A stretch of 64,000 nt of DNA. Origin: Methylomonas sp. LL1. Lineage in GTDB: Bacteria; Pseudomonadota; Gammaproteobacteria; Methylococcales; Methylomonadaceae. The DNA lies in assembly GCF_015711015.1 (NCBI RefSeq), contig NZ_CP064653.1, positions 3,782,001-3,846,000 on the forward strand, given 5' to 3'. Positions 1 to 64,000 of this stretch are shown here, piece by piece. The notes below the pieces were generated by a model. The model was given only the letters and a program-made list of their open reading frames with translations. It searched no databases and was not told where the DNA came from. Made by a program: the position numbers and the translations under genes. How positions within the stretch are numbered: position 1 is the first letter of the stretch; every line of letters begins with the position of its first letter.

Positions 1-78
1 ACGCTAAAAGAACAGCTGCTAGCACTTGCCGAAAGCGCTAGAGAACCGCTTCTTGGTCGACAAGCGGAAGCAGCATAA
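1..78 (+). CDS. 3' end of an unidentified gene (partial)
   Basis: An open frame enters from the left edge and ends at TAA (76-78), giving about 25 residues rich in Ala, Leu, Glu and Arg. It looks like the amphipathic C-terminal helix of a protein that starts outside the window. It converges on trxC. There is too little sequence to assign a family. Confidence 0.35.
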   Translation, partial: TLKEQLLALAESAREPLLGRQAEAA

Positions 79-122
79 CCCTTGCGTCGGTAAGCCAGGC
101 ATTTGCCACGCGTCAATCTGGC

Positions 123-557
123 TCAAAGCCAGCTTCTAGCCCAATCAACAATATCCAGCGCCCGCATGGCGCCGGATTGGCGAGCCAGCTCTTGGCCATT
201 TTTAAACAGGATCAAGGTCGGAATGCTGCGAATGTTGTAGCGAGCACTGAGCGACTGCTGCGTTTCCGTATTGACTTTAGCCAAGCGAAAATTCGGCTCC
301 AACTGTTCCGCGGCCTGCGCAAAAGCCGGAGCCATCATCTTGCAAGGCCCGCACCACTCGGCCCAAAAGTCGACTACCAGTGGAATATCGTTATGACTGA
401 CATGTTTGTCGAAGTTGTTGGCCGTCAATTCCAGTGGGCGGAGATTAAAAAGAGCTTGATGGCATTGTCCACATTTCGGCTGTTGCCGTAGCCGGTTAGC
501 GGGTAAACGATTGATGGCTAGGCAGGATGGGCATACCAGATGCAGCAAATCATTCAT
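123..557 (-). CDS. trxC: Thioredoxin 2 (TrxC), zinc-ribbon thioredoxin
   Basis: A cytoplasmic disulfide reductase of 144 residues. The N-terminal zinc ribbon has Cys pairs at residues 9/12 and 29/32. It is followed by a thioredoxin fold with the WCGPC active site at 68-72 and the cis-proline segment SIPT near 120. This zinc-ribbon plus thioredoxin order and length define TrxC rather than TrxA. An open frame extends 22 codons upstream, but the ATG at 557 has a GGAG motif 8 nt before it and begins with the typical MNDLLHLVCP. It is monocistronic and faces the hypothetical gene at 668. Family assignment is firm; oxidative-stress regulation is only inferred from TrxC elsewhere. Confidence 0.93.
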   Translation of the reverse strand: MNDLLHLVCPSCLAINRLPANRLRQQPKCGQCHQALFNLRPLELTANNFDKHVSHNDIPLVVDFWAEWCGPCKMMAPAFAQAAEQLEPNFRLAKVNTETQQSLSARYNIRSIPTLILFKNGQELARQSGAMRALDIVDWARSWL

Positions 558-667
558 GGCAATATCTCCGATAGCGATAAATTGCAAAATTATTACATTG
601 AAAATATCGGTCAGCATTGGCATGGTACAGCCTGTACAACCGCATTTAATTTATAGTCACTGACAAT

Positions 668-1099
668 ATGAAACAGTTTCACGGGCTGGAAAAGCTTATT
701 CAATCGGATAAAGCCACACTTGGAAATCAAGATTTAGCCCGTTTGCTGCTAAAGGATTTACAGCATTGTCAGTGTTTAATCTACGGCTGCCTAGATACCG
801 ACGACAAGATTTTACTCGCCACACTTGATTTGATCCCAGACTCGTTGAATTATGAGATGTTTGATCAACGCATTGATTTAATCCTATCCGGCCCCATATT
901 ACGTAATGACTGCGTACCGTTAACATATCGGTTGCAAGGAAGTGATTTTGGCATCAGTGGCCGTTGCTCAATGATCGCCAGGGTTTGTGGTGTCGATTTG
1001 TACCTACAACGCAGCTATACCGGCATAATTGGCGAAATGGCCCGGCAGAAATTTTCCATCGCCGTCAAACCCTTGTTAAAAATACTAAAAGCGACTTGA
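668..1099 (+). CDS. Conserved-looking hypothetical protein upstream of ssrA
   Basis: A 143-residue protein I do not recognise. It has no signal peptide and no clear membrane segment. It looks like a mixed alpha/beta soluble domain with a basic C-terminus. It lies between divergent trxC and the ssrA promoter, which starts less than 30 nt after its stop. Codon use resembles the neighbours and the frame is intact, so I treat it as a real gene. I considered a chorismate lyase-like (UbiC) fold because of the size and the run of strands, but saw no matching motif. Confidence 0.6.
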   Translation: MKQFHGLEKLIQSDKATLGNQDLARLLLKDLQHCQCLIYGCLDTDDKILLATLDLIPDSLNYEMFDQRIDLILSGPILRNDCVPLTYRLQGSDFGISGRCSMIARVCGVDLYLQRSYTGIIGEMARQKFSIAVKPLLKILKAT

Positions 1100-1116
1100 G
1101 CCGCTAAAATATAGTT

Positions 1117-1146
1117 ATGACAATTTTTATTGAAATTCGATAGAAT
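1117..1146 (+). promoter_or_regulatory. Predicted sigma70 promoter of ssrA
   Basis: The -35-like ATGACA (1117-1122) and -10 TAGAAT (1141-1146) are 18 bp apart. The -10 lies 11 nt before the first mature tmRNA base. Position and spacing fit a stable-RNA promoter; the -35 matches the consensus only in part. Confidence 0.55.
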
Positions 1147-1156
1147 AAAGGCTCTT

Positions 1157-1537
1157 GGGGGTGACATGGCTTCGACGTGGGTAGCAAAACCTCAGGTGCA
1201 TGCCGAGCACAGTACAGCTCGTAAAACCTACTGAAAAAAAGTATTCGCAAACGACGAAAACTACTCAGTGGCCTTAGCAGCTTAAAACCTGCACCACTTC
1301 TCTGACCAGATGTACTTATGCGTCTGGAGTTCCCTTCGGGGGGCGTTCAGGGATCATATTACATAAGATCGCGCCAGGGCTTAGTTCGGAGCCTGAATCG
1401 CTAAATCCAATCGAAATCGCTGTTGATCCTCTTGGCCCGACGGGTAGTCAACAGTTAAATTAAAAGCGCGGGATAAGCATGTAGAGCTTGTGGCGGAGTG
1501 CTTGCGGACGGGGGTTCAATTCCCCCCACCTCCACCA
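1157..1537 (+). ncRNA. ssrA: Transfer-messenger RNA (tmRNA, ssrA)
   Basis: tmRNA rescues stalled ribosomes and tags nascent chains for proteolysis. The 5' end GGGGGTGACATGGCTTCGAC pairs with the 3' acceptor end, which closes with a T-arm and an encoded CCA at 1535-1537. The tag reading frame runs 1247-1285 and encodes ANDENYSVALAA followed by TAA, a typical gammaproteobacterial tag ending in LAA. Length is 381 nt and it is a one-piece tmRNA. The 3' end of ssrA is a common integration site for mobile elements, and the 7 kb downstream is an eroded accessory region. SspB, the adaptor that delivers tagged proteins to ClpXP, is encoded at 25296-25679. Confidence 0.97.
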
Positions 1538-1596
1538 AGTAAACTACTGAATAATAAGGAAAATGATTTTTTATTGTTCAGGCAATGGCGGTAAAT

Positions 1597-1632
1597 TGGC
1601 GGTTTGCTATGTCGCAAACCGCCATTTCTTTT
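1597..1632 (+). terminator. Rho-independent terminator after ssrA
   Basis: A perfect 11-bp stem (1597-1607 with 1614-1624) and a 6-nt loop are followed by the T-rich TTTCTTTT. It lies 60 nt after the tmRNA 3' end and is the obvious ssrA terminator. Confidence 0.85.
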
Positions 1633-1804
1633 CAAAATCCGAATTCAAAGTTCACGGCAAGTCCATAGGACATACGCCACCTACAAACCAATCCTTCAAA
1701 AATAAATTTCAGAGCACCAAACTTGTGCAAAAACCGCGCGGGCGAGGAGGAGTGATTTTCAGCCGGGCTAGTGTTTGGTTTTTTTTTAGTTGGCTGATTG
1801 GAAT

Positions 1805-1980
1805 CTAATTACTTTCCAAACGTGTAACCGCTCCGTTGAATTCTGATTCACCCATCTCAGATCCAATAAAACACCGCAATAAGTTGCGACATGCCAATGC
1901 AGTCGATCCGGATCCGGTAAACGTATCCAATACCGTATCGCCAGGCCTAGAACTCGCCTCAACTGAAATGGTTTATGTAA
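1805..1980 (-). pseudogene. C-terminal fragment of a DNA methyltransferase (N4/N6-type), truncated by an IS
   Basis: On the minus strand a frame starts at the IS boundary (1980) and stops with TAG at 1805-1807. It reads SRPGDTVLDTFTGSGST, then a segment matching the 'FIGxE' strand. This is motif I (SAM binding, FxGSGxT) at the C-terminal end of an N6_N4-type DNA methylase, in which motif I follows the catalytic motif in the chain. Only about 57 codons remain; the target-recognition part and the DPPY-type motif are missing. The break coincides with the end of the IS3-family copy at 1981. It is a relic of a modification or restriction-modification gene in the ssrA island. Confidence 0.75.
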
Positions 1981-2005
1981 TGGTCAACAAAAACCGGACA
2001 CCACT

Positions 2006-2854
2006 TCAGGCAGCGTTTCTATAAAATTCCCGTTCGAATTCGAGCGGGGATAGATAGCCCAATGTTGAGTGTGATCGGCGGCCGTTGTAAAAAGCCAAAT
2101 AATCGATCACGCTCAGTTTTGCCGCTTCTTGGGTTTTGAATTTTTCGTAGTTGAGTTGCTCATGCTTCAAACTGCGAAAAAATCGTTCGGTTGGGGAGTT
2201 GTCCCAACAGTTGCCTTTGCGGCTCATACTCTGTTCCATCTTCATCACCGCCAAATGTTGACGGTATTCACGACTCGCATACTGGCTGCCACGATCCGAG
2301 TGATGCAGCAAACCGGGTGGCGGCTTACGACGCCAGAAGGCCATTTGCAAGGCCTGCACGCAGAGCGAGGTGCGCATGTGATCGTCAATCGCCCAGCCCA
2401 CCACTTGGCGGGAAAACAGATCGATCACTACCGCGACATACAGCCAACCTTGCAGGGTCCACACGTAGGTAATATCGGTCGTCCATACTTGATTAGGCTT
2501 AGCCACTTGGAATTGCCGATCTAACCGGTTGGGCGAAATGGCCTCGCTATGATTACTGTCGGTCGTGACTTTAAAGCGCTTGGGATAGCGAACCTGCAAT
2601 TTTAAATCGCGCATGATGCGCCGCATTTTAAAACGCCCAACGGTAAAGCCTTGTTTTTGCAATCGATCCGCTAAACGACGCGAACCAAAGCACTGCTTAT
2701 TGTCGATGAAAATCTGCCTCGCCTTTTCAGAAACGCTTTGATCTTGTTGATCTTTGTCGCGTTCTTGCGGGGCCTTTAACCATTCATAATACGCACTGGT
2801 GCTCACCTGCATCACTCGACAAAGCGCGGTCACTGGATACGTCTTCTGTTGCAC
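2006..2854 (-). CDS. IS3-family transposase OrfB (copy A)
   Basis: Retroviral-integrase-type DDE transposase of 282 residues, normally made as an OrfAB fusion by -1 frameshifting. An HTH_21-like region near residues 40-95 precedes the rve core. Catalytic residues are seen as D in TTDITY, D in HHSDRGSQY and E in SPTERFFRSLK. The C-terminus YNGRRSHSTLGYLSP is typical of the family. Upstream orfA ends in a slippery A-AAA-AAG. Nearly identical to the orfB of copy B (one Val/Met difference seen in the shared part). Confidence 0.93.
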   Translation of the reverse strand: MQQKTYPVTALCRVMQVSTSAYYEWLKAPQERDKDQQDQSVSEKARQIFIDNKQCFGSRRLADRLQKQGFTVGRFKMRRIMRDLKLQVRYPKRFKVTTDSNHSEAISPNRLDRQFQVAKPNQVWTTDITYVWTLQGWLYVAVVIDLFSRQVVGWAIDDHMRTSLCVQALQMAFWRRKPPPGLLHHSDRGSQYASREYRQHLAVMKMEQSMSRKGNCWDNSPTERFFRSLKHEQLNYEKFKTQEAAKLSVIDYLAFYNGRRSHSTLGYLSPLEFEREFYRNAA

Positions 2855-2871
2855 CTGAATAAACCCGTACT

Positions 2872-3255
2872 TTATTCGGCTTCTTTCGCAAAGAAGACGG
2901 CGGCCTTTTTTAATATCTCGCGCTCCATTCGCAACTGTTCATTTTCCTTGCGCAAGCGAATCAATTCATCGTGATCCCCTAGGCTCAAGCTTGGCTTTTT
3001 CGTCGCCGAGCCATTGGTAGATGGCTTGCTCTCCGCTCGAACCCAGCGTCCCAGGGCACTTAATGATATGCCTAGATGATCGGCCGCTTGTTGCTGGCTG
3101 TAGCCTTTTTCAAGAACCAGCTTGGCGGCATCTTGCTTAAATTCCAGATTGTATTTGGGCCGTTTGTGTATTTGGGCCGTTTGTGTTTTTGCTCGTTTGT
3201 CATGGTCACCTCTGCTGACAGTATAAAGTCTGCCTTTTGAAGTGTCCGGGATCAT
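2872..3255 (-). CDS. IS3-family OrfA (copy A), 5' part disturbed by a 17-bp duplication
   Basis: DNA-binding OrfA with a helix-turn-helix (EKGYSQQQAADHLGIS) and a C-terminal leucine zipper (LRKENEQLRMEREILKKA). The A-AAA-AAG slippery site before its stop is the expected frameshift signal into orfB. The natural start seems to be the ATG at 3203, which begins MTNEQKHKRPKY. A 17-bp tandem duplication at 3151-3184 puts that ATG out of frame with the rest. The frame is still open from an ATG at 3255 inside the terminal repeat, so a longer protein with an altered N-terminus could be made. Confidence 0.75.
   Translation of the reverse strand: MIPDTSKGRLYTVSRGDHDKRAKTQTAQIHKRPKYNLEFKQDAAKLVLEKGYSQQQAADHLGISLSALGRWVRAESKPSTNGSATKKPSLSLGDHDELIRLRKENEQLRMEREILKKAAVFFAKEAE
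3151..3184 (+). repeat. 17-bp tandem duplication inside orfA
   Basis: The 17-bp unit GTATTTGGGCCGTTTGT occurs twice in a row (3151-3167 and 3168-3184). Since 17 is not a multiple of 3, it shifts the frame just after the apparent orfA start. It probably arose by replication slippage. Confidence 0.85.
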
Positions 3256-3266
3256 TAAACCATTTC

Positions 3267-3296
3267 AAGTGTGTCCGGTTTAGTGTAGCCACATCA
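3267..3296. mobile_element. Solo 30-bp terminal repeat of the second IS3-family element (IS-2)
   Basis: Thirty bases match the right end of IS-2 (5868-5897) exactly, ending in GCCACATCA. The rest of that IS copy is missing and only 12 bp separate it from IS-1 copy A. It marks an old IS-2 insertion into the zinc-ribbon gene, later reduced by deletion. Confidence 0.8.
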
Positions 3297-3642
3297 GATA
3301 GATGCCTGAAGGCAGCGAATTGTCTTGGGTTGACGCGTCCATCTTTGCAATTACGCTGGCAGTCGCTTGTCGATTGCGACCCCGTTGCAAAGCTCGATTT
3401 CGCTCGGCATACTTTGGATGTGATTTGCGATATTGCCGCCAATAGTCTGGATTTCGCTCAAGCCAAGTGTGTTGAGCACTGCGCTGGTTATCCTGATAAT
3501 CGGGATCATTCTGCAGTTTGTGACGTTGCCACTGCTTTTTGCGCTGGCGCTGGCAACTGGGTGCTGAGCAATAAGATTGATGAGGGCTTTGTGGTCGAGG
3601 CAGAAATTGTTGGCCGCAGGCAGGACATTGTTTATTCTCCAT
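3297..3642 (-). pseudogene. Small zinc-ribbon protein, 3' end removed by an IS
   Basis: Starts MENKQCPACGQQF and carries paired cysteines (CPAC near residues 7-10 and CSAPSC near 26-31), then a very basic, Arg/Gln/Trp-rich region with PDYWRQYRKSHP. I recognise this as a conserved hypothetical family found in accessory DNA, but know of no function. The frame runs on into the IS-2 end (to 3280), so the last residues are foreign. The native C-terminus after SVIAKMDAS... appears truncated. A DNA- or RNA-binding role is only a guess from the zinc ribbon and charge. Confidence 0.65.
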
Positions 3643-3860
3643 AAAAGGCTCCAGACATAAACTCCTGACTTGAGCACATCACGGACAATCAAAGACGGAT
3701 TAGTCTGGTACAAATACTGCCTTATTACCTATTGGGTCGCTGACTTGGTTAATGACAGTTGAACAGACATGAGCAGATTAAAAGTCTTTGCAATTCTGTA
3801 GACTGCGTGCGTCATTTGTACTAACATTGCAATAAGTATTTTGTTCCTTGAGGTTTCACT

Positions 3861-4154
3861 ATGACAGTTACTGCCACTACCGTAACCCGATCTTCACGAT
3901 TGGGACTGCGTGCTACACCAGAACAAGAAGCGGTATTGCGTCGTGCCGCCGAGGTAGCACACAAATCTCTGACGGATTTCATTCTTGACAGCGCCTGTCA
4001 GGCGGCTGAGCAAACATTATTAGACCAGCGTTTGTTTATGGTATCTGGCAGTCAATACGAAGCTTTTTTGGATTTGTTAGACAGCCCCAGTCAAGAAAAT
4101 GAAGGACTTCGCGATCTGTTTACACACCGAGCTCCCTGGGATAAACGTTCTTGA
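3861..4154 (+). CDS. DUF1778 (TacA-type) antitoxin
   Basis: A 97-residue antitoxin of the TacA/DUF1778 family. The N-terminal ribbon-helix-helix part (RLGLRATPEQEAVLRRAAE) should bind the operator. The C-terminal segment (FLDLLDSP...LRDLFTHRAPWD) should wrap the GNAT toxin. The start ATG at 3861 has GAGG 9 nt upstream. In known loci the toxin gene follows directly. Here a chimeric ORF and an IS cluster intervene, and the matching GNAT gene begins only at about 6809. Confidence 0.85.
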   Translation: MTVTATTVTRSSRLGLRATPEQEAVLRRAAEVAHKSLTDFILDSACQAAEQTLLDQRLFMVSGSQYEAFLDLLDSPSQENEGLRDLFTHRAPWDKRS

Positions 4155-4171
4155 TTGGACAAGGAGTAATA

Positions 4172-4615
4172 ATGGATTTCACTCAGGAAGATACCCAAAA
4201 CTTCGAAAAAATTGCTGAAGACACACTGACACAATTTGAAAAAATAGCCGAGGCTGCAAAAAAAGCGCTGAGCAATGCCGCGCCTCATGGAGGAGACGCT
4301 TTTGCCAGTGTTAACACCATGACATCTTCGGCAGTTCATAATTTAGGGCAAATAAGTCAGGCTAATAGAGAAAGCTATCAGACTTTGGTCAAAGAACCAG
4401 CCATTGCACATCTAGGCATATCATTAAGTGCCCTGGGACGCTGGGTTCGAGCGGAGAGCAAGCCATCTACCAATGGCTCGGCGACGAAAAAGCCAAGCTT
4501 GAGCCTAGGGGATCACGATGAATTGATTCGCTTGCGCAAGGAAAATGAACAGTTGCGAATGGAGCGCGAGATATTAAAAAAGGCCGCCGTCTTCTTTGCG
4601 AAAGAAGCCGAATAA
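4172..4615 (+). CDS. Chimeric ORF: helical-protein N-terminus fused in frame to an OrfA fragment
   Basis: The first 79 codons (4172-4408) encode an amphipathic, phasin-like or coiled-coil N-terminus (FEKIAEDTLTQFEKIAEAAK, then ANRESYQTLVKEPAIA). From 4409 the DNA is IS-1 orfA from its HTH through the leucine zipper to the stop. The fusion keeps frame, giving 147 residues. AAGGAG lies 8 nt before the ATG, 17 nt after the antitoxin stop, so it may be co-translated with the antitoxin. The host gene is broken. I do not know its family with confidence; phasin-like is a guess. Confidence 0.6.
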   Translation: MDFTQEDTQNFEKIAEDTLTQFEKIAEAAKKALSNAAPHGGDAFASVNTMTSSAVHNLGQISQANRESYQTLVKEPAIAHLGISLSALGRWVRAESKPSTNGSATKKPSLSLGDHDELIRLRKENEQLRMEREILKKAAVFFAKEAE

Positions 4616-4678
4616 AGTACGGGTTTATTCAGGTGCAACAGAAGACGTTGATGTGTCAACACTTTTCCGGACACACAG

Positions 4679-5542
4679 CTAAGCAGCTTTAAGCTGCAAT
4701 TCGTAGTCAACGGGCGACAGGTAGCCATTGGCGGAATGAAGTCGCTCGCGGTTATAAAACACTTCGATATATTCGAATACGGCCTGCCTGGCCTCGGATC
4801 GGGTTCGATAGGTCTGGTGATGTATCAACTCGGTTTTCAGGGTATGAAAGAAACTTTCCGAGACGGCATTATCCCAGCAGTTTCCCTTACGACTCATGCT
4901 TTGCCGGATGCCGTGTTGCGTTAATAAGGCTCGATGGCTGTCCGATGCATATTGGCTGCCGCGATCGGTATGCCATAGCAAGCCTTTCTCGGGCTTGCGC
5001 TTCCAAACCGCCATCAGTAGCGCATCGTTCACCAGTTTGGTCCGCATATGTTCGGCCATAGACCAGCCCACGACTTGCCGGGAATAGAGATCAATCACCA
5101 CGGCCAGATACAGCCAGCCCTCCTGCGTATGGATATAGGTGGTGTCGCCGGCATAGACTTGATTGGGCTTTTCCACGGCAAATTGCCGATCCAGGTGATT
5201 GGACGCAACCGGTTGATGATGCTTCGAATTCGTCGTGGCTTTGAATTTGCGCTTGGTTTTACAGGCCAACCCCGCTTCTCGCATCAAACGACCGATACGG
5301 CGGCGGCTGACGGTTCGGTTCTGAGCGGATAAGGCGGCTTTGAGACGGCGCGTACCGTAGGTTGCCCGGCTTTTGCCAAAGGTGCTTTGGATCATCTCGG
5401 ATAGGGCGGCATCGTCTTGTTCGCCCGCAGAGGGGCCTTGCTTCAGCCAGTCGTAGTAGGCGCTTCGGGATACCCTCATGAACCGGCACAGGGTATCTAC
5501 CGCAAAGTCCTCTGCATGCTGCTTGATCCAGGCGTACTTCAT
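4679..5542 (-). CDS. IS3-family transposase OrfB (IS-2)
   Basis: A 287-residue DDE transposase. Catalytic residues are D in AGDTTY, D in WHTDRGSQY and E in [11 protein letters not shown]. The N-terminal HTH_21-like region includes [10 protein letters not shown]. Its ATG overlaps the orfA stop as ATGA. An A-AAA-AAG heptamer near the end of orfA (about 5572-5579) is the likely -1 frameshift site for the OrfAB fusion. The protein is only moderately similar to IS-1 OrfB, so this is a separate element. Confidence 0.93.
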
Positions 5543-5835
5543 CTTTGTTCCTTGGCGAAGTACGCCGCTGCCTTTTTTAGTAAATCGCGCTCCTCGGTCA
5601 ATCGGGCCACTTCCTTCTTAAGGCGCTTGAGTTCATCGTACAGATGTTCATCGGTACGGACCGCTTTATTGCTGTCTTTGGGGCGACTGTATTTTCCTAT
5701 CCAGGTATGCAAGGTATTGACGTTAATGCCAAGATCCTGGGCTACCTGGCTGATCGGTTTATCGGATTCATTCGCCAACTTGACGGCTGAGGCTCTGAAT
5801 TCGGCTGTATAGGTATTGGGTTTTTCTTGGCTCAT
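5539..5835 (-). CDS. IS3-family OrfA (IS-2)
   Basis: A 98-residue DNA-binding partner of the IS-2 transposase. It has an N-terminal HTH ([19 protein letters not shown]) and a C-terminal leucine-zipper helix ([20 protein letters not shown]). It ends [14 protein letters not shown], the usual IS3 orfA terminus that contains the frameshift heptamer. Start at 5835, about 30 nt inside the IS end. Confidence 0.92.
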
Positions 5836-5905
5836 TTTGGATTCACGCTTTTTTAGATTATTTTAAAAAGTGTGTCCGGTTTAGTGTAGCCACATCACGT
5901 ATCCA

Positions 5906-6733
5906 GTGACCGCGCTTTGTCGAGTGATGCAGATGAGCACCAGTGCGTATTATGAATGGTTAAAGGCCCCGCAAGAACGCGACAAAGATCAACAAGATCA
6001 AAGCGTTTCTGAAAAGGCGAGGCAGATTTTCATCGACAATAAGCAGTGCTTTGGTTCGCGTCGTTTAGCGGATCGATTGCAAAAACAAGGCTTTACCGTT
6101 GGGCGTTTTAAAATGCGGCGCATCATGCGCGATTTAAAATTGCAGGTTCGCTATCCCAAGCGCTTTAAAGTCACGACCGACAGTAATCATAGCGAGGCCA
6201 TTTCGCCCAACCGGTTAGATCGGCAATTCCAAGTGGCTAAGCCTAATCAAGTATGGACGACCGATATTACCTACGTGTGGACCCTGCAAGGTTGGCTGTA
6301 TGTCGCGGTAGTGATCGATCTGTTTTCCCGCCAAGTGGTGGGCTGGGCGATTGACGATCACATGCGCACCTCGCTCTGCGTGCAGGCCTTGCAAATGGCC
6401 TTCTGGCGTCGTAAGCCGCCACCCGGTTTGCTGCATCACTCGGATCGTGGCAGCCAGTATGCGAGTCGTGAATACCGTCAACATTTGGCGGTGATGAAGA
6501 TGGAACAGAGTATGAGCCGCAAAGGCAACTGTTGGGACAACTCCCCAACCGAACGATTTTTTCGCAGTTTGAAGCATGAGCAACTCAACTACGAAAAATT
6601 CAAAACCCAAGAAGCGGCAAAACTGAGCGTGATCGATTATTTGGCTTTTTACAACGGCCGCCGATCACACTCAACATTGGGCTATCTATCCCCGCTCGAA
6701 TTCGAACGGGAATTTTATAGAAACGCTGCCTGA
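5906..6733 (+). CDS. IS-1 copy B OrfB, 5' end displaced by IS-2
   Basis: The 275-residue remainder of IS-1 OrfB with all DDE motifs present. Its normal upstream region and frameshift link to orfA were cut off by IS-2. The frame now begins at a GTG (5906) 8 nt after the IS-2 end. It differs from copy A by one Val-to-Met change near the N-terminus. Without the OrfA fusion it is probably inactive, although it could in principle act on copy A ends. Confidence 0.85.
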   Translation: MTALCRVMQMSTSAYYEWLKAPQERDKDQQDQSVSEKARQIFIDNKQCFGSRRLADRLQKQGFTVGRFKMRRIMRDLKLQVRYPKRFKVTTDSNHSEAISPNRLDRQFQVAKPNQVWTTDITYVWTLQGWLYVAVVIDLFSRQVVGWAIDDHMRTSLCVQALQMAFWRRKPPPGLLHHSDRGSQYASREYRQHLAVMKMEQSMSRKGNCWDNSPTERFFRSLKHEQLNYEKFKTQEAAKLSVIDYLAFYNGRRSHSTLGYLSPLEFEREFYRNAA

Positions 6734-6808
6734 AGTGGTGTCCGGTTTTTGTTGACCATTACAGTTTGTGCCGGATTGGGATAACTTGTAAAGATTCGGA
6801 TGGAAACC

Positions 6809-7309
6809 ATGAATCATCATAGCCCTGAATCACTTGGGACACCCCACTACCTTGATTCGTTTGACTGCGGAAAACCTGCACTAAACGAATGGCTGACTCG
6901 TCACGCGAGGCAAGCGCAGGGCGCAGGTTCGGCCAAGACCTTTGTTGTCGCAGATGATTCTCAACGAGTCATTGGCTATTTCAGTTTGACTGTTGGTCAG
7001 ATCGACACGTTGGACGCCCCTGAACGCATTCGCAAAGGAATGGCCCAGTACCCCATCCCAGTTGCAATTCTTGCTCGTTTGGCGGTTTCCAAAGATCATC
7101 AAGGGCGCGGTATCGGCATCGGATTGTTGCAGGATGCTATTCGAAGATCACTGCTGATTGCTGAGCAAGCAGGTATCCGGGCAATGTTAACGCACCCGAT
7201 TGATGATGAGGCTGCCCGTTTTTACAGACGTTTTGGGTTTATTGCCTCTCCTTTACAAGAACAACAGCTGCTGTTATTGCTTAAAGACGCGCGGCGCTGG
7301 GTCAAGTAA
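6809..7309 (+). CDS. GNAT acetyltransferase toxin (TacT-like)
   Basis: An acetyltransferase of about 166 residues like TacT/AtaT toxins, which acetylate aminoacyl-tRNA. The N-terminus has the typical FDCGKPALNEWL and RHARQAQ segments. The acetyl-CoA loop is HQGRGIG and the catalytic-site Tyr region is ARFYRRFGF. Starts are possible at 6800 and 6809; the second has GGA 8 nt before it. The cognate DUF1778 antitoxin is 2.65 kb upstream, on the far side of the IS cluster. Only 50 nt separate this gene from the end of IS-1 copy B. An in-frame QFVPDWDNL-stop just upstream may be the tail of a lost gene. Confidence 0.85.
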   Translation: MNHHSPESLGTPHYLDSFDCGKPALNEWLTRHARQAQGAGSAKTFVVADDSQRVIGYFSLTVGQIDTLDAPERIRKGMAQYPIPVAILARLAVSKDHQGRGIGIGLLQDAIRRSLLIAEQAGIRAMLTHPIDDEAARFYRRFGFIASPLQEQQLLLLLKDARRWVK

Positions 7310-7699
7310 TTTTGTTAATTGGGTGTTAATGGGTGTTGTTTTGGTTATAGCTAGATTTCAGAGCATTGCGTGTTAAGCATTGAACCCCGGTTCAATTGCG
7401 GAATCGGGAATTGAACTTATTGTCAAATTGTCAGCAAACCTGAGTGAAAAACAGCGGGTTTCTGGAGTTTCAAAAGGCTGTCAAAATCACTTCCCTAACG
7501 AACCCGCAACAGCCTGCATCCACCTGAAATAGCAGAGTAGACGCGGTTTGTTTCGGGAGTCGACACCACCACCAAATACAAGGGCTTGGAAATTCTCCAG
7601 GCCCTTTTTTATGTCCAAAACCCCGCTGGAGATTATGGAGTGAGCACCAAGAAAAATTCAGCCTCTTAGGGTGACGTCAAAGCTAAGCTGGCTGATCTT
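7310..7699. other. Non-coding stretch after the GNAT toxin
   Basis: No convincing gene on either strand. It contains the hairpin terminator at 7580-7610 and, just before it, a CACCACCACCAAATA motif (7564-7578). The motif resembles the tmRNA 3' end CACCTCCACCAAGTA (matching in most positions). This could be a decayed attachment site with its terminator, but the T-arm is not recognisable. Confidence 0.4.
7580..7610 (+). terminator. Rho-independent terminator
   Basis: An 11-bp stem with one G-T wobble (7580-7590 with 7596-7606) and a 5-nt loop continue into a run of Ts to 7610. It has no intact gene close upstream. It may end transcription of the GNAT toxin or be the leftover terminator of a displaced RNA gene. 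Confidence 0.7.
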
Positions 7700-7864
7700 A
7701 ATCGAGCTAGTCTGATTGGCCTCGTGCAAGACCTACCCATTGATCATTGGCACACCTATCTCAACGATCCCACGCTGGCCGATGCCATCCTGGACCGCAT
7801 TATCCACGGCAGTCACCGCCTCGAACTCAAAGGAGAATCCATGCGAAAAACTAAACCCATTTGA
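7700..7864 (+). pseudogene. C-terminal remnant of an IS21-family helper protein (IstB)
   Basis: The frame reads [20 protein letters not shown], then [20 protein letters not shown], ending in TGA at 7862-7864. This is the highly conserved IstB C-terminus (sensor-2 region of the AAA+ ATPase, DAILDR..H..H...LKGESMR). The Walker A/B parts and istA are absent. It is a relic of an IS21-like element within the ssrA island. Confidence 0.8.
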
Positions 7865-8142
7865 CCCATCGTGAACAGATGAGGTAAAAATCAACCTTCC
7901 AGAACTTCCGTTCTTTAACGTGTTCACGATCGCTGGAATCCACACAGTGGGCCATCCTGCCGGAATTGACCCTATTTATTGTGAGGAAGTATTCGATTTT
8001 CTAGGCTACTGAGGCATGGATGACGAAGGCTTTTTTCGATGCGTTGGTCCGGATGTTCGAACAGGCGCTTAAATATGTACTTGCGCTCCCGGAAGCGCAG
8101 CGTACCCCATTCCTATAAAGTGCGACAGCAAGGTCAGAGTGT

Positions 8143-8370
8143 TTGGTTGGGGTGTCGGAGAGGATTTCGACGCATTGTTTGTTGAATACGGATTGGTTGA
8201 AGAGTCGTGAAAAAACGGAAACGTGTGTTGTTGGCCAGTGGCGCATCACTAGTATGGCAGCTTCGGATAGCGATTACATTGATATGGAAGTGCCTGCGTA
8301 CATCATGGTGCGTGATGGGCTGACCGGTGAATTTTAATTCAGCCTAATAAAAGGAGAGCTGGACGGCCGC
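8143..8370 (+). pseudogene. Small conserved gene broken by a nonsense codon
   Basis: The frame carries GQWRITSMAASDSDYIDMEV, then PAYIMVRDGLTGEF, and stops at TAA (8335-8337). Reading through gives FSLIKGELDGR without interruption. I recognise the pattern W-R-I...D-Y-I-D...P-x-Y-I...G-x-G-E-F-Q-F...G-x-L-D from a small uncharacterised family in which the stop position is Gln. A CAA-to-TAA change would explain it. The N-terminal part is not recognisable and the 3' end runs into the integrase remnant. Confidence 0.55.
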
Positions 8371-8389
8371 GTTTCTGTTGTCGACGGAT

Positions 8390-8567
8390 TGGCATGTCCA
8401 ATGCGGGAGCGCCGTTAAATGTGCTTCAGGAGTTGGGTGGTTGGTCTGATTACAAGATGGTCTCACGCTATGCGCATTTGGCGCCAGAGCATCTGGCACA
8501 TCATGCCGCCAATATAGGCAAATTTTTGGGCATAGTTACAAAGGAGAATTCAATTAACTTAGGTTAA
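8390..8567 (+). pseudogene. C-terminal remnant of a tyrosine-recombinase integrase, frameshifted
   Basis: The first frame gives WHVQCG (8390-8407). After a one-base shift the second frame gives APLNVLQELGGWSDYKMVSR, then YAHLAPEHL, ending at TAA 8565-8567. This is the C-terminal catalytic part of a phage-type integrase: the LGGW (His/Trp) position and the nucleophilic Tyr in RYAHL are visible. The Arg-containing first half is missing. It ends 15 bp before tRNA-His. It is the likely integrase relic of the island that starts at ssrA. Confidence 0.82.
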
Positions 8568-8581
8568 GTTATTGAATTTAT

Positions 8582-8658
8582 TGGGGTGAACGATGGGGCT
8601 CGAACCCACGACAACCGGAATCACAATCCGGGACTCTACCAACTGAGCTACGCTCACC
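8582..8658 (-). tRNA. tRNA-His (anticodon GTG)
   Basis: Complete cloverleaf on the minus strand. A 7-bp acceptor stem (GTGAGCG with CGTTCAC) carries the extra 5' G (8658) opposite C73, as expected for tRNA-His. Anticodon loop TTGTGAT, T-arm GGGTTCGAGCCCC, encoded CCA at 8582-8584. Third gene of a Pro-Arg-His cluster. Confidence 0.95.
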
Positions 8659-8676
8659 ATAATGAATTTTTGTGAT

Positions 8677-8753
8677 TGGCACGCTTGGCAGGACTCGAAC
8701 CTGCGACCCTCGGCTTAGAAGGCCGATGCTCTATCCAGCTGAGCTACAAGCGC
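8677..8753 (-). tRNA. tRNA-Arg (anticodon TCT)
   Basis: Cloverleaf on the minus strand with acceptor GCGCTTG/CAAGCGT (one G-T pair), D-arm AGCTCAGCTGGATAGAGC, anticodon loop CTTCTAA and encoded CCA at 8677-8679. It lies 18 nt from tRNA-His and 6 nt from tRNA-Pro, in one transcription unit. Confidence 0.95.
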
Positions 8754-8759
8754 AAATCT

Positions 8760-8836
8760 TGGTCGGGGTAGAGAGATTCGAACTCCCGACATTCTGCTCC
8801 CAAAGCAGACGCGCTACCAGACTGCGCTATACCCCG
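8760..8836 (-). tRNA. tRNA-Pro (anticodon TGG)
   Basis: Cloverleaf on the minus strand with acceptor CGGGGTA/TACCCCG, anticodon loop TTTGGGA, T-arm GGAGTTCGAATCTC and encoded CCA at 8760-8762. First gene of the cluster, 52 nt downstream of a consensus promoter -10. Confidence 0.95.
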
Positions 8837-8888
8837 AATTTGACCTTCTATTTCAAGACAGAGACAATGTCTCGTGATTGAGCTGCCT

Positions 8889-8917
8889 ATATTACCCTTC
8901 GAACTTTAACGTGTCAA
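8889..8917 (-). promoter_or_regulatory. Sigma70 promoter of the tRNA Pro-Arg-His cluster
   Basis: On the minus strand, TTGACA (8912-8917) and TAATAT (8889-8894) are separated by 17 bp, close to the perfect consensus. The start should fall about 45 nt before tRNA-Pro. The nested ISAs1 pair lies about 100 bp further upstream and has not disrupted it. Confidence 0.85.
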
Positions 8918-9014
8918 ATATTTTTACTACGACCACTGAAAAATCAGTTAAAACCACAAATTTTTCAGCTGTTTGGCTTAACAAAAACTATTTCCCGATG
9001 CTAAAAAGATAGTT

Positions 9015-9024
9015 GCGGGTGGGG
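9015..9024. repeat. 10-bp target-site duplication of the outer ISAs1 element (left)
   Basis: GCGGGTGGGG directly precedes the outer IS and recurs at 11415-11424 directly after it. This shows that the outer copy transposed into this site. Confidence 0.92.
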
Positions 9025-10025
9025 CAGGGCAATCGCGCTATGTAGCTTCTGTCCCAAAAAGTAACTTGAAGCGATAGTTGTCGTTTAGACAGGCCCGCAG
9101 TTTACGGCGCTTCAAGCTATCTTTAGTTGGACCGTTGTTCCTGAGCAGATTCAAGGCCATCCGTCGCATCAATGCCAGATTTTCGGCGGAATGATCAGTT
9201 CTGGCTCGATTGGCGTCTTCGCCAAATTGCACATCCAACACCCAGTGCTGTGAGTTTTCAATCGCCCAATGTTGTCGGACACCTTTGGCAAAGCGCGACA
9301 AATCGGTAAATGAGCACAAATAGTAACGATGCTCGACCGAGGTTTTATCGCCGATGATGCGCGTTGATTCAACCCTTCCAACGGCTTGTAGTCCGGCCCA
9401 GTCTGGCTTTTGCGTCAACCAATCAATCTGGGTACTCAAGCTATAGCGGCGTATTTCGATGCGCCCGTGACTTTTGTCGATCGTTTCATGGATGGGTAAT
9501 CGACTTTGGGCATTTTCCGTATCCAGCCAGAGTCGAACGTCTTCGCAAAGCAAGGCGTGATTATCCTTGAGAGCCAACACATAATCGGCTTGCGCCGCGA
9601 CGATGGTTTGGGCAATGGCTTTTTGGCAGCCCATGGCATCAATCGAGATCAAGGCGCCTTGAATATCCAACATCGACAACAAATCCGGAATGGCCGTGAT
9701 TTCGTTAGTTTTTTCGCCGACCGCTTGCTGCGCTAATACCCAGCGCGCTTCAGCGGCAAAAGCACTCATCAAATGCACGGCTTTATCCCCTTCACGACTG
9801 CCGCGCAGGGTTTTACCATCCAAACAAACTTGCTGACCCGAAAGGCTGGGCAAGGCCGCCCGCACCCAACACTGAAAGGCATCCGCAAAGGCTTTGGGAT
9901 TCAATCGCCCAAATACATCGCTCAAGGTATCGTGCGAGGGAATGCCGTTCGGTAGTGCCAGAAATGTCCTAAGCCAATCTTCTTTTTCTTCGGCAAACTC
10001 TTCCATGCCTACCCAGTCTTCAATG

Positions 10026-11215
10026 CAGGGCAATCGCGCTATGTAGCTTCTGTCCCAAAAAGTAACTTGAAGCGATAGTTGTCGTTTAGACAGGCCCGCA
10101 GTTTACGGCGCTTCAAGCTATCTTTAGTTGGACCGTTGTTCCTGAGCAGATTCAAGGCCATCCGTCGCATCAATGCCAGATTTTCGGCGGAATGATCAGT
10201 TCTGGCTCGATTGGCGTCTTCGCCAAATTGCACATCCAACACCCAGTGCTGTGAGTTTTCAATCGCCCAATGTTGTCGGACACCTTTGGCAAAGCGCGAC
10301 AAATCGGTAAATGAGCACAAATAGTAACGATGCTCGACCGAGGTTTTATCGCCGATGATGCGCGTTGATTCAACCCTTCCAACGGCTTGTAGTCCGGCCC
10401 AGTCTGGCTTTTGCGTCAACCAATCAATCTGGGTACTCAAGCTATAGCGGCGTATTTCGATGCGCCCGTGACTTTTGTCGATCGTTTCATGGATGGGTAA
10501 TCGACTTTGGGCATTTTCCGTATCCAGCCAGAGTCGAACGTCTTCGCAAAGCAAGGCGTGATTATCCTTGAGAGCCAACACATAATCGGCTTGCGCCGCG
10601 ACGATGGTTTGGGCAATGGCTTTTTGGCAGCCCATGGCATCAATCGAGATCAAGGCGCCTTGAATATCCAACATCGACAACAAATCCGGAATGGCCGTGA
10701 TTTCGTTAGTTTTTTCGCCGACCGCTTGCTGCGCTAATACCCAGCGCGCTTCAGCGGCAAAAGCACTCATCAAATGCACGGCTTTATCCCCTTCACGACT
10801 GCCGCGCAGGGTTTTACCATCCAAACAAACTTGCTGACCCGAAAGGCTGGGCAAGGCCGCCCGCACCCAACACTGAAAGGCATCCGCAAAGGCTTTGGGA
10901 TTCAATCGCCCAAATACATCGCTCAAGGTATCGTGCGAGGGAATGCCGTTCGGTAGTGCCAGAAATGTCCTAAGCCAATCTTCTTTTTCTTCGGCAAACT
11001 CTTCCATGCCTACCCAGTCTTCAATGCCACTCAACACCGCGCACAATACAATCATGACAATATCGCCGAGGTTGTGCAGCTTGTTTTTGGTTTCGCGCCG
11101 CGGGTCTTCAAGATTAGCCAAATAGGGCATTGGATCAGGTAACATCTGCGTTTTGGGGCAAATCACTATACTAAACGATAGGATCGGGCAAGTGCTACAT
11201 AGCGCGATTGCCCTG
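10026..11215 (-). mobile_element. Inner ISAs1-family element (1190 bp), intact
   Basis: It begins CAGGGCAATCGCGC and ends with the inverted complement. It is flanked by the 10-bp direct repeat GTCTTCAATG (10016-10025 and 11216-11225), which comes from the transposase gene of the outer copy. Same orientation and, as far as I can read, the same sequence as the outer copy. This points to a very recent self-insertion. Confidence 0.95.
10039..11145 (-). CDS. ISAs1-family transposase (inner copy, intact)
   Basis: A 368-residue DDE-type transposase of the ISAs1 (H-repeat associated) family. An N-terminal DUF4096-like segment (PDPRRETKNKLHNLGDIVMI region) and the IEDWVGMEEFA motif precede the catalytic core. 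Core motifs include VCLDGKTLRGS, LISIDAMGCQKAIAQTIV, YVLALKDNH and the C-terminal HWAIENSQHWVLDV. An open frame continues upstream across the IS end. The ATG at 11145, inside the element, is the natural start. All catalytic blocks are intact, so the element is probably active. Confidence 0.94.
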   Translation of the reverse strand: MLPDPMPYLANLEDPRRETKNKLHNLGDIVMIVLCAVLSGIEDWVGMEEFAEEKEDWLRTFLALPNGIPSHDTLSDVFGRLNPKAFADAFQCWVRAALPSLSGQQVCLDGKTLRGSREGDKAVHLMSAFAAEARWVLAQQAVGEKTNEITAIPDLLSMLDIQGALISIDAMGCQKAIAQTIVAAQADYVLALKDNHALLCEDVRLWLDTENAQSRLPIHETIDKSHGRIEIRRYSLSTQIDWLTQKPDWAGLQAVGRVESTRIIGDKTSVEHRYYLCSFTDLSRFAKGVRQHWAIENSQHWVLDVQFGEDANRARTDHSAENLALMRRMALNLLRNNGPTKDSLKRRKLRACLNDNYRFKLLFGTEAT

Positions 11216-11492
11216 GTCTTCAATGCCACTCAACACCGCGCACAATACAATCATGACAATATCGCCGAGGTTGTGCAGCTTGTTTTTGGTTTCGCGCCGC
11301 GGGTCTTCAAGATTAGCCAAATAGGGCATTGGATCAGGTAACATCTGCGTTTTGGGGCAAATCACTATACTAAACGATAGGATCGGGCAAGTGCTACATA
11401 GCGCGATTGCCCTGGCGGGTGGGGCGTCAGCCATTGACCGAGTAGGCTTTAAAGCGTACCCGGTCAATTTAAAACTAGGTTTACAACCGAAA

Positions 11493-12311
11493 TCAATCGC
11501 GCAACAACTCGTTAATTCCGGTTTTGCTACGGGTTTTTTCATCGACTTGTTTGATGATCACCGCGCAATACAGGCTGTGGCTGCCGTCTTTGGACGGTAG
11601 GTTGCCGGAGACGACCACCGAACCGGCAGGGATGCGGCCGTAGCTGACTTCGCCGGTCATACGGTTGAAGATCTTGGTGCTTTGGCCGATGTAGACGCCC
11701 ATCGATACCACGCAGTTGTCTTCGACGATCACGCCTTCGACGATCTCGGAGCGGGCGCCGATGAAGCAGTTGTCGCCGATGATGGTCGGGTTGGCTTGCA
11801 AAGGTTCCAGTACGCCGCCGATGCCGACGCCGCCGGACAAATGCACGTTTTTACCGATTTGCGCGCAGGAGCCGACGGTGACCCAGGTGTCGACCATGGT
11901 GCCGCTGTCGACGTAGGCGCCGATGTTGACGTAAGACGGCATCAGAATCGCGCCGGGCGCGACGTAGGAACCGTAACGGGCAACCGCATTGGGTACGACG
12001 CGAACGCCGGCTTTGGCAAAATCTTCTTCGCTGTATTGGCCGTATTTGGTCGGCACTTTGTCGTAATAACGCACGTCGCCGCTTTCGACGACCTTGTTTT
12101 CGTTGATGCGGAACGACAGCAGCACGGCTTTTTTCAGCCATTGGTTGGTGACCCAGTCGCCGTCTTTTTTCTCGGCGACGCGGGCTTCGCCTTTGTCGAG
12201 CATATTTAGGACTTCCGCAACCGCGTTGCGGACTTCGGCGGAGACGGTGGACGGGCTGATTTCGGCGCGGTTTTCGAAGGCGTCGTTGATGATGGTTTCC
12301 AGATTCGACAT
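11493..12311 (-). CDS. dapD: 2,3,4,5-tetrahydropyridine-2,6-dicarboxylate N-succinyltransferase
   Basis: Makes N-succinyl-2-amino-6-ketopimelate from tetrahydrodipicolinate and succinyl-CoA in lysine/diaminopimelate synthesis. Its 272 residues are full family length. An N-terminal helical domain is followed by a left-handed beta-helix of hexapeptide repeats ([35 protein letters not shown]). It is followed by nothing but the IS insertion site 68 nt downstream. The next pathway gene, dapC, lies upstream on the same strand, 100 nt away. Family and role are clear. Confidence 0.97.
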
Positions 12312-12411
12312 GGTATTTCTTTAGGGTTGGAGATTAACGGAGGTAGGATGTGCCAACGCAAGGAGGTGCATCGATTTCGCGACCGATGCACTTCACGTTG
12401 TTCAGAGCAGC

Positions 12412-13614
12412 CTACGGGGTATTTTCATTGAGAAAAGCTTTGATGCGTTGCGCGGCCTCGACACATTCTTCCTGCGGCGCGACCAACGCAATGCGGACAT
12501 GGTTGGCTCCGGGGTTGATGCCAGCGCTGTCGCGTGACAGGAAGCTACCGGGCAGCACGGTGATGTTTTGCTGGGCAAACAACTGTTGAGCAAAAATAGT
12601 ATCTGAACCAGCTGTCTTCAACCAGATATAAAAACTGGCCGGAGGCCGGCTAATTTCGCAAACATCCTGCAAAACCTCGATAAACGAGGTGAACTTGTCG
12701 CGGTACAACTGGCGGTTGTGCTTGACGTGTTCCTCGTCGTTCCAGGCGGCAATGCTGGCGTGCTGGGTTGGTACCGGCATCGGGCAACCGTGATAGGTGC
12801 GGTACTTGAAATATTGTTTCAACACCTCGGCGTCGCCGGCCACGAAGCCGGAGCGCAGGCCCGGCGAGTTGGAGCGTTTGGACAGGCTTTGGAAAATCAC
12901 GCAACGCTTGAAATCGCTGTTGCCGGCTTGATAAGCACTTTGCAGAAGGCCTTGCGGCGGATTGGCCTCGTCGTCGTACAGTTCGGTATAGCACTCGTCG
13001 GAGGCGATCACAAAATCGTACTTTTCGGCCAGCGCCAGCAATTTCAAGTGATCGGCTTGCGACAGTAGCGTGCCGGTCGGATTACCCGGCGAACAGATAA
13101 AGATCAATTGGCAGCGTTGCCAGATCACTTCAGGTACGCTGTCGAAATCCGGCAAATAGCCATCGGCTTCCAACGTATTCAAATAATACGGCTCGGCGCC
13201 AGCCAGCAGGGCCGCGCCTTCGTAAATCTGGTAAAAGGGGTTGGGCATGATCACCACAGGCTTGTCGCGCGGATCGACCACTGCCTGCGCGAACGAGAAC
13301 AAAGCTTCGCGGGTACCGTTGACCGGCAACACCTGTGTTTCGCCATCAACGCCGCCAACAGGAATTTGGAAACGGCGGCAAATCCAGTCGGCAACCGCTT
13401 GTCGCAGTTCCGGCAACCCCTTGGTCGTCGGGTATTGTGTTAGGCCGTGCAAATGCCGCAATAACGCCTCCTGAATGAAATGCGGCGTGGCATGCTTGGG
13501 CTCGCCAATCGACAGCGCGATGTGGGTTTTATCGGCCGGCGGCACGAGGCCTTGTTTCAGCGTCGCCAGTTTTTCAAATGGGTAAGGATGTAGCTTAGGT
13601 AAATTCGGGTTCAT
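12412..13614 (-). CDS. dapC: Succinyldiaminopimelate transaminase
   Basis: A class I/II PLP aminotransferase of 400 residues that converts the dapD product to N-succinyl-LL-diaminopimelate. The PLP lysine is in SLSKRSNSPGLRSG, the cofactor Asp region is IASDECYTELY, and SPGNPTG and the C-terminal Arg region (HVRIALV) are present. The MNPNLPKL start and the neighbouring dapD favour DapC over other aminotransferases. Its ATG overlaps the stop of the M48 protease gene (TAATG), so the two may be translationally coupled. Confidence 0.93.
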   Translation of the reverse strand: MNPNLPKLHPYPFEKLATLKQGLVPPADKTHIALSIGEPKHATPHFIQEALLRHLHGLTQYPTTKGLPELRQAVADWICRRFQIPVGGVDGETQVLPVNGTREALFSFAQAVVDPRDKPVVIMPNPFYQIYEGAALLAGAEPYYLNTLEADGYLPDFDSVPEVIWQRCQLIFICSPGNPTGTLLSQADHLKLLALAEKYDFVIASDECYTELYDDEANPPQGLLQSAYQAGNSDFKRCVIFQSLSKRSNSPGLRSGFVAGDAEVLKQYFKYRTYHGCPMPVPTQHASIAAWNDEEHVKHNRQLYRDKFTSFIEVLQDVCEISRPPASFYIWLKTAGSDTIFAQQLFAQQNITVLPGSFLSRDSAGINPGANHVRIALVAPQEECVEAAQRIKAFLNENTP

Positions 13615-14399
13615 TATTTGGCGCAATGCGGCTGCTTGCCGGCATTCAAAGCTTGTTGCTGAAGCTGAAGAGCGTTGTTCATGCGCTGGTTTAAATTGTC
13701 GATACGGCTGCCATGGGAAGGGTGCGTCGACATAAATTCGATAGGCTGCCCGCCTTGCGCGGCCTTGTCCATTTTTAGCCAGAGATTGATGCTTTGGCGT
13801 GGATCAAAGCCGGCACGGGCTATTAAATCCAGACCTATGGTGTCGGCTTCGGTTTCATGGATACGGCTATAGGGCAATATAACACCGTATTGAGCACCAA
13901 CGCCCAACAGACCCAACGCGGTTTGTCCCATCGCGGTTTGGGGCTGAGTGACGGCTTGCACCATCGACAAACCGGTGCTAACCGCAGTTTCCTGGGACAA
14001 TCTTTCGTTACTGTGTCGAGACAACACATGGCCGATTTCATGACCGATCACGGCGGCCAATTGATCCTGGTTATCGACCAGATTGATTAAGCCGGTATGC
14101 ACGCCGATTTTGTTGCCAGGCAGTGCAAACGCATTCAAGCTTTCGTCCTGAAACACCACCACTTCCCATTGGCCGCCGGTTTCCCGCGTAAGGGCATAAG
14201 CCACGCACTGGGCAAACTGATTTTGCCGAGGATCACGGCTGACTGGTTCCTTGCTTTTCATGCTATTGAAAGCCTGCAAGCCCATTTGATCAACTTGATT
14301 GTCAGGCATGTAAATAAACTGGGTCCTACCAGTAGGACTAGTGGCGCAGGCGCTTAGTAATAACAAGGCACCGAGCTTAAGCAAATTTTTTTTCAACAT
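13614..14399 (-). CDS. M48-family metalloprotease lipoprotein
   Basis: A 261-residue predicted outer-membrane or periplasmic lipoprotein: basic N-terminus, hydrophobic stretch and lipobox LSAC with Cys at residue 18. The zinc motif HEIGH is followed by the third-ligand Glu region (SRIHETEADTIGLDLIARAG). This resembles LoiP/YcaL-type peptidases in envelope quality control; BepA would be longer, with TPR repeats. It is upstream of dapC and overlaps it by one base. The substrate is unknown. Confidence 0.9.
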   Translation of the reverse strand: MLKKNLLKLGALLLLSACATSPTGRTQFIYMPDNQVDQMGLQAFNSMKSKEPVSRDPRQNQFAQCVAYALTRETGGQWEVVVFQDESLNAFALPGNKIGVHTGLINLVDNQDQLAAVIGHEIGHVLSRHSNERLSQETAVSTGLSMVQAVTQPQTAMGQTALGLLGVGAQYGVILPYSRIHETEADTIGLDLIARAGFDPRQSINLWLKMDKAAQGGQPIEFMSTHPSHGSRIDNLNQRMNNALQLQQQALNAGKQPHCAK

Positions 14400-14536
14400 G
14401 GCGTAAACATCCGCAAAGTGAACAGAGGCTGCATTTTAGCGCAATTGGCCCCGGTGGACTAAACCCTTTTTGGCTATAAATTCAGCTATGTAATGAATAA
14501 GTCGCCATTGTGAATAACCAATTGGCAATTCCGAAA

Positions 14537-15028
14537 TTACGCTTTTGCCATCACTTCCAATGCCTGTTGCAGGCAGAATGCGATGACTTGTCTCCGCACC
14601 GCCAGGCGATCGCCGGAAAACTGCCGCAAGGCACAGTAGCCAGTATGGCCTCGTTGTTGCCAGGCAATGAACACCGTACCTACCGGCTTGTCGATACTAC
14701 CGCCATCCGGGCCGGCAATTCCGGTTACCGCGAAAACCAGATCCGCATGACTATGCGCCAATGCGCCAGCCGCCATTTCCAGCGCGGTTTCACGGCTTAC
14801 CGCCCCCACGCTATCCAAAGTCGACTGTTGCACGGCCAACATTTCGACTTTGGCCGCATTGCTGTAAGTCACAAAACCACGATCGAACCAGGCCGAACTG
14901 CCCGGCACATCGGTAACCGCTTGCGCGATACCTCCACCGGTGCAGGACTCGGCCAAGGCCAGCCGCCAATGACGCGCCGCCAGTTGTCGGCCTAGTAATG
15001 CAGCCAATTCAAAAATGCCGTTCAGCAT
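14537..15028 (-). CDS. pncC: Nicotinamide-nucleotide amidohydrolase (PncC / CinA C-terminal family)
   Basis: A stand-alone CinA C-terminal domain of about 163 residues that deamidates NMN to nicotinic acid mononucleotide in the pyridine nucleotide cycle. Family signatures are LALAESCTGGGIAQAVTDVP, GFVTYSNAAK, VGAVSRETA and the GIAGPDGG loop with KPVGTVFIA. A TTG start 15 nt upstream is possible, but the ATG at 15028 gives the normal N-terminus. The neighbouring genes read in the same direction, with 70-140 nt gaps. Confidence 0.92.
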   Translation of the reverse strand: MLNGIFELAALLGRQLAARHWRLALAESCTGGGIAQAVTDVPGSSAWFDRGFVTYSNAAKVEMLAVQQSTLDSVGAVSRETALEMAAGALAHSHADLVFAVTGIAGPDGGSIDKPVGTVFIAWQQRGHTGYCALRQFSGDRLAVRRQVIAFCLQQALEVMAKA

Positions 15029-15101
15029 AATCAGCGAAGACAATTAAGATGGAACTTGTTGCGGACCAACCCCGACTCCGCAACAACCATATATCTTAAG
15101 G

Positions 15102-15680
15102 TTACTTCGGCAGTTGTGTCGCCTCGGAGAGCTTCTCGTAATCGGCGCCGACGCTGATGATGAAGCTGGTGACTTGCTCGATACTCATGTCCGACTTAAT
15201 AATTTTCGATTCATGCACGATGACCGCGAAACCGGAGGTTGGATTAGGCGATGTCGGCACAAATAGGATATATCGGTCTTCCACCTTATTGGTAACATAG
15301 GCCGGCACCCATAGGCCTTCCTTGGGGTACTCAACATAGACCACTTCGCGCGGTTCCTTCAGCTCATGGCCGGCAATCATGTGCACCAGTTTTTTAGTGA
15401 CCCGGTAAATGGTGCTTAACAACGGAATGCGTTCGATCAGATTTTCAAAACCGGCGATGATGGAAAAGCGGCCCAAGCTGACCCGGTGCCCGATAAAGGT
15501 AATCAAGGTAAAACTGACGCCAAACAGCAAAAACGTCACAAAATAGTTATCCGAGTAACCGTAAACAAATTGAAACAGATCGCCAAAGCGGTCTTTAACA
15601 AACAGAATGATTTGTAAAATGACCACCACCGGAATCAACGCCAAAATCCCGATCAGCGTGTAATTGAGCAATTTTTTCAT
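15102..15680 (-). CDS. DUF502 inner-membrane protein
   Basis: A 192-residue membrane protein of the DUF502 family. Two transmembrane helices (about residues 6-28 and 48-70) are followed by a cytoplasmic or periplasmic domain with the family blocks IPLLSTIYRVTKKLV, VVYVEYPKEG and PTSPNPTSGF. The ATG at 15680 follows AAGGAA; a longer frame begins at 15743 but adds a poor N-terminus. Function is unknown. Loose links to plant COV proteins and to membrane-lipid genes are family knowledge only. Confidence 0.9.
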   Translation of the reverse strand: MKKLLNYTLIGILALIPVVVILQIILFVKDRFGDLFQFVYGYSDNYFVTFLLFGVSFTLITFIGHRVSLGRFSIIAGFENLIERIPLLSTIYRVTKKLVHMIAGHELKEPREVVYVEYPKEGLWVPAYVTNKVEDRYILFVPTSPNPTSGFAVIVHESKIIKSDMSIEQVTSFIISVGADYEKLSEATQLPK

Positions 15681-15923
15681 GCGATTTTCCTTTTTAGTTT
15701 TTGTTGATGGAAGTAAAAAATTAAGCGCTAAAGAGTGCGGCATGTTTACTGAAAAATCAATCTTAACGCGTCAACTGGAGTCCGACGGATCGCTCAGAAT
15801 CGCTCGACGCTTTCGGACAAACAACTTAATAAGGTCAAACCTAGCCATCGGCCTCCGGTCGATGATATAGAGCTAAGAGTCGTTGTTCACCAGATGGCTC
15901 GAGGCGCTCTAATCCCTTGGGCT

Positions 15924-17057
15924 TTATCGGCTCTCGTTGTTCTCTGGGGTATAACAACCGGTTTTATCGGCAAACAGCCGAAACACCCAGCGGCAATAAA
16001 TCATTATCAACGGTAGCGCGAAGGCCGCCACGCCTAGCAAGGTCTGCAAGGCCAACTGGCTGGCACTGCTATCCCAGATCGTCAAGGAACTGTTCAGTGA
16101 GATATTGGATGGCAGTAAAAACGGAAACATCGAGATGCCGAAGGTTAATACGGCCATACCGACACAGATTGAACTGGCGATCATGGCCCGGTAAGCCTTA
16201 CCCATATACGCCAACCATACGGCAGCTCCGCCTCCGATAATGGTTAAAATCGGAATGCTCCACAGCATGGGCAGATGTTCGTAATTATCCAGCCACAATC
16301 CTTCGCCGCGTTTGACGAATTTCGCCAGTGGATTGGAGCGCGCGTTGGGGAATATGTCCGAGGTGATGTGATAGCCTTCCAGGTGGGTAATCCACATCCC
16401 GGCCGCGACAAACAAAATCAAGAAAGCCACGCCGGCGCGCAAAGTCATGGCTTGCGCCTGCTGTTGAAGCGAGCCTACTGTTTTCAACTGTAAAAACACA
16501 GCGCCATGCATCGCCAACAATGCCAGACAGGCGATGGCAATCAGCAGCGAAAACAGATTGAACAATCCGGCAAAGTCCCCCAAAAATAGTATCCGCATAT
16601 CGCTGTCCAGATGAAATGGAATACCTTTTAACAAATTACCCACCAATAGCCCCAATAGTGCCGCCGGCAACATGCCGCTAGCCGCCAGTACTTTGTAGCC
16701 ATATTGCCGCCATCGGACGTTGTCATGGGCATCCAGAAAATACAAGGCCAGCGGCCGCAATAAAATGCTCAGCAACACCAGTAGCAAAAGCAGATAAAAG
16801 CTGGACATCGCTACCGCATAAGCAATCGGCCAAGCGGCAAACACGATCGCCACCATGGCCACCAGCCAGGCCAAATTACCCAGACTGGTTGGAGCGATAC
16901 TATGGAGCAGACTTTGTTTGTCCTGATTGGTTTCCCCCAATATCGGCAACAACAACATTACTCCCAGCGTCAGACCTTCGGAGAGTGCAAGCCCCAGCAT
17001 CACCGCACCGAGTATGGCCCACCATATCAGCCGCAAAGATTCCAGATCGAATGTCAT
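15924..17057 (-). CDS. cydB: Cytochrome bd quinol oxidase subunit II
   Basis: A 377-residue polytopic subunit of cytochrome bd oxidase. It starts MTFDLESLRLIWWAILGAVM and has the usual helices and the TSDIFPNARSNPL segment seen in CydB. The region before 17057 in the long open frame is cydA read in another frame. Its start overlaps the cydA stop by 4 nt (ATGA), so the two are translated together. The small CydX subunit is not seen downstream. Low-oxygen respiration would fit a methanotroph. Confidence 0.93.
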   Translation of the reverse strand: MTFDLESLRLIWWAILGAVMLGLALSEGLTLGVMLLLPILGETNQDKQSLLHSIAPTSLGNLAWLVAMVAIVFAAWPIAYAVAMSSFYLLLLLVLLSILLRPLALYFLDAHDNVRWRQYGYKVLAASGMLPAALLGLLVGNLLKGIPFHLDSDMRILFLGDFAGLFNLFSLLIAIACLALLAMHGAVFLQLKTVGSLQQQAQAMTLRAGVAFLILFVAAGMWITHLEGYHITSDIFPNARSNPLAKFVKRGEGLWLDNYEHLPMLWSIPILTIIGGGAAVWLAYMGKAYRAMIASSICVGMAVLTFGISMFPFLLPSNISLNSSLTIWDSSASQLALQTLLGVAAFALPLIMIYCRWVFRLFADKTGCYTPENNESR

Positions 17058-18451
17058 TGTTCCACTCCCTTGGCGCTGATACGGCGATTGAGTATGGCTT
17101 GGCGCATCAAAAACAGCCCCGCGCCCAACAATACGATATAAACCAATACCAAAGCGGCGCTGCTGATGATCAATTGCGTGGTAGACAGCGACGACACGCC
17201 GACAAATGTTGGCAAAACTCCGGCCACGGCCCATGGCTGTATGCCGGCTTCGGCCACAAACCAGCCGCAAATGTTGGCCAGCCAGGGCAAGGGGGCCATG
17301 TAAACACTCAGCGACAGCATCCAGGTAGGCAGTGGTTTATTGGAAAATTCGCTGGCAACCGCCAACACAAACAATATCAGACTGAAAATACCGCAGGCGA
17401 TCATCAAACGATAACTCCCAAACAACAAGGAGGGATGCGCCGGCAAAGCCGATTGGGCGGCCATGCTGATTTGTTTGTCCTTGACGTCAACAATTTTTTT
17501 ATTCCAAGGGGTTACCAATAAGGCGTAACCCAAATCGGCTTTATGTTGGACAAATTCCGACAATACCTGCGGATCTTTATTGTCATCGCGGAGCTCCTGC
17601 AGCCGTGTATAAGCCGTGATACCGCTGCGGATACGGGTTTCGATCCCTGGCAACGGACTTTTATCGATTTCGGCATGAATGGCTGCGCGTTTGGCCTGTT
17701 GCACCGGATGGTTTAAGTTCGGCGTATCGTCTCCCAACCAGACTGTAACCGTTATCGCGACTAAACCCAGACCCGCGGCCAGCCTAAAACTAAGTCTAGC
17801 TAATTGATCGTCCTGCCGTTTTCGTAAATAGTAAGCACTGATCGCCATCAGCGTACCGGCAGCGGTGGCATAGCTGCCGGCGACGGTATGCAGGTATTTT
17901 GTAAGTACGGCCGGATTAGTCAGCAGTAAGTTAAAATCGGTCAATTCCATTCGGTAGGACTGATAGTTGAACTCGGCCGCCAGCGGGTTTTGCATCCATC
18001 CATTGGCCACCAAAATCCAATAAGCCGATACATTCACAGCCAGCGCGATTAACCAAGTTAATAGCAGATGCCGATATTTGCCCAGCTTATTCCAGCCGAA
18101 CCAATACGGCCCAAACAGAGCGGCAGCCAGGAAAAAACCGGTCAACGCTTCTATCGCCAAAGGTAACGCGAATATATCGCCGACATAATGCGAAAAATAC
18201 GAACCATTCAAGCCAAACTGCAATACAACCACTAACCGTGTGGCAACCGCCAAGGTAAAATTTATCGCGAAAATCCGCCCCCAGAACCGGGCCATGGTTT
18301 GGTAAATCGGCTTTCCCGTGAAGACGAAAGCCGATTCCGTCAACGCCAGCGGCAAGGCTAATCCAAGCGTTAGCGGGATGAACAAAAAATGCAGCATCGC
18401 AGTTATCGCAAACTGCCAGCGCGATAATTCGACAACGGTTTCGGAAATCAT
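17054..18451 (-). CDS. cydA: Cytochrome bd quinol oxidase subunit I, divergent
   Basis: A 465-residue quinol-oxidising, heme-carrying subunit of the inner membrane. Axial ligands are visible: His near 21 (AMLHFLFIP), His in YLHTVAGSY and Met in SYRLMIACG. The SHYVGDIFALPLAIEAL block retains Glu99 (E. coli numbering) but has FFLAAA where E. coli has FFLEST (Glu107). GRQPW is GIQPW and AAIEAEW is AAIHAEI. It is shorter than E. coli CydA, with a short Q-loop. The start at 18451 has a GAGG-like site. A functional oxidase is likely, but the quinol and proton sites differ. Confidence 0.88.
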   Translation of the reverse strand: MISETVVELSRWQFAITAMLHFLFIPLTLGLALPLALTESAFVFTGKPIYQTMARFWGRIFAINFTLAVATRLVVVLQFGLNGSYFSHYVGDIFALPLAIEALTGFFLAAALFGPYWFGWNKLGKYRHLLLTWLIALAVNVSAYWILVANGWMQNPLAAEFNYQSYRMELTDFNLLLTNPAVLTKYLHTVAGSYATAAGTLMAISAYYLRKRQDDQLARLSFRLAAGLGLVAITVTVWLGDDTPNLNHPVQQAKRAAIHAEIDKSPLPGIETRIRSGITAYTRLQELRDDNKDPQVLSEFVQHKADLGYALLVTPWNKKIVDVKDKQISMAAQSALPAHPSLLFGSYRLMIACGIFSLILFVLAVASEFSNKPLPTWMLSLSVYMAPLPWLANICGWFVAEAGIQPWAVAGVLPTFVGVSSLSTTQLIISSAALVLVYIVLLGAGLFLMRQAILNRRISAKGVEQ

Positions 18452-18804
18452 TCCTGCCTCTTGGTCTGCGTTACGAAAACCCGCAATTATAGATTTTTCG
18501 GGAGGATAGCGATGGTTTTTATGCCCGGTGCGGCCGTTGAAGGTCCTATTGAGCTGAATCCGTGTCCAGTTCAATATGCTTCACAGAGTATCAAACTCAA
18601 TGAGCAGGCTGTTAATTATTCGGATAAATTAAAGCCAAAAGACTTGTTCTTTTAGCTATCATGATATTTCGTTAATATTGTGCATAAAAAGTAAGCAATC
18701 TTAATCAAGTGCCTGCATGAGGCTTGAAAAGCCTTAGTCAATATTTCCAGGAAAGAATGTTTAGGTTAGTTGATAATCCCTGCTTCTAGCTTGTTTAACA
18801 GCTG

Positions 18805-19065
18805 TTAGTGAGAGCCGGATTTATTTTCTGCTTCGCGTAAATATTCAGACTCCCGAAATTCATAAAGATGGGTAATATCTTTAAAGGCATCGTCATCAAA
18901 GCCTTTGCGTTCCCCGCCCCTGGTGTCAAGTAGAAGCGTTGTGAAATAGTGGTCTATCTCGGGTTGATTCCAGAGCTCTATGATTTTATTTAAAACATGT
19001 GGATATTTTTGTTGCAAGGCGTATGGATACTCTCGCCCCATTACTTCAAACAAATTATGTTTCAT
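18805..19065 (-). CDS. Hypothetical small soluble protein
   Basis: 86 residues starting MKHNLFEVMGREYPYALQQK, acidic, helical, with no signal peptide and no Cys. A longer frame begins at 19233, but the ATG at 19065 has GGGG upstream and gives a plausible start. The segment PHVLNKIIELWNQPEIDHYF suggests a helical bundle. I do not recognise the family. It lies 180 nt after the radical SAM gene on the same strand. Confidence 0.6.
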   Translation of the reverse strand: MKHNLFEVMGREYPYALQQKYPHVLNKIIELWNQPEIDHYFTTLLLDTRGGERKGFDDDAFKDITHLYEFRESEYLREAENKSGSH

Positions 19066-19244
19066 ATTTAACCCCAGTTTTAATGACCAGAAACGGTGAG
19101 GTCCGATGCCTTTTCTAAAATTAGAACAGGTGCGGGGATGATAATATTGCAAAGCCTGGCGACGTTCAAATTGCCAAAAGCATGGCTTTAATTTTGGGTG
19201 ATCGATTTTGTCAATCCGGACGGATTCGAGCAATCGCCGAAACC

Positions 19245-20099
19245 CTATATGCTAACGCCGACATCATAGCCTAATGCTTGGATGTCGGCCGCAAATGAAT
19301 TCATTTCATCAAGACTGACTTTTGCCAATTCATCGGCCTCCGGCTGAAATGATTGCCGGGCTAGGCTATACAGCATGACTTTCTGCAACTTAATCTCTTG
19401 CTTGCGCGCTTCCCGCAAAAGTTCTAAATACGCCTGCTTTTCAGCATTCGACCAGACTTGATCCCGGTAATGCAACATGCAGGTTTGCAATTTGGTTGTG
19501 CATAACCGGCTGGCGATTTTTAGATTTTGCAGCAGCTTTTGCTGGTTTTGGCCGGTGTTGTTGATCAGTTTTCGGCCTTCGACCGTGGCGCTGTCGAGCT
19601 TAAACCACAGCTCGCCCCCATGGCGATGCAATTCAACTAAACCCTTTTGCACGGCCGGTTGATGCAACAAACTGCCATTGCTGATCAATACAAACTTTCC
19701 GGCCGGAAATATACCGGCTTCCGTGGCAATGTCCCCGATTAATTTCACGGCCTTGTCAAAATCCTTCAGGCTGGTTGGCTCGCCATTGCCGGAAATGGCA
19801 ATATCCTTGATGACTCGTTGGTCGACATCCAGATTAAATTGTTCGAAGAAATCACCATGCTGGACATAATCCAAGAAAAAACCTAATTCCTCCGCCAGCA
19901 ATTCGAAATCCATATCCGGTGCATTGCCGCGTTGCAAATCCGGCACTTGGCAATAAATACAGCGCCAATTGCAGGCGTTGTTGGGGTTGAAGTTGACACC
20001 TATCGACAGCCCGCCCGCCCTGCGGGATATGACAGGGTAAACGTATTTCAATCCCGCGACGTGGCGATCATGGTTGGTGGTTGATAGTTTTTGCGTCAT
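19245..20099 (-). CDS. Radical SAM protein beside the fhc operon
   Basis: A 284-residue radical SAM enzyme. The [4Fe-4S] motif C-x3-C-x2-C is in NACNWRCIYCQVP near residues 43-50. It is followed by the SAM-binding GNGEPTS motif and FVLISNGSLL. It resembles the MoaA/Wyosine-like barrel without the C-terminal auxiliary cluster. It is directly downstream of fhcC, separated by a hairpin (20120-20143). Position next to the H4MPT-dependent genes suggests a role in cofactor biosynthesis or modification, but that is inference. The reaction is unknown. Confidence 0.85.
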   Translation of the reverse strand: MTQKLSTTNHDRHVAGLKYVYPVISRRAGGLSIGVNFNPNNACNWRCIYCQVPDLQRGNAPDMDFELLAEELGFFLDYVQHGDFFEQFNLDVDQRVIKDIAISGNGEPTSLKDFDKAVKLIGDIATEAGIFPAGKFVLISNGSLLHQPAVQKGLVELHRHGGELWFKLDSATVEGRKLINNTGQNQQKLLQNLKIASRLCTTKLQTCMLHYRDQVWSNAEKQAYLELLREARKQEIKLQKVMLYSLARQSFQPEADELAKVSLDEMNSFAADIQALGYDVGVSI

Positions 20100-20119
20100 T
20101 TAAGGCCTGGGGCCAATGG

Positions 20120-20143
20120 AAACTGGGGCGGTTGCCCCAGTTT
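20120..20143 (-). terminator. Hairpin between fhcC and the radical SAM gene
   Basis: A perfect 10-bp stem (AAACTGGGGC with GCCCCAGTTT) with a 4-nt loop sits 15 nt after the fhcC stop and 20 nt before the next start. No T-run follows on the minus strand. It may be a partial terminator or a 3'-end stabiliser that sets radical SAM expression below fhc expression. Confidence 0.5.
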
Positions 20144-20158
20144 GGAGAGGGGTGAGCG

Positions 20159-20971
20159 TTAGATTTTGACTAATACTTCACCGCGTCCAGTCTCCGCCAT
20201 GTCGCCGCCATAACGTTGCACCCGGTTAAATGCCGCGCTGCTGTCGGCAAAGCGCGAATTCAGTGATTTGAACGAGGCAAACAGCAGCGGCAAAAACGCC
20301 AGGGTATGTGAGCCGCAGTCGTTGAAAGTGGCGGACAATTGCGGCGGGTTCCACAACAGCAAGGTGCCGCGCCGCATGGCATAGCCGAGATAACGGCCGG
20401 TGTTGCCCATCACGGCGATGGTGCCGGCCACCATACGTGAGCCGCAATAATCGCCGGCATTGCCTTCGATTAAAATCTGACCTCGGCGCATGTGGTCGCC
20501 GGCGCGCTGGCCGACGTTGCCTTTCACCAGTACGATGCCGCCTTTCATACCCTGCTTGTTGCCGGGCAAGGCGCCGCCGAGGAAGTCGCCTGCGTTGCCG
20601 TCGATCTGCAGAAGGCCGTTTTTCATTTCGCAGGCTGCGTATAAGCCGGCATCGCCGGTTACACAAATACAGCCGGATTTCATTTGCATGCCTAGATAGG
20701 CTCCGGCATCGCCTTGCACGCTGATGCTGCCGCCATCCATTTCCTTGCCGATGAAATCCAGTTTAGCGGTAGCGTTGGCGATAATGATTTCCTGGGTGTT
20801 CTTGCCGGTGATATAAAACAATTCGTCGACGCGCAGTTTACGCTTGCCGTTTTGTAGTTCGATGGCGGCGATGGCATCAACATCCAAACCTTGCAGCTTT
20901 TGGCATACCAGTGGCGACATATCGACGCGCTGAGCAGTGGGCTGTTTCAGGGTAAAGGTTAACGCGCTCAT
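20159..20971 (-). CDS. fhcC: Formyltransferase/hydrolase complex subunit C
   Basis: A 270-residue homologue of formylmethanofuran dehydrogenase subunit C, a structural subunit of the Fhc complex. The beta-helix of GxxG-type repeats is clear (GDAGAYLGMQMKSG, GNAGDFLGG, GNVGQRAGDHMRRG, GNAGDYCGSRM, GNTGRYLGYAM). The ATG at 20971 overlaps the fhcD stop by 4 nt. Last of fhcB-A-D-C, all on the minus strand. The complex converts formyl-H4MPT to formate through methanofuran during formaldehyde oxidation. Confidence 0.95.
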   Translation of the reverse strand: MSALTFTLKQPTAQRVDMSPLVCQKLQGLDVDAIAAIELQNGKRKLRVDELFYITGKNTQEIIIANATAKLDFIGKEMDGGSISVQGDAGAYLGMQMKSGCICVTGDAGLYAACEMKNGLLQIDGNAGDFLGGALPGNKQGMKGGIVLVKGNVGQRAGDHMRRGQILIEGNAGDYCGSRMVAGTIAVMGNTGRYLGYAMRRGTLLLWNPPQLSATFNDCGSHTLAFLPLLFASFKSLNSRFADSSAAFNRVQRYGGDMAETGRGEVLVKI

Positions 20972-21864
20972 GCCATGATCTCCTGCAGATGAAAGTGAAA
21001 CGGTCCCAGTTTGCCGCCGTAATTGCCGGCGCTGATGCGTTTGATGCCGTTGGCGGCGCCCAAGTCGCACACGGCTTGAATGCCGACCCGCATCGCCTTG
21101 TCGATGTCTTCCTTGGATAAACCGTCGATGACGATCTCCATCACCGATTCGATTTCCGGCGACAAGTCGGTTTTGGTCATGCCTTTCAAGGTCGGGCAGA
21201 AGGCGTCGTTGGTCGATGCGCCCAGCGCCGGATATTTGGAGCCGACCTTGGAGCCGGAACGCACCACGCCGCCGGGGAAGGGCATGATGACGTTGGGTAT
21301 TTTACGCATCTCTTCAATGGCTGCTTCGCAGGCCGCCAGGGCTTGGGGTTGCGATTCGGCCAAGACCAGGAAGTTGCCGCCGCCGACTGCATCCACCATG
21401 CCGGTGGTGGCTTCGGTTAGAAACTCGCCGTCCATCACCGGCACCCGCCAGTAGCGCTTGCCGCCGATTTTCTTAGCCACCTGGAAGCCGTCGCCGAAGT
21501 AGCGCAGGTTTTTGCCCAATGGAATCGGTTTGCCGCCTTCGATGCCGGCGAACAGCGCCGAGGTTGGCGAGGTCAACACGCATTGGCCGGCGCGGGTTTC
21601 CAGTTGTTTGGCCAGACCCTTGCCTCCCATGGCGTAAATCATGATAGCCACGCCGGGGCGTCCGTCCGGGGTTTCCTCCGGGCTCAACACCCGTTCTATG
21701 CCCGCTTCGCAGCCGCAGGCAATCACGGAAGTGGCAAAGCCGGTCATGGCTTGCGCGGAAATCATCGCCCATTTCTCGTTCTGGGCGGTGATGATGGCTC
21801 GCGTGGCCTTCATCGGGAAGGCTTCGGCAAAGGTTTGGTCTATGGTTACGCCGTTAATGATCAT
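20968..21864 (-). CDS. fhcD: Formylmethanofuran:H4MPT formyltransferase
   Basis: A 298-residue Ftr-type enzyme that moves the formyl group from formyl-H4MPT to methanofuran (methylofuran). It begins MIINGVTIDQTFAEAFPMKA, the conserved Ftr N-terminus, and keeps CGCEAGIE, PDGRPG and the GNYGGKLGPFHFHL end. It overlaps fhcA upstream and fhcC downstream by 4 nt each, so translation is tightly coupled. Full family length. Confidence 0.97.
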   Translation of the reverse strand: MIINGVTIDQTFAEAFPMKATRAIITAQNEKWAMISAQAMTGFATSVIACGCEAGIERVLSPEETPDGRPGVAIMIYAMGGKGLAKQLETRAGQCVLTSPTSALFAGIEGGKPIPLGKNLRYFGDGFQVAKKIGGKRYWRVPVMDGEFLTEATTGMVDAVGGGNFLVLAESQPQALAACEAAIEEMRKIPNVIMPFPGGVVRSGSKVGSKYPALGASTNDAFCPTLKGMTKTDLSPEIESVMEIVIDGLSKEDIDKAMRVGIQAVCDLGAANGIKRISAGNYGGKLGPFHFHLQEIMA

Positions 21865-23525
21865 GCTGCACCTCTTAGTGGATGCGCCGTCAAACTGCCG
21901 CGTCCGTCTTCGCTAATTTCGTCGTCGCTGATTTTAAAGTTGCCGAGTTTCATAGTCAGGTATTTGTCGAAATACGGCTTGAGGTCATTTTCGATAGACA
22001 AATCGTATTCCGGCTTGACGATGTGGGTGGTTCCCCAGGTGACTTTGACGACTTGGCCGTCTTTGACCACCAGTTCGCCGTCCTTGAACACGTAATCCGG
22101 TTTGGTGAACATCGCCTGTCTATCGGCATTTTCGGTGTAGACGGTGATGTCGGCCCAGTTGCCGGCACTCAGCGCGCCTCTGTCTTTCAAGCCTATGATG
22201 CGGGCCGCGCCGGCGCGGGTCATGATGGCGATTTCGTTGAAGCTGTATTCGCGTTCGATGGATGCCAGTGTGGTCATCTTCTGCGCTTCCGGGTGAATAG
22301 TCGCCAGCATGTCGTTGCGGAAGCTTCTGTCCATCAGCAGACGGATCAAATGCGGATAGCTGGTGAACGGCGCGCCGTTGGGGTGGTCGGTGGTCAGGAA
22401 TATTCGCCACGGATCTTCGACCAGCAGGAAAATTTCCAAACCAATGGCCCATTGCAAGGCGTTGACGAAGTTCTGGTCCTTGTATTTAAACGGCACCACG
22501 CCACAGCCGGCATCGCATTCGATGTCCATGCACACCCATTTGTTGGGGCTGGCGAAGCGGTGGTTGGCATGTTGGCGCATGTTGTCGCCGGAGGCGGTAA
22601 CGGTTTGTCCGAACAAGATCTGGCCGACGTCGGCGGTGATGTTGGGGTTACTGTTGATCGCTTCGGCAATTTGCGCGGCGCCGGAGGAGAATTTGAAATC
22701 GCCTTCGGTGCCGTAGCTATGGAACTGGATATGGGTTAAGTGCATCGGCAAGCCTTCGACTCCTTGAATCGTGTTCAAGGTGGTGTCGACGTTGCCGGGT
22801 ACCCCCAGGTTACAGCCATGCACGTGCAGCGGGTGAGTCAGTCCGATTTCCTGGACCGCGCGGGCCAGGGTTTGCAGGATTTGACGCGGCGTGACGTTGT
22901 AATAGGCGTTTTGCTCGTCCAGATCCAGTTTGCGCTGGTTAAATTTGAAGGCGTTGATGCCGCCGGCGTTAACGACCTTGATGCCTATGCCTTTCGCCGC
23001 TTGCAGGGTCCAGGCCACGTAATCGTTGATGGCTTTCTGGTCCTTGTTGGCTGTCATCATGCGCAGCAGGAAATCGTCGCTGCCCATCAATACATAGCCG
23101 CCCTTATCCAGAATCGGCATGTCGCCCATTTCCATGTGGGCTTGGCGGGCGTTGATCGGCAATACCGCGGGCTCGAAACCGGCGGTGTAGCCCATCTCGG
23201 CGTAACGGTAGCCGGCGACATAGGTGCTAGGCATGGCGTGGCCGTTGCCGGAGCGAGTGATGTGGGTGCGGGGCACCGGGTCCATGCGGTGGTCTTCCGG
23301 CAGCAGGGTGCGGGCGATATTGCCCTTGCCGCCGCCGATGTGGGTGTGCATGTCGATGGCGCCGGACATCACTACCTTGCCGCGCAAATCGTATTCCCGG
23401 TCGACCGGTGCGCCGTCCGTCGGGGGGGCGACGATGCGGCCATCCCGGATGTAAATGTCTTGTTGCTGACCGTCGATGCCGCTGGCCGGATCGTAAACGG
23501 TTCCACCTGTGAGTTTTATCAGCAT
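21861..23525 (-). CDS. fhcA: Formyltransferase/hydrolase complex subunit A
   Basis: A 554-residue amidohydrolase-fold subunit that hydrolyses formylmethanofuran to formate. Metal-binding features are MSGAIDMHTHIGGGKGN near residue 53, the conserved lysine region, HVHGCNLG, HLTHIQFHSYG and the Asp in LTTDHPNGAPFTSYPH. It is close in layout to FwdA/FmdA. It starts 9 nt after the fhcB stop and overlaps fhcD by 4 nt. Long open frames on the opposite strand are codon-bias shadows. Confidence 0.96.
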   Translation of the reverse strand: MLIKLTGGTVYDPASGIDGQQQDIYIRDGRIVAPPTDGAPVDREYDLRGKVVMSGAIDMHTHIGGGKGNIARTLLPEDHRMDPVPRTHITRSGNGHAMPSTYVAGYRYAEMGYTAGFEPAVLPINARQAHMEMGDMPILDKGGYVLMGSDDFLLRMMTANKDQKAINDYVAWTLQAAKGIGIKVVNAGGINAFKFNQRKLDLDEQNAYYNVTPRQILQTLARAVQEIGLTHPLHVHGCNLGVPGNVDTTLNTIQGVEGLPMHLTHIQFHSYGTEGDFKFSSGAAQIAEAINSNPNITADVGQILFGQTVTASGDNMRQHANHRFASPNKWVCMDIECDAGCGVVPFKYKDQNFVNALQWAIGLEIFLLVEDPWRIFLTTDHPNGAPFTSYPHLIRLLMDRSFRNDMLATIHPEAQKMTTLASIEREYSFNEIAIMTRAGAARIIGLKDRGALSAGNWADITVYTENADRQAMFTKPDYVFKDGELVVKDGQVVKVTWGTTHIVKPEYDLSIENDLKPYFDKYLTMKLGNFKISDDEISEDGRGSLTAHPLRGAA

Positions 23526-23534
23526 GTTTTGATC

Positions 23535-24794
23535 CTAAAGAGCTTGTTCGATGGCGGACAATACTTCGGCGGTGCTGGGCAGGCCGGAGTCGCGCAGTTT
23601 TTTCAGGCGGATGGCCACCACATTATCCAGACGGTAAGCGTGGCCCGGATGATCGATGCCGGGGGTGCCGACCGGAATGAAGACGTCGGGTTCCTTATCG
23701 AATTTCATGCCGGAACGGCCGACGACGATGGTCGGCAAGTCGGATTTTTGCGGCCGAGCGTTGCTATTGAAGGCTTGTACCCAAAGCAAGGCATCGGCTT
23801 CGCCATTGTTGACCATGGCTTGGCTGTCGTACAGGAACGGATCGTACTCGGGATAACCTCGGGCGAAATTGACGCGCGCCGGATAGCCGGTGGTCCAGCC
23901 GCAAACCTGGTTGGCGGTTTGGTCGCCTTCCTTGCCACCCAAAGGAAAACCGGAGCAGCGCGTGTCTTGCAGATTGATGTCGCGGACGATGTTGCAGATG
24001 GCCTGCACTGTTAGTTCCGCATGGTCGTAAGACAAGGCTGCCGCGCCCCACAGCACTACGCTATAACGGGCGGCTTTCAGTTTATCGGCGATGGCTTGCA
24101 GATCACTGATGGCGATGCCGGCGACGCTTTGCGCTTGCAGCAAACGGCCTTTGATTAAGGCGGATAATGCGGCGGTAACGTCCGGCAAATCGGAGTCCGA
24201 GCAACAATGCACGGTCGCCTGGCGTCCGGACGGAGAAGTCGATGCGTTGCCGGAGGGTGCCTTGCCCAAGTAAATGATTTCGCGGTTGGCGGTGTCGTCC
24301 AGAAACATGGCTTCCTGGTTCCACAGATAACGCTCGAAGAAGCGCGGCGCGAAAGCCTCCAAATCGGCACCGACGATCAGCAGCAGATCGCAGCGATTTT
24401 TCAGTTCGGCTAGCGTGGTGTTCATCCAACCCGAATCCTGCAAGGCCAGTAGATTGCGGCGGGCGGCCGGGAAATTAATGTTATCGACCACCGCGCCGGT
24501 TTTATCGGCCAGGGCCAGCAGGGCTCGCATGCCGTTGACGTCGGTGGCGCAACCGCCGATTACCGGTTGGCTGGTATCGCGCAACAATTGCGCGGCTTTG
24601 GCTACGGCGGCGTCCAGGCTGGCCGCTTGACCGCTGACTCTGGGGTTGGTATCGGCGATCGGCTGTTCAAAAGCCGGGGTATTAATGGCGCAACCATTGG
24701 TGCTTACTTTTAGGCTCACACCGTCGACTTGTATCGCTAGGTCGTCGGTGCCGATACCGCAGAACGGGCTGGGTATCTCAGTGATTTCAGTCAT
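23535..24794 (-). CDS. fhcB: Formyltransferase/hydrolase complex subunit B
   Basis: A 419-residue homologue of the molybdopterin-type subunit FwdB/FmdB. It starts MTEITEIPSPFCGIGTDDL; the later segments GGCATDVNGMRALLALADKT and the ADLEAFAPRFFERYLW region follow the FwdB order. In methylotrophs this subunit lacks redox cofactors and the complex works as a hydrolase (established). Consistent with that, the N-terminal cluster motif is reduced to single Cys residues. A longer frame begins at 24881, but the ATG at 24794 is conserved-looking and 10 nt after the pterin dehydratase stop. Confidence 0.94.
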   Translation of the reverse strand: MTEITEIPSPFCGIGTDDLAIQVDGVSLKVSTNGCAINTPAFEQPIADTNPRVSGQAASLDAAVAKAAQLLRDTSQPVIGGCATDVNGMRALLALADKTGAVVDNINFPAARRNLLALQDSGWMNTTLAELKNRCDLLLIVGADLEAFAPRFFERYLWNQEAMFLDDTANREIIYLGKAPSGNASTSPSGRQATVHCCSDSDLPDVTAALSALIKGRLLQAQSVAGIAISDLQAIADKLKAARYSVVLWGAAALSYDHAELTVQAICNIVRDINLQDTRCSGFPLGGKEGDQTANQVCGWTTGYPARVNFARGYPEYDPFLYDSQAMVNNGEADALLWVQAFNSNARPQKSDLPTIVVGRSGMKFDKEPDVFIPVGTPGIDHPGHAYRLDNVVAIRLKKLRDSGLPSTAEVLSAIEQAL

Positions 24795-24804
24795 GTTGCT
24801 GTCC

Positions 24805-25182
24805 TCAGTCTTGTTTGATGTATTTGAAACGCGGATCGTCCGGCGTGCCTTCAAAGACGCCGTTGGACGTGGTTGCGGCATCCCACATCACCACGTCTTC
24901 GATTTTTTTTGCCAAGGCGAAATCTTTTTCGGTCACGCCCTTGGCGGCATGGGTGACCAGTTTCACGATCACAAACGCATAGGAAACGGTTAAATCCGGA
25001 TGATGCCAGGCTTTTTCAGCCAGATGGCCGACGGTATTGACCACCATTAACGTGGCTTTCCAGCCGCTGGTCTTGAATTTTCGGCGTATCCAGCCGTTTT
25101 CGTAATACCAGTGTGGTAATTCCGTGCCGAGTCTGCTGATGATTTCGGCTTCGGACATGGCGGTTTGAATATCGTGAGTCAT
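24805..25182 (-). CDS. 4a-hydroxytetrahydrobiopterin dehydratase (PCD/DCoH family)
   Basis: A 125-residue pterin-4a-carbinolamine dehydratase-like protein. The signature E-K-x2-H-H-P-x5-Y-x9-H is visible (EKAWHHPDLTVSYAFVIVKL, then VTH). It has a longer C-terminus (VEGTPDDPRFKYI-like) than the human enzyme. It is first in the fhc operon, 10 nt before fhcB. In this context it may act in tetrahydromethanopterin or other pterin metabolism rather than aromatic amino acid hydroxylation; that is inferred from position. Confidence 0.9.
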   Translation of the reverse strand: MTHDIQTAMSEAEIISRLGTELPHWYYENGWIRRKFKTSGWKATLMVVNTVGHLAEKAWHHPDLTVSYAFVIVKLVTHAAKGVTEKDFALAKKIEDVVMWDAATTSNGVFEGTPDDPRFKYIKQD

Positions 25183-25295
25183 GGCCTTTTCCCCGCAAAT
25201 GAGTAACGTCGCATTCTATCGCACAGTTTTGCCGGTGTCTGCAACGCCTGGCTCGGCCGGGGATTGATATGGATTGTCCGGCATTTGCGGCGACT

Positions 25296-25679
25296 CTACT
25301 TGACGACTCTCAGTTGGGGTCTTTGTGGCGGCTTGTTTTCGGGTTCGGGCGGCGGGGTGTCGTCGTCGATTTCTTCCGGATCGAATACCATGCCCCTGCC
25401 GTTTTCCTTGGCGTAAATCGCCAGGATGGCTTGGGTAGGCGCATTGATGCGCATGGGTTTGCCGGAGAAACGGGCGTTGAATTGAATTTCATCATTGCCC
25501 AGCACCAAGCCTTGAATGGCTTCGGGTCGAATATTCAGCACAATGCGGCCATTTTCAACAAACTCGGTCGGCAAGTTGACGCCTGGGAATTCGGCATTGA
25601 CCAAGAGATGGGGGGTGAGATTGTTATCGGTGATCCATTCGTAAATCGAGCGGATCAAATAGGGCTTAAGTGGTGTCAT
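25296..25679 (-). CDS. sspB: Stringent starvation protein B, ClpXP adaptor
   Basis: A 127-residue adaptor that delivers ssrA-tagged proteins to ClpXP. The N-terminal domain (PLKPYLIRSIYEWITDN, then NDEIQFNARFSG and Y-AKENGRGM) binds the tag. An acidic, Pro-rich linker leads to the conserved ClpX-binding tail RPQLRVVK. It overlaps sspA by 4 nt, as in most gammaproteobacteria. Its tag substrate is made by the ssrA gene in this window. Confidence 0.96.
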   Translation of the reverse strand: MTPLKPYLIRSIYEWITDNNLTPHLLVNAEFPGVNLPTEFVENGRIVLNIRPEAIQGLVLGNDEIQFNARFSGKPMRINAPTQAILAIYAKENGRGMVFDPEEIDDDTPPPEPENKPPQRPQLRVVK

Positions 25680-26311
25680 TTGCTTGAGGGCATCAATTCT
25701 TTTTCTTCGCGGCTCAGGCTGTCCTGAAACGCCTTGCGAGAGAACAGGCGATTGGCATAAGCGGTAATGCCTTTGCCGAGGCCGGTGATGTCGATGCCGA
25801 TACTAGGCAGCCGCCATAAAAAAGGCGCCATCACGCAGTCGATTAATGAATATTCCTCGCTCATGAAATAGGGGGTGGATTCGAATACCGGCGCGGCGGC
25901 CATCAGGCTTTCCTTCAGCATTTTCTTGGCTTTGGCGGCTTTTTTGTCGCCGTGTATCTGGACTTCCTCCAGCAAGGGGTACCAGTCTTGGTCTATGCGT
26001 TTGATCAGCATCCGGGCATTGGCGCGAGAAACCGGGTCCATCTGATGCAGGGCCGGGTGCGGGAAGCGTTCGTCCAGATATTCCATGATGATACGGGCAT
26101 CGTATAACACCAAATCTCGTTCCACAAAAGTAGGCGAGTTGCCGTTGGGATTGAGCTCCACAAGATCTTCCGGCGGATCGTTCGGATCGAAGTATTCGAT
26201 ATCAGCTGGAACGCCTTTTTCATGAACAACGAGGCGGGCACAGTGACTCATAATACAGTTCGCGGAAGTGAACAGAATCATTGCGGATTTTCGGCTGGTG
26301 ATGTTTGCCAC
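25676..26311 (-). CDS. sspA: Stringent starvation protein A (RNA polymerase-associated)
   Basis: A 211-residue GST-fold protein that binds RNA polymerase and lacks GST activity in known homologues. The thioredoxin-like N-domain (MILFTSANCIMSHCARLVVH) includes the ELNPNGNSPTFVERDLVLYD region. The helical C-domain carries SEEYSLIDCVMAPFLWRLP. The start codon appears to be GTG at 26311 with AGAGG upstream. It is co-transcribed with sspB. The bc1 operon lies upstream on the same strand, the usual petABC-sspAB order. Confidence 0.96.
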   Translation of the reverse strand: MANITSRKSAMILFTSANCIMSHCARLVVHEKGVPADIEYFDPNDPPEDLVELNPNGNSPTFVERDLVLYDARIIMEYLDERFPHPALHQMDPVSRANARMLIKRIDQDWYPLLEEVQIHGDKKAAKAKKMLKESLMAAAPVFESTPYFMSEEYSLIDCVMAPFLWRLPSIGIDITGLGKGITAYANRLFSRKAFQDSLSREEKELMPSSK

Positions 26312-26455
26312 GAAGAATAACCTCTTTAATAAACAGAGTTCAAAACGGGGCGAATTGTATCATGGTTGATTAGGGATTTGGGGGGGTGGCTAGAGTAGCC
26401 GAAAACAGTCTGGGCAAAGGGCGGGACGCCGGATGGCATCCCGCTTGAGAGGTGG

Positions 26456-27175
26456 TTAGTGTACGTCCTTCCAGTATTCTTTTTTAAGCAGGTAGGCCAG
26501 GATGATGAACATCAGGATAAAGAACAGCACATATTTACCCATTTGCTGTCTTTCCAGTTGCACGGGCTCGCCAACATAAACCAGGAAGTTAACCAGGTCG
26601 TTAACCAAGCGGTCGAATTCCTGCGGTGATAACTGGCCTGGTTCTTCCAGTTTCAGCTCGGTAATGACCTCCTGACCGTCAATGGTTTTGGTGATGGCGG
26701 TCTGCGTGCCTTGTAGTTGCCAAAACACATTCGGCATCGCCACATCCTTAAATATCGCATTATTGACGCCGGTCGGTTTGCCTTTTTCGGTATAGAAACC
26801 CTTCAGGTAACTGTACAACCAGTCGGCCCCGCGCGAACGGGCGATCAAGGATAAATCCGGCGGCGTGGTACCGAACCATTTTTCCGCGTCGTGGCCGTTC
26901 ATCGCCGAATGCATCTGGTCATAAATGCCGGCGCCCAGCGGCGCGACGTTTTTCAGGATCTCCGCTTCATCCAGATGCAAGTCGAGCGCAATACGTTTAT
27001 AACGGATGTGCTTGGCCGAGTGGCAGCCCAGACAATAGGTCACGTAATGGTGCGCGCCGCGCTCTAATGACGCGCTGTCGGTTAGATCGATGTCGGCTGA
27101 TTCCAGTTTGGCGCCGCTGCTAGCGCTGACAGTGAAAGGCAGCAAAAATAAAAGAGTGTAGAGAACTTTTTTCAT
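26456..27175 (-). CDS. petC: Cytochrome c1 of the bc1 complex
   Basis: A 239-residue membrane-anchored c-type cytochrome. It has a signal peptide (to about residue 18), heme site CLGCH near residue 48, and axial Met in VAMPNVFWQL. A single C-terminal transmembrane helix ends in KKEYWKDVH. It receives electrons from the Rieske protein in the quinol:cytochrome c oxidoreductase. It is third in petA-petB-petC and 3 nt from petB. Confidence 0.96.
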   Translation of the reverse strand: MKKVLYTLLFLLPFTVSASSGAKLESADIDLTDSASLERGAHHYVTYCLGCHSAKHIRYKRIALDLHLDEAEILKNVAPLGAGIYDQMHSAMNGHDAEKWFGTTPPDLSLIARSRGADWLYSYLKGFYTEKGKPTGVNNAIFKDVAMPNVFWQLQGTQTAITKTIDGQEVITELKLEEPGQLSPQEFDRLVNDLVNFLVYVGEPVQLERQQMGKYVLFFILMFIILAYLLKKEYWKDVH

Positions 27176-27178
27176 GGC

Positions 27179-28576
27179 TTAATCCAGGCTCTTTTTCAAG
27201 TTTTTTGCAAAACGAATCAATACGGCTGAGATGCCTGAATAATTCGGCCTTCTTTTGACAACGGTGGCTCCCATCATGCCCGGAGTGGTTTCGACGCTGA
27301 CGACCTCGTCAATCAACGCCTTCACGGCCGGGATTCGATCTTCCAGGGTTGGCTGCTCGGTTAAGCGCTCGGGCAGAGGTTTGGTTTTTTCCCAGCGGGT
27401 ATACAGCGGCATCAGCAGGAAGAAGCCGAAGTAAACCGCGGTTAATATCCTGGCCACGGTGGTTGCGCCGGGCGTGGCGGGTTGAGTGCCCAAATAGCCC
27501 AAGCCGATAAAGGCGATGACGAACAGCAGTACGGCTTTTTTGAAAATGCCGCCACGGTAACGGATGGATTTGACCTTGCTACGATCCAGCCAAGGCAGCA
27601 TGAACAGCACGACGATGGCGCCACCCATCGCGATTACGCCGGCAAACTTATCCGGAACCGCGCGCAGGATGGCGTAGAAAGGGGTGAAATACCAGACCGG
27701 CGCGATATGCTCGGGTGTTTTCAGAGGATCGGCCGGGATGAAGTTGGCGTGCTCGAGGAAATAGCCGCCCAATTCCGGCATGTAAAAAATCACCGCGGCA
27801 AAGAAGAACATGAATACGCCGACGCCGACGATGTCTTTTACGGTGTAATAAGGATGGAAAGGAATGCCGTCCAGCGGTCTGCCCTGCCAATTGACGTTGT
27901 CCTTGATTTCGATGCCGTCGGGATTGTTGGAGCCGACTTCATGCAGCGCGACGATGTGCAGGAATACCAAAATCAGCAACACCAGCGGCACGGCGATGAC
28001 GTGGAAGGCAAAAAATCTGTTCAAGGTTGCATCGGAGACTACATAGTCGCCACGTACCCACAAGGACAACTCGTCGCCCACCACGGGTATTGCGCTGAAC
28101 AGCGAGATGATGACTTGCGCGCCCCAGTAAGACATCTGGCCCCAAGGCAACAGATAGCCCATGAAGGCTTCGGCCATCAGGCAGACGAAAATCAGCATGC
28201 CGAAAATCCAAATCAGCTCGCGCGGTTGCTTGAACGAACCGTAGATCAGGCCGCGGAACATGTGCAGATAGACCACGATGAAAAAGGCCGAGGCGCCGGT
28301 GGAATGCATGTAGCGCACCAGCCAGCCCCAGTTGACGTCGCGCATGATGTATTCGACCGAATCGAAGGCCAATTTGGCGTCGGGTTTGTAGTTCATGGTC
28401 AGCAAAATGCCGGTGATGAACTGGTTGACCAGTACGAACAAGGCTAGGGAGCCGAAAAAGTACCAGATGTTAAAGTTTTTTGGCGCGTAGTAATGCGCCA
28501 TGTGCTCGTTCCACAAATCGGAGATAGGGAAACGGCCCAGCAGCCATTCGCTGCATTGATTCATTCTTTGTTTCAT
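27179..28576 (-). CDS. petB: Cytochrome b of the bc1 complex
   Basis: A 465-residue integral membrane subunit with Qo and Qi sites. Heme ligands are the paired His residues in RYMHSTGASAFFIVVYLH and RFFAFHVIAVPLVLLILVFLH. The Qo motif is P-E-x-Y-like (KTPEHIAPVWYFTPFYA, here PEHI then PVWYF). The ATG at 28576 (MKQRMNQCSEWLLGR) overlaps the petA stop by 4 nt; the frame upstream is petA out of frame. The C-terminal extension beyond the last helix is about 70 residues and ends NLKKSLD. Confidence 0.96.
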   Translation of the reverse strand: MKQRMNQCSEWLLGRFPISDLWNEHMAHYYAPKNFNIWYFFGSLALFVLVNQFITGILLTMNYKPDAKLAFDSVEYIMRDVNWGWLVRYMHSTGASAFFIVVYLHMFRGLIYGSFKQPRELIWIFGMLIFVCLMAEAFMGYLLPWGQMSYWGAQVIISLFSAIPVVGDELSLWVRGDYVVSDATLNRFFAFHVIAVPLVLLILVFLHIVALHEVGSNNPDGIEIKDNVNWQGRPLDGIPFHPYYTVKDIVGVGVFMFFFAAVIFYMPELGGYFLEHANFIPADPLKTPEHIAPVWYFTPFYAILRAVPDKFAGVIAMGGAIVVLFMLPWLDRSKVKSIRYRGGIFKKAVLLFVIAFIGLGYLGTQPATPGATTVARILTAVYFGFFLLMPLYTRWEKTKPLPERLTEQPTLEDRIPAVKALIDEVVSVETTPGMMGATVVKRRPNYSGISAVLIRFAKNLKKSLD

Positions 28577-29172
28577 ACAGTAGTTGCCTCGGTGTCTTCG
28601 CCAATAATGATCAAGGTGTCCTTTACATAACGGTAAGGCGGAACCTCGAGATTGGTGGGCGCGGGGACGCCACGATAGACCCGGCCGGCCAGGTCGAACC
28701 AGGAGCCATGGCAGGGGCAGAAGAATCCGCCTTTCCAATCGCTACCCAGATCGCTAGGCGCGATTTCCGGGCGGAAGGTCGGCGAGCAGCCTAAATGGGT
28801 GCAAAGGCCGACCGCGACGAAAATTTCCGGTTTGATCGAGCGCAAGGCATTTTTACTATATTCGGGCTGAATAGACTCGTTGGATAATGGGTCGGCCAGC
28901 TTACTATCCAGAGTGGACAAGGTATTGATGACTTCGGGGGTGCGGTTGAGCACCCAGACCGGCTTGCCGCGCCAGGCGGCGCGAATCAACTGGCCTGGCT
29001 CCATTTTGCTGAGATCGACTTCAACAGGGGCTCCGGCAGCCATGGCCTTGGCACTGGGTTGCATCTGGGAAAGAAATGGGACGGCCAGGTAACCCGCCCC
29101 GACGGCTCCAACCACCGACAGAGCCGAGGTTAGAAACTGGCGTTTTGAGGTATCGACGCCTTCATGGTTCAT
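28573..29172 (-). CDS. petA: Rieske iron-sulfur protein of the bc1 complex
   Basis: A 199-residue protein with an N-terminal Tat-like anchor (SKRQFLTSALSVVGAVGAGY) and a soluble Rieske domain. The [2Fe-2S] ligands are in CTHLGCS and CPCHGS, with the GVPAPTNLEVPPY loop after them. The ATG at 29172 follows AGGAG; an in-frame start 45 nt upstream is less likely. First gene of the petABC operon. Confidence 0.96.
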   Translation of the reverse strand: MNHEGVDTSKRQFLTSALSVVGAVGAGYLAVPFLSQMQPSAKAMAAGAPVEVDLSKMEPGQLIRAAWRGKPVWVLNRTPEVINTLSTLDSKLADPLSNESIQPEYSKNALRSIKPEIFVAVGLCTHLGCSPTFRPEIAPSDLGSDWKGGFFCPCHGSWFDLAGRVYRGVPAPTNLEVPPYRYVKDTLIIIGEDTEATTV

Positions 29173-29324
29173 AAGTGACACTCCTGTTGCGAGATGATGT
29201 ATATCGCGATACACCAATTATTATAGTTTTCCGCAAATATACCTTACTGGCCTTGATTATTGAAAGTGTTATTGCGGCTGAAATGCAGCAAAACAACGAG
29301 GGGTAAGGTTTTGCGGGTTTGGGG

Positions 29325-30407
29325 CTATTCGGTCAGCGCATGATGCAAAGCGTCTAGGAATGCCCGGTTTTCTTCCGGCTTGCCTATCGTTACACGCAGG
29401 CAGTTGTCCAACGGGCCGCCCTGAGGCGAAAGGTTTTTGATCAATATGCCTTGTTGCTTCAATGAGGCAAATACAGCACTTGCCGGTCTATCGAGGGTTT
29501 TGAATAAAATGAAATTCGCCGAACTGGGATAGGTTTTGAGACTGTCTATCGCACTGAGCGCGTTGAATACTTCGGCTCGTTGTTGGCGGATGGTTTGGGT
29601 TTGTTCCAATAGGAATTGTTGGTGCTTCAATGCAAATTCGGCCGTCAGTTGGGTCAGGCAGTTGATGTTATAAGGCAGACGCACTTTGTCGAGTTGTTCC
29701 AATATGGCTTTATCGCCGGCAAGAAAGCCCAGGCGCAAACCGGCCAGCCCTAGTTTGGACACGGTGCGCATCACCAGTAAATTGGGTCGATGGGGCAGCT
29801 GATCGATAAAACTGGCGTCGGCAAACGGCGCATAAGCCTCATCGACCACCACCAGGCCCGGAGCAGCGGCCAGTATAGCTTCGATGGCATTAACATCGAA
29901 CAAATTGCCGGTGGGATTGTTCGGGTAGGCCAGAAAAATCAGTGACGGCCGCAAACGTTCGATCGAGGCCAGCATCGCCGGCAGGTCCAGTTCGAAGCCG
30001 TCGTCCGACAAGGGCACTCCCTGGTAACGCAATCCCAGGCTGCGGGCGATTTGTTTGTACATCACAAACCCCGGTTCCGGTGCCAGCACGGCGGCATTGT
30101 TCGGCAACGCCATCATTAAAATCTGGATGATTTCATCCGAGCCGTTGCCTAGTAATAAATCCGATTGTTCGGGTATGCCATTGGTCAGTCGCAGCGCGGC
30201 AGCCAAATCTTTAGCTTCCGGGTCCGGGTAGCGATTCAGCGGACAGGATTTTAATTGCTCCAGCCAGACTTGTTGTAGCTCTTCCGGCCAATTATAGGGA
30301 TTTTCCATGGCGTCGAGTTTGATGAAATTGTTGGCATCGGCGACGTGATAAGCCGACATGGCGAGAATTTCAGGGCGAAACAAGGATGTAAGCGCTTGGT
30401 TGGGCAT
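29325..30407 (-). CDS. hisC: Histidinol-phosphate aminotransferase
   Basis: A PLP aminotransferase of about 360 residues for the imidazoleacetol-phosphate step of histidine synthesis. The PLP lysine is in RTVSKLGLAGLRLG. The cofactor segments LGNGSDEIIQ, YPNNPTGN and VVDEAYAPFA follow the HisC pattern, as does KLDAMENPYNWP near the N-terminus. The ATG at 30407 is chosen; a TTG start at 30482 is possible. It is separated from hisD and hisG by about 5.3 kb of unrelated genes, while many relatives have murA-hisG-hisD-hisC in a row. Confidence 0.93.
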   Translation of the reverse strand: MPNQALTSLFRPEILAMSAYHVADANNFIKLDAMENPYNWPEELQQVWLEQLKSCPLNRYPDPEAKDLAAALRLTNGIPEQSDLLLGNGSDEIIQILMMALPNNAAVLAPEPGFVMYKQIARSLGLRYQGVPLSDDGFELDLPAMLASIERLRPSLIFLAYPNNPTGNLFDVNAIEAILAAAPGLVVVDEAYAPFADASFIDQLPHRPNLLVMRTVSKLGLAGLRLGFLAGDKAILEQLDKVRLPYNINCLTQLTAEFALKHQQFLLEQTQTIRQQRAEVFNALSAIDSLKTYPSSANFILFKTLDRPASAVFASLKQQGILIKNLSPQGGPLDNCLRVTIGKPEENRAFLDALHHALTE

Positions 30408-30717
30408 GTTGGTAAATCGGCGGAATTGGAAATAAACGGCGTCTGTTGTCGGCCCAATCAAACTTGGGCTGTCGTGGGACAAAAAATCGGCGGATTTTTA
30501 ACAAAGCGGAGGACGAAAGCATAACCTTGTAAACCTGCCATCTTGCGTCCACGTTGACGCGAATCGCTCGCGGCAATGCGAGCGTCGGTGGCGGGATTCT
30601 AACATCATGGTATTAGGCTGGCAAAGCTAAAGCCTTGAGAAGTTATTTTGTCTATTTCCGGCTCCCAGGTTTCGGCTTTAGTTTTGCATTAGTCTTTGTG
30701 GACCTGATTACAGCATG
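30408..30717. other. Intergenic region between hisC and the symporter gene
   Basis: No convincing gene. It must hold the hisC promoter (minus strand) and the 3' end of the symporter transcript. A short palindrome, CGCTCGCGGCAATGCGAGCG (30567-30586), could form a hairpin. I see no clear sigma70 boxes. Confidence 0.4.
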
Positions 30718-32052
30718 CTAATTGGAACCATGGGTACTGAAATAGCGATCAGTCTCTTCCTTGACGACTTTCGACAGCATCAACAGCCCAATCAAGTTGG
30801 GCAGCGCCATCATGCCGTTCATCAGGTCGGAGAAGTTCCAGACGAACTCCAACTCCATCATCGCGCCGACGATCACCGTGGCGATAAAGGCGATGCGGTA
30901 GATGCGGATGGCGCGGGCGCCGAACAAATACTCGATGGCCTTTTCGCCGTAATAGTTCCAGCCGATCAAGGTGGAATAGGCAAATAGCGAGGTGGCCACG
31001 GCGACCAATATTTCGCCGGAGACACCCAAGGTTTCGGCAAAGCTGGCGCTGGTCAATTGGCCGGCGGCGACGCCGTGGGTCCAGGAATCGGCGGTCAGAA
31101 TCACCAGCGCGGTCATGGTGCAGACCAGCAGCGTATCGATGAAGGTTTGGGTCATGCTGACCAGCGCCTGCTTGACCGGGTCGTGAGTGCGCGCGGCAGC
31201 GGCGGCAATCGGCGCGGAGCCGAGGCCCGATTCGTTGGAGAATACGCCGCGCGCTATGCCGAAGCGCATCGCCGCGGCGACACCGGCACCGGCAAAGCCG
31301 CCGCTGGCCGCGGCCGGAGAAAAAGCGTGGCCGAAGATCAGTCCGAATGCGGCCGGGATTTCGGCGGCGTTCAGCACCAGCACCGTCAGCGCTGAGCCGA
31401 CATAACCCAGAATCATGAACGGCACCAACACCGAGGTGAATTTGCCGATCGAACGGATGCCGCCCAAAATCACCAGCGCGGTCAGCGTCATCAATACTAG
31501 GCCGGTGACCCACGGTTCGACGGCGAAAGTGGCCTCGAAAATTTTGGCGGTGGAATTGGCCTGGGTCATGTTGCCGATGCCGAAAGTCGCCAACGCGGTG
31601 AACAGTGCGAACAGCCAGCCGAGCTTGGGCAGGTTCGCGCCCTTGGCCAGATAATACATAGGCCCGCCGCGCATGCCGTGCTCGCCTTTTTCCCGGTATT
31701 TGACCGCCAGCACCGCTTCGGAATATTTGGTCACCATGCCGACCAAGCCCGTCATCCACATCCAGAACACCGCGCCCGGTCCGCCGAGCGTGATCGCCGT
31801 GGCCACGCCGACGATGTTGCCGATGCCGACCGTCGCCGCCAATGCGGTCATCAACGCGGCAAAATGGCTGATGTCGCCGGCGTGGCCGTGGTCTTTATGT
31901 AGGATCAGCCGAAACGCCAAGGGCAGCGCGCGAAATTGCAAGCCTCGCAACAATACGGTCATATACAAGCCCGTGCCGACCAATAACGCCAACATCGGCG
32001 GCCCCCACACCCATCCGGACAATGTGGCGACTAGTGTTTCGATGGCTTGCAT
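30718..32052 (-). CDS. Sodium:alanine (AGCS-family) symporter
   Basis: A 444-residue inner-membrane amino-acid:Na+ symporter with about 10-11 transmembrane helices. Family blocks include AALMTALAATVGIGNIVGVA, GGPGAVFWMWMTGLVGM, YSEAVLAVKYRE, MRGGPMYYLAKG, the FSNESGLGSAPIAAAAA signature and GWNYYGEKAIEYLFG. Substrate is probably alanine or glycine. It lies alone between hisC and the repeat-flanked cassette. GC content matches the chromosome, so it is not part of the AT-rich insert. Confidence 0.94.
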   Translation of the reverse strand: MQAIETLVATLSGWVWGPPMLALLVGTGLYMTVLLRGLQFRALPLAFRLILHKDHGHAGDISHFAALMTALAATVGIGNIVGVATAITLGGPGAVFWMWMTGLVGMVTKYSEAVLAVKYREKGEHGMRGGPMYYLAKGANLPKLGWLFALFTALATFGIGNMTQANSTAKIFEATFAVEPWVTGLVLMTLTALVILGGIRSIGKFTSVLVPFMILGYVGSALTVLVLNAAEIPAAFGLIFGHAFSPAAASGGFAGAGVAAAMRFGIARGVFSNESGLGSAPIAAAAARTHDPVKQALVSMTQTFIDTLLVCTMTALVILTADSWTHGVAAGQLTSASFAETLGVSGEILVAVATSLFAYSTLIGWNYYGEKAIEYLFGARAIRIYRIAFIATVIVGAMMELEFVWNFSDLMNGMMALPNLIGLLMLSKVVKEETDRYFSTHGSN

Positions 32053-32187
32053 GGGGTGAGCTCCGGAAGTGATTGAAAAGAGTAGTGGATGGTTTTACAC
32101 AACAGGTTGAATATTAATCCAACTCATGTAACAGGAATGGCTTTTTTGGGTGCCGGTATCGCGACGGATGTTTTGAAGTCAGTTCTT

Positions 32188-32275
32188 GGACCGACTACCG
32201 AGATACTTTACTTTGCGTCGCCAAAAGAAAGTATCCAAAGAAAAGGCGCCCCGGATGCCGCTTGAATCCTGCGCT
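32188..32275. repeat. Left arm of an inverted palindromic repeat flanking the AT-rich cassette
   Basis: The reverse of the right arm (35461-35560) matches this segment over most of its length: GGACCGAC-ACCG-GATAC, then the hairpin, then CCAAAGAAAAGGCG, CCCGG and TGATCCTG-like blocks. The hairpin itself is GATACTTT-CTTTG / CAAAAGAAAGTATC (32202-32215 with 32222-32235). It has one substitution that breaks the stem. Confidence 0.75.
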
Positions 32276-32337
32276 CCGAAGTGCAAACGGGAAAGCCCCG
32301 CTACGAAACTCGAAATCGTCTGATATTTTCAAAGCTC

Positions 32338-33330
32338 TTAGGACGGAATGCCTGTCGGCCTTGTTGGTGAGTAATATTTTTCAGGAATTTGATTATTTAT
32401 CCCCCATTTTGGAGGGTAAAACATCTTTAATTCTTGGCTATTTAAAGAGAATTTTTGTTTGATTCTAGTTCTTCCGCCTACGGTTAATTCCGGATCATAG
32501 GCCCTAGCGTATTTATCAATTTCGCAAAACAAATTCTGGCAATCGATTAATTGTAATGGCCGGCCGAATAAATCTTTAAACTCGATGCCTCGGATAGAAA
32601 ATTCTTCGTGCTGGCGTTCTGCAACGTAGCGAATGATTTCGCTGGGTGTTAATTTTCCGGTGTCGCCGAAACATTTTGTTATTCCTCGCAATGCGCCGGG
32701 CCCCGGTACGACAAAATCGCTTTCTTGGCCGCAGTCAAGATTGCTATAGGCAAGATCGATGGTGTACTGATAGGCTAAAAAGTCGCCTAATGTCGGATAG
32801 CTTTTTAAAATATCAAAGACAGTCTTTAGATTTTTCGCCTCGGCTACTCGTTCCGGGACATTGTCCCGCATCATATATTCAAGAAGCTTTAAATTGTTTT
32901 GATGTTTGCGCGGGAAACCAAATTCTCTGATGCCGGATGGCATAATGTATGCCGCAGAGTAAATTTTATTTTTACTGTCGATCAGGTTGCTCAAAATTTC
33001 GTCGTATAGACGAAAATCGTAATTGGCAAAGCTGATGGTATCCTTTAAAACGTTACTAAGATTTTCCCATGTGGAAATGCGGTTAAAAAAACGAAATAGC
33101 AGCGTCCTAAAGAAAATCTCTTTTGGAGGTTGGCTCCCGGTGTATATGACGTGCTGGATAAGGTATTGGCTAACTCTATCGGAAGCGCGATAAGCGTTAG
33201 TGAAACGATATTTAGATAAAATTGGATCGGCGGTTAAATTATTGCTTTCGCCTGCTAGGCGCTTATAAAAAATATTTTGGCGTTCTGCTGCAAATTTCCA
33301 ATATAGGTCATAAATTTTGCTTTCTTTCAT
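32338..33330 (-). CDS. Protein resembling the 5-hmdU DNA kinase helical domain (HMUDK_hel-like)
   Basis: 330 residues. The N-terminal block LYWKFAAERQNIFYKRL, then DPILSKYRFTNAYRASDRVS, matches my memory of the helical domain in phage 5-hydroxymethyluracil DNA kinases and putative thymine-hypermodification enzymes. No P-loop is seen, so kinase activity is not supported. The middle has DFLAYQYTIDLAYS and FVVPGPGALRGITKCF, which also recur in that group. It is third in a three-gene operon and overlaps the preceding gene by 4 nt (ATGA). AT-rich compared with the flanks. Role inferred: base modification, or recognition of modified DNA or nucleotides. Confidence 0.7.
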   Translation of the reverse strand: MKESKIYDLYWKFAAERQNIFYKRLAGESNNLTADPILSKYRFTNAYRASDRVSQYLIQHVIYTGSQPPKEIFFRTLLFRFFNRISTWENLSNVLKDTISFANYDFRLYDEILSNLIDSKNKIYSAAYIMPSGIREFGFPRKHQNNLKLLEYMMRDNVPERVAEAKNLKTVFDILKSYPTLGDFLAYQYTIDLAYSNLDCGQESDFVVPGPGALRGITKCFGDTGKLTPSEIIRYVAERQHEEFSIRGIEFKDLFGRPLQLIDCQNLFCEIDKYARAYDPELTVGGRTRIKQKFSLNSQELKMFYPPKWGINNQIPEKYYSPTRPTGIPS

Positions 33331-34196
33331 TTAGGCCTATTGTTGCTAGCTTCCTGCTTATGTTCCGTGTTTTGATTGGCTTTCTTATGATGTTCAATTA
33401 ATTGATCAAGCTCTTTTTTATATTCAACAAATCCCGTAAAAAATTCATGCTGCTCTATTGCAAATTTTGTAATGCTTATTATGGAATTTCCGAAGAAGAA
33501 TGCTACTGGAAATACTATGACTAAAAACAATGCAACAATTCCCTTCCAAACCCAACCAATAACAGAAACTGCTTTTTCAGCTTTTTGCTTTGCGTCATCA
33601 ATCTCTGTTATCTTTTTGGAAACGATTGAATCTATGTTACGAAATTCGCTTGTTAGAGCTTGTAACGAATATATTTCCTCTGTTGATATCTGATTTAAAA
33701 CATCGATAGGGATATTGATATTCTCAGGGGATGACTGAGGTTCTCTGGGCTTGTTGTCTGTTTGATCAAGGCCCGCAAACCATATTACGAAAAATCGCAG
33801 CCCTCGATTAAGATGCATCGGGGTTGGACCCGCATTATAAATAGTAAACAACAATTTACCCTTAAAGCCTGGGTCAACATGAAAACCAGATATATTAACT
33901 AGGCCTTTATATTTGTACTTCGCCTTTATGGAGATAAAAGCAATTGCATAAGCAGGTACTTCTACAACTTCCTCAGTTAATAAAAATGCAAACTGGCCAG
34001 GCGGTATTACAAAATCCTGACTTGGTGAAAGCCTGGTTCTTGTTTGAAGGGCGTTTGAGTTTCTATGATCGTTGGTAACAAATACCTCATCCCCTATCTT
34101 AAGAGTATATGAGGCTTCTTTTACCTGAGTGGGATCAAAGGGCGCTATAAGCGAAGGTAATTCTGAATTAAGCTTTTGACTACTCCAAAACGTCAT
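33327..34196 (-). CDS. dCTP-deaminase/dUTPase-fold protein with a C-terminal membrane segment
   Basis: 289 residues. The N-terminal half follows the Dcd pattern: SYTLKIGDEVFV, FVIPPGQFAFLLTEEVVEVP, a GLVNISGFHVDPGFKGKLLF core and the LNRGLRFFVIWF strand. At positions where E. coli Dcd has the catalytic Arg115 and Glu138, I read Lys and Thr, so deaminase activity is doubtful. After a coiled-coil-like stretch (about 180-215) comes one transmembrane helix (about 218-242) and a charged tail. The start is 16 nt after the preceding gene. Possibly a membrane-anchored nucleotide sensor. Fold confident, function inferred. Confidence 0.75.
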   Translation of the reverse strand: MTFWSSQKLNSELPSLIAPFDPTQVKEASYTLKIGDEVFVTNDHRNSNALQTRTRLSPSQDFVIPPGQFAFLLTEEVVEVPAYAIAFISIKAKYKYKGLVNISGFHVDPGFKGKLLFTIYNAGPTPMHLNRGLRFFVIWFAGLDQTDNKPREPQSSPENINIPIDVLNQISTEEIYSLQALTSEFRNIDSIVSKKITEIDDAKQKAEKAVSVIGWVWKGIVALFLVIVFPVAFFFGNSIISITKFAIEQHEFFTGFVEYKKELDQLIEHHKKANQNTEHKQEASNNRPK

Positions 34197-34212
34197 CCTA
34201 ACGTCCCTGAGT

Positions 34213-34803
34213 TCAGTGATTCATGTAGTGATCAAAAAAAATCGATTTCTTTTTTACGCCATTCAGCCGCGAAGGAACTTCGGATACCAAGTCAATTTTA
34301 TAGACGGAGGCTGCTATTAACATCAGAAAACAAATTCTGATGACATTGTCAGTAATCAATTCTCTATAGGCGTAAGGCTCCAGATGGTCGACCGATTCGC
34401 ATGCCTTTGCAAGCTTGCCAACGGTAACAGGATAATTTTTTGCCAACCACAAAGAATCTTCCGTGTTAATTTCCAATTGAGCGGCAATATTTCCACCTAG
34501 CTCAAAAAAGCCAGTAGCTCCATCCAACATCTCGGTAGTCAATTTGTCTGAAATGCGGATGTTCAAAGTATTGGCGCAGGTTGTTGAAATAATGAACGAA
34601 TCAATGATGTTCTTTTTTAGAGTTGTTTCATTGGGTCCGTTAAATAGGCAGTCGCAAATACTGCCAGAGTATTTGGCAAAATGAAGTGCCATATGATTTA
34701 TGCGCTGATGGACATTGAGTCGAGTAATTTCTTTATGAAACAACTCGTCATGATCTAGCTGTGCTGTTTGCAGCTTAAACAGTTGTTCGATGATGCCATT
34801 CAT
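34213..34803 (-). CDS. Helical protein, possibly MazG-like NTP pyrophosphohydrolase family
   Basis: About 196 residues, all-alpha. The C-terminal part (ELITDNVIRICFLMLIAASV, then YKIDLVSEVPSRLNGVKKK) resembles the end of MazG-type pyrophosphohydrolases, where an E-x3-D helix precedes a hydrophobic helix and a GIDL-like turn. The metal-binding EExxE helix is not clear; LDHDELFHKEITRLNVHQRI may correspond. Starts at 34803, 34836 and 34872 are all possible and none has a strong ribosome site. First clear gene of the cassette operon. The family call is tentative. Confidence 0.5.
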   Translation of the reverse strand: MNGIIEQLFKLQTAQLDHDELFHKEITRLNVHQRINHMALHFAKYSGSICDCLFNGPNETTLKKNIIDSFIISTTCANTLNIRISDKLTTEMLDGATGFFELGGNIAAQLEINTEDSLWLAKNYPVTVGKLAKACESVDHLEPYAYRELITDNVIRICFLMLIAASVYKIDLVSEVPSRLNGVKKKSIFFDHYMNH

Positions 34804-34879
34804 GATGTGCGACCCATTAGTTCTTAAATATTTCATTGAAGGAATGACTGTTAGCCACCTTGCCGCATTCATAGACCGC

Positions 34880-35104
34880 TCAATCTTCTGCGATATCCCT
34901 GTTCATCCTCCTAAAGAACGATCTACGGCAAATACCTAAATATTTTGTTGGTCTTGATGCATGTTTTGGCTGGCTGATGCCATTGCCTACTTTCGATTCG
35001 TTAGCTGATGTGTCCTTACGGATCATGAAATCGAAATAGTCTGTACCTCTAAAGCTTGTGATGCTGCTTTGTTTCTGTAAAGCAGTTTGCTTGTATCGGT
35101 ACAT
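34880..35104 (-). CDS. Small unrecognised ORF at the head of the cassette
   Basis: A 74-residue, basic ORF that ends 7 nt before the longest version of the next gene, so it could be co-translated. It has no recognisable domain, signal peptide or strong ribosome site. A TATAAT box (35151-35156, minus strand) lies about 45 nt upstream, with only a weak -35. It may be a leader or a chance frame. Confidence 0.25.
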   Translation of the reverse strand: MYRYKQTALQKQSSITSFRGTDYFDFMIRKDTSANESKVGNGISQPKHASRPTKYLGICRRSFFRRMNRDIAED

Positions 35105-35694
35105 AAGCAGCTAAAGATGTTTGGATTTTGCTGCTTCTTTTAGGGAAGGAATTATATGCTAACTGGTAATCAATCGGAAATTTATAACGCGATACGTGCG
35201 CCACCACAAATAGGTTGTGCCGCGCGAAGCAAGGCGCAGAGGTCGCGATCGATGCGCCTCCTAGCTTCGGTGTATCCTATATTTCGAAACTGTAACTTTT
35301 ATATTGATTTTCTACCGAATCGTGGGATGGTTTTATTCCCGTTATTTCGCCCCGAGCATCGCAGCTTTTGGCGAGATCAGCCCGTCAGGGGAACGGCAGG
35401 GATGCCGCTCGTTTTCGGAGGGCTAAGGATAGCCTTTCCGAAAACCCTCGCCAAAAGCGAGAAGCACAGGATCAAGGCGGAATGCCGGGTCGCCTTTTCT
35501 TTGGATACTTTCTTTTGGCGACGCAAAAGAAAGTATCGCGGTTGTCGGTCCGCGAACCGACATTAAATTAACCCGTCGCGATAGCGACACAATAATTGCC
35601 TCGTTTTGATCTCGTTGGATTGACTGGCGCTTCGTTACCGCTGGCGCGGTTACGCTGCATTCCCACGCGGCGCGCGGGAACGAGATCAATAATC
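35105..35694. other. Repeat-rich intergenic region between the cassette and hisD
   Basis: No supported gene; an apparent 136-residue plus-strand ORF here runs through repeats. It contains the right arm of the inverted repeat (35461-35560), a GTCGCGATAGCGAC palindrome (35574-35587) and a TTCCCACGC...GCGCGGGAACGAG imperfect palindrome (about 35661-35685). The last resembles a dispersed repeat in methanotroph genomes. A minus-strand TATAAT at 35151-35156 may drive the cassette. Confidence 0.6.
35461..35560. repeat. Right arm of the inverted palindromic repeat
   Basis: It holds a perfect 14-bp hairpin, GATACTTTCTTTTG / CAAAAGAAAGTATC (35504-35517 with 35524-35537), with loop GCGACG. The flanks CGCCTTTTCTTTGG and CGGTTGTCGGTCC match the left arm (32188-32275) in inverted orientation. 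Together the arms bracket the AT-rich cassette. Confidence 0.8.
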
Positions 35695-36996
35695 TTAAAT
35701 CCTATACTCCGCCGACCTGGCATGCGCGGTCAAACTCTCCCCCCGCGCCAGTACCGAGGCAATCTTGCCGAGTTCCGAGGCGCTGGCAGCCGAACAATTA
35801 ATCAAACTGCTGCGTTTTTGAAAATCGTACACTCCCAACGGCGACGAATAGCGGGCGGTGCTGGAGGTCGGCAACACATGGTTGGGGCCGGCGCAATAAT
35901 CGCCCAGGGCTTCGGCGGTGTAGCGGCCCATGAAGATGGCGCCGGCGTTGCGAATCTGCGCGCACAAGGCTTCCGGCTCGGCGACCGACAACTCCAAATG
36001 CTCGGGAGCGATGCGGTTGGCGACTTCGGCGGCGGCCGACAAATCCGGCACCTTGATGAAGGCGCCGCGTCCGGTCAGCGAGGCGCGGATGATGTCGGCG
36101 CGCTCCATTTCCGGCAACAGCTTGTTGATGCCGGCTTCGACCTTGTCCAGGAAATCGGCATCGTCGCTGATCAGAATCGACTGGGCGTTTTCGTCGTGTT
36201 CGGCTTGCGAGAACAAGTCCATCGCGATCCAGTCCGGGTCGGTCTGGCCGTCGCAGATGATCAATATTTCCGACGGGCCGGCGATCATGTCGATGCCGAC
36301 CTGGCCGAACACCAGTTTTTTGGCCGTGGCGACGTAAATATTGCCGGGGCCGACGATCTTGTCGACTGCGGGAATGGTTTCGGTGCCGTAAGCCAGCGCC
36401 GCCACGGCTTGCGCGCCGCCGATGGTGAAGACTCTGTCCACGCCGGCGATATAGGCCGCCGCCAACACCATGGCGTTGGTTTCGCCACCGGGGGTCGGCA
36501 CCACCATGATCAATTCGCCGACGCCGGCAACCTTGGCCGGAATTGCATTCATCAATACCGAGGATGGATAGGCGGCTTTGCCGCCCGGTACATACAGCCC
36601 TGCCCTATCCAGCGGCGTGACTTTCTGGCCCAGCACTGTGCCGTCGGCTTCGGTGAATTGCCAGGATTGCATTTTTTGATGTTCTGCATAAGCGCGGACG
36701 CGCTCGGCGGCGGTTTGCAAGGCCTGGGCTTGATCCCCGGGCAGGCTGTCCCAGGCTTGTTTTAATGCGGCTTGGCCCAATTCCAGTTCAGCGGCGGATT
36801 GAAAGTCTGTCCGGTCGAAGCGGTTGGTATAGTCGATCAAGGCCTGATCGCCCTTTTGCCGCACATTGGCGATAATCTCTAAAACCCGTTGGTGTATCTC
36901 CAAATCGTCGCTGGCGTCCCAGGCCAGTCTTTGCGTTAACGCGCTTGCAAAGTGAGGGTCGGCGCTGTCGAGGCGCAACATTTGGATTGCTGTCAT
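35695..36996 (-). CDS. hisD: Histidinol dehydrogenase
   Basis: A 433-residue enzyme for the last two steps of histidine synthesis (histidinol to histidine, zinc- and NAD-dependent). Motifs include [21 protein letters not shown] split by the family spacing, [35 protein letters not shown] and the C-terminal [15 protein letters not shown] with the catalytic Glu-His pair region IAPEHLEL. It overlaps hisG by 4 nt (ATGA). In many relatives hisC follows directly; here the repeat region does. Confidence 0.97.
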
Positions 36997-37628
36997 GGTG
37001 ATTGCCGTTGTGCCAAAGTGGTTTCGAACTGGTCTATCAGGGCTTGTATGGCCTGGTGTTTCATTTTCATCGCCGCCTTATTCACTACCAGGCGCGAGGT
37101 GATGTTGGCGATCAATTCGCGCGGTTCCAGGCCGTTGGCTTTCAGGGTGTTGCCGGTGTCGACCAAATCGACGATGCAATCGGCCAGGCCGACCAGCGGT
37201 GCCAATTCCATCGAGCCGTAGAGTTTGATGAGTTCGGCCTGTATGCCCAGGTCGGCGTAATAGCGCTGCGCGGTCTTGACGTATTTGGTGGCGACACGCA
37301 AACGGCCTTTGACTTCCGGCGCATTCACCGGGCCGGCGGTCATCAGACGGCAGCCGGCGATGCCCAAATCCAAGGGTTCGTACAGGCTTTCGGCGCCGTG
37401 TTCCAGCAGCACGTCTTTGCCGGCTATCCCTAGGTCGGCGGCGCCGTATTCGACGAAGGTCGGCACGTCGGTGGCGCGGATGATCACCAGTTGCACGTCG
37501 GGACGGGTGGTTTGCAAGATCAGTTTGCGGCTTTTGTCCGGATCGTCGACCGGCGTGATGCCGGCCTGTTCCAGAAACGGCAGGGCCTCTTCGTAAATAC
37601 GGCCCTTGGATACGGCGATGGTCAGCAT
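36993..37628 (-). CDS. hisG: ATP phosphoribosyltransferase, short form
   Basis: A 211-residue short HisG, first enzyme of histidine synthesis. Short HisG needs the HisZ regulatory subunit, which is not in this window. Sequence blocks: [36 protein letters not shown] and the PRPP loop region [15 protein letters not shown]. It lies 15 nt after murA and overlaps hisD by 4 nt, so murA-hisG-hisD is one unit. Confidence 0.96.
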
Positions 37629-37643
37629 GATGGTATCGTTGGT

Positions 37644-38915
<1,272 letters not shown>

Positions 38916-38945
38916 TTAAGTGTCTGGGACTGTGTCGGGAGCAGG

Positions 38946-39257
38946 TCAGGATGAGCTGCTGGAAAAATATTCGGTTTCGTCAAAACCGCTCAGTTTGGCA
39001 AGCGCCATTAGCTGTTCGGGAATGTTTTTAAAGGACAGTTGCGCCCGTATCATCCGGCTGTGCCTGATCCATTCGATCATCAAGGCCAGGCCGGCACTGT
39101 CGGTGGTTTCGACTTTGGCCAAGTCTATGCAGATTCTATCGATTCCCTTCAGAAATTTGAAGGATTGCAAGGTCTGCTTATCGATGCTGGCGAAGGTCAG
39201 ATTGCCTTCGACGGTAAAATAACCGGGCGACTGCTCGATCAGGCTCAGTTTGGCCAT
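38946..39257 (-). CDS. mlaB: STAS-domain protein MlaB
   Basis: A 103-residue cytoplasmic STAS protein of the MlaFEDB phospholipid transporter, regulating the MlaF ATPase. The STAS fold is seen in VEGNLTFASIDK, then CIDLAKVETTDSAGLALMIE with the conserved Asp-Ser-Ala. Its start overlaps the mlaD stop by one base. There is no mlaC between mlaD and mlaB, unlike the E. coli order F-E-D-C-B. Confidence 0.9.
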   Translation of the reverse strand: MAKLSLIEQSPGYFTVEGNLTFASIDKQTLQSFKFLKGIDRICIDLAKVETTDSAGLALMIEWIRHSRMIRAQLSFKNIPEQLMALAKLSGFDETEYFSSSSS

Positions 39258-39721
39258 TATTTGCCTTCCGCCTTGTTCAGCATGAATTTGCCTATCATTT
39301 CCTCCAGCACGATGGCGGAACTGGTGATGTCGATCTTGCTTTTGTCCTTCAAAAACTCCTCGGACGAGCCGGGGTCGATGCTGATGTATTGTTCGCCCAG
39401 CAGGCCGGCGGTATAGATGCTGGCGCCGGAGTCCTCGGGCAAATTGCCGTATTGCGATTCGATGCGCATTTCCACCACCGATTCATGGCTTTCCTTGTCC
39501 AGGCTGATCGCGGAAACCCGGCCGATGCGCACGCCGGCAACGGAAACTGGCGACTTGACTTTCAAGCCGCCGGAATTTTGAAAGCGAGCGGTTACGGTAT
39601 AGCTATCGTCGCTGGCATAGGTGCCGAGATTGCTGATTTGCAGGGCCATGTAAAACAGGGCGGCAATGCCGCTGGCGACAAAAAATCCGACCAGAGTGTC
39701 CTGTGTCTTGGAATGCTGCAT
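39257..39721 (-). CDS. mlaD: MCE-domain protein MlaD
   Basis: A 154-residue periplasmic MCE protein anchored by one N-terminal helix (about 10-30). The MCE domain includes FQNSGGLKVKSPVSVAGVRI, the VVEMRIES strand and YTAGLLGEQYISIDPG. It forms the hexameric lipid channel of the Mla transporter. The ATG at 39721 is 1 nt after the mlaE stop and has GGAG upstream. An alternative ATG 15 nt upstream lies inside mlaE. Confidence 0.95.
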   Translation of the reverse strand: MQHSKTQDTLVGFFVASGIAALFYMALQISNLGTYASDDSYTVTARFQNSGGLKVKSPVSVAGVRIGRVSAISLDKESHESVVEMRIESQYGNLPEDSGASIYTAGLLGEQYISIDPGSSEEFLKDKSKIDITSSAIVLEEMIGKFMLNKAEGK

Positions 39722-39722
39722 G

Positions 39723-40505
39723 TTAAATGTCTCCAAACATGAGTGCGGTTAGAATGAAATCGAGTGCCAGTACCGCGAAGGCGGAGTTAACCACGGTGCG
39801 GGTGGTGGCGCGGCTGACGCCTTCCGAGGTGGGGATGGCGTCGTAGCCTTCGAACAGGGCGATCCACGATACCACGAAGCCGAACACGATACTTTTGATG
39901 ACACCGTTGACGATGTCTTCGTTGAAGTCGATGCTGGCCTGCATCTGCGCCCAGAATGCGCCGTCGTCGACGCCCAGCATGCCGACACCAACCAGATGGC
40001 CGCCCATCACGCCGATGGCGCTGAACAAGGCGGCCAGCAACGGCATGGAAATAAAGCCGGCCAGAAAGCGTGGCGAAATGATGCGGTTGATAGGGTCAAC
40101 CGCCATCATTTCCATGCCGGACAATTGTTCGGTGGCTTTCATGAGCCCGATCTCGGCGGTCAGAGCCGACCCGGCCCTGCCGGCAAACAGCAATGCGGTG
40201 ACTACCGGTCCAAGTTCGCGAACCAGCGAGGCCGCAACCATCACGCCCAGGGATTCCTCGGCGCCAAAGTCCGACAGAATATTAAAGCCTTGTAGGCCTA
40301 GCACCATGCCGACGAACAAGCCGGAGATCGTGATGATTAGAAACGACAATACGCCGACCGAATACATTTGTTTCAGCAGTAGGCTGGGTCTAGGGATGAT
40401 TTCGCCAATTCCCGCCAGCGTATGTATCAGGAAAAAAGTGCCTCGGCCCAGTTTGGCAAAACTGTGGCGGGTGTTTTTCCCCAGGTTTTCTAAAAATTCA
40501 AGCAT
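39723..40505 (-). CDS. mlaE: Phospholipid transporter permease MlaE
   Basis: A 260-residue MlaE/Ttg2B-type permease with about five transmembrane helices. Conserved segments: [52 protein letters not shown] and [15 protein letters not shown]. It pairs with MlaF and MlaD in the inner membrane for lipid movement to or from the outer membrane. It lies 12 nt from mlaF and 1 nt from mlaD. Confidence 0.96.
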
Positions 40506-40517
40506 ATTGAGCCCGGG

Positions 40518-41336
40518 TTATTTGGAGGTCAGCAAGTCGTCGAGGTAGTCCTTGGCGGGGTAATGAAAATGTACGGGGCCGTCGGCATCGCCATTCATGA
40601 ACTGTTGTACCCATTCCGAATCGGATTGCTCCAGTTGCCGCGGCGTGCCCTGGCCGACGATTTTGCCTTCGGACAAAACATAAATGTAATCGGCGATAGC
40701 GGCGGTTTCTTGCACATCATGCGAGACGATGATGCTGGTCAATTTCAAGGTTGTATTCAGAGACTTGATTAAATGCACCAGCGCGCCCATCGAGATCGGG
40801 TCCTGGCCGGTGAAAGGCTCGTCGTACATGATCATCATCGGGTCGAGCGCGATGGCGCGCGCCAAGGCCACCCGTCGGGCCATGCCGCCGGATAATTCAT
40901 TCGGCATCAAATCGCGGGCGCCGCGCAGACCGACCGCTTGCAGTTTCATTAATACCAGCGTGCGTATCATCGATTCCGGCAAGTGAGTGTGTTCGCGTAA
41001 CGGAAACGCTACATTGTCGTAGACATTCATGTCAGTCAACAAGGCGCCACTTTGGAACAGCATGCCCATGCGTTTGCGCAGGGTATATAAATCGGCGGTT
41101 TTGAGGCGATGCACGTTTTGCCCGTCCACCTGAATTTGGCCGGCGTCGGGATAGAGCTGGCCGCCGATCAGTTTTAGCAATGTGGTCTTGCCGGTGCCGC
41201 TTGGACCCATAATCGCCGTGACTTTGCCGCGCTGAATGTTCAGGCTGACATCATCGAAAATTTTTCTGGCGCCACGGGAAAAGCTCAGATTTTTGACGGT
41301 GACGATATGGTTATTTGAGCTTGCGCTATTAGGCAT
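40518..41336 (-). CDS. mlaF: Phospholipid transporter ATPase MlaF
   Basis: A 272-residue ABC ATPase. Walker A GPSGTGKTT, signature LSGGMARRVALARAIALDP, Walker B MIMYDEPFTGQDP and the switch His in IIVSHDVQE are all present. It has the extended C-terminus by which MlaF homologues dimerise. First gene of mlaF-E-D-B and divergent from kdsD across 106 nt that must hold both promoters. Confidence 0.96.
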   Translation of the reverse strand: MPNSASSNNHIVTVKNLSFSRGARKIFDDVSLNIQRGKVTAIMGPSGTGKTTLLKLIGGQLYPDAGQIQVDGQNVHRLKTADLYTLRKRMGMLFQSGALLTDMNVYDNVAFPLREHTHLPESMIRTLVLMKLQAVGLRGARDLMPNELSGGMARRVALARAIALDPMMIMYDEPFTGQDPISMGALVHLIKSLNTTLKLTSIIVSHDVQETAAIADYIYVLSEGKIVGQGTPRQLEQSDSEWVQQFMNGDADGPVHFHYPAKDYLDDLLTSK

Positions 41337-41442
41337 CTACCGAAATTACAACAATTTTTTGATTGGAAACAGGCTATTTTGTATGAGGCATTGAGAATAA
41401 GTCAATGACTTGGGGTGAAAAGGTCCTTAATAACATGCAATA

Positions 41443-42456
41443 ATGGTTCCTTTTTTAGAGTCGGGCAATAGGGTGACAGGTTTGGGGAGTGATCGGGAGA
41501 TCCGGGCATTAGCTGCAGCGGTCATACAAACCGAAATGCGGGCGGTTGCCATGCTGGCCGAGCGTATCGACGAACAGTTTGTCGGCGCCTGCCACCTGTT
41601 TCTGGCTTGCAAGGGCCGGGTCGTGGTAACCGGCATGGGCAAGTCCGGACATATTGCCGGTAAAATCGCCGCGACCTTGGCCAGTACCGGCACGCCGGCT
41701 TTTTTTGTACACCCCGGCGAGGCCAGTCATGGCGATCTAGGTATGATTACCCGGCAGGATGTGGTGTTGGCTTTGTCCAATTCCGGCGAAACCGAAGAAA
41801 TTTTGACGATTCTGCCTATCATTAAGAGGTTGGGCGTGCCGTTGGTGGCGATGACCGGTAATCCCGATTCGGCCCTGGCCAGATTGGCCACGGTGCATAT
41901 CAATGTTGCCGTTGAACAGGAAGCTTGCCCGTTGGGGTTGGCGCCGACCTCCAGTACCACGGCGGCATTGGTGATGGGCGATGCTCTGGCCGTGTCATTG
42001 TTGCAGACCAAGGGTTTTACCCGTGACGATTTTGCCTTGTCTCATCCGGGTGGCAGCCTGGGTAAACGCTTGTTGTTACAGGTGAATGACATCATGCATC
42101 GCGGCCGGGAAGTTCCTAGGGTTGCCGATAGCGTGCTAGTGAGTGAAGCGTTGCTGGAAATGACCGAAAAAAAACTGGGCATGACGGCGGTGATCGATGC
42201 CAACAGCCATGTGATAGGGATTTTTACCGACGGCGATTTGCGGCGCATGCTGGAAAAAAATCTGGATGTGCATAAAACACCGGTTGCCAAGGTGATGACG
42301 CATCCTTGCACGGTGATCCAAGCCGATATTTTGGCGGCGGAAGCGATGCAGATCATGGAAAGCAAAAAAATCAACGCCCTGCTGGTGGTGGATGAAGATC
42401 AGGCTTTGCAAGGTGCGTTGAATATGCACGACTTGCTGCGAGCCGGTATTGTTTGA
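41443..42456 (+). CDS. kdsD: Arabinose-5-phosphate isomerase
   Basis: A 337-residue enzyme that makes arabinose-5-phosphate for Kdo in lipopolysaccharide. The SIS domain has GMGKSGHIAGKIAATLASTG, HPGEASHGDLGMI and LSNSGETEE. Two CBS domains follow (about 210-265 and 275-335). The start at 41443 has no good ribosome site. A downstream GTG is possible, but the length fits the family. It starts the kds-lpt-rpoN cluster and overlaps the longest kdsC frame only. Confidence 0.93.
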   Translation: MVPFLESGNRVTGLGSDREIRALAAAVIQTEMRAVAMLAERIDEQFVGACHLFLACKGRVVVTGMGKSGHIAGKIAATLASTGTPAFFVHPGEASHGDLGMITRQDVVLALSNSGETEEILTILPIIKRLGVPLVAMTGNPDSALARLATVHINVAVEQEACPLGLAPTSSTTAALVMGDALAVSLLQTKGFTRDDFALSHPGGSLGKRLLLQVNDIMHRGREVPRVADSVLVSEALLEMTEKKLGMTAVIDANSHVIGIFTDGDLRRMLEKNLDVHKTPVAKVMTHPCTVIQADILAAEAMQIMESKKINALLVVDEDQALQGALNMHDLLRAGIV

Positions 42457-42466
42457 GGATAGTTTT

Positions 42467-43000
42467 ATGCAGGATTTGACCCAGGACCAATTCGATAAAA
42501 TCAAACGCTTGAAATTGCTGATTCTCGATGTCGACGGCGTGCTGACCGATGGCCGCTTGTTTTTTGACGATCACGGCAAGGAATACAAGTGCTTTCACGC
42601 CCGGGATGGGCACGGCATCAAGTTACTGCGGCAATCCGGAGTTGATGTGGCGGTGATTTCCGGGCGTAAATCCAACTCGGTGGCGATCAGAATGCAAAAC
42701 CTGGGGGTTGAACATGTTTATCAGGGGCACGAAAACAAACGCGCGGCATTTGCCGAAATCCTGAAAAGTTTGGGCTTGAACGCGGAACAAGTGGCGCATG
42801 TCGGAGACGATGTGTTGGATTTGCCTATCATGGTACAGGCCGGTTTCGCGGTAGCGGTTGCCGATGCCCATTTTGCGGTTAAGCGCTATGCCGACTGGTG
42901 CACTCAAACGCCGGGAGGGCTGGGCGCCGTGCGTGAAATTTGTGATTTGATCATGCAGGTTCAGGGTAGCTTTGAGCCGATGTTGCAAACCTATTTATGA
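42467..43000 (+). CDS. kdsC: 3-deoxy-D-manno-octulosonate-8-phosphate phosphatase
   Basis: A 177-residue HAD phosphatase that makes Kdo. HAD motif I is LDVDGVLTDG, motif II VISGRKS and motif III/IV HVGDDVLDLPIM; it has no cap domain, as in KdsC. The ATG at 42467 follows GAGGAT by 6 nt; an upstream ATG lies inside kdsD. Its stop overlaps lptC by 4 nt. Confidence 0.95.
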   Translation: MQDLTQDQFDKIKRLKLLILDVDGVLTDGRLFFDDHGKEYKCFHARDGHGIKLLRQSGVDVAVISGRKSNSVAIRMQNLGVEHVYQGHENKRAAFAEILKSLGLNAEQVAHVGDDVLDLPIMVQAGFAVAVADAHFAVKRYADWCTQTPGGLGAVREICDLIMQVQGSFEPMLQTYL

Positions 43001-43563
43001 GTTTTTGGGACAAGTATCAGCTTTATTTCTATGTCGCCCTGGTGGCCTTGCTGACCTGGTGGTTGCAACAGCTGTACGAGGAGCGTGCCGCTGAAATCAA
43101 GGTGGCGGAAAATAGCCCGGACTTTTTCAGCTCGGGTTATTACAAAAAAGAAATGGGCTTGGACGGCTTGCCAAGGAGCGAGTTGGCGGCCGATAAGATG
43201 CGGCATTACAAGGCCGATGGCTCCACTCATCTGGAACAACCGGTGATGACTTTGTATAACCCCAATGCCGCGCCCTGGGTAATTAAATCCGATAGCGGTA
43301 TCATGGCCGCCGACGGCGATAACTTGCAATTGAACGGCCAGGCACTGATTACTCGCGAAGCGTCTAAAACCGCTTCGGCCTTGAAAGTGACCACCTCGGA
43401 TTTGCGGGTCAAGTTGTCCACTAATTACGCCGAGACGGCGGCATGGGCGGATATAGTCAGTCCGCCCAATCAAACATCGGGTACGGGGATGGAAGTCACT
43501 TTTGCGAGTCCTATTCACTTGAAATTATTGTCCAAAGTCAAAGGGCGTTATGAAATTAAGTAA
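42997..43563 (+). CDS. lptC: LPS export protein LptC
   Basis: A 188-residue bitopic inner-membrane protein with one N-terminal helix (about 9-25) and a periplasmic beta-jellyroll (SPDFFSSGYYKKEMG, then DKMRHYKADGSTHLEQPVMT). It hands LPS from LptB2FG to LptA. It overlaps kdsC by 4 nt and lptA by 14 nt, so translation is coupled through the cluster. Confidence 0.92.
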   Translation: MSFWDKYQLYFYVALVALLTWWLQQLYEERAAEIKVAENSPDFFSSGYYKKEMGLDGLPRSELAADKMRHYKADGSTHLEQPVMTLYNPNAAPWVIKSDSGIMAADGDNLQLNGQALITREASKTASALKVTTSDLRVKLSTNYAETAAWADIVSPPNQTSGTGMEVTFASPIHLKLLSKVKGRYEIK

Positions 43564-44050
43564 AGTTATCGGGTTGGGATTATTGTTGATTATGCGGCCG
43601 GTTTTTGCGTTGGATACCGATTCCGAGCAGCCGGTGTATGTTGATTCGGACAATGCGGTTTATGACGAAAAATCCGAGATCAGCACGTATACCGGCAATG
43701 TGGTGGCAACGCAGGGTAGTATTAGAATAGATGGCGATAAGCTGGTGGTATATCTGAAGGAGGGTGCTATTACCAAGTTGGTGGCGACCGGAAAACCCTC
43801 TAAATTCGAACAGCTGCCGGCGGTGGGTAAGGACAAAATGTATGGCGAGGGCTTGATCAATGAGTTTTATCCGGATAAAAACCTGCTGATTTTCATGAAA
43901 AATGCATCGGTCTGGCAAGGCGATGCCAAGCAATCCAGCGAATATATCGAATATGATACGAAAAACTCCTTGCTGAAAGCCGGCGAGCCTAGTTCCGACG
44001 GCAAGCGCGTGCATTCGGTCATCAAGCCCAAGCCCAAGGCGGCTCCCTAG
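43550..44050 (+). CDS. lptA: LPS transport periplasmic protein LptA
   Basis: A 166-residue periplasmic OstA-type protein with a cleavable signal peptide (to about residue 20, ending VFALD). The beta-jellyroll repeats are visible in YVDSDNAVYDEKSEISTYTG, IRIDGDKLVVYL and MYGEGLINEFYP. It ends in a Lys/Pro-rich tail. It bridges LptC and outer-membrane LptD, which is not in the window. Followed 2 nt later by lptB. Confidence 0.94.
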   Translation: MKLSKVIGLGLLLIMRPVFALDTDSEQPVYVDSDNAVYDEKSEISTYTGNVVATQGSIRIDGDKLVVYLKEGAITKLVATGKPSKFEQLPAVGKDKMYGEGLINEFYPDKNLLIFMKNASVWQGDAKQSSEYIEYDTKNSLLKAGEPSSDGKRVHSVIKPKPKAAP

Positions 44051-44052
44051 CC

Positions 44053-44778
44053 ATGGCGCGTCTGACTGCGGAACAATTGTTTAAGAGTTACAACCGGCGC
44101 AATGTGGTCGCCGGCGTCAGCTTGCAAGTCAATACCGGCGAGGTCGTCGGTCTGCTGGGGCCAAACGGCGCAGGCAAGACTACCAGCTTTTATATGTTGG
44201 TGGGGCTGGTTAAGGCCGATGCCGGTGACATTTACCTGGATGATCAGCGTATTACTCATCATCCCATGCATAGGCGGGCGCGGTTGGGCATAGGCTACTT
44301 GGCTCAGGAGGCCTCGGTATTCCGCAAATTGAGCGTGGCCGATAATTTACGCGCGGTATTGCAGATTCGGGCCGATTTGACCGACGGTCAGATCGAGTTG
44401 ACTATCGACGAGTTACTGGGCGAGTTCGGCATCAACCATCTGCGCGACCAGCTGGCGCTGGGTTTGTCGGGCGGTGAGCGGCGGCGGGTCGAGATTGCCC
44501 GTGCCTTGGCTTCCGAGCCGCAATTCATTTTATTGGATGAGCCGTTTGCCGGAGTCGATCCGATCTCGGTGTTGGAATTGCAAAAGATCATTGCTCACCT
44601 GAAGGATAGGGGAATTGGTATTTTGATTACCGAACATAAGGTTCGGGAAACCCTGGAAATATGCGATCGGGCTTACATCCTGAATGGCGGCCAAGTCATC
44701 GCGGAAGGGCAGTCCAGGCAATTGGTCGATAATGAGGAAGTCCGCCGCGTGTATCTGGGCGAGACATTTAGTTTATAG
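44053..44778 (+). CDS. lptB: LPS export ABC transporter ATPase LptB
   Basis: A 241-residue ABC ATPase that powers LPS extraction. Walker A GPNGAGKTTSFYML, the LptB-typical YLAQEASVFRKLSV, signature LSGGERRRVEIARAL, Walker B FILLDEPFAGVDPISV and the switch His in ITEHKVRETL. LptF and LptG are encoded elsewhere. It is followed 13 nt later by rpoN, a standard gammaproteobacterial order. Confidence 0.97.
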   Translation: MARLTAEQLFKSYNRRNVVAGVSLQVNTGEVVGLLGPNGAGKTTSFYMLVGLVKADAGDIYLDDQRITHHPMHRRARLGIGYLAQEASVFRKLSVADNLRAVLQIRADLTDGQIELTIDELLGEFGINHLRDQLALGLSGGERRRVEIARALASEPQFILLDEPFAGVDPISVLELQKIIAHLKDRGIGILITEHKVRETLEICDRAYILNGGQVIAEGQSRQLVDNEEVRRVYLGETFSL

Positions 44779-44791
44779 AGATCGAGTGGTT

Positions 44792-46228
44792 ATGAAGCAA
44801 TCCTTACAGCTCCGAATCGGTCAAAGCTTGACCATGACACCGCAGTTGCAACAGGCGATTAAGCTGTTGCAGATGTCGACGTTGGATCTTCAGCAGGAAA
44901 TCCAGCAGGCGCTGGAATCCAACATGATGCTGGAAGTGGAAGAAGACGATTTACCTACTCTGGAATATCGGGAAAAGAAAAGCGAAAACAACGACCAGGT
45001 CACCAGCGAAGGTTCTCAGACCGATATGCCCGACGAACTGCCGGTCGACGTCAGCTGGGATGATGTCTATGAAAGTGCCCTGCCAGCCGGCGGCGATGAC
45101 TCCGAGGGGCAGGAATTCGAGACCTTTCGCGGCAAGACTCAAACCTTGCAGGATCATTTGATCTGGCAATTGGAATTGACCCATGTCTCGGAACGGGATT
45201 ATGCGATTGCCGTGGCTATTATCGATGCGATCAACGATGACGGCTATGTCGCCAGCGATTTGAACGATATTTATCAAGGCTTGCTGGAGCAGCTGGATGA
45301 TCTGGAAATGGACGAAGTGCAGGCGGTTTTGCACATGATCCAAAATTTCGATCCGGTTGGGGTGGCCGCGCTGGATTTGGCCGATTGCCTGCGTTTGCAA
45401 TTACTGCAATTGCCGGATGATATGCCCTACAAAGCCGATACCTTGGATTTTGTTTGCCGGCATTTGGAATTGCTGGCGACTTGCGATCAGGCTCGCCTGA
45501 TCAAGCGGGTTGGTTTCAGCGAGGAGCAAATGAAGGGGGTGCTGGCGTTGATTCGCACCCTGGACCCCAAGCCGGGTGCGCGCTTGCAGGAAATGGACGT
45601 GGAATATGTGGTGCCGGACGTCTTTGTCAGCAAGGTCAAGGATCAATGGCTGGTTACGCTGAATCCGGAAATAGCGCCCAAGCTGCGCGTCAACCCGTTT
45701 TATTCGGGCATGATCAAGCGGGCCGACAATAGTTCGGATAACGTCAGCATGAAAAACCATCTGCAGGAAGCGCGTTGGTTCATCAAGAGCTTGCACAGCC
45801 GTAACGACACACTGCTGCGAGTGGCCAAAAGTATCGTCGAAAAACAGGGCGAATTTTTCGAGCATGGTCCTATCGCGATGAAAGCCATGGTACTTAGGGA
45901 TATTGCCGAAGAACTGAGCCTACACGAATCGACCATCTCCAGGGTTACCACTCAAAAATACATGCATACGCCACAAGGCGTGATCGAATTTAAATATTTC
46001 TTCTCCAGTCATGTCAGTACCGACGGAGGAGGCGAGTGCTCGGCCACGGCCATTAGAGCACTGATAAAAGAGTTGGTCGGCAACGAAAATCCGGCCAAGC
46101 CATTAAGCGATAGTAAAATATCCGACTTATTGAACGAGAAGGGCATCAACGTGGCGCGTCGCACCATTGCGAAATACCGCGAAGCGATGTCGATTCCTTC
46201 GACCAGCCAGCGGAAAAGGCTAATTTAA
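44792..46228 (+). CDS. rpoN: RNA polymerase sigma-54 factor
   Basis: A 478-residue sigma-54. Region I is Gln/Leu-rich at the N-terminus (MKQSLQLRIGQSLTMTPQLQ), an acidic region II spans about 50-110, and the core-binding and HTH regions follow. The RpoN box ARRTIAKYREAMSI ends near the C-terminus. The frame is open upstream inside lptB; the ATG at 44792 is the true start. Next to hpf and rapZ, but ptsN is absent. Confidence 0.97.
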   Translation: MKQSLQLRIGQSLTMTPQLQQAIKLLQMSTLDLQQEIQQALESNMMLEVEEDDLPTLEYREKKSENNDQVTSEGSQTDMPDELPVDVSWDDVYESALPAGGDDSEGQEFETFRGKTQTLQDHLIWQLELTHVSERDYAIAVAIIDAINDDGYVASDLNDIYQGLLEQLDDLEMDEVQAVLHMIQNFDPVGVAALDLADCLRLQLLQLPDDMPYKADTLDFVCRHLELLATCDQARLIKRVGFSEEQMKGVLALIRTLDPKPGARLQEMDVEYVVPDVFVSKVKDQWLVTLNPEIAPKLRVNPFYSGMIKRADNSSDNVSMKNHLQEARWFIKSLHSRNDTLLRVAKSIVEKQGEFFEHGPIAMKAMVLRDIAEELSLHESTISRVTTQKYMHTPQGVIEFKYFFSSHVSTDGGGECSATAIRALIKELVGNENPAKPLSDSKISDLLNEKGINVARRTIAKYREAMSIPSTSQRKRLI

Positions 46229-46268
46229 ACTAACGGGAAGCACATTTTTTATAAACAGGAGTATTTCC

Positions 46269-46559
46269 ATGCAAGTCAGTATCACAGGTCATCACGTAGA
46301 AGTCACCGAGGCATTAAAAGCGTATGTCGAGGAAAAAATCAGTAAAATCAAACGTCATTTCGACAACGTGGTTGATGTTCATGTCATTTTGACGGTTGAA
46401 AAACTGCAGCAAAAAGCCGAAGCGGCCGTGCAAATCAGCGGCGCCAAACTGTATGCCGAAGATGTACAGGAAGATATGTATGCCGCGATCGATTTTATGG
46501 TCGATAAACTGGACAGACAAATCGTCAAACATAAAGAAAAATTACAAAACCATCGTTAA
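46269..46559 (+). CDS. hpf: Ribosome hibernation promoting factor (short form)
   Basis: A 96-residue HPF/YhbH-type protein with a beta-alpha-beta-beta-beta-alpha fold (MQVSITGHHVEVTEALKAYV onward). It lacks the long C-terminal dimerisation domain, so it is the short gammaproteobacterial form that promotes 100S ribosomes with RMF. The start follows an AGGAG site. It is directly after rpoN. Confidence 0.95.
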   Translation: MQVSITGHHVEVTEALKAYVEEKISKIKRHFDNVVDVHVILTVEKLQQKAEAAVQISGAKLYAEDVQEDMYAAIDFMVDKLDRQIVKHKEKLQNHR

Positions 46560-46575
46560 TTGGGTGCTTAACAGG

Positions 46576-46602
46576 ACAGGGTGAAATTTAGTTTCACCCT
46601 GT
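46576..46602 (+). terminator. Hairpin between hpf and rapZ
   Basis: A perfect 11-bp stem, ACAGGGTGAAA / TTTCACCCTGT (46576-46586 with 46592-46602), with a 5-nt loop. It lies 17 nt after the hpf stop and 11 nt before the rapZ ATG. Only a short T-rich stretch follows. It may attenuate transcription into rapZ or sequester its ribosome site. Confidence 0.55.
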
Positions 46603-46613
46603 TTGGTCATTAT

Positions 46614-47471
46614 ATGAAACTGGTCATTATTAGCGGTTTATCGGGCTCCGGGAAAAGTATCGCCCTGGATACCTTGGAAGATTGCGGTTACTACTGCGTC
46701 GATAATTTGCCGGTTGCGTTGCTGCAGAACTTTATCGATTATGTAATGTTGGAGGATAGGGGAACCTATCAAAAAACCGCCATCGGGATCGATGCCCGAA
46801 ATCAAACCGAAAAACTGGTCGATTTTCCCGAGAACCTTAAATATATTCGGAGTAAGGGCATTGCCTGTGAAGTGGTCTATATGCAGGCAGAGGAAAGCAT
46901 TATTCTCAAGCGCTATAGCGAAACCCGCCGCCGCCATCCCTTGACCACCGCCAACAGACCCTTGCGCGAAGCGCTGGAAATTGAGCAGGAAGTGTTGAGG
47001 CCGGTAGCCACTCATGCCGATATTGTCATCGATACCAGTTACACCTTGTACCACCAGTTACGCGGTTTGCTGAAAAACCGGCTGGGCGAAAAGGCTAAAA
47101 ACAATTTATCGCTTTTATTTCAATCCTTTGGTTTCAAGTATGGCATACCTCTGGATGCGGATTTTGTGTTCGATGCCAGGAGCTTACCCAATCCGTATTG
47201 GGTGCAGGGGCTACGGGGGCTTAACGGCAAGGACCAGCAAGTGGTTGATTTTCTTCAGCGAGAGGAAATCGTCCAAGAGTTTTTACATGACATAGCCCAC
47301 TTTGTAGAACGCTGGGCGCCGAGGTTTGAATCGGATAACAGAAGTTATCTGACGATTGCCATTGGATGTACCGGGGGGCAGCATCGTTCGGTTTTCCTGG
47401 TTGAATCGCTCACCAAGCATTTTCGAAGCATTATTCCGAATGTGATTGTTAGGCATCGCGAGCTGCGTTAG
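46614..47471 (+). CDS. rapZ: RNase adapter protein RapZ
   Basis: A 285-residue P-loop protein; in E. coli RapZ recruits RNase E to the GlmZ sRNA and senses glucosamine-6-phosphate. Walker A GLSGSGKS near residue 8, DNLPVALL, the SFGFKYGIPLDAD block, DARSLPNPYW and the C-terminal IAIGCTGGQHRSVF are present. The first in-frame codon at 46581 lies within the hairpin; the ATG at 46614 matches the conserved MKLVIISGLSGSG start. Confidence 0.96.
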   Translation: MKLVIISGLSGSGKSIALDTLEDCGYYCVDNLPVALLQNFIDYVMLEDRGTYQKTAIGIDARNQTEKLVDFPENLKYIRSKGIACEVVYMQAEESIILKRYSETRRRHPLTTANRPLREALEIEQEVLRPVATHADIVIDTSYTLYHQLRGLLKNRLGEKAKNNLSLLFQSFGFKYGIPLDADFVFDARSLPNPYWVQGLRGLNGKDQQVVDFLQREEIVQEFLHDIAHFVERWAPRFESDNRSYLTIAIGCTGGQHRSVFLVESLTKHFRSIIPNVIVRHRELR

Positions 47472-47504
47472 CGCGGCTCAGAACCTCTCACGGATTATTT
47501 TCCC

Positions 47505-48863
47505 ATGACCTCATCAATACAATTAGAAAACAGTAAACAGCTGTTGGACAGGGCCAGCAAAATTCTGGAAAAAGATTCTCGGATCGAAATCAGGGAGCTG
47601 GTGCATTCGCTTTATCCGGCCGAAACCGCGCATATTTTGGAGGCGCTGGAGCCGGAGCAACGAGCCAAGATCTGGGCCGTGATTCCACCTAGCGTAATGG
47701 GTGAAATTTTGGTGGAAGTCAATGTCGAGGTGGGCAGCGGCTTGCTGAAAATCACCGACAGAAAGGATTTGATTGCTGCTTGTGAAAATTTGGGTTCGGA
47801 TAACATGGTCGATTTGTTGCATGTGTTGCCGGAACCGTTGTTGTCGCAAGTCATTGAAACCATCGGTACCAATAACCGCAATCGGTTTGAAAAGGCGCAA
47901 GGTTACGACGAGCATACGGCGGGCAATTTGATGTCCCAGGATGTGTTGACGGTGCGGGCCGATGTGACGTTGGATGTGGTGGCGCGTTATATGAGATTAC
48001 GCGGCAAGATACCAGCTTCCACCGATAGCTTGGTTGTGGTCGATCGTAAGGAACAATTTCAGGGCGTTTTGCCATTGAGCCAATTTTTGTCTCATGATCC
48101 GCATAAAAAAGTGGCCGATGTGATGGATGCGCGCGGTACCGGCGTGTCTTACCGAATGCATAACCGGGATGTGGCGAAGTTGTTCGAGCAACGCAAATTA
48201 TTGTCGGTGCCGGTTTTGGCGGACGACGGCAAGGTCATTGGTCGCATTACCATGGACGATGTGGTCGGCGTGATTCGGGAAGAGGCTGATCATTCCTTGA
48301 TGGGGATGGCCGGTTTGACCGAAGAGCATGATATGTTTTCGCCGGTGATGACTAGTGCCAAGCGCCGTGCCGTGTGGCTGGGAATTAACTTGATGACTGC
48401 CTTTCTGGCGGCTTGGGTGATCGATTTATTCGAAGATACTATTCAACAAATCGTGGCTCTGGCGGTTTTGATGCCGATAGTCGCCAGCATGGGCGGTATT
48501 GCCGGCAGCCAGACCTTGACTTTAGTGATTCGGGGCTTGGCATTACAGCAAGTTTCGACTAGCAATGCGGTAAGTTTGTTATTCAAGGAAGTCTCTGTCG
48601 GCCTGGTCAACGGCTTGATCTGGTCGGTCGTGGTGGCTAGTGTTGCCGGTTTCTGGTTTCACGATATGCATCTGGGCTTGTTGCTGGGCTCGGCGATGAT
48701 GATTAATCTGGTATGCGCGGCGTTATCCGGGGTAGCGATTCCGGTGGCGCTTGACCGGTTAGGCATTGATCCGGCCTTGGCGGGAGGCGTATTGTTGACC
48801 ACGGTGACCGACGTCGTCGGTTTTATGGCTTTCTTGGGTTTGGCAACCCTGTTCTTGCTCTAA
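47505..48863 (+). CDS. mgtE: Magnesium transporter MgtE
   Basis: A 452-residue Mg2+ channel. The N-domain (1-130) has alpha-helical superhelix features (LVHSLYPAETAHILEALEPE). Two CBS domains follow (about 135-260; GNLMSQDVLTVRADVTLDVV and VPVLADDGKVIGRITMDDVV), then five transmembrane helices with MGGIAGSQTLTLVIRGLAL. CBS and N-domains gate the pore by Mg2+ binding. It is placed where other gammaproteobacteria carry ptsO/npr followed by mgtE. Confidence 0.96.
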   Translation: MTSSIQLENSKQLLDRASKILEKDSRIEIRELVHSLYPAETAHILEALEPEQRAKIWAVIPPSVMGEILVEVNVEVGSGLLKITDRKDLIAACENLGSDNMVDLLHVLPEPLLSQVIETIGTNNRNRFEKAQGYDEHTAGNLMSQDVLTVRADVTLDVVARYMRLRGKIPASTDSLVVVDRKEQFQGVLPLSQFLSHDPHKKVADVMDARGTGVSYRMHNRDVAKLFEQRKLLSVPVLADDGKVIGRITMDDVVGVIREEADHSLMGMAGLTEEHDMFSPVMTSAKRRAVWLGINLMTAFLAAWVIDLFEDTIQQIVALAVLMPIVASMGGIAGSQTLTLVIRGLALQQVSTSNAVSLLFKEVSVGLVNGLIWSVVVASVAGFWFHDMHLGLLLGSAMMINLVCAALSGVAIPVALDRLGIDPALAGGVLLTTVTDVVGFMAFLGLATLFLL

Positions 48864-48937
48864 GTAGCGCTATGCTTTTTCGGGCGGAAAATGATAGTAT
48901 TTCCTTGCATAAAATAGCCGATTCTATTTAAAACTCT

Positions 48938-49681
48938 ATGTCAACTAGTTCCCCACCCTTGCAAAAAGTCGCTTTAGAGTTTAAAAGCACGTCATTGACA
49001 GTTCCGGTTTTGCTGTTGTTCAGTAATGATCTGGGGTTGATCCGGCAACAATTGCAAGAAAAGACCTCGCAGGCACCGGAGTTTTTTAAGCATTCACCGT
49101 TACTGATCGATTTACAAAAGTTGAATAGCCAGGAGTTAGCGCTTGAACTGCGCGACATCGTGTCACTGGTGCGTGAACAAGAGTTCATGCCTATCGGCAT
49201 ACGCGGCGGATCGGAAAAACAAAATCATGATGCCTTGGCGATGAATTTGCCGGTTCATTCGATGCATGGCGGCAATTCGCCGATTAGCACCAAGCCCGCC
49301 ACGAAAACATTGGCCGTGCCTGAGGTGGAAGTCAAACAGCCGCCTTCCGGCCAAGCCTTGGAAAATAAATTGATTACGCAACCGGTTCGTTCCGGGCAGC
49401 GGGTATATGCCAAGGGCGACTTAATCGTGACCGCCACGGTCAGTGCCGGTGCCGAAATCATGGCCGAAGGCAATATTCACGTATACGGTACGCTGCGGGG
49501 GCGCGCGTTGGCCGGGGTACTCGGCAATGTCGATAGCCGGATTTTTTGTTCGGACCTTCAGGCCGAATTGATTTCCATCGCCGGCATTTATCAACTCAGC
49601 GATGATTTGACTAAGGCGGTTGCCCACAAACCGGTACAAATTAGCCTGGATAATCAGGCGCTCATTATTAAAGATATTTAA
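48938..49681 (+). CDS. minC: Septum site-determining protein MinC
   Basis: A 247-residue FtsZ-assembly inhibitor. The N-domain (about 1-105) precedes a Pro/Lys-rich linker and the C-terminal beta-helix (VRSGQRVYAKGDLIVTATVS, then GAEIMAEGNIHVYGTLRGRA and IFCSDLQAELISIAGIY). It binds MinD through the C-domain. It leads minC-minD-minE with 21 nt to minD. Confidence 0.95.
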   Translation: MSTSSPPLQKVALEFKSTSLTVPVLLLFSNDLGLIRQQLQEKTSQAPEFFKHSPLLIDLQKLNSQELALELRDIVSLVREQEFMPIGIRGGSEKQNHDALAMNLPVHSMHGGNSPISTKPATKTLAVPEVEVKQPPSGQALENKLITQPVRSGQRVYAKGDLIVTATVSAGAEIMAEGNIHVYGTLRGRALAGVLGNVDSRIFCSDLQAELISIAGIYQLSDDLTKAVAHKPVQISLDNQALIIKDI

Positions 49682-49702
49682 GCTTCTCTCGGAGGAATAA
49701 CA

Positions 49703-50515
49703 TTGGCCAGAATAATCGTCGTGACGTCAGGAAAAGGTGGCGTGGGCAAGACCACAACCAGTGCGGCTATCGCAATGGGGCTGGCTAAGAGAGGTCATAA
49801 AACCGCCGTCATCGATTTTGACGTGGGCTTGCGTAATCTTGATTTGATCATGGGTTGCGAGCGCCGGGTGGTCTATGATTTGGTGAACGTCATCAATAAC
49901 GAGGCGACCCTGAATCAGGCGCTGATTAAAGATAAACGCTGCGATCAGCTGTTTATCCTGCCCGCTTCGCAAACCCGCGATAAAGACGCCTTGACCACGG
50001 AAGGGGTTGGGAAAATCCTGGAAGAACTGTCGAAAGATTTTAAATACATTGTGTGCGATTCCCCCGCGGGAATCGAACGTGGTGCTACACTTGCGATGTA
50101 CTTTGCCGATGATGCGTTCGTGGTGACTAACCCCGAAGTGTCTTCGGTTCGGGATTCGGATCGGATGCTGGGTATATTGGCCAGTAAATCTCGCCGAGCC
50201 GAAAAGGGCGAGGAACCGATCAAGGAATATTTATTATTGACCCGTTATTCTCCGGATAGGGTCAAGCTGGGGGAAATGTTGAGCGTCGACGATGTTCAGG
50301 AAATTTTGTCCCTGCATTTGTTGGGCGTTATTCCGGAATCGAAATCGGTATTGAATGCATCAAACTCGGGTACCCCGGTGATCCTCGATGAACAAAGCGA
50401 CGCGGGCCAAGCGTATGCCGACATCGTGGCCCGCTATCTGGGGGAGGCAAAACCCCATCGTTTTATTGAGGAAGAGAAGAAAGGCTTGTTAAGCAAGTTG
50501 TTCGGGAGTAAGTGA
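49703..50515 (+). CDS. minD: Septum site-determining protein MinD
   Basis: A 270-residue ATPase that drives Min oscillation. The deviant Walker A is SGKGGVGKTT, followed by DFDVGLRNLDLIMGCERRVV, the DSPAGIERGA switch and the C-terminal membrane-targeting helix EEKKGLLSKLFGSK. The start is a TTG (49703) with GGAGG 8 nt upstream; no ATG fits the conserved ARIIVVTSGKGG N-terminus. Its stop overlaps minE (TGATG). Confidence 0.97.
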   Translation: MARIIVVTSGKGGVGKTTTSAAIAMGLAKRGHKTAVIDFDVGLRNLDLIMGCERRVVYDLVNVINNEATLNQALIKDKRCDQLFILPASQTRDKDALTTEGVGKILEELSKDFKYIVCDSPAGIERGATLAMYFADDAFVVTNPEVSSVRDSDRMLGILASKSRRAEKGEEPIKEYLLLTRYSPDRVKLGEMLSVDDVQEILSLHLLGVIPESKSVLNASNSGTPVILDEQSDAGQAYADIVARYLGEAKPHRFIEEEKKGLLSKLFGSK

Positions 50516-50769
50516 TGAGTCTCTTGGATTATTTCAGGTCATCGAAGCCCAACACCGCATCGCTGGCAAAAGAGCGATTACAAATTCTGGTTGCCCATGA
50601 GCGTTCGTCTCGCAATCAGCCTTCGTATTTGCCCCAATTACAGCAGGAGCTGCTGGCGGTCATTCGTAAATACGTCAACGTCGGACAGGATGCCATTACT
50701 GTTAATTTTGAACAGGATGGCAATCAGGAAACCTTGGAGTTAAACATTGTGTTACCCGATGAGCGTTAA
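50515..50769 (+). CDS. minE: Cell division topological specificity factor MinE
   Basis: An 84-residue MinE. The N-terminal amphipathic segment SLLDYFRS targets membranes. The MinD-contact helix is in ASLAKERLQILVAHERSS, and the dimer domain LLAVIRKYVNVGQDAITVNF follows. The ATG at 50515 overlaps the minD stop. A GTG 3 nt earlier is possible but less likely. Confidence 0.96.
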   Translation: MSLLDYFRSSKPNTASLAKERLQILVAHERSSRNQPSYLPQLQQELLAVIRKYVNVGQDAITVNFEQDGNQETLELNIVLPDER

Positions 50770-50853
50770 AGGTTTTCAGTTACAATGAAAGGGCAATTTG
50801 TTGTGCCAACCTAGTTGGAAAATGGTTTTTTTGCTGAAGTGTGAGGTGTTGAA

Positions 50854-51051
50854 ATGAGAGATGTAATTGGCGATGCAGCTGGAAAAATCTGGCATTATCT
50901 GGATGCAAATGGTGAGTCCAGTGTAACTAAAATCACGACCGAGACCGGCTTGGGAAAAAACGAAGTCCAGCGCGCTATCGGTTGGTTATTGAAAGAAGAT
51001 AAACTGAATATCGAAATAATCGGACGCGCGGAAACCCTCTCCTTGAAATAA
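50854..51051 (+). CDS. Winged-helix protein, DUF2582 family
   Basis: A 65-residue domain with MRDVIGDAAGKIWHYLDANG, then TKITTETGLGKNEVQRAIGW, matching the DUF2582 winged-helix family. Probable DNA- or RNA-binding protein. Target unknown. It has its own GAGGTG ribosome site and lies 84 nt after minE. A long structured RNA follows its stop by 15 nt. Confidence 0.85.
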   Translation: MRDVIGDAAGKIWHYLDANGESSVTKITTETGLGKNEVQRAIGWLLKEDKLNIEIIGRAETLSLK

Positions 51052-51066
51052 GTTGCCCGCAGCCGT

Positions 51067-51171
51067 AACCCTGCCTTAAGTCAGGCCTAAGCAGAACTGA
51101 TCAAACTAGTGGCTTAATGCCTGATTTGATTCGTGCTGTGTTTAGGCTTGGTTTATAGCAGGGTTTTTTTT
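51067..51171 (+). ncRNA. Long structured RNA hairpin ending in a T-run (candidate sRNA or terminator)
   Basis: An elongated hairpin with several nested helices: AACCCTGC / GCAGGGTT (51067-51074 with 51158-51165), GCCTAA / TTAGGC (51085-51090 with 51142-51147) plus CAG/CTG, ATCAAA / TTTGAT (51100-51105 with 51125-51130) and an apical GGC/GCC. The outer stem runs straight into eight Ts (51164-51171). A second short hairpin, GGCGG/CCGCC, lies at 51173-51188. It may be the end of the minCDE-DUF2582 transcript or an independent RNA. Confidence 0.55.
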
Positions 51172-51322
51172 GGGCGGTTTTATCCGCCAAAATTGTTGCC
51201 AGTCTGAATCTTGTTTAACGCAGGAAAGCGTACAGATTGCCTTGTGATGTGTTTATAAAACGAATCCGTTCCGATGGATTTTTAATTCCTATCTCTTCAT
51301 AGTTTGGAGTTTCTTGCTCGAA

Positions 51323-54103
51323 ATGAAAGCCAAAATAGCTACTTTCTTTACCCTAGTATTTCTGGTCGCCGTCAACGTGGCGATCTGGACATATGTCAAT
51401 AACCCCTTGCAGCTACCTTCTTGGAGCAGCACCATGATGGGGGTGACGTATAACGCTACGCGGCGAGACTTCAAACCCGAAAAGAAAAACTATCCGACCC
51501 GCGAGCAGGTTCAAGAAGACTTGGAACTGTTGGCCGATAAAGTACATTCGATAAGAACCTACACCTCGTTGGAAGGCATGGAAGTCGTGCCGGAGCTGGC
51601 GGCGCAAAACGGGATGCACCTGGCGATGGGAGCCTGGATAGACATCGTCGAGGACAATGCTAGCGAAGAAGATAAGCTAAAGATCGAGGAAAAAAACCGT
51701 CAAGAAGTCGAAAGCTTGGTCAACCTGACTAACCAATATCCTAAAACCATTGTTCGCACGCTGGTGGGCAACGAATCCTTGTTGAGAACCCGTCAGAAAC
51801 AGGCAGGCCCCATCGCCGAGCAAATCAGGGAACAGTACAAGGATCAACTGAGCGAACAGGAAATAGACGAAAAGATTAAGGCGGAAATAAAAGTCAAGGT
51901 TGCGGAAAAAGCCAACCAGTTAATTGAATACATCAGGGAAGTCAAAAAACGTACCTGGAAGCCGGTAAGCACCTCGGAAACCTGGGATATTTGGGTGGAC
52001 AATCCTGCCCTGGTTGCCGAGGTTGACTATATTGGTGTGCATATCCTGCCCTATTGGGAGGGGGTGCCGGTGGATAAGGCGCGCGGCGCGGAAGGATATG
52101 CGGCGGTTGATTACGTATTCAAACGCTATTACGAGTTGCAACAGCTCTATCCGAATAAACCGATTGTAATAACCGAAACCGGTTGGCCTTCCGATGGTCC
52201 ACCGCAAAAAACCGCGACGGCCTCGCTGATTAACGAAGCCAAGTTTTTGCGGGCCTTCCTGAATCGGGCTACTGCGGAAAATATCATTTATTACGTGATC
52301 GAAGCCTTCGACCAGCCTTGGAAAATCGAGATCGAGGGTACCGCCGGTGCCTACTGGGGCTTGTTTAATGCGGACCGCCTGGCTAAATTCCCGATGGAAG
52401 GCGAGGTGGTGGCCAATCCGATGTGGCGTAACTTTGCCACCGGCGCGGCGATACTCAGCGCCATTTTGATGATTGCGTTCTTGTTTACCCGTAAGAGCCT
52501 GAAACTGCCGGGCAAATTGCTGTTTGGTATTATGGCCAACTTGGCGGCCTCGGTGTTGTTCTGGTCGGCATCAATTGCCGCAGCACAATATCAAACCAGC
52601 TTTTCGATTGTGTTCTGGGCCATTTTGCTGATGATGCAAGCCATGGCAATTCTGGTGTTGTTGACCGAAAGCCTGGAGTTGGCCGAAGTCTTGTGGCATA
52701 GGAAAGGCCGCCGTACCTTCACACCGCTGACACCCTCGCCGGAATTTAAATATCCCAAGGTCTCCATCCATTTGCCGATTCATAACGAGCCGCCGGAAAT
52801 GGTGCGCAAGACTTTGAACGCCCTGGCAAAAGTCGATTATCCCAACTATGAAGTGTTGGTGATGGATAACAATACCAAGGATCCCGCCGTTTGGCAGCCG
52901 GTGCTGGAAGACTGCGACCGATTGGGCGAAAAATTCCGTTTCTTCCATTTGGACAATTGGCCCGGTTTCAAGGCGGGTGCCATCAACTACGCCCTGACCA
53001 ATACCGCCGAAGATGCCGAAATCATCGCGGTGATCGACAGCGATTACATCCTGTCGCCGGATTGGTTGAAGTGCATGGTGCCGTATTTCGATCAGGAAAA
53101 TGTCGGCTTCGTGCAATCGCCGCAAGACTACCGGGATTCCCATCAAGGCGCATTCAAGGACATGTGTTATTGGGAATATGCCGGATTCTTTAATATTGGC
53201 ATGGTGCAACGTAACGAGTTTAATGCCATCATCCAGCATGGCACCATGACCATGGTGCGTAAGTCAGCCTTCGAAAAAGTCGGAGCCTGGGGCGAATGGT
53301 GTATTTGCGAGGATAGCGAGCTGGGCTTGCGCCTGTATGAAGCCGGTTACGATTCGGTTTACTGCAAGGAATCGTTCGGACGCGGCCTGATGCCGGATAC
53401 GTTCTCCGGTTACATGACCCAACGCTTCCGCTGGGTTTACGGTGCGATGCAAATCATCAAGAAGCACTGGCGGCACTTTTTGCCCAACAAAAAGTCCGCG
53501 CTCACCTCGGCCCAGCGCTATTACTTCGTGGCGGGCTGGTTGCCGTGGTTTTCCGATGCGTTGGCATTGTTGTTTACCGGAGCCAGCTTGGTGTTGACGA
53601 CTATGCTGGTCCTCAATCCGTACCATAGCGAGCTACCGATCAATGCATTCCTGCTGCCTACCATAGGCTTGTTTGTGTTTAAAGTCTTGCGCGGGCTGTG
53701 GTTGTACAAGGCGCGCGTGGCCTGTTCGTTGTTCCAATCCCTGGGGGCGGCATTGGCGGGTTTATCGCTGACGCATACCGTGGCGCGCGGTACGCTGCAA
53801 GGCCTGTTTACATCCGGCAAACCGTTCATGCGCACCCCTAAATACGAAGCGCAGGGCCCATTGATCGCCGGTTTGTTGGTGATTTGGCAGGAGCTGTTGC
53901 TGTTGAGTTTATTGGTGGCGGGCATCGTCGCGATGCGGATGGAGCCTCAGTTCGACAATACCAGCGGCCGCCTGTGGGTTGCCGTGTTGGCGGTGCAAGC
54001 GGTGCCTTACGTGGCCACCTTCTTGACTATTCTGATTAGCGTGGCGCCCAATTACATTCCGGGTAAAAAACTGGCCGCCGAAGAAATGGACGTCGACAAG
54101 TAA
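51323..54103 (+). CDS. GH17-GT2 fusion, putative beta-glucan synthase (NdvB-like)
   Basis: A bifunctional membrane protein of about 926 residues. An N-terminal helix (8-28) is followed by a GH17-type domain with acid/base Glu in VGNES and nucleophile Glu in ITETGWPSDG. Transmembrane helices (about 375-450) precede a GT2 domain with KVSIHLPIHNEPPEMVRKTL, the DSDYI Asp pair and QRFRW (Q-x2-R-W). C-terminal membrane helices complete it. The layout matches NdvB-type beta-1,3-glucan enzymes. Product unknown; periplasmic glucan is likely. A TTG at 51314 is the alternative start, as the GGAG site is closer to it. Confidence 0.88.
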   Translation: MKAKIATFFTLVFLVAVNVAIWTYVNNPLQLPSWSSTMMGVTYNATRRDFKPEKKNYPTREQVQEDLELLADKVHSIRTYTSLEGMEVVPELAAQNGMHLAMGAWIDIVEDNASEEDKLKIEEKNRQEVESLVNLTNQYPKTIVRTLVGNESLLRTRQKQAGPIAEQIREQYKDQLSEQEIDEKIKAEIKVKVAEKANQLIEYIREVKKRTWKPVSTSETWDIWVDNPALVAEVDYIGVHILPYWEGVPVDKARGAEGYAAVDYVFKRYYELQQLYPNKPIVITETGWPSDGPPQKTATASLINEAKFLRAFLNRATAENIIYYVIEAFDQPWKIEIEGTAGAYWGLFNADRLAKFPMEGEVVANPMWRNFATGAAILSAILMIAFLFTRKSLKLPGKLLFGIMANLAASVLFWSASIAAAQYQTSFSIVFWAILLMMQAMAILVLLTESLELAEVLWHRKGRRTFTPLTPSPEFKYPKVSIHLPIHNEPPEMVRKTLNALAKVDYPNYEVLVMDNNTKDPAVWQPVLEDCDRLGEKFRFFHLDNWPGFKAGAINYALTNTAEDAEIIAVIDSDYILSPDWLKCMVPYFDQENVGFVQSPQDYRDSHQGAFKDMCYWEYAGFFNIGMVQRNEFNAIIQHGTMTMVRKSAFEKVGAWGEWCICEDSELGLRLYEAGYDSVYCKESFGRGLMPDTFSGYMTQRFRWVYGAMQIIKKHWRHFLPNKKSALTSAQRYYFVAGWLPWFSDALALLFTGASLVLTTMLVLNPYHSELPINAFLLPTIGLFVFKVLRGLWLYKARVACSLFQSLGAALAGLSLTHTVARGTLQGLFTSGKPFMRTPKYEAQGPLIAGLLVIWQELLLLSLLVAGIVAMRMEPQFDNTSGRLWVAVLAVQAVPYVATFLTILISVAPNYIPGKKLAAEEMDVDK

Positions 54104-54121
54104 ATCGAGCTTGTAACAACC

Positions 54122-54162
54122 AAAAGGCCCGTATCGAGCATTGCTCGATACGGGCCTTTTTT
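54122..54162. terminator. Bidirectional rho-independent terminator
   Basis: An 18-bp perfect stem (54122-54139 with 54143-54160), AAAAGGCCCGTATCGAGC and its complement, with loop ATT and T-runs in both directions. It separates the convergent GH17-GT2 gene and purC. Confidence 0.95.
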
Positions 54163-54181
54163 CTTTGCGGGGAATAGCGCT

Positions 54182-55078
54182 TTAATCGCCAATCAGCTTG
54201 AGTTCCGCTTCGCGATATTTATCGGCGCATTTTTGCGAGACTTCGTCCGGCAACTTAGGTCCGGGCGCGGTTTTGTTCCAGTCCAGGGTTTCCAGATAAT
54301 CGCGCAAATACTGTTTATCGAAGCTGGGGGGGCTGATGCCGACTCGATATTGCTCCACCGGCCAGAAACGGGAGGAGTCCGGTGTCAACGCTTCATCGAT
54401 CAAATACAGCGTGCCGTCGTCATCCAAGCCGAATTCGAACTTGGTGTCGGCAATGATGATGCCGCGTTGGCGGGCGTAGTCGGCGGCGGCACTGTATAGT
54501 TGAATACTGACATCGCGGACTTTTTCGGCGATATCTTGGCCCATCAATTTCACCGTATCGGCGAAGCTGATGTTTTCATCATGAACGCCGATTTCGGCCT
54601 TGCTGGATGGAGTATAGATCGGCTCGGGTAGTTGCTGAGCTTGTTGCAAGCCGGTCGGCAGTTGAATGCCGCACACCGCGCCGCTGGCCAGATAATCCTT
54701 CCAGCCGGAACCAATCAGATAGCCGCGGACGATGGCTTCAACCGGTAGCGGTTTTAAACGCTTGACGATGATTGCCCGCCCTTCCACTTGTTGGCGCAAT
54801 TGCGGGTCGGGGATCACCTGCTCCAGGCTCAGATCGTGCGCCAGATGGTTGGGGATGATGTCCCGCATTTTTTCAAACCAAAAATTGGAAACCCTGGTCA
54901 AGACGCGGCCCTTGCCGGGGATCGGATCGGGCATGATGACGTCAAAAGCGGACATTCGGTCGCTGGTGACGATCAGTAAATGCCGGTCGTCGATTTCATA
55001 CATATCGCGGACTTTACCGCGTCCGAGCAGTTTCAGGTTGGGAAGGGAGGATTCGTAAAGCGCGGCTGGAGCATTCAT
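54182..55078 (-). CDS. purC: Phosphoribosylaminoimidazole-succinocarboxamide synthase
   Basis: A 298-residue SAICAR synthase of the longer eukaryote/proteobacteria type. Blocks: [54 protein letters not shown] and [19 protein letters not shown], with the [10 protein letters not shown] end. Its ATG overlaps the stop of a 60-codon ORF (ATGA). It ends 20 nt from the shared terminator. Confidence 0.97.
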
Positions 55079-55257
55079 AATGCGAGAGGGCGGTCAGTTA
55101 AAAATGGCTCGATTTTAGCATTAATCCGGCCGGCAGCAGGTAGGGCGAGATTTTGCGGCAATACCGAATTTGAAGGTTTAGCTTGATCCAGGGGCCGTAC
55201 AAGTTTCTCGATGAGCGCCGCAAACGTGTTCTGGAGCTTGCTGTCGATAGTTGCCAT
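55075..55257 (-). CDS. Possible small protein translationally coupled to purC
   Basis: A 60-residue ORF starting [20 protein letters not shown] whose TGA overlaps the purC ATG (ATGA). The first half could be an amphipathic helix. No clear ribosome site precedes its ATG and I know of no family. Coupling by overlap is the only positive evidence. Confidence 0.3.
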
Positions 55258-55410
55258 TGCTGAATTGAACTAAGTTTTTCGATTCACAAGGAATCGATAT
55301 TATTTTCCTATTCGGCCATATCATGGGATAAACTTCAACATTTACAATAAAAAAGGTTGCCGACGCAGCCCAATTCTTAATTTTTTTCATGGCTTGATTT
55401 GAGGAGCAAC
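55258..55410. other. Divergent promoter region between purC and fabV
   Basis: With the 60-codon ORF, the 330 nt between purC and fabV lack any strong gene. An AT-rich stretch (55285-55400) should carry both divergent promoters. GAGGAG (55401-55406) is the fabV ribosome site. I could not single out convincing -35/-10 pairs. Confidence 0.4.
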
Positions 55411-56601
55411 ATGATTATCAAACCTCGTGTACGCGGTTTTATGTGCGTTACCACCCATCCGGTCGGCTGCGAAGCCAATGTCAAACAGCAGATCGAGTAT
55501 GTCAAAGCTTGCGGCGCTATCGCGGGCGGCCCCAAAAACGTGCTGATTTTGGGCGCTTCCACCGGCTACGGACTGGCTTCGCGCATCGTTTCCGCTTTCG
55601 GCGCCGGCGCCAAAACCCTGGGTGTGTTCTTTGAGCGCGAAGGTACGGCCGATAAACCGGGTACGCCTGGCTGGTACAATTCGGCGGCGTTTCATAAATT
55701 CGCCGAAGCCGAAGGCTTGTACGCCAAAAGCATCAACGGCGACGCCTTTTCCGACGACATCAAACAAAAAACCATAGCCGCCATCAAGCAGGACATGGGT
55801 AAAGTCGATCTGGTGATTTACAGTCTGGCCGCGCCGCGCCGCACTCACCCCAAAACCGGCGTTACCCACAACTCGACGCTGAAACCGATAGGCAAGGATT
55901 TGGTGCAAAACGGCATTGACACCGATAAGGAAGTGATTAAATCGTTTACCTTGCCGGCTGCAACGCAGGAAGAAATCGATAACACCGTGGCGGTAATGGG
56001 CGGCGAAGACTGGCAAATGTGGATAGACGCCTTGGCCGAAGCCGGCGTGCTGGCGGAAGGCGCCAAAACCACCGCTTTTACCTATCTGGGCGAAAAAGTC
56101 ACCTGGGACATCTATTGGGACGGCACCATAGGGGCGGCCAAGAAAGACTTGGACAAGCGCGTCATCGATATCCGCGCCAAATTGGCGGCACTGGGCGGCG
56201 ATGCCCGCGTGTCGGTATTGAAAGCCGTGGTCACCCAAGCCAGCGCGGCGATTCCGGTAATGCCGTTGTATTTGGCATTGCTGTTCAAAGTCATGAAGGA
56301 ACAGGGCAGCCACGAAGGCTGCATCGAACAAGTCAACGGCTTGTTCCGCGACAGCCTGTACGGAGCCAGCCCGATACTGGACGACGAAGGCCGCCTGCGC
56401 GCCGATTTAAAAGAACTGCAACCGCAAGTGCAGGACAAGGTCAATGCATTGTGGCAACAGGTCAACAATGACAATATCAACGCCTTGACCGATTTCGCCG
56501 GTTATAAACACGAGTTTATGAAGTTGTTCGGCTTTGAGGTGGACGGGGTCGATTACGAGGCCGACGTCAATCCGGAAGCACCGATAAGCAATCTGGCATA
56601 A
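55411..56601 (+). CDS. fabV: Trans-2-enoyl-ACP (CoA) reductase FabV
   Basis: A 396-residue NADH-dependent enoyl reductase, the triclosan-tolerant alternative to FabI in fatty acid elongation. The N-terminus [20 protein letters not shown] is characteristic. The NADH loop is [12 protein letters not shown] and the catalytic Y-x8-K is [19 protein letters not shown] and the C-terminal [20 protein letters not shown] are typical. The ATG at 55411 follows GAGGAG. It stands alone. Confidence 0.96.
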
Positions 56602-56793
56602 GGCCTTTATGCCGCATAGGGTTGTATCGCCACTACCCTATGCGGAGATTGGCGAATGGGTGACTTCGACTCCGCTCAGTCAACGGCAAATTGCTTGGAT
56701 TGGGTATAGTTATTGTCATAAATCGCCTTAGCAATATTCGGACGGTCGCCATGGCACCAGTATTGAAAAATTGGCAAGTTTTCTAACCATCTA

Positions 56794-58944
56794 ATGATGT
56801 CCCGCACTTTGGCTATTCCAAAAATTCGCGCCATGCTCCTGCTGCTGTTGGGTTTTTCGCAAACCGCGTGCGATATTTCCCAACTCAATAATCCCTATCC
56901 GAAGGCCGATAGCGAGCAGACCATCCTCTACTCGTCGTTTGCCGAACGGCCCAAGCATTTGGACCCCGCCGTTGCCTACAGCAGCGATGAATACGGTTTT
57001 ATCGGCCAGATTTACGAACCGCCGCTGCAATATCATTATTTAAAACGCCCCTATCAATTGCAGCCGCTGACGGCGGCCGATATGCCCAGGGTGCGCTATC
57101 TGGATGCCCAAGGCAATCCGTTAGCGGACAATGCCGGCGAGCGGGATATTGTTTACAGCGAGTATCTGATAACCATCAAGTCCGGCATCCGTTATCAGCC
57201 GCATCCGGCATTTAGCCGTAATGATCAAGGGCGGTTTTTGTATCACACGCTAAACGATCAGCAATTGGCCTCCAGCAGCACGATAAAAGATTTCCCGATA
57301 CAGCAAAGCCGTGAGTTGCTGGCCGAGGATTATGTGTATCAGATCAAACGCCTGGCCTATCCGAAAATCCAGTCGCCTATCGCCGAACTGATGGCGGGCT
57401 ATATCGACGGCTTTGCCGAGTTCGCTCAACAGACCCGCAAAATCGATATTGCCGAGCTTAAAAACCAATCCATGAGCGGTGTGCAGGCCGTCAACGATCA
57501 TCAGTATCGGATACGCATCAAAGGCAAATACCCGCAATTTCAATATTGGCTGGCGATGCCGTTTTTCGCGCCGATGCCGTGGGAAGCCGATGCCTTTTAT
57601 GCCCAGCCGGAGTTGAAAAAGCAAAACATCACATTGGACTGGTTTCCGGTAGGCACCGGGCCGTATTGGCTGGAGGAGAACAATCCCAATCGGCGCATGG
57701 TGCTGGCCAAAAACCCCAATTATCACCCGGATTTTTATCCGGTCGAAGGTGAGCCAGGCGACCGTGAAGCCGGTTGGCTGGACGATGCCGGCCAGCCTCT
57801 GCCGTTCGTCGACAAGGTAGTTTACACGCTGGAAAAAGAAACTATTCCTTACTGGGCCAAGTTTTTGCAAGGTTACTACGATGCTTCCGGTATTGCCTCC
57901 GACAGTTTCGACCAAGCCGTGCAGTTTTCCGGCAGCGGCGATCCGCAACTGACGCCTATTATGCGGGATAAACAGATTCAACTGCAGACCTTGGTGGCGA
58001 CTTCGGTGTTTTACATGGGCTTTAACATGTTGGATCCAGTAATTGGCGGCGGTTCGGATGCAAACCGCAAATTGCGTCAAGCCATTTCCATCGCGGTCGA
58101 TTATGAAGAATATATTGCCATTTTCGCCAACGGCCGGGGTGTCGCCGCCCAAGGCGCGTTGCCGCCGGGCATATTCGGCCATCAAGACGGCGAAGACGGC
58201 ATCAATCCCGTGGTGTATCAATGGCAAAACGGCAAACCGCAGCGCAAAGCTATCGAAAAAGCCAAACAATTAATGTCCGAGGCCGGCTATCCCAACGGCA
58301 TCGATCCCAAAACCGGCGAAGCTTTGCTGCTCTATTTCGATACCACCGCCGTCGGCACCGACGACAGAGCCTTGATGAACTGGTATCGCAAGCAGTTCGA
58401 AAAGCTGGGCATACAACTGGTGATACGCGGCACCGATTACAACCGTTTTCAGGAAAAAATGCGCACCGGAGCCGCGCAGATTTTCGTCTGGGGTTGGAAT
58501 GCCGATTATCCCGATCCGGAGAATTTTTTCTTTCTGCTTTATGGCCCCAATTCCAAGGTCAAGCAGGGCGGGGAAAACGCCGGCAATTACGCCAATCCGG
58601 AATTCGACCGCCTGTTCGAGCAAATGCGCAACATGGACAACGGCCCGGAGCGCCAGATCATCATTGATCGCATGCAGACGATATTGCGCCAGGATGCTCC
58701 GTGGTTGTTCGGTTATTACCCCAAGGATTTCGCCTTGTTGCACAGCTGGTATAAAAACCTGAAACCGGCGCGGATGATCAGCAACCGCTTGAAATACAGC
58801 CGAATCGATACCGGGTTGCGCGAGCAAAAGCGCCGGGAATGGAACCAGGCTGAGTTTTGGCCGTTATTGGTGTTGATAGCGCTATTGGGGGTTGCGATCT
58901 ATCCAGCGGTTAAGGCTTATCGGCGACAACAACAAGAGAGGTGA
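56794..58944 (+). CDS. Peptide/nickel-type ABC transporter substrate-binding protein
   Basis: A 716-residue SBP_bac_5-type protein with an N-terminal signal or lipoprotein-like segment (a Cys at residue 26 in SQTAC) and, unusually, a C-terminal transmembrane helix (about 690-708). Family blocks: ILYSSFAERPKHLDPAVAYS, FPVGTGPYWLEENNP, and SIAVDYEEYIAIFANG in the ligand region. Substrate is probably an oligopeptide. The cognate permeases and ATPase start 1.7 kb downstream, past two unrelated genes. Confidence 0.88.
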   Translation: MMSRTLAIPKIRAMLLLLLGFSQTACDISQLNNPYPKADSEQTILYSSFAERPKHLDPAVAYSSDEYGFIGQIYEPPLQYHYLKRPYQLQPLTAADMPRVRYLDAQGNPLADNAGERDIVYSEYLITIKSGIRYQPHPAFSRNDQGRFLYHTLNDQQLASSSTIKDFPIQQSRELLAEDYVYQIKRLAYPKIQSPIAELMAGYIDGFAEFAQQTRKIDIAELKNQSMSGVQAVNDHQYRIRIKGKYPQFQYWLAMPFFAPMPWEADAFYAQPELKKQNITLDWFPVGTGPYWLEENNPNRRMVLAKNPNYHPDFYPVEGEPGDREAGWLDDAGQPLPFVDKVVYTLEKETIPYWAKFLQGYYDASGIASDSFDQAVQFSGSGDPQLTPIMRDKQIQLQTLVATSVFYMGFNMLDPVIGGGSDANRKLRQAISIAVDYEEYIAIFANGRGVAAQGALPPGIFGHQDGEDGINPVVYQWQNGKPQRKAIEKAKQLMSEAGYPNGIDPKTGEALLLYFDTTAVGTDDRALMNWYRKQFEKLGIQLVIRGTDYNRFQEKMRTGAAQIFVWGWNADYPDPENFFFLLYGPNSKVKQGGENAGNYANPEFDRLFEQMRNMDNGPERQIIIDRMQTILRQDAPWLFGYYPKDFALLHSWYKNLKPARMISNRLKYSRIDTGLREQKRREWNQAEFWPLLVLIALLGVAIYPAVKAYRRQQQER

Positions 58945-59061
58945 TGTCTAGCGTTTTAGGCTCAGTTGATTTTGTTTTACTTTTATGGAATCACTCCTCA
59001 CAATGGCTACGGCGACACAGTTGTGTAAGCCTCCATTTTTCAAAATAAAGGAACTTATTTC

Positions 59062-59733
59062 ATGAAATTGTTTACGAACAAAATAGTAAGGCTATTAGGT
59101 ATATCGTGGATTGCGGTACTCAGTGTGGGTAAAGCTGATGCCGTCATCGTAGTCGGTGGCGGTGTCGATCTGATCGACACTAAACACTATGTCATCAACT
59201 CTGAACAGAGTAGTGTTTCTTTTACTTCCGGTACATTAGTTTTTCCTGATGATGGTTCGTCGGCTATTCAAACTTATGACTTGGCGGGTAGTTTTGACGC
59301 AGAGATGAAACGTTATTGGTGGGATTACTATCTTGACGGCGATACCGACGGTAGCCAAGGCACTTTTACCTATTCGACTAATTGGCTTGAGTTGGTGAAG
59401 CCATCACTGATTGCGGACGGGTTATCTTCCGAGTTTAGATTTCCAAATTTCCCTAGCTTTATGAATACGGCTACAGAGTTTTTTGGTAGCAATAATCCAT
59501 GTGCATTGCCTTTAGGGCCGGATACTTTTTGTTCCGGTAGTTCTTTCGGTGAATCTTCGCTGACTGGACAGTTACAAGGGACCAAAATTTTAATTAACGG
59601 CACGCAGCCTGACGTCTTTTTCTCTTTTGGCGGTGGCTACACGTATCATATCGAAGCTGCTGTTGTGCCGGTGCCTGCAGCCTTTTGGTTGTTTTTTTCC
59701 GGCCTGAGCATGTTGGTTGTTCGTCGTCGATAG
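59062..59733 (+). CDS. Secreted protein with a C-terminal VPLPA/PEP-CTERM-type sorting signal
   Basis: A 223-residue exported protein: signal peptide (to about 27, ADA), a Gly/Ser/Asp-rich body and a C-terminus VPVPAAFWLFFSGLSMLVVR followed by Arg residues. That tripartite end (V-P-x-P-A, helix, basic tail) is the PEP-CTERM/VPLPA signal processed by exosortase. Function unknown; such proteins are often extracellular matrix or surface components. No exosortase gene is in the window. It is more AT-rich than its neighbours. Confidence 0.85.
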   Translation: MKLFTNKIVRLLGISWIAVLSVGKADAVIVVGGGVDLIDTKHYVINSEQSSVSFTSGTLVFPDDGSSAIQTYDLAGSFDAEMKRYWWDYYLDGDTDGSQGTFTYSTNWLELVKPSLIADGLSSEFRFPNFPSFMNTATEFFGSNNPCALPLGPDTFCSGSSFGESSLTGQLQGTKILINGTQPDVFFSFGGGYTYHIEAAVVPVPAAFWLFFSGLSMLVVRRR

Positions 59734-59754
59734 ATAGGCCAGACTCAACAATTT

Positions 59755-59811
59755 GCCCTATCATGTTCAAGTTAGTCATGAAAACTTGCGTACCGTGACT
59801 CATGATAGGGC
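59755..59811. repeat. Inverted repeat after the VPLPA protein gene
   Basis: GCCCTATCATG (59755-59765) is repeated in inverse as CATGATAGGGC (59801-59811), an 11-bp stem around a 35-nt loop. No T-run follows. It may be a transcript-end structure or a small palindromic repeat. Confidence 0.5.
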
Positions 59812-59948
59812 CATTCAAGCTTATCTCGATGAAATGTTGTTGATTCGGCGATAACGGCGCCGAGACGAAAGATGTATAGCCCTCATATCGATAGATGCGC
59901 TCAACCAAACACATGATCGCCTACCCATCATTGGGCACGATCGCTATT

Positions 59949-60494
59949 TTAGTGAATATGCACTTGCCGGGTCTTGCCCCTATCGCTTCTGCTCAAGGTG
60001 TAGTCTTCCTGATCGCCCGACATCGGCTTGCCGTCACTGTCCAGCGTGACCAAGGCTCCTTCGTCTTGAATGGTATATAGCCGTTTGGCGGCGCCTTCCT
60101 TACTGGGCGTCAACGTCAGGATATGGGTTTTATCGTCCCAATCGTATTTGCCTTTTTCGTAATACTCTCGCATTGAAAACTCTTTGGTAAATTGTGTGAC
60201 CAGCAAATAATTGTTCCTGGGTTTTAGCGACAGGGTTTGCTTGATGCCGTCGCACCCCTCTTCCTTACACGGCAAGTAACCGTAAAAAACACCCCGAAAT
60301 CCGCCGCTAGAATCTTCCGATTTTTGATGCATCGAATGACCCATGCCGTCCTGGTGCCTCATTTCCCGTGCCTTCAGGGCTTCTTCCTGCAGTTGCATAT
60401 CGGATTTTGCCCATGCGGGGTTGCATGTTAAAAACAATGCGCCAAAAACCGTCAGCGCGACATTTTTTGTAATTTTTTTGTTTAATGTGTGCAT
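59949..60494 (-). CDS. NlpE N-terminal-domain (copper/envelope stress) like periplasmic protein
   Basis: A 181-residue exported protein. The signal peptide (to about residue 29, PAWAKS) is not of lipoprotein type. The region GVFYGYLPCKEEGCDGIKQT, then LSLKPRNNYLLV, matches the NlpE N-terminal pattern (G-x-L-P-C-x-x-C-x-G-I). A Met/His-rich stretch before it (MRHQDGMGHSMHQ) could bind copper. It is on the minus strand between the binding protein and permease genes. Copper handling would suit a methanotroph, but is inferred. Confidence 0.75.
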   Translation of the reverse strand: MHTLNKKITKNVALTVFGALFLTCNPAWAKSDMQLQEEALKAREMRHQDGMGHSMHQKSEDSSGGFRGVFYGYLPCKEEGCDGIKQTLSLKPRNNYLLVTQFTKEFSMREYYEKGKYDWDDKTHILTLTPSKEGAAKRLYTIQDEGALVTLDSDGKPMSGDQEDYTLSRSDRGKTRQVHIH

Positions 60495-60679
60495 ATAAAA
60501 TCTTTCTGTTTCTGTGCATAAATATACGAAGCAAAGGCGCTCACCACAAAAGCGTCTCGGCCTAAGGTTACCAGCATAATCTTTTCTCGCCTATCACTTC
60601 AATTTGCCGTTTGTTGAAAAACGCCAAAGTTGCGAGAATGGGGCTTAATTCCAATACCAGTGGACATTGCCAACCAGAC

Positions 60680-61657
60680 ATGATCACCTACATCATCCGC
60701 CGCTTTCTCTATGCATTACCGCTGCTGATGGCGGTCAACGTGCTGACCTTCGTCTTATTCTTCGTCGTCAACAGTCCGGACGACATGGCGCGCATGCAAC
60801 TGGGGCAAAAACATGTCACCGAGCAGGCCATTCAGAATTGGAAGCATCAGCACGGTTACGACCTGCCCTTGTTGTGGAATGGCGGGCAGGATGGCGGCAA
60901 GCAGTTGACCGAGACCATTTTTTATCAAAAATCGGTGAATTTGTTTTTATTCGATTTCGGCATTTCCGACAGCGGCCGCAACATCGGCACCGACATTCAG
61001 CAACGCATGTGGCCGAGTCTGGCGCTGGCCTTGCCTTCACTGCTGGTCGGATTATTGGTCAATATCACGCTGGCTTTGCTGATGGTGCTGTTCCGCAACA
61101 GCTATCTGGAATTGGCCAGCAGTGTGGTCTGCGTGATGCTGATGTCGGTATCGTCGTTGTTTTACATCATCGGCGGCCAGTTCTTCATCGGCAAACTGCT
61201 GAAACTGGTGCCGATCTCGGGGTACGACGAAGGCCTGGCGGCCGCTAAGTTTCTGATATTGCCGGTCATTATCAGCGTGGTGGCCGGCATCGGTTCCGGT
61301 GTGCGTTGGTATCGAACATTGTTTCTGGAAGAAGTGGAAAAAGACTACGTGCGTACCGCCCGCGCCAAGGGGCTGACGGAAACCCAGGTGTTGTTCAAGC
61401 ATGTGCTGAAGAATGCGATGATCCCTATCCTGACCGGCGTGGTGGTGGTATTGCCGCTGTTGTTCATGGGCAGTTTGATCATGGAATCGTTCTTTAGCAT
61501 CCCTGGCCTTGGTAGTTACACTATCGATGCGATCAATCGGCAGGATTTCGCTATCGTCCGCTCCATGGTGTTTCTGGGTTCCGCCTTGTACATAGCCGGT
61601 TTGTTGATGACCGATATTTCCTACACCTTGGTCGATCCGCGCGTGAGGTTGAACTGA
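60680..61657 (+). CDS. Peptide-type ABC transporter permease (DppB/OppB-like)
   Basis: A 325-residue inner-membrane permease with six predicted helices. It starts MITYIIRRFLYALPLLMAVN, typical of DppB/OppB. The EAA loop (YVRTARAKGLTETQVLFKHV) contacts the ATPase, and SFFSIPGLGSYTIDAI follows. A frame open from 60611 adds a non-conserved N-terminus; the ATG at 60680 is preferred. Its TGA overlaps the next permease start (TGATG). Confidence 0.92.
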   Translation: MITYIIRRFLYALPLLMAVNVLTFVLFFVVNSPDDMARMQLGQKHVTEQAIQNWKHQHGYDLPLLWNGGQDGGKQLTETIFYQKSVNLFLFDFGISDSGRNIGTDIQQRMWPSLALALPSLLVGLLVNITLALLMVLFRNSYLELASSVVCVMLMSVSSLFYIIGGQFFIGKLLKLVPISGYDEGLAAAKFLILPVIISVVAGIGSGVRWYRTLFLEEVEKDYVRTARAKGLTETQVLFKHVLKNAMIPILTGVVVVLPLLFMGSLIMESFFSIPGLGSYTIDAINRQDFAIVRSMVFLGSALYIAGLLMTDISYTLVDPRVRLN

Positions 61658-63000
61658 TGCTGGTGTTATGGACCGACGCGTTGATTTATCTGCTGGTAGT
61701 GGCCGCCGGCATGCTGGCTTGGTATCTAAGTCGCCAGCAGCATATGCGTAGGCCCTTGCATAAAATCGCCGCCAGCCCGGTGGCGATGGCCTCGCTGACG
61801 CTACTGTTGTGTTTCGCGCTGATCGGCTTGGCCGATTCGATTCATTTCAAGGATACTGATAGCCGCAGTAACGACGCTATCAGTCTGCTGGATGTGGCCT
61901 GCTCCACCATGCGCTCACACAGCGAAAAAACCTATTCCGCGCCGTTCTCGGCTTATCTGTATGCCAAGGAAACCCTTACCGCCGAGGATGGCGCTACCCG
62001 CTGGGATTATCCGCGTTTGACCTATGGCGGCGCGCATTTGCACGATCCGGACAGCGAATTAAATCGCGATGTATTGTTGAAAACTCTGGGCGGTTTTAGC
62101 AAAGGCGCCGGCTTGATGCTGATGATTTTGTTGTTTGCCTGGGGCGATAAACGCGAACGCAGCAGGCGGTTCATGCGCAGTTCTAGCGGCAAGGCGGTAT
62201 GGCTGGTGATGTTTTTAGTCGTGTCATTGTTTTACACCCTGTTTTCCTTGTCGGCTTTTTACCATGTGCTCGGCACCGATAAGGTTGGAGAGGATGTGTT
62301 TTATCAGGCTTTGAAAAGCATACGCACCGGCCTGGTGATTGGCTCGTTGACCACCTTGGTGATGCTGCCGCTGGCTATCGTATTCGGCATCATGGCCGGC
62401 TTTTTCAAGGGTTGGGTCGACGATCTGATTCAGTTCATTTATACCACGCTGAACTCGATCCCCAGCGTGTTATTGATAGCCGCCTCGATTCTGATGGTAC
62501 AGGTCTACATGACCAACCACGCCGAGGATTTTAATAATTCGCTGGTGCGGGCCGACATGCGCCTGCTTTTTCTGTGCCTGATTCTGGGCGTCACCAGTTG
62601 GACCGGCCTATGTCGCTTGCTACGCGCCGAAACCTTGAAGCTGCGCGAGATGGAGTATGTATTGGCCGCGCAGGCGCTGGGCGTCAAACCGGCGATGATA
62701 CTGTTCCGCCACATCCTGCCCAATGTGATGCACATCGTTTTGATTAGCGTGGTGCTGGATTTCAGCTCTCTGGTGCTGGCCGAGGCCGTGCTGTCCTACA
62801 TCAACATCGGCGTCGATCCCACTACCCATAGTTGGGGCAACATGATCAACAGCGCCCGCCTGGAAATGGCCCGCGAACCGGTGGTGTGGTGGTCGCTGGC
62901 GGCGGCGTTTGTGTTCATGTTCGCGTTGGTGCTGGCGGCGAATTTGTTTGCCGATAGTGTCAGGGATGCGTTTGATCCAAGGAGGGCTGCGCGTGGTTAA
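61657..63000 (+). CDS. Peptide-type ABC transporter permease (DppC/OppC-like)
   Basis: A 447-residue permease, about 130 residues longer than standard DppC. The extra length is an N-terminal segment with two hydrophobic helices and a periplasmic stretch (60-200). The core has FFKGWVDDLIQFIYTTLNSI, the EAA loop (MEYVLAAQALGVKPAMILFR) and VDPTTHSWGNMI. It overlaps the next gene by 8 nt. The pairing with the ATPase downstream is clear. Confidence 0.92.
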   Translation: MLVLWTDALIYLLVVAAGMLAWYLSRQQHMRRPLHKIAASPVAMASLTLLLCFALIGLADSIHFKDTDSRSNDAISLLDVACSTMRSHSEKTYSAPFSAYLYAKETLTAEDGATRWDYPRLTYGGAHLHDPDSELNRDVLLKTLGGFSKGAGLMLMILLFAWGDKRERSRRFMRSSSGKAVWLVMFLVVSLFYTLFSLSAFYHVLGTDKVGEDVFYQALKSIRTGLVIGSLTTLVMLPLAIVFGIMAGFFKGWVDDLIQFIYTTLNSIPSVLLIAASILMVQVYMTNHAEDFNNSLVRADMRLLFLCLILGVTSWTGLCRLLRAETLKLREMEYVLAAQALGVKPAMILFRHILPNVMHIVLISVVLDFSSLVLAEAVLSYINIGVDPTTHSWGNMINSARLEMAREPVVWWSLAAAFVFMFALVLAANLFADSVRDAFDPRRAARG

Positions 63001-64000
63001 TACTTTGTTGAAAGTGGAAGGATTAAGTGTTGCATTTGGCAATGCCGATGTGGTTGACAATATCAGCTTCGACATCCACCCCGGCGAAACCTTCGCCCTG
63101 GTTGGCGAATCCGGTTCCGGCAAGTCGATTACCGCGCTGTCGGTGTTGCGCTTGCTACCGAATGCAGCAAAGATGCATGCCGGATCGATGGCATTGCAAA
63201 ACGATGATTTGCTGAATATTCCGGAAATCGAGTTCTGCAAGCTACGCGGCCGCCGCATAGGCCTGATTTTCCAAGACCCGATGTCGTCGTTGAATCCGGT
63301 GCTGACTATTGGCGAGCAGATAGCCGAGGTGTTGCATATTCATTTCCAGTTGTCCGGTAGTGAAGTTCAGCAGCGGGTACTGGAATTGTTGCAGCAAGTC
63401 GAAATCCCCGACCCCGTGCGGCGTCTCAACGAATATCCGCATCAATTGTCCGGCGGACAGCGCCAACGTGTGATGATTGCGATTGCCTTGGCCGGCCAGC
63501 CGGATTTGTTGATCGCCGACGAGCCGACCACGGCGCTGGACGTGACCATACAGGCTCAAATTCTGGATTTACTAAAAAATATTCAGAGACAAACCGGCAT
63601 GGCCTTGTGGCTGATCAGCCACGATCTGGCGCTGGTATCGAATATCGCCGACCGTATCGCGGTGATGCAAAACGGCAAGATCGTCGAAACCGCGACGACC
63701 CAGGAGTTTTTTAAACAGGCCCGACATCCTTACAGCCTGAAATTGCTGGCGGCGTTGCCGAAGATGGAAAGCTGCCTCGGCAAGGAAAGCAAATCCGCCT
63801 CTCCTCTGCTGAAAGTCGAGGACTTCAAGGTTTACTACCCTATCCGCAAAGGTGTGTTCAAACGGCTGGTCGGTCACGTCAAGGCTGTGGACGGGGTCGA
63901 TTTTGAGTTGCATGCCGGCACGACGCTGGCGCTGGTCGGAGAATCCGGTTGCGGCAAGACCAGCATGGGCAAGGGCTTGCTGAATCTGATTCCGGCCCAT
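62993..64000 (+). CDS. ABC transporter ATPase, two fused nucleotide-binding domains (partial)
   Basis: It starts with GTG at 62993, with GGAGG 7 nt upstream, inside the end of the permease gene. The first domain has Walker A GESGSGKS, signature [13 protein letters not shown], Walker [14 protein letters not shown] and the switch His in ISHDLAL. A second domain opens near 63800 with a new [15 protein letters not shown] segment and Walker [10 protein letters not shown]. This is the YejF/GsiA-type fusion of DppD and DppF. The gene continues beyond the right edge. Confidence 0.92.

Follow-up and report, generated by a model that had tools for sequence, protein, structure and literature searches.

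A compact MZ-DCD-HM gene cassette of Methylomonas sp. LL1 as a possible nucleotide-centred anti-phage system of the HMUDK_hel kind

What do three tightly packed, AT-rich genes of Methylomonas sp. LL1 do for the cell that carries them? The genes, termed MZ, DCD and HM, lie in a stretch of 64,000 nucleotides that was analysed at its full length (the window). They are minus-strand open reading frames (ORFs) in the order MZ-DCD-HM and form one tight unit (Table 1), with a gap of 16 nt between MZ and DCD and an overlap of 4 nt (ATGA) between DCD and HM, as an earlier reading made from the letters alone (the sequence-only reading) had described. The AT-richness that it reported was likewise recovered: GC content is 0.398, 0.372 and 0.403 for MZ, DCD and HM, respectively, against 0.516 for the whole window, and GC3 is 0.31-0.43 in the cassette genes, whereas six neighbour genes have 0.60-0.80. 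When 2,535-nt stretches are taken every 100 nt along the window, the eight richest in AT all overlap the cassette. Each ORF was taken to start at the first start codon that follows a stop, independently of annotation. MZ may begin at the alternative start given in Table 1, since the same Met begins the ORF in four of the seven closest relatives (L004/L110, L016, L017 and L018); the ORF of L019, a Nitrosomonas locus, begins one codon before the corresponding Met.

Table 1. Features of the MZ-DCD-HM cassette and its flanks, in window positions.
Feature	Position	Strand	Description
MZ	34872-34213	minus	219 aa; all-helical; alternative start 34803 gives 196 aa
DCD	34196-33327	minus	289 aa; dCTP-deaminase/dUTPase-type beta fold, then one hydrophobic segment
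HM	33330-32338	minus	330 aa; stand-alone HMUDK_hel protein with a predicted DNA-glycosylase-type fold
Thr118 codon of DCD	33843..33845	minus	column of E. coli Dcd Glu138
Predicted transmembrane segment of DCD, residues 216-234	33495..33551	minus	hydropathy scan
Asp263 codon of HM	32542..32544	minus	invariant in 45/45 aligned HM proteins
Inverted repeat, left arm	32172..32254	no strand	genome-wide repeat, probably outside the system
Inverted repeat, right arm	35485..35567	no strand	includes the palindrome 35504-35537

The cassette is flanked by hisD, on the murA-hisG-hisD side, and by a symporter gene with hisC (names read from the window ORFs). In four other genomes of the genus, covered over 12-13 kb each, murA-hisG-hisD is present, the cassette is absent, and the symporter gene and hisC do not adjoin it. 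The inverted palindromic repeats noted on either side are real (83 nt, arms 88% complementary) but not specific to the cassette: their palindrome is dispersed in 10 strict copies across the genome and therefore does not mark the cassette, which rules it out as a boundary. HM was found in 2 of 37 Methylomonas genomes, and in 5 of 398 genomes of the phylum and 4 of 369 of the class; MZ was found in 2 of the same 369 class genomes, both of which have HM (the window genome is counted throughout). Given this sporadic occurrence in the genus, the cassette was probably acquired horizontally. Relatives also occur in plasmid records (21 for HM, 21 for DCD and 10 for MZ).

The match of HM to HMUDK_hel (PF18723), suggested by the sequence-only reading, holds in a profile search (E 2.9e-102, 342 bits, cut-off 25). 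A P-loop kinase domain with its Walker A motif is absent from the window protein, so that HM is ruled out as a 5-hmdU DNA kinase. The fold predicted for it is the one known from DNA glycosylases and queuosine nucleosidase, and the model matches the fold of the HhH-GPD DNA glycosylase superfamily. A PGPGA turn at residues 209-213 lies ahead of Asp263, and this order of motifs makes Asp263 a candidate for the catalytic Asp of the superfamily. One genome scan confirmed at least 554 relatives of HM encoded in bacterial genomes, and homologues were found in 289 phage records, some of them annotated as aGPT-Pplase1. No account of the cellular role of HMUDK_hel proteins was found in the literature searched. 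For comparison we assembled 93 HM loci, the window included (80 genome, 8 plasmid and 5 whole-genome loci). Of the at least 554 genome loci, the 80 used are those with the best scores, so counts over the 93 loci do not describe a random sample; the 8 plasmid loci were drawn from the 21 plasmid records, and contig ends cut several of the 93. A P-loop motif that reads like thymidylate kinase is present in 26 of the 93 HM relatives, in N-terminal position, and a kinase gene lies nearby in 9 further loci.

DCD matches PF22769 (E 2.1e-16, 60.9 bits, cut-off 27) and solved dCTP deaminases in the PDB, and reaches 74.9 bits with TIGR02274, under the equivalog cut-off of 92.8. Its Thr118 stands in the column of E. 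coli Dcd Glu138, which we take to be the catalytic residue. Over 41 rows of the DCD family, which include two fragments of one broken gene (L057), this column holds S in 26, A in 9, R in 4, T in 1 and G in 1, and E in none. With the glutamate lacking in 41/41 rows, deaminase activity of DCD is unlikely. The hydrophobic segment, a single helix in most rows, is found in 38 of the 41 ORFs and missing from L010, L079 and one L057 fragment. The earlier description of DCD as a Dcd-fold membrane protein thus stands. Judged from the residues and the segment, DCD is conserved, membrane-anchored and probably a pseudo-deaminase, whose role is more likely binding than catalysis.

MZ has no match in Pfam or NCBIfam up to E 10. 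The MazG-like label given to it by the sequence-only reading has to be dropped, as neither these databases nor an hhalign comparison with six MazG proteins of sister loci (probability 1.5%) gave it sequence support. Its predicted fold is instead that of a dUTPase of the dimeric type (dUTPase_2), and the model matches entries 5myd, 5myf and 5myi, whose title refers to dimeric and trimeric dUTPases in signalling. By sequence, MZ showed no link to solved dUTPases, the best rows being unrelated chains; alignment with the dUTPase sequences L153-L155 was unreliable, with no profile match and a probability of 0.5, and five more MZ relatives gave nothing of weight in Pfam. Dimeric dUTPases carry the metal motifs ExxE and ExxD. 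The residues of MZ that are invariant in 17/17 proteins, H37, H41, K44, D68, E136, D139, H140 and E142, do not spell them. A viral source of MZ was considered and rejected: none of 83 pattern stretches in IMG/VR was confirmed, and matches in 7 phage records were weak.

The three genes are neighbours well beyond Methylomonas, contrary to the possibility that the sequence-only reading had left standing. Besides the window, 9 others of the 93 loci, from alpha-, beta- and gamma-proteobacteria, have MZ-DCD-HM in identical order and strand (L004, with its longer version L110, L010, L014-L019 and L056). DCD and HM are spaced by 789 nt in L056, by 77 nt in L010 and by -17 to +8 nt elsewhere. This conserved order is more than chance. 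DCD is present in 11/11 loci with MZ as against 28/82 loci without it; the Fisher tests of co-occurrence ignore kinship among the loci. The trio is nevertheless not obligate. HM mostly occurs without MZ (82 of 93 loci), and in L009 an MZ-DCD pair is set apart from HM. In stretches of 12 kb, MZ-DCD was found without HM (L116, L119 and L120) and MZ alone (L125 and L126). Two haloarchaeal plasmids carry divergent HM and MZ genes, adjoining in L118 and separated by a single gene in L117, and no DCD was found in either stretch. Mapped onto the HM tree, the label MZ must have changed at least three times, by gain or loss (the window clade of 8, L010 and L056), with L010 being a long branch of unsure placement; partner labels as a whole change 22 times, as against 46 by shuffling.

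HM belongs to a widespread modular network whose partners include MazG, ThyA, radical SAM, kinase, TIR-Nmad2 and HTH-metallopeptidase genes. Exactly one of MAZG (40), THYA2 (27), MZ (10) and RSAM (8) is present in 85 of the 93 loci, with more than one in 3 loci and none in 5. ThyA1 lies near HM in 64/93 loci and ThyA2 in 30/93; a metallopeptidase-ThyA1 pair occurs in 63/93, mostly with HTH and ACP-like genes, and TIR-Nmad2 in 19/93. The metallopeptidase and TIR blocks avoid each other, yet 6 loci hold both. DCD is found together with Nmad2 in 10/93 loci. At E<=0.01, profiles of 11 other neighbour families gave no match in the 64-kb window, which holds no ThyA, kinase, hydroxymethylase, radical SAM or MazG protein of this network and no TIR or Nmad2; its cassette is therefore ruled out as the remnant of a larger operon. 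Searches across the host genome covered HM, MZ, Nmad2, dUTPase_2, hisD and the palindrome; that for Nmad2 gave no match, and neither did its own controls.

Several HM relatives keep company with defence genes. In the L056 locus of Pseudomonas panipatensis, TIR-Nmad2 comes after MZ-DCD-HM. The one TIR tested with PADLOC (L065) is ThsB (E 1.1e-52), ThsA lies beside the HM-linked TIR in L079 (PADLOC, E 5.8e-203), and the one metallopeptidase tested (L006) resembles CapP (E 1.1e-13). By annotation, a CBASS-labelled phospholipase gene and TIR genes adjoin HM on the L007 plasmid, and the plasmid loci L123 and L126 have Shedu genes in the vicinity of DCD and MZ, respectively. A UDG-annotated gene stands near DCD in five plasmid loci that lack HM (L119, L120 and L122-L124), four of which also have the HTH-metallopeptidase block; the UDG profile match was checked in L122 alone (E 6.6e-10). 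A PADLOC and Pfam scan of flanking ORFs, covering 100 of 644 unassigned candidates with the first 25 families listed and no control set, matched AbiEi, Argonaute, ThsA, restriction methylases and others. The proposed ties to nucleotide or modified-base chemistry and to defence genes are therefore borne out, by the domains and by the neighbours of relatives.

How far does this resemble systems already described? According to the available text of the DefensePredictor study (Science 2026; PMC13092281), E. coli systems that contain a 5-hydroxymethyluracil kinase and a thymidylate synthase were validated; dNMPk and NMAD appear as well in the Fig. 3C legend that covers them. The study further predicts systems, so far unvalidated, that bear the labels aGPT-Pplase, MazG, MazG-C, dUTPase and NMAD, where the legend also has UDG. 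HM loci share with these HMUDK_hel, ThyA, thymidylate-kinase-like, Nmad2, MazG with MazG_C, DCD and UDG, a comparison by domain labels only, in which the labels that share one system are not told apart. The window differs in lacking thymidylate synthase, kinase, MazG and NMAD, and MZ is unnamed in the available text of that paper. With three HM genes as queries, DNA searches gave no HM relative in E. coli, which left none for comparison with the validated systems. The statement that no named system has this combination therefore holds in part: MZ, DCD and HM each matched 0 families of PADLOC-DB 2.0.0 at E<=10, but the systems of PMC13092281, as far as its text was available, bear several of the same domain labels. 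No publication on the MZ-DCD-HM set was among the matches listed in a literature search outside which key papers of the field lay.

Other parallels are partial. Brig proteins are related to UDG-type glycosylases. According to the available text, Brig1 and Brig3 excise modified bases from phage DNA, and Brig2 is reported to act against modified thymine (PMC11078745, PMC13160076). Glycosylase attack on modified phage bases would be the common theme, and UDG-annotated genes near DCD appear where HM is missing; HM differs in its predicted fold, and excision by HM is only a proposal. Thoeris is echoed in the ThsB-like TIR that accompanies HM relatives, with ThsA in one locus, but the window has no TIR. 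With the signalling dUTPases, the cassette shares the matches of the MZ model and the adjoining of both dUTPase-type folds, predicted in the case of MZ, and it differs from them in the membrane segment of DCD. Overall, the sequence-only reading is partly supported, by conserved synteny, a patchy distribution and its Dcd and HMUDK_hel matches. It needs correcting in the MazG label and in that DCD is probably a pseudo-enzyme, and gains the DNA-glycosylase-type fold predicted for HM.

Nucleotide-centred anti-phage systems of the HMUDK_hel type are a kind only recently recognised and poorly understood. Our preferred explanation, which we hold tentatively and at somewhat less than an even chance, is that the cassette is a compact system of this kind that watches for abnormal pyrimidines, being a pared-down form of the widespread HMUDK_hel systems. 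Pyrimidine deoxynucleotides are implied because a protein of predicted glycosylase fold is combined with two dUTPase-type folds, and because relatives are accompanied by ThyA, thymidylate kinase, MazG and UDG. Surveillance of foreign or disturbed pyrimidines is favoured because the window lacks those enzymes of the network that could make or phosphorylate 5hmdU; as it has no network hydroxymethylase, kinase or MazG, the phage or a disturbed pool would have to supply the abnormal base. Starting from what is directly observed (genes, domains, order, loss of the Dcd glutamate, the hydrophobic segment and gene company), we infer a ligand, a base chemistry and a phage outcome as follows. MZ and DCD, as diverged versions of two unrelated dUTPase-type folds, would bind abnormal pyrimidine deoxynucleotides (dUTP, 5-hydroxymethyl-dUTP and relatives) that arise in infection. 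DCD, membrane-anchored and probably devoid of deaminase activity, would signal at the membrane, and HM would flip the matching DNA base into a glycosylase-like pocket and either excise or block it. A two-sensor version, in which the silenced dUTPase folds of MZ and membrane-bound DCD license HM, through its non-Brig HhH-glycosylase fold, to act against a phage base, is unlikely to be right in all its parts.

The same proteins could serve to make modified bases. HM would then add a group, for self-marking or protection, to thymine-type bases in the DNA of the host or of the element, as its phage relatives may do, with MZ and DCD trimming or sensing the nucleotide pool. Phage pathways of thymidine hypermodification (M6, ViI; aGPT-Pplase1/2, 5-hmdU DNA kinase) offer a parallel, and the name given to some of the phage relatives of HM, aGPT-Pplase1, is that of a component of thymidine-hypermodification cassettes in the available text of PMC9476957. 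The thymidylate-kinase-like P-loops, the nearby kinase genes and the frequent ThyA1 and ThyA2 neighbours of HM relatives point the same way. The best-ranked phage match to HM, however, has 36.6% identity, and the hydroxymethylase (ThyA), kinase and radical SAM enzymes of the network are absent from the window, so that the cassette alone would be unable to make the usual 5hmdU-pyrophosphate handle. With DCD lacking the deaminase glutamate and carrying a membrane segment, we consider hypermodification a rather doubtful account, if one with some claim to attention.

That same segment, together with the altered active site, would suit a signalling immunity in which HM and a partner make a modified-nucleotide messenger and DCD, as a membrane pseudo-deaminase, is the receptor-effector that harms the membrane. 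CBASS has membrane effectors, and TIR, ThsA and a CBASS-annotated phospholipase adjoin HM in other loci. Yet the segment is mostly one helix, a signal synthase was not identified in the window cassette, and the coexistence of DCD with Nmad2 means that DCD is not simply an alternative effector; such signalling is improbable. We give still less credence to a housekeeping or counter-defence role on plasmids and mobile elements, in which the genes would tune dUTP/dTTP pools and have no part in immunity. dUTPases are often carried by phages and mobile elements, and the plasmid-borne relatives and the AT-rich stretch flanked by repeats would fit this role, but the Dcd glutamate is missing family-wide and defence-type neighbours occur. 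E. coli is, moreover, protected by systems with related domain labels (available text of PMC13092281).

HMUDK_hel proteins are numerous in bacteria, hence their role matters. Within the preferred explanation, DCD shows a deaminase fold that has probably been turned into a membrane-bound sensor. The three-gene form of Methylomonas, which has neither kinase nor synthase, offers a manageable case in which to ask whether the core common to these systems makes, marks or attacks modified bases.

HM, the HMUDK_hel protein, is followed by a radical-SAM gene in eight of the compared loci (L025, L032, L044, L049, L059, L063, L076 and L083), and both MazG and ThyA2, two alternative partner genes, are absent from all eight. 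On the contig titled Bacillus sp. 2B10 (L029), the HM system groups inside the alphaproteobacterial copies, a placement that may reflect either recent transfer or contamination. The 26 kb plasmid of Acinetobacter sp. ESL0695 (L121) carries the MZ-DCD-HM cassette twice, with HM broken into two open reading frames in both copies and with MZ and DCD likewise fragmented in the first.

The window cassette is flanked by an inverted repeat containing a dispersed palindrome, which is possibly a REP-type element.

Dispersed palindromic repeat in the window and its strict copies in the genome
Feature	Window positions	Strict genome copies
Dispersed palindromic repeat	35504-35537 and 32202-32235	10

The HTH-metallopeptidase block, a frequent neighbour, shows an unexplained link to carrier proteins: small proteins annotated as acyl carrier proteins are encoded near it in L006 and L011, and L009, L010, L118 and L123 have genes for AcpS or a phosphopantetheinyl transferase in its vicinity.

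On five alphaproteobacterial plasmids (L119, L120, L122, L123 and L124), DCD, the dCTP-deaminase/dUTPase-type predicted membrane protein, is encoded near a UDG-annotated gene and without HM. MazG is present at three of these five loci, and four carry an HTH-metallopeptidase-C1 peptidase block. These plasmid loci may represent a parallel system in which UDG could substitute for HM.
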